64,000 nt of DNA from Hydractinia symbiolongicarpus. Lineage: Eukaryota > Cnidaria > Hydrozoa > Anthoathecata > Hydractiniidae. The notes beneath the pieces were generated by a model. The model searched no databases and had not been told where the DNA came from. It was given only the letters and a program-made list of their open reading frames with translations. Position numbers and translations under genes: made by a program. Where the stretch lies: positions 13,095,001 to 13,159,000 of the forward strand of contig NC_079885.1 in assembly GCF_029227915.1 (NCBI RefSeq), read 5' to 3'. Positions 1-64,000 of this stretch are shown piece after piece; position 1 is the first letter of the stretch; each line of letters begins with the position of its first letter.

Positions 1-2300
1 TCGAAAAAAATTTAGAGGAAATTAGAAATGTTTTTCCGCCTCTATGAGAGTGAGTAGAAATACTTCAACTCGTATTTGAAATCAAAAAGAACAAGAAGCC
101 CTGCGGCTTAAAGATTTCCGTCAAAAGCCTGGAAATTTGAAGCGGACTTTGAAAACGGAGAATTATGGGGTAAACAAATCACCGAGTATCCCAATTCTCA
201 ATTATTATTGTAACTAACCTGCATTGTTAAAATACAATCTAGTAAATAAAAAATAAAATAAAATTTTTACATAGCCTATGAAGTATTCTAAAATAACAGT
301 TAAACTTTAACTGGATATTTTTAAAACTGATCAGGAAATTCTGGAAATTTCAGAATACAAATCTTCTGATGTATAAACTTGACGATTCGAACATAATAAC
401 TTTTGAACGAGCTCCATTTAAATGAAGGAAGTAGTTCATTGTTAATTAATTCAGCAATAAATACATATTAGCGTTTAAATATTTCAGTATTTAGGCCTTT
501 AGAATTTACTCTCCTGTTGAAGATTTGTTTAAATGTTGATGGTGCATGGTTTGATGACAGCTGATCTGAAAAAGAAAGTACGTTTTAAAAATGAAAAACA
601 AGAATACAATTTTGCCATGAACTGAAATTTCCTTAGGTTGTTTAATTATTGCCTCTTTAACCTCTCTTTGCCTCATTGATTTGAAAAGGGGATTTATTAA
701 AAAGATACAAATCAATGCAATGTGATGCACAAGGCATAATATAAATATATATAAATATTTTTGTTAAAAAAATAACATATTAAGCAGGCGATCCAAGATT
801 TTGAAATCTGTGGACAATACAGGATTTATTTTGACGAAATCGATTTATTGAATTCAAAAAAATTAATTGTTTGTTATCCTTTTTTGATTCGAATTCCTAA
901 ATTTGAATTTCTTTTCGGAGAGTCTGATTAGTTGCATTTTTCTGAAAATACTTCTGAAATTTTAAATTGACGAATTGAATTCAACAATTTGAAACAAAAA
1001 AGGGTAAACACACAATAAACTTGCGGATTTGATAAATCGATGGTCCTTTTTGTGAGTCTTTTCTAAGAAATCTTAGAAAAATATTTTGTGATACTTTGAG
1101 TGAGTTCAAGAAAGATTTTCAAGAAAATTAGGCACTCAAGGAGAACTGATAATTAGCCAGTAACAGAATAGTTAGCCATTTTTAATGGCACCATAGCTTG
1201 TGGTTATAACTCTGGCACTTTGTGCTGGAGAATGGGGTTCGATTCCCCTTGGCAGCAATTCAATATGGGCGAGTGAATGCTATGATAGCCCTAGGTTAAC
1301 CCACCATGTGAATGAAACAGGGCTGTTGCATGTTGCAGGGAGTTGTCTGGTAGAGTGAGGACCCTAATTGAGTCTGCGTAGCTCAAAATGAGCATTAAAT
1401 ACTCTAGGACTCTTCAACAGTTATATGTTAAGAACACAAGGAAGCTTTTAACTGCTAATTATACTATGCGTAGCGTCTAATTATCCTACATCAGCTAAAT
1501 ATATATATATATTGTTACAGGTTATCATCAGTTCACCCTGACTGTTCGGTGCAGCAACAATAAACTTTTGTCGTGTTTTGACAACTTTTCTGCAAAAAAT
1601 ATAAAAAAATCCTGTGCTAATATACCTTTTTATCTGACAGAAGTAGCCCCACAAAGTGTTGCTTGGAAGCTTTTTTAGCCCCCTTTTCCCCCATAAGAAC
1701 AGGAGTCGGGTGAGTCGGGTGTCCAGTAATGGAAAAATTACGCAAAGCAGGACAAACGCTTTTTGTTGCTGACTCTTTGAGAAAATAGGAACTCTAATTA
1801 AAGCACTATTTTGTGTAGCTAGCTAGCTAGCTATCTGGCTCTATACGATGTTATTATACGATAATGAGTATATAAGTAACTTCACAACTATTAAAAGGGG
1901 TATGTCAGTACCAAAAATTGAGATAGCTAGCTAGCCAGCACACCTTTCTCACTTAATAAAAAATAATTCTTACCGGATAAAATACACGATTTTAAAAAAT
2001 GTGCTTAGCTCCCCAGCTACATCAATAAAACTACTACGACCAAACCATCAGAGACCAGCAAGTGGCAAGAAGGGCGACCAACAAAATGTAAGCACTTTTA
2101 GTCATGGCCGTACACAAAATGTTCTGGCCACACGAAGAGTACACAATCTCTGTTCAGATTGGTCATTAATTTGACATTGATTAAAATAAAGCATCTTCAT
2201 TGGCTTTTGAAAATATGGAAATTTTTAGAGGTTTTAGCCTGGACACAAACTTAGCAGCGTCCAGGCTCTGTGCTGTCTCTAGATATATATCTATCTTCCA
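1..2300 (+). repeat. Long interspersed repeat, copy A
   Basis: This non-coding stretch is one copy of a long dispersed repeat. Its parts at about 480-1130 and 1510-2290 match, in the same order, 7150-7590 plus 9690-10040 and 10980-11770 (copy B). About 90-1260 matches 55063-56010 in the opposite orientation (copy C). Shared landmarks are the words ACAGCTGATCT, GATTCGAATTC and TTCACCCTGACTGTTCGG. Copy A lacks the ISL2EU element and the MITE found in copy B, so it approximates the empty sites. It carries a SINE at 1187-1440. No protein-coding segment or terminal structure was recognised, so the repeat class is unknown, and the left end may lie outside the window. Confidence 0.8.
1187..1440 (+). 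repeat. tRNA-derived SINE, family 1
   Basis: About 70 bases from 1187 resemble a tRNA: a TAGCTTGTGG A-box-like stretch, then GGTTCGATTCC (the B box) with flanking CCCC/GGGG able to form a T arm, and near-complementary acceptor ends. A body follows with TAGCTCAAAATGAG and CTAGGACTC. A second, truncated copy of the head lies at 55117-55194 on the minus strand. The tRNA structure is degenerate, so no isoacceptor is assigned and this is a SINE rather than a functional tRNA. Confidence 0.75.
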
Positions 2301-2471
2301 TCAGACGATTTTAAAGATATCAACAACAAAAAATATCTTTGTCCAATCACAATGCGCATAAAAGCATCAGTTAATAAAGCACGGTATAACTTGCAACCTC
2401 ACAGCAACCATAATGGTAGCTATAAAGGTAAACAAATAACATTGCCGGAGAATCGTTAAAATATAGTTACA

Positions 2472-2604
2472 TAGTCGGTGGCCCGTGAAAAAAATCACGG
2501 GTTCGCCTGTTCATTTTATACCGCATTGCGTGTGCGTCCCGCTACTTGCGGTACCATTTTACGTGACAGACAGACAGACGTATACGGGTAATTTTATATA
2601 GATA
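2472..2604 (-). mobile_element. Short non-autonomous Helitron-like element
   Basis: On the plus strand the element opens with a TAGTCGGTGG-like terminus and a hairpin (CCCGTG...CACGGG), passes through a GACAGACAGAC stretch and ends near TATATAGA. Read on the minus strand this is a TC-type start and a hairpin shortly before a CTAG-like end (here decayed to CATAG). It belongs to the same family as 15807-16108 and the array at 27195-27994. Confidence 0.6.
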
Positions 2605-3080
2605 CATACCAACGCAAAAATAAAATTGCAGTAAATTTTGAATCACTCCGCCCCAAAAGAAGAGCAAGGAATGTTGACAACTTTAAATCCATGTTCCATG
2701 GCGCACACATAAATAACTGCGTTTTTAATCTAAACAATCACAAGCATAACGAGCAACAAACAAAACGGCGTTGAATTTGTGTGACAGACTCTGACGAATA
2801 AACTTTGGTTCAAAAACGTTTAAAAACGATATATATGGTTGTTCGGATATTTTGTTTTCTCTTGGTACATGCATTTAAAAATAAAACAATGAAATTCAAA
2901 TCGAACGTTCTCTTTTTTTTTTTTAACAAAACCTGTTTTTTTACAACTTTGTCACAAGTAAACCTTTAGAAAATAACCCTGGTTAAAGATATCCATCAGT
3001 TGATGAATACAATATAAACTGTTTTATTCATCTCTTCCGAGAAATATTACCCTTGATCAGCGTACCGTAATATTATATTC

Positions 3081-3147
3081 GACTGTTACCCTTGTTGTAG
3101 AGCGTTCGCTTTCAGTGCGGGAGGTTCAAACCCCGGCCGAGTCATGC
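3081..3147 (+). repeat. tRNA-like SINE head, family 2
   Basis: This segment holds GTAGAGCGTTCGC and the B-box-like GGTTCAAACCCC followed by GAGTCATGCC. It is the same tRNA-like head as the full SINE at 32607-32915 (minus strand). The SINE body is missing here; a short palindromic element begins directly after GTCATGCC. Confidence 0.65.
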
Positions 3148-3230
3148 CATCCTCGTCCCCAGGGTCTTGTGGCCCCTGAGCCGTTATTTCGGAGTGGCCA
3201 ACAATGACCCTGGAACAGGCTGGTCATGTG
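3147..3230 (+). mobile_element. Short palindromic MITE, about 80 bp (copy 1)
   Basis: The ends are imperfect inverted repeats of CCAGCCTSSTTCCAGGGCC type: CCATCCTCGTCCCCAGGG on the left and CCCTGGAACAGGCTGG on the right, followed by TCATGTGA. Related copies lie at 4614-4696, 50061-50136 and 52727-52820. The element is non-coding. Confidence 0.7.
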
Positions 3231-3356
3231 ATACAAAAATGCCCAGATATACTGGGCATTTTTGAAATTCCAGAGATAATGAGATGCAAATTTGACGCTC
3301 GTCTCAAGCTTTAACAGGGACGCATTAATACAAGCGAGATAGGAGATAGCCAAAAG

Positions 3357-3871
3357 ATGGATGTGTTGAAATGTTTGGATTTTGTATTTGATTTGCACGA
3401 AGGTTTTCCTTCTCACTGCCTTAAGCCTAAACAAGTTCAATGTTTTGAAGCTCTTTTAAAGGGCAGGGATGTTGTAGCTGTCCTTCCTACGGGTTATGGA
3501 AAGTCGTTAATTTTTCAACTTTTTCCTGACGTTATACCACAAAAAAGTACAAGGAATATCGTTATTGTGGTGTGTCCTTTATCTTCAATTATAGAAGACC
3601 AAGTGCAGTTTTTAAACAGTGTTGGTATTTCAGCAATGTCACTTCATTGCAATAATAGTTCCACAAGCTCTTATGAAAGTTTGTTTGCCGAAATGAAAAC
3701 TCATGAAGAAATCAATATATCAAAAAAGGTGCAAGAAGGGGATATAAATCTACTCTTCGCTCATCCAGAGGCAATACTTTCCGAGCAAGGCAGAAATTTA
3801 TTAAAGTCAACTGTGTATCAAGATAATGTTGTTGGAATTGTTATTGACGAGGCCCATTGTGTAGAATTTTG
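3357..3871 (+). CDS. RecQ-like DEAH helicase, first exon only
   Basis: The exon encodes the N-terminal part of an ATP-dependent RecQ-type DNA helicase. Residues 43-50 are LPTGYGKS (motif I, Walker A). VVCPLSSIIEDQ near residue 80 corresponds to motif Ia, and the exon ends in VIDEAHCVEFW with the DEAH box at residues 164-167. Reading continues to a GTAAGT donor at 3872; the stop just after it lies in the intron. The ATG at 3357 is the first in frame, about 20 residues before the QCF segment expected upstream of Walker A. No second helicase exon was found before the Harbinger remnant at 5161, so this is a truncated gene, or a gene copy carried in a repeat. RecQ-like copies of this type are common in cnidarian genomes (knowledge, not checked here). 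Confidence 0.75.
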
Positions 3872-3875
3872 GTAA

Positions 3876-4613
3876 GTATATATATACTGTTTTTTTCTTC
3901 TCATATATATATTTAAGAACGAGTTAGCTACATCTTAGAAACATTTTTGACTAAGTTAAAGTAATTTACAATGTTATGACTAGCTATGTGTACTGTATTG
4001 TGGAAAACCTAAAGTAGATAAGCTACCTGCAACTCTGCAGTTCGGGTTATTCGGGTGCAAGTCCTGATTGAAAGATTTGCACTGTTATCACTACTAACTT
4101 AGCAATGTAGCTAGCTAAACTAAAACAAAAAAACAATATAGTTACTATATTCCTTTGTACACTCAACATAAAGTAGTTTAAACATAGTAGGCTGTTTCAT
4201 ATACAGAAGGAAAAAAAAGGCTTATTACTTATTGCATTACTTTAGCGAAAAGGTAGCTAGCTACCTTTATGCCTAATCTGCTACAACGTCAACAAATCAG
4301 CAAAGCTAGTGACATTTGCATCTTTATGTCTGGTCTGCTACACAACAAATCAATAAAGGTAGTTACATTTGCCTGTATTTTACATGCAACTAAAAACTTA
4401 AATTTCTATCTATTCCTGGTGTCTTATGTTACATATAATAATAATAACTAGCTATATATATAAATAATATCACAATCCCTAATCTTTTCTAATGTTGAGT
4501 CAATTTTTTAAAGCTGGAGACCAACAGCCCAGCTGCCATGTTTGTTGTTACTGCCGCGAAAGACACTATGCATAAATTATATTTTGGGTATAATTATCAT
4601 AAATTATAAGCGA
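3876..4613. other. Non-coding stretch after the RecQ-like exon
   Basis: The DNA is A+T-rich with scattered GCTAGCTA runs. I see no helicase motif continuing from the preceding exon and no recognisable transposon end. Confidence 0.6.
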
Positions 4614-4696
4614 TCATGTGACCAGCCTGTTCCAGGGCCTTTTCACCGCTATCAGCTTTTTATCAACAAGGCAAAATGCCCTGGGAACGAGGTTGG
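4614..4696 (-). mobile_element. Short palindromic MITE, about 80 bp (copy 2)
   Basis: The left end is CCAGCCTGTTCCAGGGCC and the right end is GCCCTGGGAACGAGGTTGG, an inverted pair. The outer left flank TCATGTGA matches the flank of copy 1 at 3147. It abuts the SINE body beginning AGTCATGCC at 4697. Confidence 0.75.
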
Positions 4697-4925
4697 AGTC
4701 ATGCCAGACACTATAAAAGTGTGATCTATCCTTTCTGCTTAGTGTTCAGCATGAGAATAGGATTGATATCTTAGGCGGTTGTCTAGTTGAGCGATTGACA
4801 TGCTTGCACAATTTTCATAGCTCAAATGGGAATTTTAAATGCACTAGGACACTTTGGACCCTCGTTGATAGCAGTACCAATAGGAACTGACGAAGCTATC
4901 CTGGGTAAATAATTTTAATAATAAT
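4697..4925 (+). repeat. SINE body and tail, family 2, without head
   Basis: The segment from AGTCATGCCAGA through TAGCTCAAATGGG, CTATCCTGGGTAAATAA and an (AAT)n-type tail matches the body of the complete SINE at 32607-32915. The tRNA-like head is replaced by the short palindromic element at 4614-4696. Confidence 0.75.
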
Positions 4926-5160
4926 CTGGCTGGGCAAGAACTTCTCTCGTGTTTTTTCTCTGGTGTAAACAACTGGTGTGCTAGAAATTAGCGAGCTTAA
5001 GAAAATACGACGGTTTGTTCCGCGACAGTATATTAAAAAAATATATAAATAAATAAATAAATATTCGCTGTTCTCAAGAAATTGATCTTTGGTTTAAGAT
5101 TTTATTTTCACAACGGCGCCAAAAAATTGTAAACAAATATGGCTGCTTTGTGAGACGCGA

Positions 5161-6196
5161 GAGAAATGCCCATGTCTATACGAAGGATACATTGATGAAA
5201 CAGAATTTGTTGTTCTTTATAACTTAAATTTGTCACCGAGTCTAGACTTTCCATATGGGACATACGATTTATTTGAATTAAAGTGCCTAAATGATGCAGT
5301 ATATATGATGGCGGAGTTCAGGTTTTACAAAAATGATATATACAGACTGGCAGAAGTGCTACATATTCCAGATATATATTGTATGTTAAAATGGGACAAA
5401 ATTAAAAGAAAATTAAAGCGTTGTGTATTTTTCTAAAGATATATGCCTATCCGTGTATACGGTTCCTAGATTTGGACGCTCAGTTCCCGAACTTTGTATC
5501 ATCAGCACCTATGCGCTAAATTGAATTTATAATAACTTTTCCAAAAAACTCCATAATTCCAACCAAGATTGGTTGTCTCCACGTAAGCTTGGTGGATACA
5601 CTGAAGTAATACATAATAAAGGAGCAGCTATTGATTGTTGGGGGTTTATCGATGGCACTGTACGTCCTATTTTCCGCCCTACAGAAAATCAATAAATTGT
5701 ATACAATGGTCATAAACGAGTTTATGCGATCAAATTTTAAGCATTGTGTCACTTAATGGCCTTATAGCGAACTTTCATGGGCCTATGGAAGGTAGAAGGC
5801 ATGATTGTGCACTTCTTATCGAATATGGGTTACTGTAAAGTCTTGTGCACCATATCATAACTCAACTGGTCATAACTTTTGTGACTATGTTGAACCAGCT
5901 TATCCTATTCGACCCCAGTTGTTGGGTCCCTTTAAAGGCACATGTCACGCGTAATCAAAAAGAATTCAACAAAGCAATGAATAAAGTTAGAATATCAGTA
6001 GAATGGATCTTTGAAGATATTCTTAACTTTTTTGCATTTATAAACTTTAAAAACAATGAAAAGACAGGACTAAGTGCTGTGAGGAAAATGTACATCGCTT
6101 GTGCCTTATTGCATAATGTCCGAGCATGCTTATACCAGAATAACACAATTTTTTTTTAAGATGGAACTTCATAGTTTGGAAGAGTATTTTCAATAA
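5161..6196 (+). pseudogene. Decayed PIF/Harbinger (HARBI1-type) transposase
   Basis: Shifting reading frames together spell a Harbinger DDE transposase (DDE_Tnp_4 family). The N-terminal block at 5230-5436 contains FRFYKNDIYRLAEVLHIPD. The catalytic-region segment CWGFIDGTVRPIF lies around 5640-5680 (first Asp). A FDPSCW segment lies where DPAYP is usual (second Asp, near 5910). Then comes RISVEWIFEDILNFF (catalytic Glu), followed by LSAVRKMYIACALLHN and a C-terminal LEEYFQ with TAA at 6194-6196. Several frameshifts and stops separate these blocks, so the gene is dead. The opposite-strand Myb-like gene at 6442-6808 is the expected partner in a two-gene Harbinger element. Terminal inverted repeats were not identified. 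Confidence 0.85.
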
Positions 6197-6441
6197 AGAA
6201 ATAACAAATGCGAGGAAGTCATAATGTGAACACATTTTTTTCCATTAAACAATAAAACTAGGTATATAAACGATAAAACATTGTATATACTCAAACAAAA
6301 TTCAAAAATATATATTAAAATCAAGGTTTTATGTCTTGTTTGTTTTTTAAAAAATGTTTTACTCTTTTACAAGTTTCTCCAAGAGGGAAAATATAATGCT
6401 TGTGGCTGTGTTGCTTGTGTTTGCATAACAGAAGCAGTACG

Positions 6442-6808
6442 CTATTGCATTTGCTGCATTGAGGTCTGCATTATACTAAACATATTTGTTTGTTCCTTTG
6501 TTGCATCTGCTTGAATTTGTTTCTGATTTTCCAACTCTGATTTTTTATACACGGCACTTCATTATCCATTCTTTCTTTTGAAATGCTGACAGTTTCATTA
6601 CCTGATGTTCTTTGTCTTTTTCGATTTGATTTATCTTCTAAGGGCTTCCTTTTTTGTGTTTCATGTCTTTTATTCTTGTTATGATTTCCTCGAGCAGCAC
6701 ATCTGTTTCTGACATGTCAGTATTTATCCAAGAAGCTGCCAATTCTTCTCTGTTTTTCTTCTTATATCTCTCTTTTAATAATTTGTATCTCTTTCTGACA
6801 GATCTCAT
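6442..6808 (-). pseudogene. Harbinger accessory Myb/SANT-like protein, frameshifted
   Basis: The minus strand from the ATG at 6808 reads MRSVRKRYKLLKERYKKK, then REELAASWINTD and ETDVLLEEIITRI. These are hallmark segments of the Myb/SANT-like DNA-binding protein encoded beside the transposase in Harbinger elements. After frameshifts near 6650 and 6545 the frame resumes with a lysine/arginine-rich linker and a Gln-rich coiled-coil tail (SELENQKQIQADATKEQ), ending at TAG 6442-6444. The orientation is convergent with the transposase at 5161-6196. Each fragment is short, so simple ORF scans miss it. Confidence 0.75.
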
Positions 6809-6829
6809 GTTAACAGCGCATCAAGGTAA

Positions 6830-7129
6830 TGAATTTAAGTTGTCACTTCACTGTGTCCATGCTGACACAGAAAATATCTTTTAATAACAATGTGTCTTTC
6901 TCGTCATTCCACACAAATTTAGTTCTAAATGGAATATATAAAGATATAAACGAGTTTGGCTTCCACAACTTTTACTTTTTTAAAAATCGAACCAACAAGA
7001 AAAACAAAAAGTTTTCTTGTTTTGTCGTAATATTGATGAAATATTTTTAAAGAAACCTCCTTTGAGCCTAGACATTTGTTTCAAACAGTGCACGACTGAT
7101 TCACAAACTTTATGGAAATTCAAGGACAC
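6830..7129. other. Non-coding stretch, probable Harbinger flank
   Basis: A+T-rich DNA between the Myb-like remnant and copy B of the long repeat. The right Harbinger terminus should be here, but I could not match it to a left terminus. Confidence 0.5.
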
Positions 7130-7663
7130 AAATCTTGTTATATTGGAATATTTGAATATTTCAGTTTTTAGGCCTTCAAAATTTAATCTCTCGTTGAAGA
7201 TTATTTGAAAATGCTGAGGTGAATGGTTTGATAACAGCTGATCTAAAAAAGAAATTACGTTTAAAAAATGGGAAACAAGAATACAGTTTTACCATAAACT
7301 AATTTAACACCGGGTTATTTAATTATTGTCTCTTTAACCTCTTTTTGAAGAGAAAATTTATTAAAAAGATACAAATCAATGCCATGGGATGCACAAAGTA
7401 TATATATAAATATATGTATATAAATTTATTCAAGCTGGCTTTTGGTATCTTTGTTAAACAAGTAAAATATTAAGCAGGTGATATATGATTTTAAAACCTG
7501 TGGATGATATATACAGATTTTTTTTGTCGAAATCGATTAATATTGAGTTCAACAAATTTGATTGTTTATTATTCTTTTTTGATTCGAATTCTCGAATAGC
7601 CCGTTCCGATAAACAGGCGAAGTCGCAATGCATTATGGTAGTTGTAGTAAAAACAAAATAAAC

Positions 7664-9182
7664 ATGGCTAGCGCAAAAGGCATAAAAACAGAAAACAATG
7701 ATTTTGCTATTCTTAATCAGCCTGAAAACAGTTTTTCCCAAAATTTTTTACAACATTCCAATACATCTGGACCATCAGAAGATATTGATATTGATTTTGC
7801 CTTAAGAAGTCCGATAAACATACCGAAGAATCCAGGGTTAAAGAGTCCTGTTGGTGGCTTCACTTGTTGTGTCCCATCGTGCTACAACAATTCAAGAAAA
7901 ACAAATACTTGTCGTTTTATGTAATTCCAAAAAATCCTGAGTTACGAAAAATATGTTTAATATATATTTACGAATATATATTTTGTAGCAACTGATGGAC
8001 ACAGAGTATGTTCTGAACACTTTGAGGGTGGGAAAAAAACTTACATGAATAACATCCCAACAGTTGTTCCAAAGACTGTAAAACCAAAAGTATATAAAGC
8101 TAGGTATTCTAAAAACAGTCTTGGTATTAAAAGAAAGCTACCTGAACCACAAGAAAATGAAAAAGTGCCACAACTTACTAATGAAGAACTATTAATGCAA
8201 GAGATACAGGAGCTTAAAAGCAAGGTGTCACATTTGGAGTCAATAAGTTCGAAAAAAGAAAAAGAACTACAAAATCAAATAAATGAATTATCAGACACTT
8301 TGAATAAAACCAAGTTTACATTAGATCGTTTTAAGCACAATAAAGCACATTTTAAATTTTACACAGGATTTGAATCATATGACCTATTTTGTGTCGTTGT
8401 TGAATATTTACAACCTGCTGTAGCTCTCTGAATTATTGGGGTTTTAGCACTATTATGAAAAAAAGGATTCAAATCAAATCAAAAAGGGACGTTTGAGAAC
8501 ACTAACACCCGAGAAAAAGTTTTTTATGATTTTGGTACGCTTGCGGTGTGCTTTTCCTGTAGAAGACTTGGGAGTGCGATTCAATATGTCGTCAAGTAAT
8601 GTTAGCCGTATTCTTATAACATGGATTGACTTTTTGCATACAAAATTAAGACCTCTGACAATATGGGCCTCTAAACAAACCATAATATACACTATGCCAA
8701 AAAGTTTCAAGGACTTGTATCCTACAACACGATGACTGTACAGAAACATTTACTGAGATGCCAACATCTTATCAAAGCCAGTCTGACACCTTTTCAAATT
8801 ACAAGCATTAGTTGGGATAGCACCTAGTGGACAAATTACATTTGTCTCAGACTTATACGTTGGGAGGTCAAATGATCGAAAAATAACACAACATTGTAGG
8901 ATTTTAAAACTACTAGAACCAGGTGATTCCCTAATGGCAGACCGAGGCTTCAATATTAATGATGACCTCCCAGAAAATGTATTACTCAACATACCACCAT
9001 TTATGAATGGCAGACAAGAGCTAGAAACCAGACGAATAGCTTCGGTAAGAATTCAGGTAGAACGGGCGATTGAACGAATAAAAAACTATCGAATACTTCA
9101 ATCAATTTTTCAATTGTCGATGGCATCAGAATTAAACAAGATATGGGTGCAACCACTAATAACAGAACGCTCAGAAGAATAA
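7664..9182 (+). pseudogene. THAP-domain DDE transposase (ISL2EU type), decayed
   Basis: From the ATG at 7664 the first block is an N-terminal linker followed by the start of a C2CH THAP zinc finger (CCVPSCYNNSRK). A one-base loss near 7915 shifts the frame before FYVIPKNPELRK. The finger resumes with DGHRVCSEHFEGG and NNIPTVVP (8000-8070), then a Glu/Lys-rich coiled coil to about 8330. The transposase helix-turn-helix region (LVRLRCAFPVEDLGVRFNMS) is at 8500-8640. The catalytic core shows DDCTETF (first Asp), then ITFVSDLYVGR, LMADRGFNI (second Asp) and QVERAIERIKNYR (Glu). Frameshifts occur near 8430, 8735 and 8790. The gene has all family domains but is not translatable. Confidence 0.88.
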
Positions 9183-9303
9183 AACATCTGTGATTTTACA
9201 TGATATAAAATTTAGTTGTACATAATATTTAGTTGTATATGATATATATATGTAATACAATATATATATAAGAAATATTAAATGTCTTTACTCAGAAAAA
9301 ATC

Positions 9304-9456
9304 TTAGAAGCCAGATTCCTGATCTACATCCAGCTCCTCGTTTGTTATTTCTCGAAAAACAGGTCTTGGCCCCGTGCTAGAGCTTTGAGAAAAGCTAGGA
9401 TCAGTTTCCATGTTTGAATCATTTAAAAAAATTGCAATATCTTCGTCGTTTTCCAT
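9304..9456 (-). CDS. Short minus-strand ORF inside the ISL2EU element
   Basis: An ATG-started ORF reads MENDEDIAIFLNDSNMET and ends ELDVDQESGF-stop. It is acidic, with no motif I can name. ISL2EU elements often carry a second gene opposite the transposase, usually a YqaJ-type nuclease. This could be the short first exon or a remnant of that gene, but no nuclease motif is visible, so the assignment is inference. Confidence 0.4.
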   Translation of the reverse strand: MENDEDIAIFLNDSNMETDPSFSQSSSTGPRPVFREITNEELDVDQESGF

Positions 9457-10048
9457 AGCTAGGTAAATGTTTTCCTCCTTCCTACAACAAAACTGGCTTT
9501 TGCGACCAACCCTATAGCGCAAAGCTGTGGAGATATATCTTTAACATTGTTTTATTACGGCGAAAAAATCGACTATCATTATCTCCATAGTTAAATACGC
9601 ACAACATTTTGCATCTCACCAGACGAAACTTCTTTTACTACAATGACCAGAATGCATTGCAAACTAGCCGCTTTATGGGAACGGGCTATTCTCGAATTTG
9701 AATTTCTTTTTGAAGAGCCTGATTAGTTGCAATTTTTTATTTTGAAGAAAATGATTAGTCATTGTTTTGTTTGAAAAGGTGAACATATCTAACTTTTGAA
9801 ATTTCAAATTGACAAATTGAATTTAACAAGTTAAAATAAAAAAGGATAAACACAGAATTATTAAATTTGCTGGATTTGATAAATCGATAGTCCTTTTCGC
9901 AAGATTTTTAAAAATCAAGTCTTTTCTATGAAATCTTAAAAAATATTTTGTGATACTTTGGGTGAGTTCGAGAAAGTTCTTCAAGCAATTAGGCACTCAA
10001 GGAGAACCGACAATTGCCAGTAACAGGGTAGTTAGCCGTTGCAGAATA

Positions 10049-10650
10049 CCTTATTCCATGAAAAACGAGTCATGAAATTAACGCGGTTTTTCAAATTTCG
10101 CGTTAATTTAAAACCGTTAATTAAATGTAGTGTTAATTTAAAGACTGTTAATTTCATGACTCGTTCATTAAAATACTGTTAATTTGTTACCTTTTTTATA
10201 ATACATAAAAACCTAAAAAAACATAAAAATACAATTTTTTCTACAAATTTTCTACTATTTCCTCCACATCGAAGAGTAGCTCAACGGTGTTCTCTTTTCA
10301 GCGATCTTTTTTAAAATAGCTTTTGTATCATCTTTATACTCTGATCCAAGTGGAAAATTAACAAGCACTTGTTCTTCCAAAATTTTTAAATTTTTACCTT
10401 TTATCTCGATTTTCAAACCCCCTTGTTAGAGAGAAGACCGCTTCACTACCGTGGATTTGACTGTTGCCGTAATTTTTGCTTCGTGTGATATCGCATAGTC
10501 TCAAATTCGCGTTAAATAAACGCATTTTTGAAAACAACCTTGCTCAACCGCGTTAATTAAATGCCTAATAATTTCAATAAACCGCGTTAATTTATGACCG
10601 TTAATTTAATTCGCGTTAATTTCTTGACTTGTTAATTTCATGGAATAAGG
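10049..10650. mobile_element. 602-bp MITE with TA duplication
   Basis: The ends are inverted: CCTTATTCCATGAAA at the left and TTTCATGGAATAAGG at the right, each flanked by TA (10047-10048 and 10651-10652). The arms carry many short motifs of GCGTTAATTT and GTTAATTTCATGACTCG type in both orientations. The TA duplication fits a Tc1/mariner- or pogo-mobilised element. The interior contains an exon-like minus-strand ORF (10255-10431). Confidence 0.8.
10255..10431 (-). CDS. Exon-like ORF captured inside the MITE
   Basis: The minus strand shows a pyrimidine tract with acceptor (TCTTCTCTCTAACAAG), then about 58 open codons. They include KIEIKGKNLKILEEQ, VNFPLGSEYKDDTKAIL and KTPLSYSSMW-like residues (KRTPLSYSSMWRK), ending in TAG at 10255-10257. 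The composition is protein-like, unlike the flanking repeat arms. It looks like the last exon of a gene, either captured from the host or left from the parent autonomous transposon. No known domain was recognised. Confidence 0.45.
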
Positions 10651-11770
10651 TAATTATATATGGTGCGTACAGTATAATTAGCCGCTCATACAGCTAATTA
10701 TACGATAGATATTTTTATACTTAAATTTTCACACTTTTCTTCATTATTCATCTCCCCAAAGCCATCTATATATACAGTTCCATCTCTATATGTAGTTAGT
10801 TAATGCTGTGCTTTAATTAAAAACGAAAAAAGGAACAAGAAACGATTGTGCAAAAAAGATATTAATTTTACTGTAGCAGCATGTCATATTATTCAACAAC
10901 AACACTATTCGGATTTCAAGAAAATCATGGAAAAGTGAAGAACACAAAAAAGCTAATTATACTATTATCCCGCGTCAACTAACTATATTCTGTTACAGGC
11001 TTATTATCAGTTCACCCTGACTGTTCGGTGCAAGCAACAATAAATTTTTGTCACGCTTCGACAACTTTTCTGCAGAAAATATAAAAAAACCTGTGACGGT
11101 ATGTCTTTTATCTGATAGAAGTAGCCTCGCAAATTGTCGTTTGGAAGTTATTTTAGCCCCCTTTTTTCCAAAAAGTACAGGAGTTGGGTGTCCAGCCCCT
11201 CAGGGAAAAAATACGCAAGGCAGGACAAAGGTTTTTTGTTGCTGGTGACTTAAGAAAAAAAGGAACTTTTATCAAAGCACTATTTTGTGTACCTAGTTAG
11301 CTAGCTTGATAGCTAAGTAAAAGTAATTTTACGACTATATAAGAAGGGGAATGTCAGCAACAATCAAAAGGAGATCCAAATCGGCACTAAAATTAAGATA
11401 GCTAGCTAGCCAGCACACTTTTCTCACTTATATATAAAATAATTCTTACCTGATAAAATACATTTAGAAAAAAATAGTATTTAGCCCCCTAGCTACTAAA
11501 GCTACTACGACTAGCCAGACCAGCAAGGGACGACCAACAAAATGCAAGCAATTTAGTCAGAGCCGTACACAATGTTCTGCCCACACGAAGAGTACACAAT
11601 CTCTGTTCAGATTGACCATTAAATTGGCAGAGATTAAAATGAAGCATCTTCAATGGCTTTCAAAAAAAAGGAAATTTCCCGAAGTTTTAGCATGGGCACA
11701 AACTTAGGAGCGTTCGGGCTCTGTGCTGTCTCCATCTATGTACATATATCTATCTTCCATCAGGCAATTT

Positions 11771-12410
11771 TAAAGATTCAGCCTCGCGAAGCGTTGACGA
11801 AAATCAATGAGGTCTAGTTAGAATTTTGATATTTTTATAAAAAAGGCGTGTAGTTAAAATATCAGCTACCGAAACATGATATGTGATGTGCGTGGAGATC
11901 GACAGTTTCAGTGGAGCACATATTGAGGCGTGGAGCCTCTGGTAAAGTGTGGAGCCACTGAGTAAGTGTGGAGTCAACGATAAAGGAAGGGGCGACTGGT
12001 TGTGCGGAAGCGACTGTTTACAAAAAAAACCCGCACGGCTGCCGCCGCGACGAAAGGTTAAACTAATACATCACACTATTCCGTACGTGTGATTTAAAAA
12101 CGATAAAAAAGTGATTAAATCTCTTTTAATCCTCATGTACATTTAATAAATATTTTTACAATTTTTTGGAGCTAAAATAGATACACACACTCTTTCTAAA
12201 AATCTATTTTCTAATAATTCCACTACAATTTGATGATAAGGTGGACTTTCTACTTGATTGTTCTTTCATATAAACTACAAGACATAACTGTATTGCAGCT
12301 AAATAATTTTTTTTGGATTTGATTTCGACTTATACGCCATTTCCCGTCACCACTTAAGACTTATCATAGGAAAATTACGTGGTAGCTACAATTAAAGTCA
12401 TAAAAGTTCG
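11771..12410. other. Non-coding region beyond the 3' end of the SOWAH-like gene
   Basis: Holds a partial repeat with three GTGGAG-type motifs (11940-11990) and A+T-rich DNA that should include the 3' UTR of the minus-strand gene. No canonical polyadenylation signal could be picked with confidence. Confidence 0.5.
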
Positions 12411-15400
12411 TCATACCCAGGTGTTGATGTTCCACTGTTGTTCAGTTACACGTGTGTCAATTGTCGGTGACTGTGGTAACTTTCGGTGGTATTTATTATT
12501 GTTGATGAAACCTGCGTAGCCATTAATGATATGCTCAGACGCGGATCCCTTTCTCCTAAGCTGTGGCGTGATGTTGGTTTGTTCTTGTAATATATACTGC
12601 TGATCGCCTAAAGTTTTCTTTCGCTCTTCGACTCCATTCTGGATGTCTGAGCTTGACCGTTGTTTTCTTGGACTTACCGGACTAAAATAAGAAAATATTC
12701 ATTTGTCTTTCCAATGGTTTTCCACTTTTTTTTACAAAAAGTTTAATCAGGGGAAAAATAATTAAATACCAGGGGAGACGTTTTGATTTTATGTGATCGC
12801 GTTTGATGAAGATTAAGTTAGCAAAAAAATATGCAACGTGAAACTTATCTATAAACACAAGGAAGATCTTAGTGTCCTCTTTCTGTAACATTATTTCCGT
12901 AAAGTGAAAAATGTCTTCCAAATCAAGATCCGGTTTCTTTTATGTGTGTTGTGTTCGTTAATACGTGATGCAAACACGACACACTTCATTGCAGTATTTT
13001 AATCATATTTAAGGTAAATCTATTTTCGAGATCATGCAAAGGATACCTAGGAATCGTGTGCATTTAAAGGTGCTATTTATTTTTTCAAAACAGTAAAAAC
13101 AAAACTCTACCTGTCCCGGCTGTTAATCGTACTTCGTTTTTCAATGAGGGTTTTCCTTCTGTGTTTGAAAGACTGCGTTATGGAAAGCTAAAAAAAGAAA
13201 AGAGGAATTTTTAAAATTCCTAGAATACGATGCAACTCTGATCAGATAGCTACTAACGTGCACTGCTCTTCCAACGTTCCAAGCAAAACTGCCAAACAAG
13301 TTTTTCACCAAGTTCTCTTCTTAACTTACATGCGATTACTGATAAAAGTTTTTCACCAAGTTCTCTTCTTAACTTACATGCGATTACTGATAAAAGTTTT
13401 TCACCAAGCTCTCTTCTTAACTTACATGCGATTACTGATAAAAGTTTTTTACCAAGTTCTCTTCCCATCTTTCATGCAATTACTGACACACATCTTTAAT
13501 CAGGCGTGAAGGAGTCAAAAGATAGAAACCATTAAGAATATCTTGTGTAACTTGTAAGTGGTCTTGGGACGAAGTTCAAACAGAAAATAAAGATCCCCGC
13601 CTTCTGGAAATTTTTTCAGGTCCTGTCATGCCATATACGTAGAAATTATCACACTATGTATGAGTTTTGGTTCCAGCGTACTAAACGTCTGACGGGTTGT
13701 TGCAATAAGCTTACGTTGTTTCAGAAAAGTCAGTAACTTTGTCACTAACTTTTTTAAAAAAAAGCTTACTGTTCGTTTCTTCTTCTTGACAATTTCTTCT
13801 ATGTTCTCCTTTTTTAGATTTTCAAGCTTTAGGTCTTTCTTTATGGAAGGCACGTTGTTAGAAGAGGAGAGTGGGTGGTTAGTAAACTTCGTAGTGTTTT
13901 GACTCAAGTCAACATCTAAAACTAAAAAACAATCTTTATAGTAACAAAATATATTTAAACAAAGCAAAAAGGTACTGCCAAATGTTTTGTAAAAACGAAG
14001 GTGGAGATATTGTATTTTCAGTTGACAACTTTGCTATAAATTTAGCCTTTTCACAAAATACATCTCGTAGTTATAAAGTCAGTATTTTTTTCACACAAAA
14101 AGTGGTCATCTTGAAATAACTTTTTTAAATTTGATTTTAAAAATCTGACTAATTTAGAACAAAAAGCTGATTTCTGAAATTTTTATATGACAACTTTTTG
14201 CCAAGTTTAAAAAATAAACACTGACTTAACAACAAAACATGCATACCTGAAGGGGTGGCTTCTAACATTCCTACAAAAATGGAGACAGTACTATGAAGAA
14301 GAAGTTGATATTTTCTGGCAATGGGCAAGTATTGGCTAACAACTTACTTTTGATTGATTGTGATGAATCATGTTTTAAATAATTTCTTGCTTTTCTTCCG
14401 CTGTAATCTCGGAGATTGATATCTGCTTCTAAATAAAAATTTATTTCTGCCGTTTGTTAAAAGTTGTTTCTTTCTTTTTTGTTTGAATTCTTCAAAGCAG
14501 AAATATTATCTACGATCTGTTTGGACTAAGTTGTTTCCAGTTGAGTTTTCGGGGGAATAATAGCAATGTCAGTTTACATTGCCGCTTTCATTTTCAACCA
14601 ATTAGCATTGCAGTTACCAAAAAATAATCCCTTACCATAATATTGGACCAGATCTCGAATGATGTTTTCCTTTCCGTGCATTGCAGCGACGTGAAGCGGT
14701 GTGTAACCCTAGAGTTTAGTTTAGAACATCTTAGCCACAACATCTCCACAATATCACAGTCAAAAAAGGCAAAGTAAAAAAACAAACGGTAAAAAAGTAA
14801 AAGAACTTACCCCCTGAAACAAAGTGAATGAAATGGTGCAAAATAAAGCATGAATAAAAGATATAAAAATAATTACATTCTCAAAAAACTTATTCACTAG
14901 CAAATCACTTCTCTCCAGATTTGCCTGTACACAGTACCGTTCACAAATTGTGATGGGCCGTTATTCACAATATCCATTGAAATATGCAATAGCGATAAAT
15001 CTTCGCGAAGCACGAACCAAGGATTTTTTAGGATATTAGTGGGTTTATAGATTTACAAGCGTGAATCACAAAGAAACGGATTTCAACTAACAAAAAGGCG
15101 GACATTGTTAGTTCTATCAAGATAGTCAAAATAAATGATTTAAAATAAACTTACATTCTAACGTGTCAGCAATAAAATGAAGAACATAAAAAGAGAAATA
15201 AAAATTAATTTCAATAAACCTAGCACGGTTTTTTCATCACCATATACACGAAATCAATAAAGTGATAAACGAGTTTGTGAACGCAAAAGAAACAAACTAA
15301 GCGGGCTAAGTATCATTACAAAAGTTCATTCTAGGTGTGGAAATTAGTCTTGATTCAAAGCCATGTCTTACCGTTCTGATATTTGTGTCAATACGTTGCT

Positions 15401-18400
15401 CGTACAGCCACCTGATTACATCGATACGATTTCTTTTGGATGCCCAATGAATTGCTGTCTACAATATGAAAAAGGAGCGAAATTTGATATTCATAATTTA
15501 ATTTCTTTATCTAAAATAGCTGAGCGAAAAAAGGTTCTCTTTATAGCCCTTCAAAATACTTGGTTGAGAGTTACTTGTGGAGATAAAGAATTTATTGATT
15601 CTAACCTCGGCACATGCGCAAACATTTAAGTCAACAACTCCAAAATTTAAGGTAAAAAGCGCTTTTAGGTCAATCTATTTTAAATGTAAGAGTAAATGTT
15701 AAGCGGTACTTACATACTACGATGAAGAACACACGACATATCAGGAGGAGAGCATAAAAATAAAGACAATTAGTAAAATATGATAAAAATGAATAAATAC
15801 AAAAAACTAGTCGGTGGCCCGTGGAAAAATCCACGGGTTTGCCCGTTCTTTTTATACCGCATTGCGTGCACCTCACTACTTGCGGTACTATTTTGCGTTA
15901 CAGACAGACGCACACGGGTATTATAATATAGACTAGTCGTTGCCCGTGGAAAAATCTACGGGTTCGCCCGTCCTTTAAATTTACCCGTCGCAACAAAGTG
16001 GATAAAAATATATCGTATTTGATATTTGTGTTTCCGTAACATAATTTTCTAACTCAGCGGGGGGTCCGCGCAGAGACAGACAGACGGAATAGGCTATTAT
16101 TAAAGAGATGATTAGAAAGATTCCAAAAAAATTTGCTTTTTAGCCCTTTCATTTCAGAATCAATATTATCGTCTCAATTACCAAGCAGATATTTGACAAA
16201 AACCTCACAAAAATATTTATGGATTTATCCGAAATTAAGACCTAAGCAAGAGGTTTTTTGGCTCAAAATTTTTCTTCCCCACAGAAAAATACAGCCGCAG
16301 TAAAGTAAAAATGGATGGATATCATTATTAAAACATTAAGAAGTTGAGCTTGCGTCATAACAAGTATGTGTAAAGTTTCCATGAGACAGCAACAACTTAG
16401 TTAGCTAGACACAAGGTTTGTGGTTTTTAGACCCATGACCACACCTTCTCTTAATGTTGGCTAATATTAGTTTACCAGTTGCATGTTATAGCTAACTACC
16501 ATAATAATTATATATGTCCATAGTAGTTATGTCTACTAATTGATTTTGTTTGAGCTGTTCAACTTCTGAGCATGAATTATGGAAGACGTAGCTAGCCAAA
16601 AAATCTGAAGCGTATACAAAGTTTTAAGGAAATTTGCTATACACGTTTTTTTTTATAAGCAACTGCATTTTTGGGTTCAGCCTGGGGTTGCTAAGGCCTT
16701 TTTGCAATTTCAGCCTCAAAGTTGCTTAATGGTTGCTTATCTGTACAAATGCATCTGTAATATAACCTGGAATCTCATTGAACAAGTAAAAAAGCAGACA
16801 CAGGCAATGAGTTTAAAATAAAATCAAATAGAGTAAATCAACATTACAACTATTTTTTATTTCACTCAAATGAAAATGTGGGAAAAAAATTCTGATTTAG
16901 TAAATATCAAGGACAGAGGAGGGTTATGGTCAGTAACCGATAATGTTTTCGGAATTTTTTGTACAGATTCTTCTCGTGGAAGACGGATCTAAGTGGTTGC
17001 TAAGTGTGTAGTAGAATTCAGCCTAAGTTGCTTACCACTCTGCCAAAACTCAGCCTAGGCAGTTGCTTAATTTTTGACCATATTTCAGCCTCAGTTTTTG
17101 TAGCAACCAGTTGCTTATAAAAAAAAAACGTGTAATCAGTATAAAGCATGGCGGAGAAAGATATTTTTTGGAAAATTTGTGTAAACTTGTTAGTACTTCA
17201 TATTTATATGATTGGTTCACTAATTTCAAAGGATATACATTTGTTCGTCAGTTGTTTCAAGGAAGGAGCACAAAGGCGGTCCCTGAGTGCTTAAACCCAC
17301 CATTTGAGCTACAAAAACATTTGCAATTTTCACCAAACTTAAAGATGGCCTAATGACTGGAACGAACCCACAACCTATTGGGCATGAGTCAACGCTCGAC
17401 TGACTAAGCCGAGGCGCCGATAAGCCATTTTTGACATCATGTCAATTTTAATAAAGCTACATGTGCAAAAAACATTAAAAGGGATTCCTATGCTTGAAAT
17501 AAGTCAGATAGATCTACTTAAAACGTGTTTTAGGTTTGGGACGGAATGCTTTATCCAGTCCATAGAATTTGGACTTACATTAACTATGCCAGCAAAAAAA
17601 GGGTTAGATATACCCCAAGAGACTTTTCAGTCATTTACGGTAACCGCAGCTTAATGTTTTTAATGAACTTTCATGAATTAACTATTAAGCTTCGGGGACA
17701 CGAAAACATTTTTCATGCAATTGCTACAAAAAAATGTTGTTTCAATCACATCTTTTTGCCCGTGTCGCATGGGTGCTAGTTTATGAAACAAATTTACATG
17801 TATCTATGAGGAAAGATGGCGGTTGTAAAAAAACGTGGTAATAACATCAATAGCACTTCTTCTTGATGAAGAAGTAGAAACGAAAAGGCAAACAAGACGC
17901 TCTATTTAGACAAGACCATGGTTGCTTCGCCAATAAATTGATGGTTACCATAATTTGTCTAAAGAGCTAAAAGAAGAAGATTCAGAAGGTTTTAAAGGTT
18001 ATTTGAAAATGGACGTTAAGCACCAGAGTGCTTTGTGATTTTTATAAAAATTAATAAAGCTTGATTTTTCTTCATCAGAAAGCTTTTGCTTTGGTCGCAC
18101 GTTTTGAATTTCCACCATCTTGCTTTTGATGCTGGTATGTTATCAAATATTTTGGTTTGTTTCGATTTGGATAAACGGATTTTAATTAATTAAAAACAAA
18201 AATGTTGCAAAATATGATAAAAATGTTGCAAATTCTAGTAATTTAACGAGGGGCCACACGGTAACATTTTCATGCGCTTTACAACAAATCGTATTTTTTG
18301 TTTCACTTGCATAAAATTTATAGCTTTACAGTTTGTTTTGAATAAACTTTCATGAATGAATGTTCTTGAAAGTTTTAGCAAGAAAAAGTTTTGCTTAAAT

Positions 18401-19766
18401 GGCTAGGATCAAACTTTTTGAGGAAGGAGCATATACAATACCATAAAAACTAACTTTACTACATAAAGCACTCACCCCCTGAATCCAGCGAAGAATAAGA
18501 ACATAAAAAAGAAAAGGGAAAATTATAAGTTATGTTAAAAAAATGTTACATGTTAAATGTTACAAAAATAATATTTAAACATTAGTGTGAAAGGTGTAAA
18601 TGGTGTATTAGCCCCAAAATAAGTGCACTTTTCGTGAACTGCGCTATAATAAACATATGCGCAAAAATTAGAAAGCAATAAATGTTACCACGACTGGAGT
18701 ATCGATGATTACTTTGGTTTGGCTGTGGTCAATATCGGGGTATCGCATAAAATTTCCTGCGTTTTCTTTGAGTAAAGACAAAACCTGTCAAATTTCCCGT
18801 ACCTAACAAAACCTGCCAAATGTCGCGTGTTTCTCAAAACCTGCCAAATGTCGCGTGTTTCCAAGGTTTTTGTTCCCTTACTAAATTACAAGTTTTACAT
18901 GCAAATAGGCTTTTCCACCCTCTTATCAAAGCTTCACTAAAGCCTCTGATTGACCCTCCAACGGAATCGTTTAAAACATAAATATGCAAATAGTTTGGGT
19001 ACAAAGTTGCAGCTGAGAAATGAAATGAAGATTAGAAATGAAGATAAACTCACAGTGAAGTAGTCCTGAAACAGCCAACATAAAACGAAAAGAAAAATAG
19101 TAGTAATCAATGAAATACGAGAGGTCAAATATACATATCCTGTTAGCTGGAATTAGAAAATGCAAAAGATTCCACTGTTTATCGCAAGTGCTGATGAAAA
19201 ATCACAAGGTTGTAAAAAGTTGGAGTTCGTAGAAGTCGATTTTCTTGCCTATTATACATTTTTAACTAGTTATTAAAGTTAGTTATGAAAATTTCTATAC
19301 GTAAAAGACTGGGTAAATAATGCAGCTGTTTGCACAGCTAAAAAAAGGTTACTGCCAACTTAATTGCAATTCATCCAGTAACTAAAATACGTATTTTTAC
19401 CTTCTTATTGATGAGCTCATTATCCACTTTGTACAAAGTCTTCAAGTTTTCAAGCTCACATGCTGACGCAGCATAACACCATCGTTTTTCTAATTCATCC
19501 ACCTTTTTAGAAAGAAAATGTAGTATCTTTGAAAGTTTCATATAATATAGCCGGTGACAGCTTAAATCATTGGAGCTGGAGTTTAATTAATTATTTGGCG
19601 AGATCTTTTTCGGTATATTTTTATGTTGTCTTTTAATGATTTACCTAAGAAATCGCAAAACCTCACAAAATGCCTTTTTTTTTCAACTCACCGACAAGCT
19701 AATGGTAGATATGGGTCGGTTTCGCATTTTTCTCACGGCATCGTCAACCATTAGATACGTCGCCAT
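12411..19766 (-). CDS. Sosondowah (SOWAH)-like ankyrin-repeat protein, 14 exons, four of 3 nt
   Basis: Exons on the minus strand, 5' to 3': 19692-19766, 19401-19502, 19054-19065, 18476-18478, 15714-15716, 15372-15458, 15155-15157, 14811-14813, 14636-14708, 14348-14428, 14247-14270, 13770-13921, 13111-13187 and 12411-12681. They total 966 nt, giving 321 codons plus TGA, with every junction in phase and GT-AG. The start ATG lies in a CCATGG context and opens MATYLMVDDAVRKM. Residues 26-59 begin VDELEKRWCYAASACE. Residues 60-94 spell DYFT-G-Y-TAIHWASKRN, an ankyrin repeat. Residues 95-120 spell N-G-GYTPLHVAAMHGKE, a second repeat. DINLRDYSGRKARNYL follows, as in SOWAH proteins. The C-terminal half is basic, Ser-rich and probably disordered. 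SOWAH proteins are poorly characterised, so no molecular function is asserted. The family name rests on the GYTALHW...GGYTPLH...RDYSG pattern; another small ankyrin protein is possible. Confidence 0.92.
13300..13491. repeat. Tandem repeat, 4 x 48 bp, in a SOWAH-like intron
   Basis: The unit begins GTTTTTCACCAAG and includes CTTACATGCGATTACTGAT; copies start at 13300, 13348, 13396 and 13444. On the minus strand it is open as a 16-residue repeat (KLRRELGEKLLSVIACK-like) over about 70 codons. Neither flank offers a splice acceptor in a compatible phase, so I treat it as intronic. Three units contain TTTTATCAG, nine bases, then GTAAGT. Confidence 0.8.
13770..13921 (-). CDS. SOWAH-like exon 12
   Basis: This 152-nt exon encodes a basic Lys-rich segment (EENIEEIVKKKKRT-like; visible as NIEEIVKKKKRT at the end). 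Two in-frame acceptors exist six bases apart (TTTTTTAG before 13921 and TTTTAG before 13915), which would add or drop two residues. The donor GTAAGC after 13770 keeps phase 0 into the next exon. The ORF continues past this donor, and a second GTAAGC lies downstream, but its phase does not fit. Confidence 0.8.
14811..14813 (-). CDS. 3-nt microexon (GGG, Gly96)
   Basis: On the minus strand the sequence is TTTGTTTCAG, GGG, GTAAGTTC. The single codon supplies Gly96 of the N-G-GYTPLH motif. It lies 102 nt from the next exon (14636-14708). Confidence 0.85.
15155..15157 (-). CDS. 3-nt microexon (AAT, Asn95)
   Basis: On the minus strand the sequence is GACACGTTAG, AAT, GTAAGTTTAT. The codon supplies Asn95 between ...TNIRT and Gly96. 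TTTTTATGTTCTTC lies about 20 nt upstream of it. Confidence 0.83.
15714..15716 (-). CDS. 3-nt microexon (TAT, Tyr65)
   Basis: On the minus strand the sequence is CTTCATCGTAG, TAT, GTAAGTACC. It supplies Tyr65 of T-G-Y-TAIHW. TTTTTATGCTCTCC lies upstream. A 2.76-kb intron packed with transposons separates it from the preceding microexon. Confidence 0.83.
15807..16108 (-). mobile_element. Two tandem Helitron-like short elements
   Basis: Units 15807-15932 and 15933-16108 each begin on the plus strand with CTAGTCG and the hairpin CCCGTGGAAAAATC(C/T)ACGGG, followed by GGTTCGCCCGT or the like, and end in TATAGA/AGAGA. In minus orientation this gives TC...hairpin...CTAG, the structure of a non-autonomous Helitron. 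They lie in the long SOWAH-like intron. Confidence 0.7.
16642..17132. mobile_element. 491-bp palindromic MITE with TA duplication
   Basis: The termini are CACG followed by a T-run and ATAAGCAACTG, inverted at both ends and flanked by TA (16640-16641 and 17133-17134). The arms carry repeated TCAGCCT...GTTGCTTA motifs. It is non-coding and lies inside the SOWAH-like intron between the TAT and GGG microexons. Confidence 0.75.
17280..17425 (-). repeat. tRNA-like SINE fragment
   Basis: On the minus strand, GGCTTAGTCAGTCGAGCG (A-box and D-arm like) is followed by a CTCATGC anticodon-loop-like stretch and GTGGGTTCGTTCC (B-box like, one base short). The T loop is defective, so this is a SINE or pseudo-tRNA, not a gene. 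Confidence 0.5.
17440..17800. repeat. Dispersed repeat segment shared with 37560-37660
   Basis: The words AAATAAGT(C/G)AGA(T/C)AGAT and TTTAGGTTTGGGACGGAATG...TTTATCCAGTCC recur at 37580-37640 in the same orientation. It is non-coding and intronic in the SOWAH-like gene. Confidence 0.5.
18476..18478 (-). CDS. 3-nt microexon (GGG, Gly64)
   Basis: On the minus strand the sequence is GCTGGATTCAG, GGG, GTGAGTGC. It supplies Gly64 between DYFT (exon 19054-19065) and Tyr65. A TTTTTTATGTTCTT stretch lies about 20-30 nt upstream. Confidence 0.85.
19054..19065 (-). CDS. 12-nt microexon (Asp-Tyr-Phe-Thr, residues 60-63)
   Basis: On the minus strand the sequence is GGCTGTTTCAG, GACTACTTCACT, GTGAGTTTATC. 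It links INKK to Gly64, completing the D-x-x-T/S-G-Y-T start of the first SOWAH ankyrin repeat. Confidence 0.87.
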
Positions 19767-20155
19767 GGTTTAGTCGGAAAATAAACAAATTTACCGCTTA
19801 ACATATCCATAGTAAAATATTTGCCAGTGTAAACATTATCCTGCTTTTTCTTTCCAATGATTTCAATGTTTACCCAGGAGTGAAAAATCAATATCTGATA
19901 CTGGGCGCACTTCCTACGTTACGCGACGTAAGAAAAACACTGAAATAGTTATAGTAAGTGTAACAAACGTGATTTTCTTTTTTGAAAAAATGATCTTTTT
20001 CTAAGTTTTCAAAATTAGTTTAGTCATAAGTTTTTATATCTTCAATGAATAAATTTCACATTTTAAAGAATAATCTAGTGAATTATTTATATTTTATCTA
20101 ACCAAAATAATTTTTTTAACTCGTGTTTGCGGTTCTCTCTCAACTGCTCTCCTTT
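19767..20155. other. Upstream region of the SOWAH-like gene
   Basis: This region should include the 5' UTR and promoter of the minus-strand gene. No TATA box or other named element was identified. ACGTTACGCGACGTAAG (near 19915) is a short palindrome-rich stretch. Confidence 0.45.
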
Positions 20156-20339
20156 TTAATAGACCTCCTCCGCATAGGAAACCTCGTATCTTAATCTTTT
20201 AAAATCTTTGAATTTCCGCGCCCGAAGGCGTAGGAAATTCTTTAAAACCGTCGTTTTTTTATTTCGGAGCATTTTTGGAGAAAAAATCGACCCTGGGATT
20301 TCACGTTGGTCCGTCACTTCGTACCCAAGCTCCTTAACT

Positions 20340-21120
20340 ACTGGGAAGTCTAGTATTGACGCTTCAGGCCAAAATTTGTATTTGTTTTTGACAAAATTTG
20401 GCACAGTTAACAAAAAAGTATGCTGAACATAATGGTGACATAATAATTTTGATTTTTGTCACCTAAATGTCATTTTAGGCCAAAATTGGTCCAAAAATTA
20501 GAACTACTTTATTTTCAACAAAATTTGGAACACTTAACAAAAAAAGTATGGTGAACATGAGGGTGACATCAAAATTTTGGTTTTTTGCCACCTTAAATGT
20601 CATTTTAGGCCTAAGTTGGTCCAAAAATTAAAACTACTTTATTTTTGACAAATTTTGGCACAATTAACAAAAAAAGTATGCTGAACATAATGGTGACATA
20701 ATAATTTTGATTTTTGTCACCTAAATGTCATTTTAGGCCAAAATTGGTCCAAAAATTAGAACTACTTTATTTTCAACAAAATTTGGAACACTTAACAAAT
20801 AAAGTATGCTGAACATAATGGTGACATCAAAATTTTGATTTTTGTCACCTAAATGCCATTTTAGGCCAAAATTAGTCCAAAAAATTGAAATCACTTCATT
20901 TTCGGCTAAATCTGGCACAGTTAACAAATAAAGTATGCTGAAAATGATGATGGTACAAAAGTTTGATTTCTTCTTACCTAAATGTCATTTCAGGCCAAAA
21001 TTTATCCAAAAATTAAAACTGCTTTATTTTCGACAAAAATTGACACAGTTAATAAAAAAAGTATGCTGAAAATGATGGTCACATCAAAATTTTGATTTTT
21101 TGTCAACTAATGCCGTTTAA
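20340..21120. repeat. Tandem satellite, about six units of 120-135 bp
   Basis: Each unit carries TTTTAGGCCAAAATTGGTCC, AAAACTACTTTATTTT, GGCACAGTTAACAAA, AGTATGCTGAACATAATGG and TTTTGATTTTTGTCACC. GTTAAC/CTTAAC landmarks recur at about 20405, 20530, 20650, 20790, 20915 and 21045. It is non-coding; a flanking repeat continues to about 21390. Confidence 0.8.
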
Positions 21121-21399
21121 GACCATAAACGTTTCAATCGCAAGACTTTCAACCATGAATGATAGGCTGTATTTTTTGTTAGCAATTTCTTTTAAAATGT
21201 GAGTTTATTATGACACGTTTCGTTTTGTTTGCGTTTGTTGTAAGATATAATGTCACTGGTGTGCTTTATCTTCAGAGGTTCATGCACCAAACCCCTTCGA
21301 ATGTTTGGCACAATAACACAACGAATTAGCAGGTTTTCATCAAATATTTTGGTAGCGCGCGGAAATTCTTAGAGCCCCCAGGGCTTCTTGTTTTTTTTA

Positions 21400-21967
21400 A
21401 AAGAGTATTTTTAAAGAAATTTTTGACATCGAATGAACATCATTTATGAGGCTAATACGAGACGATAATATTGCTAACAATAGTCATTGTTGTTTCATTG
21501 TGGACTGATAAAGTTTTGTCGCTAGGACCCACTCTTACGTTTTTTTGTTACCTACACAAAGTTACGACACGAAGGCATGTCGTAATACAGATCCTATCGA
21601 TTTTCGTCGAAGGTTGGACAGCCGTAGATATGTTAGCGTCATTGAATAACAAATACATAGAACTGAATCGAGAGTATTTCTTTTTGTGCCAGCAGTCTAA
21701 AACTTTAGTTGCTTATTAATAACAAACAAAAAAAGAGGAATTAGTGTTGCCGTATGTGTTGATAAAAGTGAAGATAAAAAAGATGAAAAAAGAAAATTAT
21801 AATCGTACTTTTGTTTGAAATAAAATATTTTCTGGTTGTACTTTTTTATTTTAAGTAAGTACTAGGAAATTTGGCTAACAGGAAACAGGAAACCGTTCGT
21901 GTTCTTATTTTTTTCACATGCTTAGCCTGAAATTGTTCCTATTTTTACTTTGAGTATTATTTATTTA
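21400..21967. other. A+T-rich non-coding region
   Basis: One open stretch (21471-21719, plus strand) shows no recognisable domain and no splice context. I see no other structure. Confidence 0.4.
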
Positions 21968-22462
21968 CTAGTCGATAAAACCCGTGAAAAAATCCACTTA
22001 GGCAGGATAACAATATAAAAGAACCGTCATTTAAAATTTGATGACGCCAGCAATGACCTATTTAAAGAATTTTAGAAACATGTTTACACGTTGCCACCGA
22101 TGTGGAGAGCGTGAAACGATTGCAGAGATATTGAGGTTAACGGTTTTTGGATGACGTCATTAACCCGTTCATATCGAAACAGATTCGGGGACCCAAATTT
22201 GGGAAACTAACCTAATTTGGTCCAAGGTTGTCCCCTGACGTCATTACCCTGTTTTCAAGTCATTTAGCCTCAAATTTTTAAGTGCATTATTCATTAATTT
22301 AAATTAACGCATTGACATTACATTAATTTTATTAACGGAGTGCCGTAATGTCAGAAAATTCAACATGTAAGACATAGCTTCTCAGCTGCATCAAAGGAAA
22401 ATGAACACATCCACTGTGCTGGTTACAGACACACACACAAAGTCTCCCTATTATTATATGGA
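21968..22462 (-). mobile_element. Long-form Helitron-like non-autonomous element
   Basis: The plus strand opens CTAGTCGATAAAACCCGTG, then the AATCCACTTAGGCAGGATAA family signature. The interior carries TGACGTCA palindromes (for example near 22154 and 22238) and a CAAATTTGGG/TTGGTCC block. It ends TATTATTATATGGA. It shares the family structure of 33881-34597 and of the plus-strand array at 54.1-57.7 kb. Confidence 0.65.
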
Positions 22463-23789
22463 TTTCAGACTTGCCATTGTTTTATGAAATTGCGATTATA
22501 AAAAAAATTATATTGGTATCATTTTACGAAAAATTGTTTTTGATATCTTTGAAGATTTCTTGATAAAAAATATACACCTACTGATATTTATTTCTATGCA
22601 TAATTTCAGTGAAAGATTTGAATGCATCGACAAGTGCATCTACGCATTTTGTTTACCAAAGAAGGTTAAACCATGTAGTTGACTGTGTTTCCTGTGAAAT
22701 TTATCCATATGAATCCAGACCAAGTCTTTTAAGGAATTAGGACCAAGTAAGTGAAGTAAGTGAAGTGCGAAAGTGGAAAAGTTGAGCACAAGAATTAAAT
22801 ATTTTAACTGCTTTAACAATAATTTTAGTATTTATGACTGTCTTGATGTTTTTTCATGTGTTATGAAATCCATTCTTGTATACATTTTGTTGTTATAAAG
22901 ATTAGGCTGATACGGTTCGAGTTTCGTATATCATTATTGTTTAGCGTGAGAGAGAATCCAAGCGAATTTACATCCTGGATTGTTCTTTTTTTATCACGAA
23001 ATTCAGACTCGAGTTGTTCTTGATTATTGTTCTCTTATTTTGTTCTTATTTTTGGACAAAGTCTGAGACTCGTGTTCTTATGAAATTGTTCTTATAAAGA
23101 AAAGCGTGCATAATTACTGTTAAACAAATTTTATTGTTTAGAATGGCTTTTTATTTCATTTTGTAAAGCCTTTAGAATTATCAAAATGTTCAAAATTTTT
23201 AGAACTTGCTTTTAAGACTAGAAAGACGTTACTCTTGCTATGGACGTCTATATCTCGACGAAAAATAGACGTGATATTGGCAACCTCTGTCATGCCTTTA
23301 TTTTGTATATAATTTGGAATGTGATCGGGTTAGGGGGTTGCTTCTAAATTTATTACACCCCGTTTATACAGAATTGTGTAAATTTAGATACCGTGTGATC
23401 ATGTGAAATTATTCAGTTGAATTGCATTTACAAAACTTTTGTGACATTTATATAAACTTCGTGAAACTACGTCAACATTCCGTCAGCTATTTTTATGTTG
23501 GTTTATTTACGGAAATTTCAGAAAAAGAGACGAAAAGACTCGCTAATCCAAAATCTTTTCTTCAACAATGTTGAAGCAGCCTTGTGAACGCTGATATATC
23601 TACCGCCAACTCATTAAACGCGTCGAAATAAAAATCGACTCGAATAAGAACAAGGTGAAAAGGTCAAAAACATATTCGCTTTACCTGATGGGGTTCTCTC
23701 CTTTCAAGTTTTGACGATCTGCTACTATCTTTCGAATCTAAAAATTTCGAAGTTCGTATAAATGCGTATTTCCAAACTAATAAAAGCAA
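22463..23789. other. Non-coding region
   Basis: A+T-rich DNA with scattered short repeats. No coding exon, RNA gene or transposon terminus was recognised. Confidence 0.4.
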
Positions 23790-24049
23790 GGTTTCCAATG
23801 GTTGTAAAAATGTCGTGCAACAGTCGCACGATTGTTGCGCAACACTATGGAAATACTTTCGTGCTATTGTTGCACGAGTTGCAGTGCAACATATTTTGTC
23901 TTGTGCAAAAATTGTTGTAGCTACTGAAAATCTTTTTATTTCTACAACAGTTGTGCGATTGTTGTACGTCAATCGCACAATAGAAACCATGACATGACTG
24001 TTTTGCAAAACATGTGCTCGGTAAAATACAAACTATTTGTTTTTCAAAC

Positions 24050-24536
24050 ATGGCGGCGACTTTGGTAGCACAGCAATTCTCCAAGGAAAACTTAGTAGTG
24101 TAAGAATATCCAGTTCTATAGAATAAATTTCACGTAGAATTTAAGGATAAACGAAAAAAGCAAAACACATGGAAGGCGGCAATTGGTGACTTATTTAATT
24201 TATCTTACAGGCAAGCAGAATATAAATAATATTAGAACCAGTTATGACAGATGGCTGAAATCTCAAAAGAATATTCCATCAGGCTCTGGAAGGAACGCTG
24301 TTCTATTACAATTAATTAATCTAGAATGGTGGAATGTTTTTATAGAACATCGGGATACAACAACCAATATTTACTCTAGTGTAGTCGAAACAAAACCAGT
24401 AGAGGAAGACAACAGTGTTAATATATTCAATATTAACTACTGGTTTGAATTTCTTCAAACGTTACATAACTCTGAAACAATTACAAAAGATTTTTTGTTT
24501 GGCTTGTGTTTCTTCTCCAGTCTGCAAGACATATAA
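24050..24536 (+). pseudogene. Harbinger accessory MADF/Myb-like protein, broken
   Basis: It opens MAATLVAQQFSKENLVV and then has stops. The MADF-like core resumes as NTWKAAIGDLFNLSYRQAEYK, breaks by a frameshift near 24225, and continues NNIRTSYDRWLKSQKN, then IPSGSGRNA and LINLEWWNVFIEHRDTTTN. The pattern W..I...........KW...R..Y.R is that of MADF DNA-binding domains carried by Harbinger elements. It is non-functional because of the stops and frameshift. Confidence 0.72.
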
Positions 24537-24698
24537 ATCCAGAATTACTTTCACTGTCAAAACATCCTGTAGAAAGATAGCGTGCTCCATCGGTTAGGCA
24601 TAAATAGTTATGGATATGTGTAATTAAGAAAAGTAGTAATTATGAAAAATGCCCTTAAGCCCTCTATTTAGCTGATAGCATACCAAACAATTTTTTAG

Positions 24699-25308
24699 TT
24701 ATCCTCCGTGCTCTTCATAATTTATAATTAAAAACTCAAAAGAAAGATTTCTGCCTGGGTAATGTTTTATTAGCCATGTTTCGAGTGCAAATGTATTATC
24801 ACCAATTAGAACTGGTGGTACTCTTGGGCTACTTTCGGAGACTTCTGGTAAATAAAAATCATTTCAACTGAAAGTAAACGCATTTTCATTAAATATTGCA
24901 GCATCATTATCCCTATGTATCGCAAATAGCTAACAAAACCATGCTATGGAAACCTTTGTAGTTGTAATAAAACGAACCCGAGTTGACAGAAGTTTCAATA
25001 CATATATGTTTTCTATTAATTACTCCTAACACTGAAAAAAATTATTGATTGAATTCCTTACAAATACTCTGCCACCCTCTATTTTAAACATTCCAGATAG
25101 CACAACAGGTTTCTTCAACTATTTTGCATACAGTAGCTCTGTCAACTCCAAGTTAACACGCTTGTGTTTGCTGCGATTCCCCTTTGGCTAGGTAACGAAG
25201 TGCTATTAATCTCTCAGATTGAGATATTGGTTCTTGTCTGGGACAATATTTCTTTGTAATTGAAGGAGCAATGAGAGATAAAAGATGGTCAAATCTGTTA
25301 GAAGACAT
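24699..25308 (-). pseudogene. HARBI1-type transposase remnant
   Basis: From the ATG at 25308 the minus strand reads MSSNRFDHLLSLIAPSI, then QEPISQSERLIALRYLAKG and, after a shift, GESQQTQA...DRATVCKIVEETCCAIW, the N-terminal helix-turn-helix region of HARBI1 proteins. Later pieces include EGGRVFVRNS and NTFALETWLIKHYPGRNLS, matching the region before the catalytic Glu. The central catalytic blocks are eroded, and many stops are present. Confidence 0.75.
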
Positions 25309-25619
25309 TTTATCTGTTAAAGAATTTTTTATCGTGTAGTTTCAGTTCTGGTATCAATACACTAAAAGCACTACGTTTTAAAAATATTTCTCACACCAAA
25401 ATCTATGTTTAAGTTTCTTATTAAGTTTTCTACGCCTTCATTAAAGTTTCAAAGCTTTAGAAATATACACAGCCGACTCAAGCCTATTTTTTTTTTTGTT
25501 TACAGCAGCCATTTTCAACAAGTTTCGCGCGCATTATAGAAAAACAATTTATACAACATATGCGAAGCGTGCAATAATCGTGCGACGGTTATGTGACATT
25601 TTCACAATCATTGAAAACC

Positions 25620-27194
25620 AGACTTAAGTAATTGATGCTGATTTTTTCGAGTTATCTGAAACGTAACTTAGCAACTAGGTCATAATCACGTTCGTGCGTT
25701 GTCAGGTAGAAATTTCAACATTTTTTTCTTTACTTACTGTACGCAGATGCAAGAAACATACTTTTTTCTCTTTTAACTCAACAAATGTCGTTTTTGAGCG
25801 ATAGCTGGTATGTGAAGGAAGTGTACATATATTCAACCTTTCAAATTTACTACACATGATTTTACAACAACAACTAGAGCATCATAGGACTACACAAGAC
25901 TAAATTACGATATAGCAAACATATTCCTAACTAACGATTTAACAGTTTAACTTTGAAATTTCATGATCAACCACAATATCATCTCATCATCAAACTTTTT
26001 ATACAAACTTCTAGAACATCTTAAACACATTAAACCGGATCTTAACAGAGCGAAACAAATTTTTGTGCGCATTTGTGTGACTGGTATATTAGATTTCGTT
26101 TTCACTACATTCACCAAACCTTACCTTGACTCGATAAACTGTCCAGACTGTCTCTGCTTTTACGCGGAACGCTAGCCTAAAATGAAATGAAAAATTTAAG
26201 GCAAAAAAAAAGTATAATATTAAAAAAAATTATTTCAAAAGAAAATCAGTACTCAAGCTCTCTTTGTGTTAATTTTAATGCCAAACCTTTTAAGCACCAA
26301 AAAAGCACCAAAAAAGCAAAACTCTCACCAAAAGTGCAGACTTAAAGTTTTCGTCGACTTTCATTGTTCGTCTTGTTATCTTCAAACTTTTCTATGAACA
26401 ATACTGTACTTTAATCAAGTTACATATATTTAAAACTCCTTTGGCATGTACAGAATAAACACAAAAACTTCACAAAAACTCTCAAAATAGCCTCAATGTT
26501 AATGTGGTTTTCGTGTACTTGTCATTTCCGTATCAACATTTTATGTCAAATCCATATTAAGCTGAAAATTATCTAAAGATACAACTCGCCATAAATCCAA
26601 TGTTTCTTGTTCATTTGAGACCTTTTGTTGATTTTATTTACAAGCGTATTGAAATGCGATCATTACGTATGCATTTCTTTTTTATGTTTAGTAAGTGGCT
26701 ACGTGATTTTGTTGCTTTTTGTAATAAAATATTTTAACGAGAAGATAAAATTATTCTCATAAGAGGTTTTTGTTCGCCAATTTAATCTCATTAATTACAA
26801 ATTTACGACACACATTGCTTCTTCAGCCACAGAAGATTTTTAACGTGTTGCGATACTTTTGCAATGTTGCATACGAAATTTAAACATGTGTTGAAGGTCT
26901 GCCAACTAATTTATTATAAACTATAAGGCCAAGAATTTGTTTAGCAACCTCGTTCCTAGAACTTTTCTCTTTTTTTGAGGTTGGAGAAGTAGGAACAACG
27001 TTTTGCGACACAAATTTCCATGCATGCTTTATCTTTTAGGCAAAAAATGGCTAAACTTTCTTGTAAGCGATTACATTCAACGCTGGGGTATTGCGGTATT
27101 TCAAACGTTATATTGACATGACAGTGATAAAAGCAAGAATTTAGTAGATTAGATTCGTTCCTTTATAATATTATATTAATTTGTCATTTTCAAT
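25620..27194. other. Non-coding region
   Basis: A+T-rich DNA. ACCTCGTTCCTAGAAC near 26947 resembles an end of the short palindromic MITE family, but no partner end was found. No gene was supported. Confidence 0.4.
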
Positions 27195-27994
27195 ATTGGT
27201 AAGGCCTGTGGAAAAACCCAATTAGGCAGAAAAACAATATATCGTATATTTCGTGTGTCCGCAATACGGCTTTTAGATAGATAGATAGATGGAATACGGC
27301 TATTATTAGAGAGACACTTTTCGGTGACCCGTGGAAAAATCCACGGGATCGCCCGTCCTTTATATATTGCATTTCGTGTTTCCGTAACAGAAATACAAAC
27401 AGACGCACGAACAGGCAGACGACGGCTATTACTATAGGGACTAGCCGGGAGAGATCGGTGGAAAAATCCACGGGGTCGCCCGTCCTTTATATATCACATT
27501 TCGTGTTTCCATAACAGACAGACAAACAGACAGACGACGGCTATTGTTAAAGAGACTAGTCGTTAACATCGCCCATTGCGTTCGCTCGTCCTTTAAATTT
27601 ACCCGTCGCAACAAAGTGGATAAAAATGTATGGCATTTGATATTCGTGCGCCTTTTAAAAATTTCGTGTTTCCGTTACGGGACGCCGCTTTCGTGGACAC
27701 ATAGACAGACGACGGCTATTATTAACTAGTCGTTAGCCCGTGGAAAAATCCACGGATTCGCCCGTCCTTTCAATTTACCCGTCGCAACAAAGTGGATAAA
27801 AATATATCGCATTTGACATTCGTGTTTCCGTAACATCATTTTCTAACTCAGCAGGGGGTCCGCGCTGAGACAGACAGACGGAATACCGCTATTATAATAG
27901 AGACTAGTCGGTGGCCGTTGGATAAATCCACGGGATCGCCTGTCCTTTATTTTCCGCATTTTGTGTGTCTCGCTACTTGCTATTATTATAGACA
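27195..27994 (-). mobile_element. Tandem array of about six short Helitron-like elements
   Basis: Units are separated by CTAG at 27441, 27556, 27726 and 27904, with less clear borders near 27195 and 27310. Most contain the hairpin CCCGTGGAAAAATCCACGGG or a variant, then TCGCCCGTCCTTT, a TTTCGTGTTTCCGTAACA stretch, GACAGACAGACG and CGGCTATTATTATAGAGA. Read on the minus strand each is TCTCTATAATAATAGCCG...hairpin...CGACTAG. Head-to-tail packing with no spacer fits tandem Helitron copies. Confidence 0.75.
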
Positions 27995-29669
27995 TATGAT
28001 AGCATGGAACTTCACGAACCCATTCTTTTTCGCGTTTTGTCTTCTAGACGACAAATCATTATCCAGATCAAGAAGACATCCAATAGTTTGAGTTTGGTTG
28101 TTTTTTGCTATCACAGTAACAGCTAATGGAGGAGAAACTTCTTCTATATCACAAAATCGACTTTAAGAATTGCAAAACAAAAAATTCCTCACAGCATTAG
28201 TCTAGACCTGGTTACAATAGATTATCTCAACGAAATAATAAATTATTAAAAGATTTTGCCGTTTGCAGCGACTTTACATGAATATACTAGCCAAGTATGG
28301 GATAAATTCTGTTCATCCGATAGTTATCAGAGTTTTAAATTAATAACAGCCGCATCCTTTTTTTACTAAAACATGTTTAATCTTTTTCTTTCGAAAACTT
28401 CAACATACTAATTTAGCAAATCCTCTTTGACCGCCAACCACCTGTCAGACGAAATTTTTTTTGTATAAATTCCTACAAAAAATTCATTACTTATCCGGTA
28501 ACTACCAGAGTGTCGGAGTAAAAGTAGCAGCGACGTTACAAAGAAAAGTAATAATTCGGTAAAAGCTTTCTAAAATATATAACTGTCATATAGGCTGTAA
28601 CTTGTTTGTACTCCCTTTATCTGATTGTCACAGCGACAAGTCATACGAGTAAGACGCTCATGTCGTAAATGAGAACAGTAACTTTACTGCAAATTTGAAT
28701 TTTTTATTATATGCTTGGTTGATAAAATCATGAAATAATTAAGAAACTTAGACCAAAATGTACTTGGATTCTATAAAAAAAGAACGTGTATATATAGTGT
28801 ACGGCACAAGTGTCAAAGCAGCATCATTAATTCCAAGATGGCAAGCATCAGTTGTTAGTACATATGCAACCAAAATGTTGGATTCTGGTTTTGGATTTTG
28901 TCATACCAGTCGGGTTCCACAAGTTACCACGCGCTAACCTCATCCCTAGTCCCATTTTTATAGACACAGATTGATATTTATCACAGGTAGCCACGTGAAA
29001 ACACTGTTCTAAACAAAGTGCGACCCTAATTAAAGCTTATTTAATTAAGATAGTGCTTGCAGCCAAATTGTTTAACCTCTCTGTATCTTCATCGTTGGAA
29101 AGTAAACAACAAAGACATTCAAAACTGATATGTGTGTCTAAATAAAAGAAGTTTTTTTTTCTAATTCTGCCTGTTTGTTTGTAACATACAAATTTGTTTT
29201 TAAATTTTCAAAAGAAACAACCTATAACCGCAAAATAAAATGACTGCAAAAGTTTCATGCAATAAATGATAACCATTTATTAATAAATAATATATATGCT
29301 TGTAAAAAACATAACTAGAATAAACGTTTTTTATAAATTTGTGGCTTTAAAAAAAACCTTTTTGTTGATAATATGTCAAGAAGCCTTATGTCACTGCAAT
29401 CACTTGGGGCCAGAACTACTTTTCTAATGGGGGTTGCATAATAACAATAGCTGCAGCAATTATCCAAATGTGATTACACATATTGATCATTGATATTGGT
29501 AATATGTTTTACAATAATTAGAATTCTTTTAACCATCCATTAACCCTTTTAATGTGTATTCTTGCTCATGCTTCTCTCTTACCATGATATACTTCTGATT
29601 TTGTAAATTTTCTTATGTAGCAAACAAAAGGGGTAGAACACATGTTACTTGGTAGGGCATAAACAGATC
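27995..29669. other. Non-coding region
   Basis: No recognisable gene or transposon end. Only A+T-rich DNA and short homopolymers were seen. Confidence 0.4.
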
Positions 29670-29940
29670 TTAAACATTGAAACCTTGATTAAACAGAACC
29701 ATAAAACCAGCATGAAATTTTGAAGCAACATTTGTATCTTCAGTGATAAAACGATCTGTGCTATTAATGTTAAAACCGTGTCCAGTCGATATTCCAAATC
29801 TGAAAGCTAAGTCAGCAACAGGCGCATCAAGTCTTATCCTCATCAAAGTCATTGATATTTTATCCACTAAACTCAGAGAACGAATTGGACCATGTTTTCT
29901 TGAAAAAACAATTTTGCAAGACTATACTGATACTGTTTAA
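29670..29940 (-). pseudogene. Fragment of an ISL2EU/THAP-type transposase
   Basis: The minus strand reads (after a stop) VDKISMTLMRIRLDAPVADL and AFRFGIST, with KHGPIRSL just upstream in another frame. This corresponds to the helix-turn-helix segment LVRLRCAFPVEDLGVRFNMS of the element at 7597-9688. No catalytic core follows, so it is a relic. Confidence 0.55.
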
Positions 29941-31527
29941 TTTTTAGGCAATTTTCACCTTTGTAATATTGGAGCGTTAAATGTTTCGGCCGAACATGCA
30001 AAACAATAAAAATGAAAAACTTTTGACGATGGACATACAGTGTACAATTTTGTAATTTTTTTATTATTCTGGATGCAATTCCCTAACATTCTTGCATTAA
30101 TTGTATTCAATGACAATTTGCTAGAAGTTGTTGATGTTGTCGATAACGTAGGCAATAAAATATTGGCATTATTAATTGGTGATAACATTGGAATATCTAA
30201 TACTAAAGCAGACATGGTGAGGTTGAGCAAGTAGACGATAACAGAGTTGTCCCACTAGCTGGTGATGAAATGTAACATCTGTTAATGAGCTGATTGGAGA
30301 CATAAACAAAGATTAATTTTTAAGAGAAGTTAGATCAAGGGTGACACCAAAGTCAATTTCATTTACATTTTTTGTTATTAAAAAAACCCTCTTTCTTTTG
30401 ATGCTTTTCTCTTTTTGGGTTATCATCAGTACCATAACCTTTTAAGTACAATGTGGTAAAAGGGCTTGCATCTGTCGGTATTCCATATTTAAGATGATTT
30501 GAACAGATTGCGTAATGTTTTTTGAACACAAAATACTTTTTATTACGTTACTTCGTATACAACTTACGTTTCTACAAAATATGAAAACGTCTTAAATGCA
30601 GTGATGTTTGGCTTAATGACATTTTTCTAAATATTTACCAGCATTGTTACAGTAAAAAGCTCTATTATACAAGTTTTGTTCAGATGCTTTTTATTACAAA
30701 TCTGACAGTTTTTCATTTTCTTCACCATACACAACATTTTTTATTTTTTGGCGCTGCAAATATAAATTGTCGTGCAACGGGGCCTGGGTCCTAAGCCTTA
30801 AAGGATGAATTTATACCTAAACTGGGGGGGGGGGGGGATAAATAATAAATGGGGGGATGAAAGTGGCTTCACACTTTGATAAACATTTCCGGCCAATAAA
30901 AAACATCGGCACAAAATTTAGTTACTGATCAAAATTTATCAAATTTTATCAACATTTTTGAAGAAAAGCGAGCACTATTTCAAATAAATATGTGAAATAA
31001 ACAATAATAGGTACAAAAAATTCTCCTTCTTATATATAGCTAGCAATTTCTTATGTTTTAGGTATTTTAGTTTGTATCGCACTGTACGGAGGAAAACCAA
31101 AATCAGCCGAAAATGAAGGAAATAAAATAAAAAAGTAGGTAACAATTTTGGTTGGTAAAAAATATTGGTCACAAAGCCAAAATTTTATCAATTTTTGCAT
31201 GACATTTTTATACCGATAAGAAAGAAGCTTAAGTTGCATAAAAACAAGTTCTTACAAAAAAAACGCTTCGTTTTTGTGTTTTGCTTAAGAAGAGGGAACA
31301 GATACAAACCAATATCCAAACACAACGGATGATGGACACGAAAAAAGAAAAGAAAAACTTTTGTGTTGCAACCAAACTATAGCAGTTCTTCATCTTTTTG
31401 AACACACACGTTGTGTTTAAAGAATTCCATTTCAAAAAAAAACGTTCGAATTATTTCTTTCGAATGGCGACGAGATCCGATTGGCCGTACGTATATTTGT
31501 AACTATGTTTTTTAAATTTTCTTTTTT

Positions 31528-31559
<32 letters not shown>

Positions 31560-32606
31560 TATTTATTCATGATTATTTGCTCATCATATTAATACTCTCG
31601 TTAATGAGAGTCCTTTGCCAAGTAAACTCACTGGTAATAAAAGTTTCATGCTCCTCATATTCTTCTTGCATTTACCACGCAAGCACGATCCCAGGACGAG
31701 AAGCAAATGGAGACTAGGGTTAAAGTTGGTTTGTGGCAACTCGATGGCTGCAAGTAGTTTAAAAAAAGCGAGAATTTAAAGTTGTTATTACAAGTCAAAT
31801 GTACTTAACCACTGACACTGTATAATGACCATCTCAGAGTTATTGTTTCTCAAAATCCATCAAAATAAAACATACATTCTTTTTACTTCCCCTCAATGTT
31901 CCTTCTCTATCTCCCTCTTTGTTCAATACGACGTTTATTTATTGTTGCCAAAGAATAAAAAGCATAACTCCACTTCCTCTAAAAAAACCTTGCTACAAAC
32001 AGTCCTGGAAACAAAGTTGGGGCAACTTTCGATTAAGGTTTGGTTTTCCAACTGATAAAACAATAAAATACGTCGTCGCGCGCAACCACATGTCTCACCG
32101 CAACAGAGACAATAACATTGATGTTTAAAATTATATTCATATTTTGATATTTTTTCTAGATTCATGAAGGCTATTATTTTTCTCTTTGCTTTTTATTACG
32201 TCATCTTGCTGTTGGTATGTGATAGCCATATTAATTTTTGGGATACCAACTATACTAGCATTACTTTACGGATGGTTAGGGGTTTTATAAAGTCCAAATT
32301 AATAGACTTTTTAGAAGGCATTCTTCCCAGTGAGAATATCATTATTCTTGTACTTGCATAACTTTTAATGGTTAAAGTCAGTAGTATATCAGTATCACTG
32401 CATGATTAGTCAGCGAATAGATTTTGCCCCCTTCTATATTGGTCCGCAAAATTGTGACTTCATGAATATCCGGCAAGCGCTCAGCTCTCTTTACAAAAAG
32501 TTACATATTTTTTTATGGATTCCAAATTTCTTAATTATCTTTAGCGCTGCGGTCTACTTCGAGGTAGTGAGAGGGCGTATGTAGATTGGCTGCAGTGGAA
32601 GCGCTT
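29941..32606. other. Non-coding region with simple repeats
   Basis: Contains a run of about 14 G at 30825-30838, a (TTTC)n tract at about 31521-31561 and A+T-rich DNA. Open frames here are short and protein-unlike. Confidence 0.45.
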
Positions 32607-32915
32607 AATTTATTATTATTATTATTTACCCAGGATAGCCTGTTCAGTTTTTATAGGAACTGTTATCAATGAGAGTCCTGTGAAGGAGGTCCTGGTGCAT
32701 TTAAAGGTCCTATTTGAGCTACGGAAGGCGTGCAAGCACAACCAACGCTCAACTAGAAAAACGGCATAAGATATCAATCCTATTCTCGTGCTGAACGTTA
32801 AGCAGAAAGGATCAATTTACACTTTTATAGTCTCTGGCATGACTTGGTCGGGGTTTGAACCTAAGACCTTCCGCACTGGAGGCGAACGCTGTACCACAAG
32901 GCCACCAGTCGGTGC
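32607..32915 (-). repeat. Complete tRNA-derived SINE, family 2
   Basis: On the minus strand the head (from 32915) reads GCACCGACTGGTGGCCTTGTGG (positions 32894-32915), then GTTCGCCTCCAGTGCGG and the B box GGTTCAAACCCC. The body has CAAGTCATGCCAGAGAC, TTTCTGCTTAACGTTCAGCA and CTATCCTGGGTAAATAA, and ends in an (AAT)n tail (TTATTATT on the plus strand at 32607-32627). The head, body and microsatellite tail are all intact in outline. Confidence 0.82.
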
Positions 32916-33880
32916 TGAAGTGTTGGACCATCAATAACGAAAACAAGATAAAGAAATACGAATTCAAAGTTAAAAACAAGGATTTGCATTGTAACTGCAT
33001 TGTCAGTAGAGAGAGAGAGATCAGAAATAAATAATTTAAAACAATAGACTTCGAAAAAAGCGAAAAATTTAAAAGCACAACCCATTCAATTCTGCATATA
33101 GCGAAAAGCGGTCTTGAGAAAAAAAACAGTACTTACAATCAACTTTGTTTCCAAAATTCTTTCAAAGGTTTTGTTTCACAGTCGGACCTATGCAGATTTT
33201 TCTTGTGCTGTGATAAAAACTAGTTTTATAAAAATGGACAAATTTTCGGTTTTTATTCTTGCAACGGGTAATTGCTTGTTCACCAATGCGAGCTTTAAAA
33301 AAAAGCAAAAGTTTTAAAATTTGTCAATTCCAATCATGTGAATTTTATATGAATAACTTTAAACTGTAACCACAATTATAATTTGCTAATTTCACTTGAA
33401 GTTTAATTGGATTTATGATAAGCTGTAATGACGTCATTTCGATTGCCAAATTCCAGCTGAAATGCGCTTAGCCAACATTTGAAGAAAATGAAAAAAGGCG
33501 TTTCACATGAACTTTAAGCCAGGCAGACACATTTCAAAATGAATCCGTTGTTGAATAAAAAAACCCTGCGTACTAGTTTGTAATGATAAAGTTTTAGATC
33601 ACATGATTTAAATATTTTGAAATTGCGTTAAATTTTATCCTTATTACCTACATTAATTTCTTATCAAATTGCTTTAATCTGTCCATAACATCTAAATTAA
33701 AAGAATTTGACGCTAATCACCTAATAAAATTCCTTCGCAGCAGCCAAAACTATTACATCAACTTACTGGCCAGTGTTTTTCAGATTTTTCAAATATATTG
33801 GGAACGAGGTGGCTACTAAGTTTCATATTTTGAGTAGCTCAGGTTATTTTTAGGCTTGTGGTAAAGTAATATTTAAGTTA
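32916..33880. other. Non-coding region
   Basis: A (GA)n-like tract lies near 33009. Otherwise this is A+T-rich DNA with no supported feature. Confidence 0.4.
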
Positions 33881-34597
33881 CTAGTCGATAAGTCGCGTGG
33901 AAAAATCCACTAAGGCAGGATAAAAATTTTGATGACGTCAGCAACTCATCAACTAAAAAAAACTTAGAATTTTGTTTTCACATTGCCTCTATTGTGGAGA
34001 GCTTAAAGCGCTGATCAGGAAAATGTATATGATCATGTGCTTTTGATGAGGGGTTATTGAGATAGGAGGGTTTAAAAATTTTGCTGACGTCAGGAATGAC
34101 CCGTAAAGACAAAAATTTTTTTGAGAGATTTGTATTCCTGCTGCCTTCATTGTGTAGATCTTGAAACGCTGATCAAGAAAGTGTATAGGATCATGTACTT
34201 GTGACAAACGGTTGCAGAGATATTAGGGTTTGAATGTTTTTTGATGACGTCATCAACCCGTCCACTCCGAAACGGTTTTGAGAACCCAGGTTTGGAAAAG
34301 TTACCCAAATTGGTCCTGGTGGTCCCTAGCTACTCACCCGGTGAAAAATCATTGACGTCACCACCTCGTTTCCAAGTTATTTGGCCTCAAAGTTTTAAGT
34401 GCACTGTAACGGCTTCATTAATTTAATATAGGATATTGACGTTAAAGTAGTGTTATTGACGTTGCGTCGTAACGTCATAAAATTTAACATTTGAGACATA
34501 CTTTTTTCGGCAACTTCAAAGGAAATTTCGGCGACTTTAAAGGAAAATGACGATATCCACTATGGTCGTCACATACACTCCGTATTATTATAAGAGA
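33881..34597 (-). mobile_element. Long-form Helitron-like element with four TGACGTCA palindromes
   Basis: The plus strand opens CTAGTCGATAAGTCGCGTGG with the AAATCCACTAAGGCAGGA signature and ends CGTATTATTATAAGAGA. Inside are diverged repeats of a CTGATCA...GTGTATA...GATCATGTACTT...TGACGTCA type. Exact TGACGTCA lies at 33933-33940, 34085-34092, 34245-34252 and 34353-34360. Homologous to 21968-22462 and to 54244-57666 in the opposite orientation. Confidence 0.72.
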
Positions 34598-37500
34598 TTT
34601 GAGGGTTTTAAAATTGGTTATGGGCAAATGTCGTGGGGTAAAAGCCACGTAAAGCAGTGAACTAAATACTAATCAAGTATTTTTGTATATAGACCAGCCT
34701 GGGGACCTGGCGTCGAAACTCCGGATTAAGCCACAGGTAACTGTGCGACCCTTTGTTAAACGACAGATTGAGCGCTTAAGTGCAGGTTAAACGTGTCATA
34801 CATCCACGTATGTCGCAAGTAAAGCGCTTACAGCGACCAGGCCTTTTTAGATGTAATGCTTTTTTTAAAAATTGATAAAAATTCTGAACTGAATAAAACA
34901 TTTGGCTATGTGTTATTTAGACCCTATATCTGATTTGTTTCAATCACGGAAAATGCTTTTAATGTTTTCTTCATACACATCTGTGAAAACTGAAATGCTG
35001 TCAAAACTTACTTATCGGTGTCCCCGAAAAATACCTAAATTCAGGTGATGCAGGGTTAAAAAAATCTTTCAATTTTAGAAAGCTATAGGACTTTTAACTT
35101 TAACGAAAAGTTCGACAACATTAATATTGTCATTGAGACTAATACGTCCACTGCCTTGTACTAACATTAAAGTCCTAGGATGATATTAGCGGTGAGCGGT
35201 AAATACATTGGTGGCTATTGACCATCGGGCACTCGATATTTGTTATTTCACAAGTGTCTTTGTTTGGAATGCAGACTGACAAGCTGGACATTTGACATAA
35301 AAAGGGGCCATTGATAAATCTGTTTATCCATACTTTTAAATTGTTCATAACGTTTCCCAAATAACATATTTCTTAAAATTTTGGAATTTTGATGTTTTGA
35401 CTTTAGGGTCAAATTCAACATCATTGAATTGATGTGTGTATAAATTTTTAACTTAATCCGACAAGTGAAAATGCTGTTTTCGTGGTATTAATGTTACGGT
35501 CAAAATCTCCTTAACTTTCTACTTGTACTGATAAGCCTCGGTTTCAAGCAGAGATCAATTACAACAAAATTAAACAACCTGTTGTAACAGGTTGTTTGTT
35601 CGCTCTATGAATCTGAAGATTTCATATTCTATCAAATTTTAGGTGAGCATTTCAAAAATCACATTCATCTTGTTTGAAAAAGTTTAGAAATAACAGCGGT
35701 ACATCAAAGAAAACTAATTCGGGTTGTATTTTAGCTCGTGTAATTTATCCAGTGTAAATATCTCTCTACATTTGTTATCACAGTCAACTTGGAAACTGTT
35801 CACCATGCAAATCATAGCGAAATCATGCTACGAAGGCCATTTTGGTTGGAAGTGGAGTAACGTTTGCAGGTCTCCTTATGACCTTTTCTCTGCTAAGTAC
35901 TTTGTCTATAGGAATATTTGTTTTCTGTGTGTTTTCACATGTTAAGATAAATATATTGTTATATTTTTTAGCCAACTAAATCTTAAACACACCAATTTTA
36001 AGATTTTACCTACGAACTAGCTAGACTTTTTTATTGCTATATATGCAAGGTTCTTCTTCAGTTTTATATAAGAGCTTTTTATTCTGTCCAACAGTATTTA
36101 TTGTTGCGTTATCTTCACCAAAATGATTTTCACTCAGCTGGTTGTGGCTGCTGTTAGCTACAATCCCGGTCAAAATATTTTGGCAATAAGCTCCAAAAAG
36201 CAGAGTATAATCCTTTCTGGAGGAAAGGGGGCTTTGCACTTACCTTGCTCTTGCTACACATGTAAAAAAGATTTACTGCCATTATTTTTGACCAGAATTG
36301 TAGCTCACTCTGGCTAAAAAATAAAAGTAGCCAAATAAGGTGGCTGCAACAAAATTTTCAAATAATCTTCCTTTTGCTAAATGCAGTTTAGGTAGCTAGC
36401 TATAACTTTTATTGTAATATAAAAGGCTTTCGGATGTGTATTTATTTAAGCTGACGATAAATTTTGCACACATCTTCTGCAAAAATAAAATAGCCGAGTG
36501 ATGGTTTTGAGTTGGCGGTGTAATGACTGGCTGTATCCGAATTTGCGACAATTTTTTTTTTGAAAAAGGTATATATCACAACCAAATCTCGGTACAGATT
36601 GCGGAAAATAGTAATACGGCGGTTTATTCTTTGTTACGTGGTGTCATTTGTAAAGAGTGAGTCAATGGCACTCAGTCTTCGAATCTATGTACAAAGCACT
36701 TTAATTACACTCACATGGGCAAGAAATGTGCACATAAATTTCGTACTTATACAGAAATACCACCGGGAATGTTTACAAAAGAGAACAGCCTCGATGTTGT
36801 TTGATGTTGTTCTTACAGATAGCTTAGCTACCCTATAGTTAGATTTAGGATTAAACTAGCATTTATTAGTTAATACTTAGTAAAAGTAAAATGGGTCAAG
36901 TTTGAATTTTAAACTTTTTCACTATAGCTAGCTAGACTAAGTCTGGAAGAACAAGGCTGAGATTTTTTTTAAATTGCATCACGGTTTTTAGCCTTATAGC
37001 TACACGTTGTTGAAATCTTTTGCAGGAAATTTAATTATTCATCAAGTATGAGTAATATGGAAAAATTTCCTTCCTAACATCGGAAAAATTTTCATAAGAA
37101 TTACTTTTGCTTTATCTAAACTTTTTTCCAAGATAACCTTTTGCGATTTATAATTTTTCAAATTTCTCGCTGAGAATTTTTTAGGTCTAAACAGAGTGTG
37201 TAAATTTTTTGTTCTTACCTTATTGTCACTAAGCTATGCAACAACTTCTTTTTTTTCAGAAAAATAAAAACACATAAAGAGTAAAAGATTTTTATCAAAA
37301 TATTATAAAAAATTAAACCGATTTGCAGCCATTTTGGAGTCAGCGGCATAAAAAACCATGCTTTTTGGAACCTGTAAGTCCTATAACTTTTGGTAAAAAT
37401 TGAAATAATGAATTGAACTTAGTATTATATGTTATAAGCCGAAATAATTATTCACTACTATCATGGTTTCTGAGTTCCTGAATTTAGGCATTCTTGAAGA

Positions 37501-38460
37501 CGCCAATAAACTGTTTTCAACAGCATATCAATTTTGACAAAGATAGATATACAGAAAAGATTAAAAGTGATTCTCGAATTAAAATAAGTGAGACAGATAA
37601 AATGTGTCCTAGGTTTAGGACCTAATACTTTATCCAGCCCAGAGAAAGTGAGAATGTGCTTCTAAAGCACAGTGCCAAATATTAAATCTAAATTTTATGC
37701 CGTACAAGTACAAAGTTGTGAGAAAGTTATTTTTTGTGTCCACCTTGATCTGCAACATGGTTTACTTGCACTACACGCTCAACCTGGTGCCACTCAAAAT
37801 TAATTTTTAAACATCCACAAAAATCCACTTCTTCTGCAAAATGAAAAATGCTAAACAACTGTATTTGCTTTGCAGAAGTAACAATAAGTTTTATGAAAAA
37901 ACATATTACACCTTTAATACTGTATTGCAATAAGCGCTTCACTGGATTTGTGACACAATATATACCAAGTATAAAATGTGTCACACCTAGTCTTAACCTG
38001 GACTGAGACTTCAGGTCTTCCAGCTACAAAAAAATATCACTTCTTGCTATAGTTTCCAAAATTTTGTTATTTCATAAAAGAAAAATCTACAAAAATTTAT
38101 TTATGAAAAGTAGGTTTCTGTTCGATAAAAGAAACCTGAACATTTGCAGAAATATATTTATGAAAAATAGTGAAAATAGGTTTCTGTTTCTTGTGACAAG
38201 ATATTTGATCAACATACAATGTCTTGCATACTTTACTAGCTGTATGCTTAAGAAAACACGGATACGAAAATCCGTCAATTAAATAAACCTTTAAGGTGGC
38301 AGTAAACCTTTTTTAGCTGTCCAAATAGCTGAATTATTTACTCAGTGTTTTATTTATACCATTTTTTTTTACTATTTCCTAAAAATATAGGCCTTAATAC
38401 ATAATAAAATGACTTTAACTTAACTAAAATTGCTGAGTCAGCAGAAATTTCTATTTAAAA
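34598..38460. other. Non-coding region, weak exon candidates only
   Basis: 37727-37833 (minus) could be a terminal exon: TTTTGCAG then an open frame EEVDFCGCLKINFEWHQ ending in TAA, but no partner exon was found. 37380-37640 is a dispersed repeat shared with 17440 and 51170-51400 (GACAGCATATCAATTTTGAC in both of the latter). A small GGTTGTT palindrome lies at 35575-35600. No other structure was identified. Confidence 0.4.
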
Positions 38461-38928
38461 ATGTATCATAAACAAGAAAAAAATCGGCTTCTACGAGCTC
38501 CAACTTCTTACAATCTCGTTATTTTTCATCAGCTTCTGATTTTAAATGAACCTTGGGTTGACCCTGTTAAAACGGTATGCAGATTTTTTTTGTTCATTCT
38601 TATTTTTTTTAACAATAGCCTCTTGTTTTTTTCAAAAGATTCTTTGTTAGCATCCCCTGTTGCATTGCACACTGTTAAAAGAAAAATATTACTAATAAAA
38701 AGATTTCCGCACACCGTATCATGGCTGCATGGTTCACCAAGCATGTCTGAAAATTTTAAAGTAAAACGAAAATGCTATCGAAAGTTAAAGCTCGTGCAGT
38801 GTAGCATAATGAAGATCGTCTTAAATTTCCACATAATGCGCCATCTTTGTTGTTATGAACGTTTGTCTTTAATAATTACGACATTTCTTTCTGTACAATT
38901 TCGCCAGCGCGTAGACTTTTTATTTTAA
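38461..38928 (+). CDS. Uncharacterised 155-codon ORF
   Basis: An ATG-started open frame is unusually long for this A+T-rich DNA. It opens MYHKQEKNRLLRAPTSYN and includes ILNEPWVDPVKT and SWLHGSPSMSENFKVKRK. No domain was recognised. Within it, TTTTTCATCAG and GTATGC bracket a 42-nt segment (LLILNEPWVDPVKT) that could instead be a short exon. Whether any of it is expressed is unknown. Confidence 0.25.
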   Translation: MYHKQEKNRLLRAPTSYNLVIFHQLLILNEPWVDPVKTVCRFFLFILIFFNNSLLFFSKDSLLASPVALHTVKRKILLIKRFPHTVSWLHGSPSMSENFKVKRKCYRKLKLVQCSIMKIVLNFHIMRHLCCYERLSLIITTFLSVQFRQRVDFLF

Positions 38929-39317
38929 AGAGGAATTGTTGAGGCTGAATATTTTTGGTGAAAGATAATAGTATTTTAGCCATAAAATTGTGACAAGTGT
39001 GTTATATCAGAATAAAAATGAATATATAGTCTGTAAACAATCTTTCGTAACTAATTATGTAAAATAAAAATTTCCGATTTTTAAAAGGGTTACTGCCACC
39101 TTAATTGACGGAATGGAATGCTTTTAATGCTAGCTCGCTACATAAACATAATGTATATAGCTACTTGTATATACTTTTTATTTAATAACAATGTGCCTCT
39201 GGGGTGGCATGACACTAGGTAGCTAAAATCAGAAAATAAATATTATCCAGGTGTGTCCATCCCTCATCCTCAGAAAGGGATTCTGTTTTTTAATTTTTAT
39301 TGTAGGGTCTTGTAAAT

Positions 39318-39519
39318 TCAATTTAAAAAATTGGTAAAACTTCCTATTTTTTCACTTGCACTACTCATGGCATTTCTTTGCATTTTCTGCAAATGTTGTA
39401 ATGTTGTTGTTTTTCTTGTTGCGCAACCATTATGAAATATTGTCTCTACAAGCGCCTTACTAGTACCCAGACTGCGTTGTATGAAAGTCGGTAATGGCTC
39501 TATCAAGATCATAAACTGG
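39318..39519 (-). CDS. Possible terminal exon of an unknown gene
   Basis: On the minus strand a CATTTTTTAG acceptor is followed by 67 codons in phase 2 (SQFMILIEPLPTFIQRS, then TLQHLQKMQRNAMSSASEK) to TGA at 39318-39320, with AATAAA about 20 nt further on. An alternative phase-0 reading after the same acceptor, PVYDLDRAITDFHTTQSGY-stop, is also protein-like. Only one can be right. No upstream exon was found before the 3' end of NBN. Confidence 0.33.
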
Positions 39520-39599
39520 CTAAAAAATGAAAGACAAAAATCAAAGAAAACTTCGACAAAAATGTAAAACGTGGTCTTAAGTAAAATATACACAATACA

Positions 39600-40435
39600 A
39601 ATATAGCTTTATGACCTTTTGTTGGGCGTGTCTATTGTAAAAAGGTCAGATATAGGGGGTAATGTAAATTTAGACCTTGAAACGAGGTATCCGCTATAAA
39701 GTGTCCTCTAAACAAAGCTTTTGCTAGAGAGTTGTCATTTCAAGCGTTCCAGAAAAAAATGTCCGTTAAATAGAGGTGTCTATAAAGACGTTTCGTTGTA
39801 CAAAGAATACTGCTAGCGTCGGAAAACCGTCTTAGGCTCAAGCTTCTGGGTATGAGATTTCTACACTACTTCATCAAAGCGAGAAAGTTACATGCATTTC
39901 TCTTCCTGTTAATAATTCTCGGATGACAAAATAAGTACCACTTGATGCTATTGTCAATTATTATAATAAATATTGAGACAAGGGGATTTTAGCAATTTCG
40001 TAATATTGCGAAATGTATTTCCAAGGACTGTTTGTCCTAATATTTTACGCAGGTTGCTTATGCGAGCTTATGCGATGTGGCATTCCGCGACTGTCAAAAA
40101 GAATAATAAAAATAAATAAAGGTAACACCACATGAACTCACAATGAAGAAAGTCAAGTATAATTATGCACATTTTAAGATTTTTAACTGAAAATGGCTAG
40201 ACCTTGTCTAATCTATCCAACACAAAATATCTACAAGTTTGACTTCATCTTAAAGAATATTATTCCGTTACGAAAATTATACAGTTTTATTATATCCAGT
40301 GAACTTACATTTTGAAAACAGTACAGCAGCGTGACAACAATTCTGCACATTTCAAATTTGTGCTTGTGTTTGTCTATATAAGTTTATGTATCATTTTGCA
40401 TTGATCAAGTTACAGCGTCATAAGAAAACAAGGCG
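39600..40435. other. Region downstream of NBN
   Basis: 39640-39800 carries MITE-like words (GAGGTATCCGCTATAAAG and CCGTTAAATAGAGGTGTC) typical of pogo/mariner-type terminal repeats, without a clear second end. The remainder should include the NBN 3' UTR. Confidence 0.45.
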
Positions 40436-43400
40436 TCAACGTCTTGCCCTTTTCCCGCCATTTCTTTCGTTTCTTTGAAAGCTAAAAAAAAATGTGATCG
40501 TAGATGTGTCCATTGTCTAGTGAGAAATGACTATACAAATACCCATGAGTAAAACGAAGTTATAGGACAATCTCAAAAAAGTCATCAAGCGATAGTTTAA
40601 TGTAACTTACTGAAATAGTTGGTCCATGCTTCTCGACTCTTTTTCTTCCTCATCATTGACCTTAAAACGGGCGGTAGATGGACTCATAAAACGTGTAAAA
40701 CAGTACCCGCACCCTTCTACCCCAGGTCGCATTTTCGTCTCTTCTTTTTAGTGCTTTATATCAATGTTTAAAGTCTGTCCACAGAAAAACAACTAATTCT
40801 AATTAAGAATTGTCGTTAAAAGAAACAAAAAGTTTGTTTCAACTAAGAAAATTGAAAATGTATATACTACTAATTTATTTCAAAACTTTTCGCAATGATT
40901 CGTCACTGTTTAACCCAAGTTAGTTGGTTGGTATCAAACGAATTGTATTAACCATTTTTTACCTGGCGAAAATCTGCGAACATGGCTATTCTTTCTTCGT
41001 TCTCGCTTTCAAATACAACAAAATCTTTAATATATTTCTTTCGATTTTTACCTTTGCCGGCATAAAATTGCTGAAAAATAAAAACAAAGATAACAAGAAG
41101 AGCAGAAAACAAAAATATCAAAAAAATCATGATGACGGCGAGAATAAAACGAAAAACAATAACGACAGTCACGACGATAATAACAACAACGATTAAAATG
41201 ACGATAAAAACTAAACTTGATCATACAAATGAAATTACTTTTTTAAACACTTTGAAATTTTTAACTTTCTTTGAATTGTTTGAGACGGGTTTTGACGCAA
41301 CAGAATTTTGTTTTGTTTTCGTCGTATTGATAACTAACGGTGCAAACTCAGTAGTCACTAGATCTCTATCGGTACAGTCCAAGTCAGGATCCTCTTTAGG
41401 AATTAGAACAGTGGATTTCTAAAATAACATTGGTATTACAACAGCAAATATGCAACTGCCTTCTTGAATCGGTCTTTCTACACAATACCTTAAGGAGACA
41501 AATAATAAGGGTTAAATTTAAAAAAATAAAAATACAGTGGACTCTTGATAACTCCAACCTTTACCGGACCTTAAAATAAACTTCGACCTATCGAGAGTTC
41601 GAGTTTTCGAAAATTTTGGTAAGACGAGAAAAAAAACTGATAGGTGAATTTGGAAGCTTTATACTTTTTTACCTATTTGCTATGGAAAAAGTTCGTTACA
41701 AAGCTTGTTTAAGGCTTTTTAAAGCTCTCCCAGGCTAACAAGCCTTCCATTTTCAATATAAGAGAGGGAATTTCGCTCTTATGTTCGAATAAAAAAGTTT
41801 AGAATCTAGTTAAAAAGATCGAATTCTACTGGAATAGCTTGACATAAAAAGAGAAAGTTCGACTTATGGAGAGAAATTCGTCCAAGGGGCCGACAAATTT
41901 GTTCGGCCAACCGAGATGTTTGAGTATTCAAATTATAGAGATTTTTTTAGCCTGAAAAGGATTGTGGGTTAGGAACGGACACATTTATTCAACCTAACGA
42001 GATGTTCGAGTATTTGAGTTATCAAGAGTCAATTGTATAAAAAATTCCCGAAAAAACTAAAATACATGAAAATAATTGCACGCAAAAAAATTGAAAAGTA
42101 GCGAAACGCTAAAATAAATCTAATCAAAATTAAACAAAATCGACACGAAAAAAATAATGTACGTTTTAGTCACAAGTTCTTGAAGTCATTAAAAATGTCA
42201 GAATTACGTGGTGACATTAAAAAGACTGAGAAACTAATTAACTATTTTAGCTATAATGATCTTTACCATTGAGTTACAACAAATTAAAAACGAAAACATC
42301 ACACATCAGTAAAATGAAAAACAAAAACAAAAACACCACACATCAGTAAAATGAAAAACAATACAAAAAAAAAACACCACACATCAGTAAAATGAAAAAC
42401 AAAAACAAAAACACCACACATCAGTAAAATAAAAAACAAAAACAAAAACACCACACATCAGTAAAATAAAAAACAAAAACAAAAACACCACACATCAGTA
42501 AAATGAAAAACAAAAAAAAAACAAAAACACCACACATCAGTAAAATGAAAAAAAACAAAAAACAAAAACACTACACATCAGTAAAATGAAAAACAAAAAC
42601 ACTACACATCAGTAAAATGAAAAACAAACAAAAAAAAAACAAACACTACACATCAGTAATATGAAAAACAAAAACACCACACATCAGTAAAATGAAAAAC
42701 AAAAACACCACACATCAGTAAAATGAAAAACAAAAACACCACACATCAGTAAAATGAAAAACAAAAACAAAAACACCACACATCAGTAAAATAAAAAACA
42801 AAAACAAAAACACCACACATCAGTAAAATGAAAAACAAAAAAAAAACAAAAACACCACACATCAGTAAAATGAAAAAAAACAAAAAACAAAAACACTACA
42901 CATCAGTAAAATGAAAAACAAAAACACTACACATCAGTAAAATGAAAAACAAACAAAAAAAAAACAAACACTACACATCAGTAATATGAAAAACAAAAAC
43001 ACCACACATCAGTAAAATGAAAAACAAAAACACCACACATCAGTAAAATGAAAAACAAAAACACCACACATCAGTAAAATGAAAAACAAAAACAAAAACA
43101 CCACACATCAGTAAAATGGCAAACAAACACGGAAACACCACAGATCAATAAAATAAAAAACAAAAACACCACACATCAGTTAAATGGAAACCAAAACCAA
43201 AAACACATCAGTAAAAGGGAAAACAAAAACTCAAGCATCACGCATCAGTGAGATGGAAAACAAAAATTGATTTTAAACCTACCTTGTTAACTGTCGATAA
43301 GAATCCTTTCAATGGCACAAGCTGTTTATCTTCCGATGGTAAAAATTCTTCACTGATAAACATTCTTTCCTTATCATTATTTTTGTCAAGTAAGTACGAC

Positions 43401-46400
43401 ATATCTCCATCATTGTTGTCCTCTTCTCTTAGTTTATCTTTTGTAATAGCTCTTGATACCATGTTGTCGCATAACATATCGGTATTATTTTCACTCTGTC
43501 TACTTTTTACCGAAGCTCTTTGGACCATGTTGCCTTCACTATCAGAAACAAAAACTTCTTCACTGCTAGCTTCTTGTGAACTTAAAGCAGCCTTTTTAAA
43601 CCGCCAGTCCGATTCATTGCCACGATGTCGAATTTCATCTTGTTTTTCATTTAATCCATTTTTGGATTTTTGATCCGTAATTCTTGAGATATTTGTAACT
43701 TTTTGGTGTGTAATTGACACACCGTCTGGTATGCTATTTTGACCGTCATTACCAACAACATAAGAAACATTACCTGGACAAGATGATTCATGAATATCGA
43801 ACATGAACGGATCATTGTACTCGTCTTCTTCATATACACGGCAAATAATCTTAGAACTCAGGAATGTATCGGGTATTGCTTTTTTAGACTGTGGAGTGAA
43901 AAACATATCTGAATGTGTCTTAGGAGTATCATGCTGAAGACTTCCTTCAAGCGACTCTCCTTCCAAAATTTCCACATCCCCTGCCTTTTTCGCTTTTTCA
44001 GTTATTATCGACTTCCCCTTGTCTTCTGATTTTTTTGATGCTTTAGAATGTTCGAATACTTTTAATAAAGGTTGTATGCCGAAATTAAAATCGTCATCGT
44101 CATCATCTATTGTAATAATATCTCTTTTCGATGCCGATTTCGTTTTTTCATTTGTATTTGGCTTCCGTAAACATAGACTTGCTAATTTCGACTTTTTTAA
44201 CGCAGCTGAGGTTTCATCAAAACTACATAAATTTTGTTGAATTCGTTTCCTAACAACGTAGATAAACAAAATATTAGAATATTAGACAATTTTATGAATA
44301 TTTTCCGTGTTCCATCCTTTTTCTGAAACATCTTTGTTCTGAATTAGTAACAATTTCGTCAGGAGTTAAATTGATTATTCGCATTGTTTACTCTCGTACT
44401 GTAGTTTACCCATGCTTACCTAGTTCAGGAAATACGGACACTTTTATGTGAATAAAAATAGCACGAATCTTAACGTGAAATGTCCCTCACAGATGTTGCG
44501 TGTCAAGTAGAATTTCTTGGGTGTTTCATTAGTTCTTCAAAATTTTGTACGCAACTGCCTAGTTTGCCTGATCGAATGTCGCAATTTATGTTTCATTGTA
44601 TGTTTAATATTAAACAAAGACACACCTGTACACATCCCAAATTTTCACATAGGTGTAGGTTATAAGAGATTTTAAGGAGTTTTGTTTTTTTAGTCGCATT
44701 GAGTAACTTGTTCTCGTGTTCTACGGTACATGCCTACATTTGATTAAACAAAATAACTATACCTTTTCATGCCAATACTGTCATTCTCTTCATTCATACA
44801 AGTTGTACTGGCACTTTTAGTGTAATTTTCTTTCTTTGGAAAGCTCTTAAAACAAATGAAAGGATGCATCATATAAATTACATATCTTGAATATAAAACA
44901 AAGAGTTCCAATCACGAAATCAAAATTGTACTTGTGTTTTTCACAAATTAAAGATATAGCGCCAAAAACCATCACAATTTTGAATGGAATGTTCCAGAAA
45001 AATTCATTTACTTGCTGATACTTTTTGAGGCAATAAATTTCGTGGTAGATTGCATAGCGAATTATTGGTAGGATGATTTGATCACCTCGTAAGAGTCTTC
45101 TTAGATTATTTTAGTACCAACTTCAACTTTTCTTCTTCAATTCTTTTTTCGATCAATTTTAGGCATAGGTAATAAAAATTTTTTTCTTTAAAAAAAGGCT
45201 CGTGTAGGCATTTACACCATACGAAGTGGAAAAGCAGAGTTGCAACATTTTTTTTCGTGTACATATCAAAGGCAAATCATCTTGAATAAAATTAGTTTTC
45301 TAAACAAAAATCCCAGGAATTTACTAACTTTTTCCCAACAGTTACTGTTTTGACAAAACAGAATTTTATTGACTAAAAAAGCCCAGACCTGAATAAAAAA
45401 AATAAAAAAATTCCTAGACCTCATCCTTGCAACTTTTTTTCAGGAGTTTTTCTCTTTATTTTTGCAACTTTCCAGATTATTCTAGGAGTTTTATCTCTAT
45501 GTTTGCAACTTTTCCTTATTGCCCAAAGTTGTTCTCTATTATTGCAACTTTCCCTTACTTTCCAGAAGTTTTTTCTCTATTTTTTCAACTTTCCAGATTT
45601 TTCCAGGAGTTATTTCTTCCGGGATTAGCGGTGTCTCTGTAAAAAAGACGACCACAAAAAGAAACAGATGGTATAAAAACTTCAAACATAGTACTGTAGA
45701 TGTTTGGGCGAATGTTGGCTTAGTGATGAAGTACAGAAGATCATGGGTTCGACTCTCGATCAATTCATTACTTTAACAACGAATCCAAGAACAAGTCCTT
45801 GCTAAACAAAGTTTTTCTTGATAAAAGCAGATAGGCACCTCAGAACCATGGCTGAAGGATTACGCATATTGGACATTATCGGCCGAACAATATGATTTGC
45901 TTTTTTTGAAACCAAAAGATTTTCTTACAAAAATCTAATTAATTTTTTTTCTTAGCAGCCAGTATAAGAACAATATTTTTGATGACTTAAGCGGTTGAAA
46001 CTGTGGTGTACGAATTTCGTAGCTTAAATTGAAGCTTAAAATAGGATCCCTTCGTAGAATCCCCTTTAATAGCAATATTAATAGAAATAATCGTAGCTAA
46101 AATAAAATTTACTAAAGCATTCGATGGGGACAACTGTGTCGCTACCATGGTGTCGGTTAGTGTTTGCGTGTGTGTGGTAGCAGCAAATGATGATGCTAAA
46201 ATCGAAAAAATTTGTAAATATAAGTTATCTAAAATACAACTTTTGCTTCAAGTTATGTAGTAGGAATTTCCGTTATCAAAATATATTTCCCATAGTTTCC
46301 ATTATGTGTATTGTGATTGTGCAAGCTGAATTATATTCTTAAAAAGAATATGACACTTTATTTTCAAATGGACACAAATTAATATGCACACAAATTTGAA

Positions 46401-47644
46401 TGAATAATGAAACTATTGGAAAACAGTCATGAAAAATTCCAGAACAATGCCTGAAATATCAAAACCAGTACTCTGCAGTTATTGGCCGTATTATCTGATC
46501 ACTCTTCGTACACGCCAAAGGATTTTTTGTAAAAACTCTAAATTTTTTTTGATTTTTTTGCTAGCAATCTCTCTTTTTTTAAAAGAAAATTTCTAGCCTT
46601 CGGCGTATGCCCTACTCCAAAATTCGGATAATCACGGATGGACATTCTCAATTTTTTTTTCTAATCGTAAGAAGAAACCAAAAAAAAAGAAATTCAAGAA
46701 TAACAAAAACTGTATAGCATTTTTATTTTTTTGTTTTTGTTATTACACGATAAATTGAACATAGCTTACAAGTGGACGTCGTTGGGTTGCAATATGATTC
46801 TAACGATACATGTAAGATAGCGAGACCAATCTCTGACTCTTTTATAGTTCGAAGATGGTGACTGCAATAAAATTTTTAGTATTAATAGACAACTGGCATG
46901 AATAAATTACCAATACAGGCTATCAGTTGTAAATTGGGTTTATGATTGCAACGAGCGAAATATTTGGTAACAAATAACAAGGACAGGGAAAACTCTCGTT
47001 AAATTTCGTCAAGTTTGAATGATGAAAATGAGAAAGGAAATTAATAAATTAGTCCTGCAATGCTGTTAATTGTGGCTAAAATTAGAAAAATTGGGCAAAG
47101 GCAGTTAACCAAAAACACTATAAAAGTTATATCTCACCTTTTTAATTTCGAAATAATTTCACTCATCCATGTTTTTTGTTCCTCCCGGAAATTATTTCGA
47201 TCTTTACTTTCAGAGCATAAAACTATCGTTTGATTTGAAGACATGTCGCGAAATAGTTTTAAGTCTCTCGTTTCTTTTAATACAATGCTACCACCAGCGC
47301 ACTCGACAGCTTTTTTCATTCGTTTGTACTAAATTAGAAAAGTTAAAAGTGAAAGTGTCGTCCTAACTGAATTGTTTTTTCTTATGGAAGCACAATGTTC
47401 ACTGCTCACTGTTTTAGACCAATATAATAAAATTGGTATAAAATATTTTCTGGTTGTATTTCTTATTCTTCTCAAAGTCCAGAATTTAGTCATTTTTTGA
47501 AGCGCGATAAGACTTTTAATAAAGAAATATGTGCCATTTTTTTAAACAATATGTGATCTAACGCTCTGCACATGGTGAAAAATTCAAAGAAAATGAGCTT
47601 GATAAGGCTTAACATACCATTAGCCCCTACTTTTAAAGAAACCT

Positions 47645-47712
<68 letters not shown>

Positions 47713-49665
47713 GCATTAAAACGAGTAATGTTAAGAGGCGTTTCTAACAATTCAAAAGCTACTTTGGAGTTGATAACCTCTAGAACGTTTGCATTTGATA
47801 AATGATTTTTTAGCATTCAAATAAACCAAAAAGCTAATACACAGTATCAAAAGGCAAAAATTATAAAAATAGATTGGGATATTAAACTGTACTTTTTAAA
47901 CAGCAAATTGCCACTTTCTAGGTGCGGTACCACAATAGGCTTGATATCGTTTGTTACCTGCTTAGCTGCAATAGTAATGAAAACTTTTCCAACAAAAAGA
48001 GTTTTTCTTTTAGCATTAGGTGAAAACAGTATTTCCTGGTTGATTAAAGTGTGCTCAGTTACTGGTGGCAAATACCTAAAACGAAATTATTGCAAAGTAA
48101 CAATAGAAAAAGTACATATCGTATACATCTTCCTCTACTAATCTGATTGGAAAAAAGGTAAGAACACGACACTTAACAAAAAAGAGTCACTTTTAGAAAG
48201 TCTTACTCTGATTCTAATGGTAACATATTTCTTTTCTTTTTATCACAAGAATCCAACATATCTTCTAAAAACTTTGGTGTCACAATCCACTTCCCACATG
48301 CTAATGCACAAACAACCTAAAGCCGATAATACACGACCCAATTAATCGAATTCGATTTGTCGAAATTATATTGAGCATTAAAATAAAATCGAAACTTCAG
48401 GTGATACACGAGAACAGATTTTGATATTTTTCTTTCGATAAAATGTCTTCAGAGAGCGAAGACAGAGTTAAACTCGCTGCTATTGCAGTAATTATTTCAG
48501 CAACAAAAAATTTAAGAAAACGTTAGAACCGTCGTATGTGGACGAAAAGACCTGGCTGAAGAAAAGACCTAATTTTAGAGTGTGTGATATGTTATTAAAA
48601 AAATTTCGGTTAGAGCAAGAAGATTATTTTAATTTTCTTTGGATTCTTCTGTTAATAAGCTCCAGAGCGCTTCTTCCACATCCATTCAGTGATGAAAACC
48701 TCGTTAAATTTTTTTTAATCTTTCTTTTAAGACATGTTTTTAAACATCCCCTAGTAATGTTTATTTTTCATATAAAAATACTAAAATTTTTTTTCTAAAC
48801 GCACATTTGATCATTTGATCATTTTCTAAACGCACATTTGATCATTTGATTAGTTAAAAACCTTTCGATTAATCGAAAAAGTTAAACCGATCCGACTTTT
48901 AAAAGTCTGAACATGCCGAAAGCATACGATTTTTGCATGATACACGATCCAATTTGGCAAATTTGTCGAAATCGACAAATCGAATTCGATTAATCAAATC
49001 GTGAATCACCACCTTAAAACAAATTTTTAAACAATTGAAAAGAATAATTTGCACAGTTAGTGCAATGTAAAAACAGGGTTTAAAATAACACAAAAACCAT
49101 AAAGTGTTAGAGTAGCACAAATAAGATTAAAAACACACCTTGTGTACCTCAGTTATTAAACGAGATGGTATTTTTTTCCTACATTAATAATAAAATATTT
49201 TTGTTTGTTTGTATTTGTGCTTATTCTAATTTTCATAAATTTTGGAAAATCAGCGTTTCATATTTTTAATTAACGCAAGCAGTTGCTGTTTTTGTAGCAT
49301 TTAATCAGCTTAAGTGGAATTATAAGGTATCCCTTTTTAAAAATGTTTTATCAGGAAACAAACACGTGAACAATGTGTTAAAGCAAACAGCTGTTATATT
49401 GAGAAAAATTTGTAAAAGAACCATTCTTCGACAAGAAAAACAGTATAAAAAATTCTGACTACTAAAAGTAGAGTGATTAAAATGGATAAATGAATGAATG
49501 AATAAAAAAATTTGACAAAAATCCACATGAAATATAATCATGTCAACTTTAAACACATAAAAAAGCATGTATATATTGAGTATTTTTTCACCTTGATTGT
49601 GAAGACTAGTTTCTCCATAATTAAATGAGTTGCCTCAGCTGCCCAATCAGATTTGATATTACCAC
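40436..49665 (-). CDS. Nibrin (NBN/NBS1), MRE11-RAD50-NBN complex subunit; 5' exons not found
   Basis: Exons, 5' to 3': 49592-49665, 48207-48316, 47958-48075, 47138-47328, 46770-46861, 46146-46195, 44763-44845, 43283-44249, 41239-41418, 40963-41070, 40611-40660 and 40436-40481. All junctions are in phase and GT-AG. They encode 688 residues plus stop. BRCT1 shows GNIKSDWAAEATHLIM and VVCALACGKWIVTPKFLE. The BRCT linker has PPVTEHTL, and BRCT2 starts YKRMKKAVECAGGSIVL. TIKESEIGLAILHVSLESYC matches the human PIPEAEIGLAVIF...NYCDP segment. The 967-nt exon is an acidic, Ser-rich linker (IDDDDDDFNFG). The C-terminus has TEFAPLVI and KNFKVFKK, equivalent to the MRE11-binding KNFKKFKK of vertebrates, then an acidic EEEKESRSMDQLF tail. 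Nibrin brings MRE11-RAD50 and ATM to DNA breaks in the nucleus. The FHA domain (about 130 residues upstream) was not located between 49666 and 53500. Confidence 0.93.
41535..42035. mobile_element. Pogo/Tigger-like MITE, 501 bp, in an NBN intron
   Basis: The ends are CAGTGGACTCTTGATAACTC at the left and, reverse complemented, CAATTGACTCTTGATAACTC at the right, each flanked by TA. Subterminal TCGAGTTTTCG and TTCGAGTATTTGAG motifs repeat. The ends and TA duplication match Tc1/mariner pogo-type MITEs. It is non-coding. Confidence 0.82.
42290..43240. repeat. Minisatellite, roughly 27 units, with a higher-order duplication (NBN intron)
   Basis: The unit is AAAAACACCACACATCAGTAAAATG with a variable A/C-rich spacer (31-42 bp). 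A block of about 325 bp, including the variant CATCAGTAATATG, is duplicated (42651 and 42976 are equivalent points). It ends about 40 bp from the large NBN exon at 43283. The interval is too regular in unit and too irregular in spacing to be anything but a tandem array. Confidence 0.9.
45427..45625. repeat. Minisatellite, about five units of 40 bp (NBN intron)
   Basis: The units follow GCAACTTTCCAGATTTTTCC and AGGAGTTTTTTCTCTATT, beginning near 45429, 45463, 45505, 45543 and 45585. Pyrimidine-rich on the plus strand. The open frames across it are a by-product of the repeat. Confidence 0.7.
47644..47713. repeat. (GACA)n microsatellite in an NBN intron
   Basis: About 17 copies of the tetranucleotide CAGA/GACA in a row. 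The apparent protein repeat on the minus strand is a shadow of it. Confidence 0.95.
48321..49014 (+). mobile_element. Harbinger deletion derivative inserted 4 bp from an NBN splice acceptor
   Basis: The inverted ends are AGCCGATAATACACGA and, reverse complemented, AGGTGGTGATTCACGA. Both continue to ATTAATCGAATTCGATTTG and TCGA. TAA flanks both sides (48318-48320 and 49015-49017), the 3-bp TWA duplication of PIF/Harbinger elements. The interior keeps only a decayed transposase N-terminus (MSSESEDRVKLAAIAVII, then KKRPNFRVCDMLLKKFR and EDYFNFLW). The catalytic domain is deleted. Confidence 0.85.
48443..48798 (+). pseudogene. Truncated HARBI1-type transposase N-terminus
   Basis: The frame from the ATG at 48443 reads MSSESEDRVKLAAIAVIISA and stops after about 27 codons. 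A shifted frame continues RRMWTKRP and LKKRPNFRVCDMLLKKFRL, the RRxWVRPW...R..G.Y..L..EL pattern of HARBI1-type proteins. No DDE residues follow. Confidence 0.65.
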
Positions 49666-50060
49666 CTTGTCAAGTGAAAATACATTATTATAAAGCAGTT
49701 TAAAGGGAAGCTGAAGTACTTTCACAAGCTGGACCTACCTTAAAGATTTGTATGAGAAATTCCCAAATGATATAACCACTTTTTGTTAAAACTTTGTATG
49801 ACTCCAGATATAGCTTTTTAAATACTTGCTTTTCTTGCCACAACCGTCATTACGAACTTAGTTCCAGTCTTTTTTTAGTGCCAACTAACTCTATTACGTA
49901 TTACGACAGGTCCGCTTTAATTATTAGTGCCGGTTATAGCCAAAACAGATGCCATCTCATCGCAAAGTGAAAAAAAGTTCTATACGAACGATTGTTAGCT
50001 AAGCAATCAAACGAAAAATTAAATGCATGTGCATGATTTATATTTCAAGGGACTTTTCAA
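49666..50060. other. Region upstream of the first recognised NBN exon
   Basis: The missing FHA-coding exons should lie upstream of 49665. Short acceptor-donor pairs exist (for example a CTTTCCCAG...GTAAGC pair near 50365-50385), but none encodes a convincing FHA motif. Confidence 0.4.
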
Positions 50061-50136
50061 TCTCGTCCCAAGGGCATCATGTATCTTTTCTGACCCCGGG
50101 ACGGCGATACGAACATGGCCCTGGAGGAGGCTGGTC
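50061..50136 (+). mobile_element. Short palindromic MITE, about 75 bp (copy 3)
   Basis: The left end is CTCGTCCCAAGGGCATCATG and the right end GGCCCTGGAGGAGGCTGG. The interior CCCCGGGACGGCGATACGAA matches, inverted, the interior of copy 4 at 52727. Confidence 0.72.
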
Positions 50137-52726
50137 CGATATGAAACCTGATTGGCGCGGATATGTGACATAACTATTGGGTCATACAAAACATTTTGGC
50201 GAGGCGGCGAGTCTGTGACGAACAGGAGGAAGCTGTTCGTATTAAAATGGCGGAGGAGCTGTATCAGTATATATCATGTTTTTTTTCAAAGTGAAAAATT
50301 TAATAAAAAGCATTACTAAGCAATAAAAGTATAAAATAAGACATCATAAAGTAATACAGCTTACATGGAAATATTTCAATAGCTGGGAAAGTTTAATAAA
50401 ACTAGAAAAGTAGCTAGCTAGCACACTATACCTAGCAAACTATCAAGATAAGAACAAAAAAAAAGAAACTCAACTTGTTTCCAAGTCGCCTTATGCAAAG
50501 ATTGACGTTACATAAAATTACTAGCTGAGAGACCTAGTGCCGCCAACGTCCTTTACAGACAAAATAATTTTGCACAAAATATCAATGTTTTTTTTACAGA
50601 ATGTATCATTACGTTTTAAATTATATCAGGCTGTTATTAGTGGGCATGTTTTATTACTTTATATGGTTTGGTTACCATAAAAAATATAAAAACCCAGTAG
50701 GTTAACTGTCAGAGCCATTTTATCATTGAATGCACATTTACCCGGCTTAATTCAAGAAAATTCAAAGTGCAATAACTTCGGTAAAAAAATAAATTTATTA
50801 ACTTGAAACTTGTTATGGAGTACTTTTAGACCAATCTGATAAAAGATAATCTTACACAAGGCATAAAAAAATTACACAGCTATTTTGAGGAAGAGAAAAG
50901 GTAGGAAGATTTACTTAAACTGATTTTTGCTAGGTCTTTTTTACCACACTATGAAGAAATTTCAGAAAATCGAACTCAATCAAATTTTAAGTCACACTTT
51001 GATTGAGCGCTCAATCTGACATATGGTTCAATCCAGGATGTACTGAAGATAGTGGTAGATATTGAACAGCTCACCACTGTGATATATTATTTCAAGAGTT
51101 GTAATACTAATTACAACACTTGTGAAAAATGACAAAAAAAGTGTAGAAACCGAGTATATAGTATATATAGCGTCCAATAACTTCAGCAAAAATTAAAATA
51201 TTGACTTAACATTTGGTATGATATGGTTTTAGATTGGTTTGATGAAATTGAGCCAAAAAATAGTTCTATTATCATCATACTTCAGTTTCAAAATTTAGCC
51301 CTTTTCAGAGACGCATTTTTGACAGCATATCAATTTTGACTAAGATACAGTTCAGAAAATTTTAAAAGCTATTCTAACCTCAAAAATATGTCAAATAAGA
51401 TTTAACCTAAAATTATGCCAGTAAACGAAAAAATAGTTGCAAATAATATGTTTTTGCTGATATATTTTTTTGATTGGATGCTCTTCTTATGAGAATACTT
51501 AATTAATGTTCACGGTTAGCTAGTTTGGCATTTTAAGTATTTTCCAAGCAGAATAATAACAATAAATAGATATCAATTAAAAATCGTTTTTTGAACAGCA
51601 GCAGAATTTTGATGAGCTTTAAGTGGGACTTTATAAAAATAAATTTGGTCCAAAATCCCCAAAATAATTTCCTCAAAAACTTATTCCCTAAACATTTTTT
51701 CCTTTTAAGGTAGCAATACTTTGCTGTTGGTAAAGTCGTATACCAATTCTTTCTAAACTATTAAAGCAGTGATACATTGAATTGACAAAACAGAACACAT
51801 GTGGACTTGTCGATTTCAATTTTTAAACCAGCATTTTTTTGATAAAATTTTTAGATTATTTATGTTGTAAACAAAAAAACCTTGTTTTTGTATACCTGTG
51901 TGTGCAATAAAATGTGAGCTTGTTGAGTTAAAAATAAAAAAGCTGTAAGGCGTTTTAAAAACATGTCATTATGAAAAGAAAAAGCAGAATTTATTAGTAA
52001 CGGGTGGCTTTTTGAAAATGTCAAGGCCACAAGATGTAAAAGCAAAAAAGACTTCTAAAGTAAATACTTTTTTGAAGCCTTTTTCACCCAATTTAACTGC
52101 AAGCAGTGAGTCCACCATATACGAATTCAGTTTCAGTTAACTATTGTTTAAATAAACTTTGTGCAAAAAAATAATAAAAAAGCAACTTTAGGATTTGTAC
52201 AGCAAAATCTTGGTCATCATATAAAAGCAGTGTAATGCAGACAGAGATATGAACTTACAGTAAATGAGAATTCTAAGGTTCATCCAAAATGAATAAAAAA
52301 TGTAAATGTTAATATGAAGTTAGATTTCTGCCTATCTACTCTCAGTCAGGCACCTAGAATGACAGGACCATTTGAAAATTATGTAGCCACATTTGCACCT
52401 TAGAGAACCAACGAAGTGCTATGGTCAGGTGGGCAAATCATTTACTAATTTCCAAGTTACCTCTAGCTACAAGTTTTGCAACCCAGTGCTTGTAAACAGC
52501 CCGCCTAAATAACATGATTGTATATTTATACATTTAGAAAACAATCAAGGGCAATATATGGGAGCGGTTTGTGTGTTGCGTATGAGAGGAATGAAAAAAG
52601 CTCGCATCGCGTATCTGTGACGTAAAACGCCGAGCTCGCTTAGCTTTGCAAGGTTATATATAAAACTTTGGTTACTTGAGACAAATTTCATTAAATATTA
52701 CACACAGAAAAACTGTGTATTGGAGG
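50137..52726. other. Non-coding region with dispersed repeats
   Basis: 51170-51400 matches 37380-37580 (GACAGCATATCAATTTTGAC). Otherwise A+T-rich DNA. NBN FHA exons were looked for here and not found. Confidence 0.4.
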
Positions 52727-52820
52727 GTCACGTGACGAGGCCTCCTCCAGGGCCTTGTTCGTATCACCGTTCCGGGGTCAAAGATACAAAAGATACAAAA
52801 TGCCCTGGGGACGAGGTTGG
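52727..52820 (-). mobile_element. Short palindromic MITE, about 90 bp (copy 4)
   Basis: GTCACGTGACGAGGCCTCCTC opens it at 52727-52747. CCAGGGCC follows, and GCCCTGGGGACGAGGTTGG closes it. A short internal duplication (AAGATACAAAAGATACAAAA) distinguishes it from copy 3. Confidence 0.72.
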
Positions 52821-52954
52821 GGACTTATACACCTTACAAATCTGATCAAAACGACCTTTAACCGAAGTTGCCCCAAAATGAACAGCTGTTTTTACTTATT
52901 CCAGCGCACTAGTTGCTAGCCCATATAGAAAATCCACAAGATTTTTCTTATCAT

Positions 52955-53150
52955 TGCTATTTATAGTTACCGTTTTATACGGCGACATCAAAGGAAAATG
53001 AACACATCCACTTTGCCTGTTACAGAGACACAGAACTGGCGTATTATTATAGAGATAGTCGTTAGCCCGTGGAAAAATCCACGGGTTCGCCCATCGCAGT
53101 TAAGCTACCATTTTGCGTGACAGATAAACGGACGGACGGACAGACGTATA
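52955..53150 (-). mobile_element. Two abutting Helitron-like fragments
   Basis: 52955-53054 is the tail of a long-form element (CATCAAAGGAAAATGAACAC to GCGTATTATTATAGAGA). 53055-53150 is a short-form unit with TAGTCGTTAG, the CCCGTGGAAAAATCCACGGG hairpin and GGACGGACAGACG. They join without spacer, as in the 27-kb array. Confidence 0.65.
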
Positions 53151-53535
53151 CAATTTAGAAAGAATTGTAAGATAATTCGTATTCTGGAATGTTCTTATCT
53201 TTTCGCAAAATTTAAATTGTTTTGGTTTTATAAGCAATGTTTTGAGCCTGTGGCTTTTTTTTATTTTGTTCTATCGGAAAAATCAGAGGATTGTGTTCTT
53301 ACAAAAAAAGACGTGTGTAGCTATATTTTGTGTTGTTTTAAGTTGTCAGCAGCATATATTATTTTGCTTTTTTTTCTCCTCTAGCCGTCTTTTTTCTTGC
53401 GTTCTTTTTTGCAAGAAGCACTGAATACAAGAGGACTAGCGAAATTTTAAGTCACAATGTTGCTTGCCTTGAACTACAGAACCACACCTTTACATGATCA
53501 ATTATAACTTTTCTCATGACAAAGACAAAGTTTTC

Positions 53536-53643
53536 TTATTTAATTTCAGGCCACGCAATCTGCTTTATCAACACACGATAATCTACGTTGTTTCTGGCAT
53601 TTAGGTTTAGAATTGTTGGTAAAGGGTTGTATGGATCATCACA
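53536..53643 (-). CDS. Possible terminal exon of an unrecognised gene
   Basis: On the minus strand a CTTTTTTAG acceptor is followed by 35 codons in phase 0 (CDDPYNPLPTILNLNARNN, then VDYRVLIKQIAWPEIK) and TAA. The other two frames are closed, and the composition is protein-like. Upstream on the same strand, 53846-53960 reads LKYVHLISDYVENPQYFILK, faintly like a Tudor-domain segment (V..V..P..F...F), but without clean splice sites. I cannot name the gene. Confidence 0.4.
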   Translation of the reverse strand, partial: CDDPYNPLPTILNLNARNNVDYRVLIKQIAWPEIK

Positions 53644-54139
53644 CTAAAAAAGAAAAAGTTTTGTGTTCTAACTGGTTGATTTTTACATTTTGTGTAAATT
53701 TTTGTGGGACAGAATGGTATGCAAATGAAATGACTGATTTTTGTAGATTTACATTTAATGTTTTCTAAACTATGGCTTTTTCATATTTTTGTATGAGCTT
53801 TTAAGGGAAAGACAATATTCAAAATGTGTAAAGAACTTCTTTTTGTTGATTTGTGCTAACTTTTGCAGGCCAACTTTTTGAAATTTCAGAATAAAATACT
53901 GAGGGTTTTCAACATAATCACTTATAAGATGTACATATTTGAGATGGGTTATTTCTGACATTGTTATTATCCGTGTTGTGACTGTTAGTGTTCTTACTGT
54001 TGGTTTTGTGAGTATTGGTGTGTCAATGTTGTGAGTGTCATTGTTGTAACTTTTTATCAACTAGATTTTGCACCTTGCAAGCTGTTCTTTTTTTTCTTTT
54101 GTGTTAGATTTGACATTTTGTGTAAGATTTTAAGAACAT

Positions 54140-57100
54140 TTTTTTTGTATATGTATTGCTTACGTCAGCAAAACATCTAAAGCAACTTATTTTTTTAATG
54201 GCTATTTGCCTAAATGGATTTTTCCACGGGCCTTATCGACTAGTCTATATAATAATACGCCAGTTCTGTGTCTCTGTAACAGGCAAAGCGGATATGTTCA
54301 TTTTCCTTTGATCTTACCGAAATTTTCTTTGAAGTAACCGAAAAATGCATGTCTAATATGTTAAAATTTCTGATGTTACGGCGCGACGTCAATAACACTA
54401 CTTTAACGAAGCCGTTACAGTGCACTTAAAACTTTGAGGCCAAATAACTTGGAAACGAGGTGGTGACGTCAATGATTTTTCACCGCGTGGGTAACTAGGG
54501 ACCACCTAGGACCAATTTGGGTAATTTTCCCAAACTTGGGTCCCGGAATCCGTTTCGGAGTGGAAGGATTGATGACGTCATCAAAAAACCTTTAAACCCC
54601 AAAATCTCTTTAACTGTTTCTCAAAAGTACTTGATCCTATACATTTTCTTGATCAGTGTTTCAAGAACTATATGATGAATGCAACGGGTGTACGAATTTG
54701 TGAAGAAATTTTTTTGAAACTTTTGGTAGGGACTTTCCTGACGTCAGCAAAATTTTTAAACCCTTATATCTCCTTAAGCGTTTGTCAAAAACATACGATA
54801 CTATACATTATTTTGAACAGCGTTTCAACCTCTACGCATTACAGACAACAAATGACTAAAATTCACCAATTTTCTTTTTGTATATGCACTGCTGACGTCA
54901 GCAAAAACTGTAAAGCAACCTACATTTCCATTGTTCTTCTGCGCCTTGTGGATTTTTGCACGGGCTTTATCGACTAGTATATAATTATTCTGCATAGATA
55001 AATAGAATGTCTGTATATTTTATATGGCTAGCTTTACAAATCGTGTCCATTATTTCCAGGAAAGGTCATAGCTTCGATAGGGAGTCCTAGTCCGGGGGTA
55101 TGGTAGCATAATATTGAATTGCCGCCAAGGGGAATCGAACCCCGTTCTCCCGCACAAAGTGCCAGAGTTATAACCACGAAGCTATGGCGCCATTGGAAAG
55201 GGCTAACTATTCTGTTACTGGCTAATTATCAGTTCTCCTTGTGCCTAATTTGCTTGAAAATCTTTCTTGAGATCAACCCAAAGTATCACAAAATATTTTT
55301 CTAAGATTTCTTAGAAATGACCTGATTTTTAAAAATCTCATAAAATATACCTGTGCATGATATCGCATGGATTTGTATCTTTGTATTAAATTCCTTTTTT
55401 AAATCAAAGAGACAAAGAGAGGTTAAAAAAGAGACAATATTTAAACAACCTGGTTTTAATGTAGTTTATGGTTAAATTGTATTCTTGTTTCTTATTTTTA
55501 AAACGTACTTTCTCTTTCAGATCAGCTGTTATCAAACCATGCACCATCACCATTTTCAAAAAATTTTCAACAAGAGAGGAAATTTTGAAGGCCTAAATAC
55601 TGAAATGCTAATATGTATTTATTGCTGAATTAATAAACAATGAACTACTTCATCATTTAAATTGCGCTCGTTCAGAAGTTATTACATTGGAATCGTCAAG
55701 TTTCTACATAGCAAGACTTGTATTCTGGAATTTCCAGAATTTTCCAGATCACTTTTAAAAATATCCAGTTAAGGTTTTAACTGTTATTTTAGAATACTTC
55801 ATATAGCTATGTCGAATTTTTATTTTTTATTTATTGAGTTGTATTTTAACATTGCAGGTTAGTTACAAAAATAGTTAAGAATCGTGATACTCGTGATTTG
55901 TTTACCCCATAATTCTCCGTTTTCAAGGTCTACTTTAAATTTCAAAATCTTTCAGGCTAATGACGGAAATCTTAAAGCCGCAGGGTATTTTGTTATTGTT
56001 CTCCCGCCAAGGTAAAATTTTTCATGGTCATCTCGACTAGTCTATATAATAATACGCCAGTTCCGTGTCTCTGTGACAGGAAAAGTTGATATGCTTTGAT
56101 GTCGCCGAAAAATGCATGTCTAATATGTTAAATTTTCTGACGTTACGGCGCGAAGTCAATAACACTACTTTCACGTCAATATCTGATTAAATTAGAAGCC
56201 ATTACAATGCACCCAAGACTTTGAGGCCAAATAACTTGGAAACGAGGTGGTGACGTCAATGATTTTTAACCGCGTGGGTATCTAGGGACCACCTAAGACC
56301 AATTTGGGCAATTTTCCCAAGCCTGGGTCCCAACATCCGTTTCGGAATGGACGGGTTGATGACCTCATCAAAAAACCTTCAAACCCTAAAATCTCTGCAA
56401 CCGTTTCTCAAAAGTACATGATCCTATACATTTTCTTGATCGCCGTTTCAAGATCTATACGATGAAGGCAATAGGTGTAGAAATTTCTAAAAAATTTTTT
56501 TGGGTTTTAACAGGCCATCCCTGACGTCAGCAAAATTTTTAAACTCTTGTATCTTAATAACCGCTCATTAAAACCACACGAACATATGCATTTTCTTGAT
56601 CAGCAATTTAAGCTCTACATAATAGAGGAAGCATGAAAACAAAGTTCTAATTTTTTTTTGTGGATGGGTTGCTGACGTCATCAAAATTTTTATTCTGCCT
56701 CAGTGGATTTCTTTATCAGCAAAATTTTCAAAACCTTATATCCCCTTAGGTGTTTGTCGAAAACATTGATCCTCTACATTATTTTTTATCAGTGTTTTAA
56801 CCTCTACACATCACAGACAGGCGACGAATAAACTAAATTGCATCATTTTTTTGTATCTGCACTGCTGACGTTAGCAAAAAACCAAAACATTTATTTTTTC
56901 ATTGTCCTACCTAAGTGGATTTCTCCACGGGCCTTATCGACTAGTCTATATAATAATACGCCAGTTCTGTCTGTCAGTGACTTTTGCAATGTGGATAAAA
57001 TTTCTTTGATAAAGTCTATAAAACATTGCCTATAAACTTGTTCTGTAAATGAGCAAACTTTGACGTTCAAATAATATTGACTTTAAAGGAAGGTATATTA

Positions 57101-57715
57101 AGATTAGTGAAGCCATTGCATTGCACTTTTAAATTTAAGGCTAAATAACTTGGAAACAGGTGGAAATAAGTGACGTCATTTCTTGCATGGGTAACTAGGG
57201 ACCACCTAGGACCAATTTGAGTAAGTTTCCCAAACCTGGGTCCCCGAATCCGTTTCGGAATGGACGGGTTAATGACTTCATCAAAAAACCTTCAAACCCA
57301 AATATCTCGGCAACCGTTTGTCAAAAGTACTTGATCCTATACATTTTCTTGCTCACCGTTTCAAGATCTATATGATGAAGGCAACAGGTATATTAATTTC
57401 AAAAAAAACATTTGAAGATTTAACTGCCCATTGCTGACATCAGCAAAATTCTTAAACTGTGTTATATCTCATTAACCGTTCATCAAAAGTAGATCATCAT
57501 ATACATTTTCTTGATCAGCAGTTTAAGCTCTATACAATAGAGGCAACGTAAAAACAAGGTTCTATTCTCTTTATTTTTTCAAATAACGCTTTTTATTTTT
57601 TCAAATACGTTTCTTTTTCATTTTTATCCTGCCTCAGTGGATTTTTTCACGGGCTTTATCGACTAGGCTCTATAATAATACACCAGTTCCTTGTGTCTGT
57701 CTGTCACTTTTGCAA
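54140..57715 (+). mobile_element. Plus-strand array of long-form Helitron-like elements, interrupted by copy C
   Basis: Complete units run 54244-54977, 56041-56944 and 56945-57666. A partial unit ends at 54243 and another starts at 57667. Each complete unit starts TCTATATAATAATACGCCAG or a close variant and ends with CACGGGC(C/T)TTATCGACTAG. The interior includes TTGGAAACGAGGTGG, GGACCACCTAGGACCAATTT and several TGACGTCA (for example near 54463, 54571, 54740, 54894, 56249, 56522 and 56673). TC start, hairpin half-sites and CTAG end fit Helitrons. Units 56041 and 56945 are directly tandem. Confidence 0.75.
55063..56035 (-). repeat. Long interspersed repeat, copy C (inverted), with SINE head
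   Basis: It matches copy A 90-1260 in reverse: GCCGCCAAGGGGAATCGAAC (the SINE B box, reverse complement), AACTGATAATTAGCCAGTAACAG reversed, GATCAGCTGTTATCAAACC, and GATTTGTTTACCCCATAATT near the far end. It lies between Helitron-like units. Confidence 0.78.
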
Positions 57716-58722
<1,007 letters not shown>

Positions 58723-61700
58723 ATGTCTAATGAATTTGGAATCAATAACAGCAGTAATACTGTTCGTGGTTTTAGGCTGTTTAATAATCTAGGTAGGTTT
58801 GTGTTGCAACAGCATGAAAATAATCAAGTTTTAGTAGGTGCCATCTTGAGGCAAAGACCACATATTTCTTAAAATTTTGAATTGTCACAAGAAATGCAAA
58901 GAAATGTAGTACCACGTTTATCTTATAATGATGATGTTTCCTTAGCTAGACGCAGGCAAAATGCTCAATGTGTTGCCTCTTTATGCTGATTGGAATCGAC
59001 TGATCAGGCCAATAGTAGGCGGCATAATGCTGTTAAACATGCGGCTAGGCGCAATGCAGAACCAGCTCAGCAAACTGGCAACAGACAACTTACGGATGCT
59101 CAACTGCATGTTGCTGCTAGACGATTAGAATCTAATGAGCAGGCTGCCAATAGACGTGCTGAAAATGCTCGTAAACAAGCCATGACTCGAGAAATGCATA
59201 ATGACGAGCACGTTATTAATAGGAGGCAAGTTAATGTCCAAAAACATGCCGTTGGTCGTGCTTGCCGAAATACGTTGTATTATAATATTGCACGTCAAAA
59301 TGTATTGCCTAATATATATTTCTTAGGTGCTATGGACAAAAAATGTGAGTATTGTCAGGCTTTAAAGTTTAAAAATGAGAATTGTTTTAAATGTTGTCAC
59401 CCTGGTAAAGTTGCATTAAATAATTTGTCTCCGTACCCTCAGCAGCTTAGGAAATTATTAACAAATACAGATACTGTTCAGGCAATTTTCAGGCAAATAT
59501 ACGTAAGTATAATAGTGCAGTTGCATTTGCTTCTTTTGGAGCAAACCTTCGTCCCCCACCTGGCCGGGGACCACCATGCTTTCGTAACTGTGGTCAAATA
59601 TGGCATCGTGTTGAGGGCCTTCACCCTCCTGAAGGACAAACCCCTGTTTTTAACCAACTTTATATTTATGAAGCAGGTAGGGCACTCAACGAGAGAATGG
59701 CATGCCAAGAAAATAATGCCTGTCGTGAAGATGTGATACAAACTGTTTAAGATGCCATGGACAGATTAAGCCCGTTTGCTGCTGCCTATAGGTACATGGC
59801 TGAAGTTGAAGCTGAAGAATTAAATCAGGTAGCAGCACAAAACCGTGCTCCATCTGAAGTGCGTATGCACATGAGAGTTGGCAACGACCGAAGGCGCTAC
59901 AACTTGCCACATCATGATGAAGTTGCTGCAGTATTTGTTGGCCAAGATGGAGCACCTCCTGGAAACAGGGATGTTGTTATCTATCCGTGTGGAGGTGATT
60001 TACAGAATATTTCCACAATGTCTGCAAACTTGGAGCCAATGGTGTACCCTCTTTTTTTTTCCAAGGGGTGAACCAGGTTGGCATAATAGGATACCATGTT
60101 GCTGTACGTGCAACCGGTACTTGGAACACTACTACAATGTTGCAGTATTATACTTACCGTTTAGCTGCTCGGGAGTATTTCAGCCTGCTTCATTATGGTA
60201 AGAAATTGTTTCAGCAGTATTGTGTGGATTCTTATGTTAAAGTTGAAGGTAATAATTTAAATTATATTCGAGCAAATTAAACCAACCTTTGTGTTGATAG
60301 TTATGAAGGTTTAGCTGACCATTTGAATGCATGAGCTGAAGAGCGAGGCCTTCAACCAGGTCGTATTGTTGTTCTTCCTTTAAGTTTTCAAGGAAGTCCA
60401 CGTGCCATAGCTCAAAAATATCAAGATGCTATGGCTGTTATTGCTAAGTTTGGAAAACCTGATTTTTTTCTGACTTTTACATGCAATCCAAAATGGCGTG
60501 AAATTACAGAAAATTTGTTTGCAGCCCAACGTGCACACGATCGGCCTGATTTAGTTTCTCGAGTTTTTAAATTGAAACTAAATGAACTCCTTAAAGATGT
60601 TACTGAAATGGGAGTTCTAGGTAAGACTATAGCACATGTTTATGTTATAGAATTTCAAAAAAGGGGTTTGCCTCATTGTCATTTGTTAATTCATTTAGAT
60701 CCCAATGACAAACTTAGGGATGCAGATGACATAGACAGTGTTATTTCAGCAGAAATTCCTAATCAACAGAAACGTCCTGAGCTGTTTGAAATTGTTCGAT
60801 CGCGCATTATTCATGGACCATGTGGACATCTGAATCCTAATTCCAGATGTATGGAAGATGGTGTTTGCACAAAAAGTTTTCCAAAGAACTTTTTAGCATC
60901 TACGGTAGCTGAAGTCAACGGATATCCATTATATAGACGTCTTAATAATGGTATATATATCATTGTCAATAATGTTGACATAGATAATCGCTGGATTGTT
61001 CCATATAATCCATGGCTTTCCAAGAAATACAATGCACATATAAACTTGGAGGCTTGGAAGTCTGTTAGATCTTTTAAATACCTCTATAAATATATTTATA
61101 AGGTCATGATTGTGCCAACATTGAGATCAATGAACGTATTGAGGTGCAGACATTTTTAGATGCGCGGTATGTCAGTGCACCAGATGCAATATGGCGTCTT
61201 TTTGCCAGTGCACTTGCTAAATAATCATATTGTTTATTTTCAGCAAGGACAGGCTGAAGTGGCTTTGGACAGAGCTGCAGATCAGGCTACAAAATTAAAA
61301 GCTTGGTTTGTGTTAAATGCAGAGAATCATGATGCTCGTCAATATATGTATCCAGATATTCCTCTTCATTTTGTTTTCAATAAGAACAAAGTTTGGAAAC
61401 CAAGACAACGCGGTCATGGTAAAATTGTATCCAGAATGTATAGTGTACGAACTCGCGCAGGTGAGCTTTTTTATTTACATATGTTGCTATTGCATGCACC
61501 TAGTGCAACTTCTTTCGAAGATTTATGAACTGTCAATGGCAATGTTGCTGAGACATTTCGTGACGCCTGTTTATTGTGTGGACTCCTGCAAGATGATACT
61601 GAATGGAACAATACTTTAGCGGGAGCTGTTAACTTTTAGATGCCTCGACAATTGAGGCAACTGTTTGCGGTGATACTTACTCACTGCGAACCTTCTGATC

Positions 61701-62812
61701 CTTTTACTTTGTGGACAAGGTACAAAGATGCAATGTCAGAAGATTATATTCGCCAAATGAATAAGGAGCAGGCTGAGTACAGACTGCTTCAAGATATTAA
61801 TTCTGTACTTAGGCAATTTGGTAAATCTCTTACGGATTATAAAATTGTTGTTCTTTTAGGTGGTGATTTTTCAAAGTTACTGCCTGTTGTCAGAAAAGGA
61901 GAACCAACTGAAATTTTGGACATGTGTTTAAAAAGTTCTCCATTATGGCACTTGGTTAAAGAATTTTGATTACATCGAAACATGAGAACAAGGCCAGGAG
62001 AACAACAATTTGCTGCATGGCTTCTGCAACTTGGAAAAGGTGTTTTACCTGTTTGGGAGCAAGAACCTTTCCCAGGTGCAATTGAAGTACCATCCCAATG
62101 TGTGATACAAAATGAATTTATTGTTGATACTTTGTTTAGGGATCTTTCACCAGAAATTATGGCATCATCTGTGGCATTAACACCCACAAATGATGATTCA
62201 CTTATCATTAATGATAAGGTGTTGGCGCTGTTGCCTGGTGAAGAAAAGGTTTATTTTAGTGCAGACAATGTTGTGTGTGATGATGAGGAGGAACAAAATC
62301 AATATCCGGTAGAATTTTTAAATAGTATCACACCTTCAGGTATGCCTCCTCATTGCCTTAAATTGAAAACTGGTGCCATTGTTATGTTATTAAGAAACAT
62401 AAACATAAATAAAGGTTTATGTAATGGCACTCGCCTTATTGTACGATATCTTCACGACAACTGTGTTGATGCAGAAGTTCTCACTGGAAATGCTATTGGA
62501 GACAGGGTACTTATTCCAAGGGTACAATTGGCACCTTCGGATACAGGTATGCCTTTTGTTTTACGTCACAGACAACTTTCACTGAGGTTGTCTTATGCTA
62601 TGACAATAAACAAAGCACAAGGTCAAACCTTTGAAAAGGTTGGTGTATTGTTGCGCAGGCCATGTTTTTCTCATGGACAATTTTATGTTGCTTTTTCTAG
62701 AGCAAGAGCATTTGATGATGTTAGAGTAAGTGTTGTTCCCTCATCCAAGCAAGGATTTTTTAATGGGAAATGTTATACTCAAAATATTGTTTACCATCAA
62801 ATTCTTACATAA
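58723..62812 (+). pseudogene. Autonomous Helitron Rep/helicase, decayed and internally deleted
   Basis: Frames joined in order give a Helitron protein. 58723-59500 is the N-terminal arginine-rich repeat region (RR.NA...A.RR) with in-frame stops, ending in a CEYCQALKF...CFKCCHPGKV zinc-binding segment. 59490-60060 follows in a second frame (LYIYEAGRALNERM-like, then RYNLPHHDEVAAVF). The Rep nuclease at 60431-61159 has FFLTFTCNPKW, the two-His motif RGLPHCHLLIHL and the two-Tyr motif KYLYKYIYK. 61160-61530 and 61640-61820 lead to the helicase. PIF1 motifs remaining are VVLLGGDFSKLLPVVRKG, LTPTNDDS, SYAMTINKAQGQTF and SHGQFYVAFSRAR. The Walker A and Walker B blocks are missing between about 61825 and 61840. 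Rep nicks and joins DNA and the helicase unwinds it during rolling-circle transposition. The many stops and the deletion make this copy inactive. Confidence 0.9.
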
Positions 62813-64000
62813 TTCATACAATAATGTAGTAGACAATGATGCAACTATTAAATGCTTAGCAGAAATTCAATATTTTGCACTTAATATCTTTCTGCCATGT
62901 TGTACAAAGTGAAAAGAGGTTGACGTGTTAGAGTAATTATACTGACATGCCCTTTTGTGCAACATGAGAGTAGCGTGCACTGTAGATGGGGGTAGATGTT
63001 CCTATTCGGTGCACCCTTGCCTTGTAGATTTATAAGGCACATCAGAAAAAAATTATCAGGGTTTGGTAGGGTCTAAGGGTCAGATGGGGAGGTTTTTAAC
63101 AAAAAAAGTCTTGAGGAAGTAACGTTCTATTCACATTTAATAGTCAGGAAGTTCTGGGGAAAGTGCTACAGCCCTGAAAAAGCTGATGATACTACTCTTT
63201 CTTGCAGATATTTATTTGGCTTTTAAAATTTTCATCATGCCGAAAATATGTTGTGAATCCTAAAAGTACACTAAAGATGCATTTTTTCAAATGTTGTGTT
63301 AGACATGCATCTTTTTTTCTTTTAGGTTAAGTGCAAAGTCCTATGGCTTACCTTCACGTGGTACACTTCGTTAAATGATCAGTATATTAGGGGGAATAAT
63401 TAAAAGTTGATTCCAACATAAATTATTGGTTAAAAAATTATTGTGTGAGATAAGTCATTTCTAATCTACTCTTTTACATATGTTTTTGGTTATTGGGTTA
63501 TTGAAGTTTGAGTAGTGAAATTTTTTGTGCAGAATTTATATAAAATTTGTGACAACAAAGTTAACTTAAAGGCACCATTTTCTACAGTTTTCTAATAATT
63601 TCCTTTGTGCAGTAAAAGTTAGGATTTCACATTTCGCGAATAATTTTTACTGCAATTTGATGCAAAAATAATAATTAATGTTGCAATCATTTTTCAACTA
63701 AAAAAAATTATGGCCTGAAGACCTCCTTGAAAATTTTGTTTTTCACTGCCTGAAAGGTACTTAAATTCATATTTCTAAGGTTTAAGATATGGGGAAGACT
63801 CTTCATATTGTATAATCTTTATTTTTGAGTATAAGTTGTTTATATTTAGAAAAGTTTGTTATTTTCACCCAAAATTAATTTTAAACAACTGTAATTAATT
63901 TAAAAGAAAATTAGTTTAATCTGGCTGCATATACCTATAGAAAGTCCCAAACAATAAAAAATACTTAAAAATCTAATTAATTTGTTTTAAAAAATATTAC
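62813..64000. other. Non-coding region after the Helitron
   Basis: The Helitron 3' end (hairpin then CTRR) should lie here, but no CTAG with a hairpin was found. A+T-rich DNA with no other recognised feature. Confidence 0.45.

Follow-up and report, generated by a model that had tools for sequence, protein, structure and literature searches.

A short animal ankyrin-repeat gene on the minus strand of the 64-kb window (the whole stretch of DNA analysed here) very probably carries four genuine spliceosomal exons of a single codon each, arranged as two tandem pairs after a 12-nt exon. This reading is supported by the frame, the fit of the residues, the 33-residue pitch of the repeats, the lack of any other solution among the GT-AG arrangements enumerated, and an acceptor signature. 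The last of these, a long pyrimidine tract combined with an AG-exclusion zone, had not been used by the sequence-only reading that first proposed the exons.

The minus strand of the window was read and the gene rebuilt by script. As that reading had proposed, 14 exons join into 966 nt in a single frame, that is 321 codons plus a TGA stop (Table 1). Every border from the 5' edge of the 12-nt exon through the 5' edge of the 73-nt exon is in phase 0. A start at 19541, which replaces the first exon and its intron, also gives an open frame (13 exons, 930 nt), and the model is therefore uncertain at its 5' end; the four codons are unaffected. Repeats lie in two of the introns. A 48-nt tandem repeat occupies 13250-13489, between the 152-nt and 77-nt exons, and the 2,759-nt intron separating the first GGG from TAT harbours a perfect 20-nt inverted repeat (16646-17127) whose arms are 442 nt apart and which may be a MITE-like insertion.

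Table 1. Exons of the rebuilt gene model, in the order in which they are joined (positions are those of the window; Y50 and AG-exclusion zone are defined in the text).
Feature	Size (nt)	Positions	Strand	Basis and remarks
Exon 1, MATYLMVDD...	75	19692..19766	-	frame and GTGAGT donor, without homology support
Exon VDELEKRW...INKK, ankyrin region begins	102	19401..19502	-	gene model
Micro-exon DYFT	12	19054..19065	-	frame; acceptor signature as in the 3-nt exons
Single-codon exon GGG (Gly)	3	18476..18478	-	CAG/GGG/GTGAGT; Y50 0.76; AG-exclusion zone 149
Single-codon exon TAT (Tyr)	3	15714..15716	-	TAG/TAT/GTAAGT; Y50 0.72; AG-exclusion zone 90
Exon TAIHW...NIRT	87	15372..15458	-	gene model; in-frame TAG immediately upstream
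Single-codon exon AAT (Asn)	3	15155..15157	-	TAG/AAT/GTAAGT; Y50 0.72; AG-exclusion zone 62
Single-codon exon GGG (Gly)	3	14811..14813	-	CAG/GGG/GTAAGT; Y50 0.74; AG-exclusion zone 66
Exon GYTPLHVAAMHG...	73	14636..14708	-	gene model; in-frame TAG immediately upstream
Exon with final ankyrin portion (ADINLRDYSGRKARNYLK)	81	14348..14428	-	gene model and Pfam
Exon	24	14247..14270	-	frame and splice borders alone
Exon	152	13770..13921	-	frame and splice borders alone
Exon, unusual donor GTAGAG	77	13111..13187	-	frame and splice borders alone
Last coding exon, TGA stop	271	12411..12681	-	frame and splice borders alone

Each of the four triplets had been placed between an AG acceptor and a GTRAGT donor, and all four were found there, every acceptor being YAG. 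On the minus strand the borders read ...GGATTCAG/GGG/GTGAGTG for the first GGG, ...CATCGTAG/TAT/GTAAGTA for TAT, ...CACGTTAG/AAT/GTAAGTT for AAT and ...TTTCAG/GGG/GTAAGTT for the second GGG. The triplets are internal, no longer than 30 nt, flanked by AG and GT and frame-keeping, as is expected of spliceosomal micro-exons. Across 64 kb, YAG-N3-GTRAGT occurs five times on both strands together (0 plus, 5 minus), and four of the five occurrences are these exons. Under a first-order Markov model, 0.030 such sites are expected in the 3,595 nt that separate the 12-nt exon from the 87-nt exon (the first stretch) and 0.0055 in the 663 nt that separate the latter from the 73-nt exon (the second stretch), about 0.035 together, with two observed in each; these expectations are not clean p-values because the pattern was chosen post hoc. 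For the whole window, both strands, 1.07 sites are expected, and the rate elsewhere in the window (one site) leads to about the same expectation as the Markov model. Only two GTRAGT sites exist in the second stretch, and they are the donors of AAT and the second GGG.

The case against chance is weaker by the gene's own weight matrix than by this count. Its training set came from the gene's exons of at least 12 nt (nine acceptors, nine donors); the set is small and biased to TAG acceptors and does not make a strong test. Of 172 minus-strand AG-N3-GT sites, two of the four exons rank 1 and 2, the first GGG comes 8th and TAT about 11th. On the plus strand, ten sites reach or exceed the score of the weakest of the four. 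By this matrix the gene span contains four such sites, whereas 300 simulations averaged 0.72 and never exceeded 4.

The residues supplied by the triplets fit an ankyrin protein. Ankyrin repeats have a period of 33 residues, in which G-x-T-P-L-H comes after the hairpin turn. TAIHW and TPLH are 33 residues apart with Asn-Gly (N-G) and 31 apart without it. Pfam finds Ank_4 (69.6 bits) and Ank_2 (56.9 bits, residues 35-128). In phmmer controls, Gly-Tyr (G-Y), N-G or all four residues were omitted, or all four were replaced by alanines; for each of the four controls, the matches listed at E <= 1e-33 comprised 5 to 7 proteins, and the comparison covers the five ankyrin proteins common to all five match lists. 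Scores in bits, given in the order full, without G-Y, without N-G, none of the four and four alanines, were 232.3, 212.0, 203.6, 180.3 and 200.6 for 4rlv_A; 226.6, 198.7, 200.0, 175.9 and 198.2 for 7tw3_G; 199.6, 182.6, 178.7, 159.1 and 171.6 for 5y4d_A; 191.4, 174.8, 162.9, 149.4 and 163.2 for 5vkq_A; and 145.6, 148.4, 132.8, 124.5 and 153.2 for the designed protein 6mol_A. The full version thus exceeds all controls in four of the five proteins, the exception being 6mol_A. Taken together, the alanine and deletion controls indicate that spacing alone restores part of the score and that the actual residues add more. Pfam scores of the variants are equivocal: with length-matched cores, the full version is best in three of five ankyrin models, while Ank_5 gains 0.4 bit when G-Y is left out and Ank_3 gains 0.4 bit when N-G is left out (the 151-aa version lacking all four codons, of unmatched length, was left out). 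The earlier claim that the codons complete G-Y-TAIHW and N-G-GYTPLH is supported by the residue fit, the pitch and the phmmer controls.

The family name given to the gene is less secure. It had been called SOWAH-like, a resemblance in motifs. SOWAH proteins have an N-terminal winged-helix domain, and their orthologs would carry G-F/Y-T and S/N-G-GYT at the corresponding places. The ankyrin part of that designation stands with the Pfam matches; no winged helix was found, the 321-aa protein, whose model is uncertain at the 5' end, having no non-ankyrin Pfam match at E <= 1. Searches of viral and prokaryotic nucleotide collections found no relatives, and Rfam gave no match at the gathering threshold.

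The acceptors of the tiny exons differ from those of their neighbours. Y50 denotes the fraction of pyrimidines in the 50-nt segment that ends with the AG; the AG-exclusion zone is the AG-free stretch upstream, with AGs within 12 nt ignored. Next to the values in Table 1, the 12-nt exon has a Y50 of 0.72 and a zone of 74 nt, and the eight acceptors of longer exons (>12 nt) have 0.36-0.64 and 12-46 nt. A Y50 of at least 0.72 is reached by 0.95% of the 3,042 YAG sites in the window and by 6 of 170 in the gene span. For AG exclusion, the five exons of at most 12 nt separate from the eight others with a one-sided exact p of 0.0008; neither feature had a role in the choice of sites, but the two are mutually related and were sought once the sites were known. 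When both strands were scanned for Y50 >= 0.66, YAG, N1-27 and GTRAGT, exactly five sites were returned, the four 3-nt exons and the 12-nt exon. In the window, 17 YAG sites combine Y50 >= 0.70 with an upstream stretch of 55 nt or more that lacks AG, and these exons account for five of them; GTRAGT follows within 12 nt in all five, and within 60 nt in none of the 12 others. The latter (49461, 49458, 47642, 41070, 31081 and 26176 on the minus strand; 6698, 6802, 20163, 27992, 47214 and 57638 on the plus strand) may be partly ordinary acceptors of unannotated genes and partly simple repeats.

Branch-point-like words are found far upstream; examples are TACTAAT before TAT, where the A is at -54, and TTTTAAC before the first GGG, at -57. 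Nearer YTNAY words also exist, such as TCCTGAT with its A at -25 before TAT, and no YTRAY word was found upstream of the second GGG. Such words are a poor guide to branch points here, because seven of the eight ordinary acceptors have no YTRAY-type word, or just YTNAY within 9 nt of the AG. Distant branch points are perhaps used, as predicted from these motifs. The word TTTTATGYTCT occurs four times in 64 kb (both strands), and the copies at 18508, 15759 and 15191 (minus strand) begin 30-43 nt before three of the exons; no YAG is present in the examined stretch downstream of the fourth, at 47222. The word may belong to the pyrimidine tract or to the branch region, and is treated as a lead only because it was found post hoc. 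For the 80-nt upstream flanks at 18478 and 15157, the alignment score exceeds that of all 200 shuffles. This is also the case for the pairs 15157/14428 and 19065/15157, and we therefore make no claim of a common origin.

These data can be set against explanations in which the triplets are not exons. If they were chance motif matches, the larger exons would be joined directly and the protein would lack the four residues. Both direct joins are in frame, and two of the sites rank weakly by the gene's own weight matrix; nevertheless, only 0.030 and 0.0055 motifs are expected in the two introns, the residues and the repeat pitch fit, and the acceptor signature is independent of the motif. On number, place, frame, residue fit and these acceptor features, chance was rejected as highly improbable. 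We give even less credence to recursive-splicing (ratchet) or decoy sites in long introns, which would be non-coding. Acceptor and donor lie nearly back to back behind a strong pyrimidine tract, resembling the ratchet points of flies, in which the two are juxtaposed (PMC8605326). A ratchet point, though, requires AG directly followed by GT, and exactly 3 nt are retained between them in four of four cases; YAG immediately before GTRAGT occurs nowhere in the 64-kb window (0 plus, 0 minus), one of the host stretches is just 663 nt long, and the retained codons match the missing residues.

Least probable of all is that the residues come from another overlooked small exon or splice choice. Micro-exons are hard to spot by eye, and three-exon chains or non-GT-AG sites could still hide such an exon. 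All AG-(1 to 6 nt)-GT candidates in both stretches were enumerated as one- and two-exon GT-AG solutions with introns of at least 40 nt. The first stretch has eight 6-nt candidates, none coding Gly-Tyr or Gly-Phe, and the second has no 6-nt candidate. Two-exon chains totalling 6 nt number 154 in the first stretch, of which five encode Gly-Tyr or Gly-Phe and only the observed one has GTRAGT donors throughout. They number six in the second, where two encode Asn-Gly and both donors are strict only in the observed one; an AG-AAT-GT at 14879 (GAG acceptor, GTAATT donor) could also give Asn. Under the 40-nt limit, no single 6-nt exon or alternative two-exon chain therefore combines strict donors with fitting residues. 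The 87-nt and 73-nt exons are not extendable in frame because of the in-frame TAG directly upstream of each, and by eye no GT donor is reached by a 6-nt extension of the 12-nt or 87-nt exon.

A different alternative grants that the exons are real and has them alternatively spliced, so that single codons at the tips of two neighbouring hairpins would be toggled to give up to 16 in-frame proteins. Skipping any of the four keeps the frame, and since all are 3 nt long and in phase 0 every subset is equally frame-legal. The regulated neuronal micro-exons of the Drosophila eMIC program are marked by long AG-exclusion zones and pyrimidine tracts (PMC8797185), both of which are present here, and usage of the 3-nt exon of RPS24 differs among tissues (PMC11162997). 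Against this, loss of N-G breaks the 33-residue pitch and lowers the score in all five compared ankyrin structures, and loss of G-Y lowers it in four of five. The weak 5' sites of fly eMIC exons (PMC8797185) are absent, the donor being GTRAGT in four of four, although this was a search criterion. The UGC motif, which in micro-exons of the eMIC or SRRM4 type lies near the 3' splice site, shows no clear enrichment: TGC lies within 60 nt upstream of 3/4 three-nt exons, 0/1 12-nt exon and 3/8 longer exons. As omission of either pair would strip residues from an ankyrin turn, constitutive inclusion of the four codons is favoured and appears probable from the sequence, and regulated use seems unlikely.

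If the four single-codon exons are real, their splicing would probably proceed stepwise. An exon of this size would be too short to be bound simultaneously by U2/U2AF at its acceptor and by U1 at its donor, and its two introns would be removed singly. The length of the tract, and perhaps a branch point far upstream, would make the acceptor strong without help from exon sequence. After ligation of the codon to the exon next to it, the perfect GTRAGT donor (or the acceptor) would act from an exon of normal size. Such a process would amount to a ratchet that leaves 3 nt, where the recursive splice points of flies leave none. The upstream-first order is not assured, because SRRM4-dependent human microexons are more often spliced downstream-first (downstream intron strongly first in 58%, upstream first in 26%), and the authors of that study suggest that U1 and U2 are unable to assemble together around such micro-exons (PMC10250204). 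A bolder possibility, which we consider quite doubtful, is that a dedicated acceptor module would add one codon per step, with the codons individually selectable in up to 16 in-frame proteins. With similar reserve, the module may be pictured as a distant branch point, a 50-nt pyrimidine tract, AG, one codon and a perfect donor; just as tentatively, the resulting proteins would vary in single residues, located at the tips of two adjacent ankyrin fingers.

Other features were noted elsewhere in the window. A Helitron in several open pieces spans 58990-62809 (plus strand); by Pfam, 60335-61156 contains Helitron_like_N and 61970-62809 a Pif1-type helicase 2B domain, while its piece at 58990-59733 has no Pfam match. 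A DDE_Tnp_4 transposase piece (Pfam), presumably Harbinger-like, lies at 8787-9179 (plus strand), and the neighbouring ORFs at 7613-7921 and 7961-8428 have no Pfam match above the cut-off. An exon or ORF at 3315-3872 (plus strand) encodes a DEAD-box helicase (Pfam), RecQ-like by eye. At 43241-44281 (minus strand), an acidic and serine-rich open frame of 347 aa has no Pfam match and lies where the strand skew of the window is greatest (GC skew -0.31, AT skew +0.36 at 42001-44000).

How exons that are smaller than the footprint of splicing factors come to be recognised has long been an open question, touching on the steric limits of exon definition. With two tandem pairs of one-codon exons, all four having a long-pyrimidine acceptor and a perfect donor, the gene constitutes a natural repeated experiment on it. 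RNA aligners and gene finders that disallow 3-nt exons would miss the codons and yield two damaged ankyrin turns. Among the open-licence PubMed Central papers listed, none was found to describe a gene with four single-codon exons, or single-codon exons in tandem pairs. The sequence-only reading had called the arrangement exceptional, which holds for four per gene in two pairs and not for size itself, given that 3-nt exons have long been known and 1-nt exons are known in plants.

Exons of 3 nt have been described in mouse NCAM and Drosophila troponin T (PMC8042270), and human RPS24 has micro-exons of 3, 18 and 22 bp (PMC11162997). All three genes share with the present one a spliceosomal one-codon exon between introns, but one such exon per gene is described there, against four in two tandem pairs here; moreover, the fly troponin T and RPS24 exons are used alternatively, whereas those described here lie within a folded repeat, where their loss would probably be harmful. 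In 2015, the smallest constitutive exon on record was 6 nt and the smallest alternative one 3 nt (PMC4674806). The 1-nt exons of plant APC11 (PMC4674806) and VPS55 (PMC8831610) are likewise ultra-short and were missed by annotation, that of APC11 being constitutive and that of VPS55 having a conserved GTRAGT donor; they differ in belonging to plants, in measuring 1 nt and in being described singly in each gene.

For the 4-bp constitutive exon of human MPC1, 67 bp upstream (pyrimidine-rich from -67 to -43) and 6 bp of the donor suffice (PMC9929638). This module of a long pyrimidine-rich stretch and a donor resembles the one described here, although the MPC1 exon is a lone one whose length is no multiple of three. 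The micro-exon genes (MEGs) of flatworms combine many small exons, several of them divisible by three and down to one codon (PMC7653826). By the published definition (seven or more exons, of which half or more are <70 nt and a multiple of 3 in length; PMC7653826), the present gene is not a MEG: 6 of its 14 exons qualify (12, 3, 3, 3, 3 and 24 nt) and the longest run is three (12, 3, 3). It also differs in being an ankyrin gene. Finally, in a peptidase gene of land plants and Zygnema, intron gain left adjacent micro-exons of 5 and 12 bp (PMC11096116), and it is plausible, by analogy with that gene, that intron addition also produced the single-codon exons described here.
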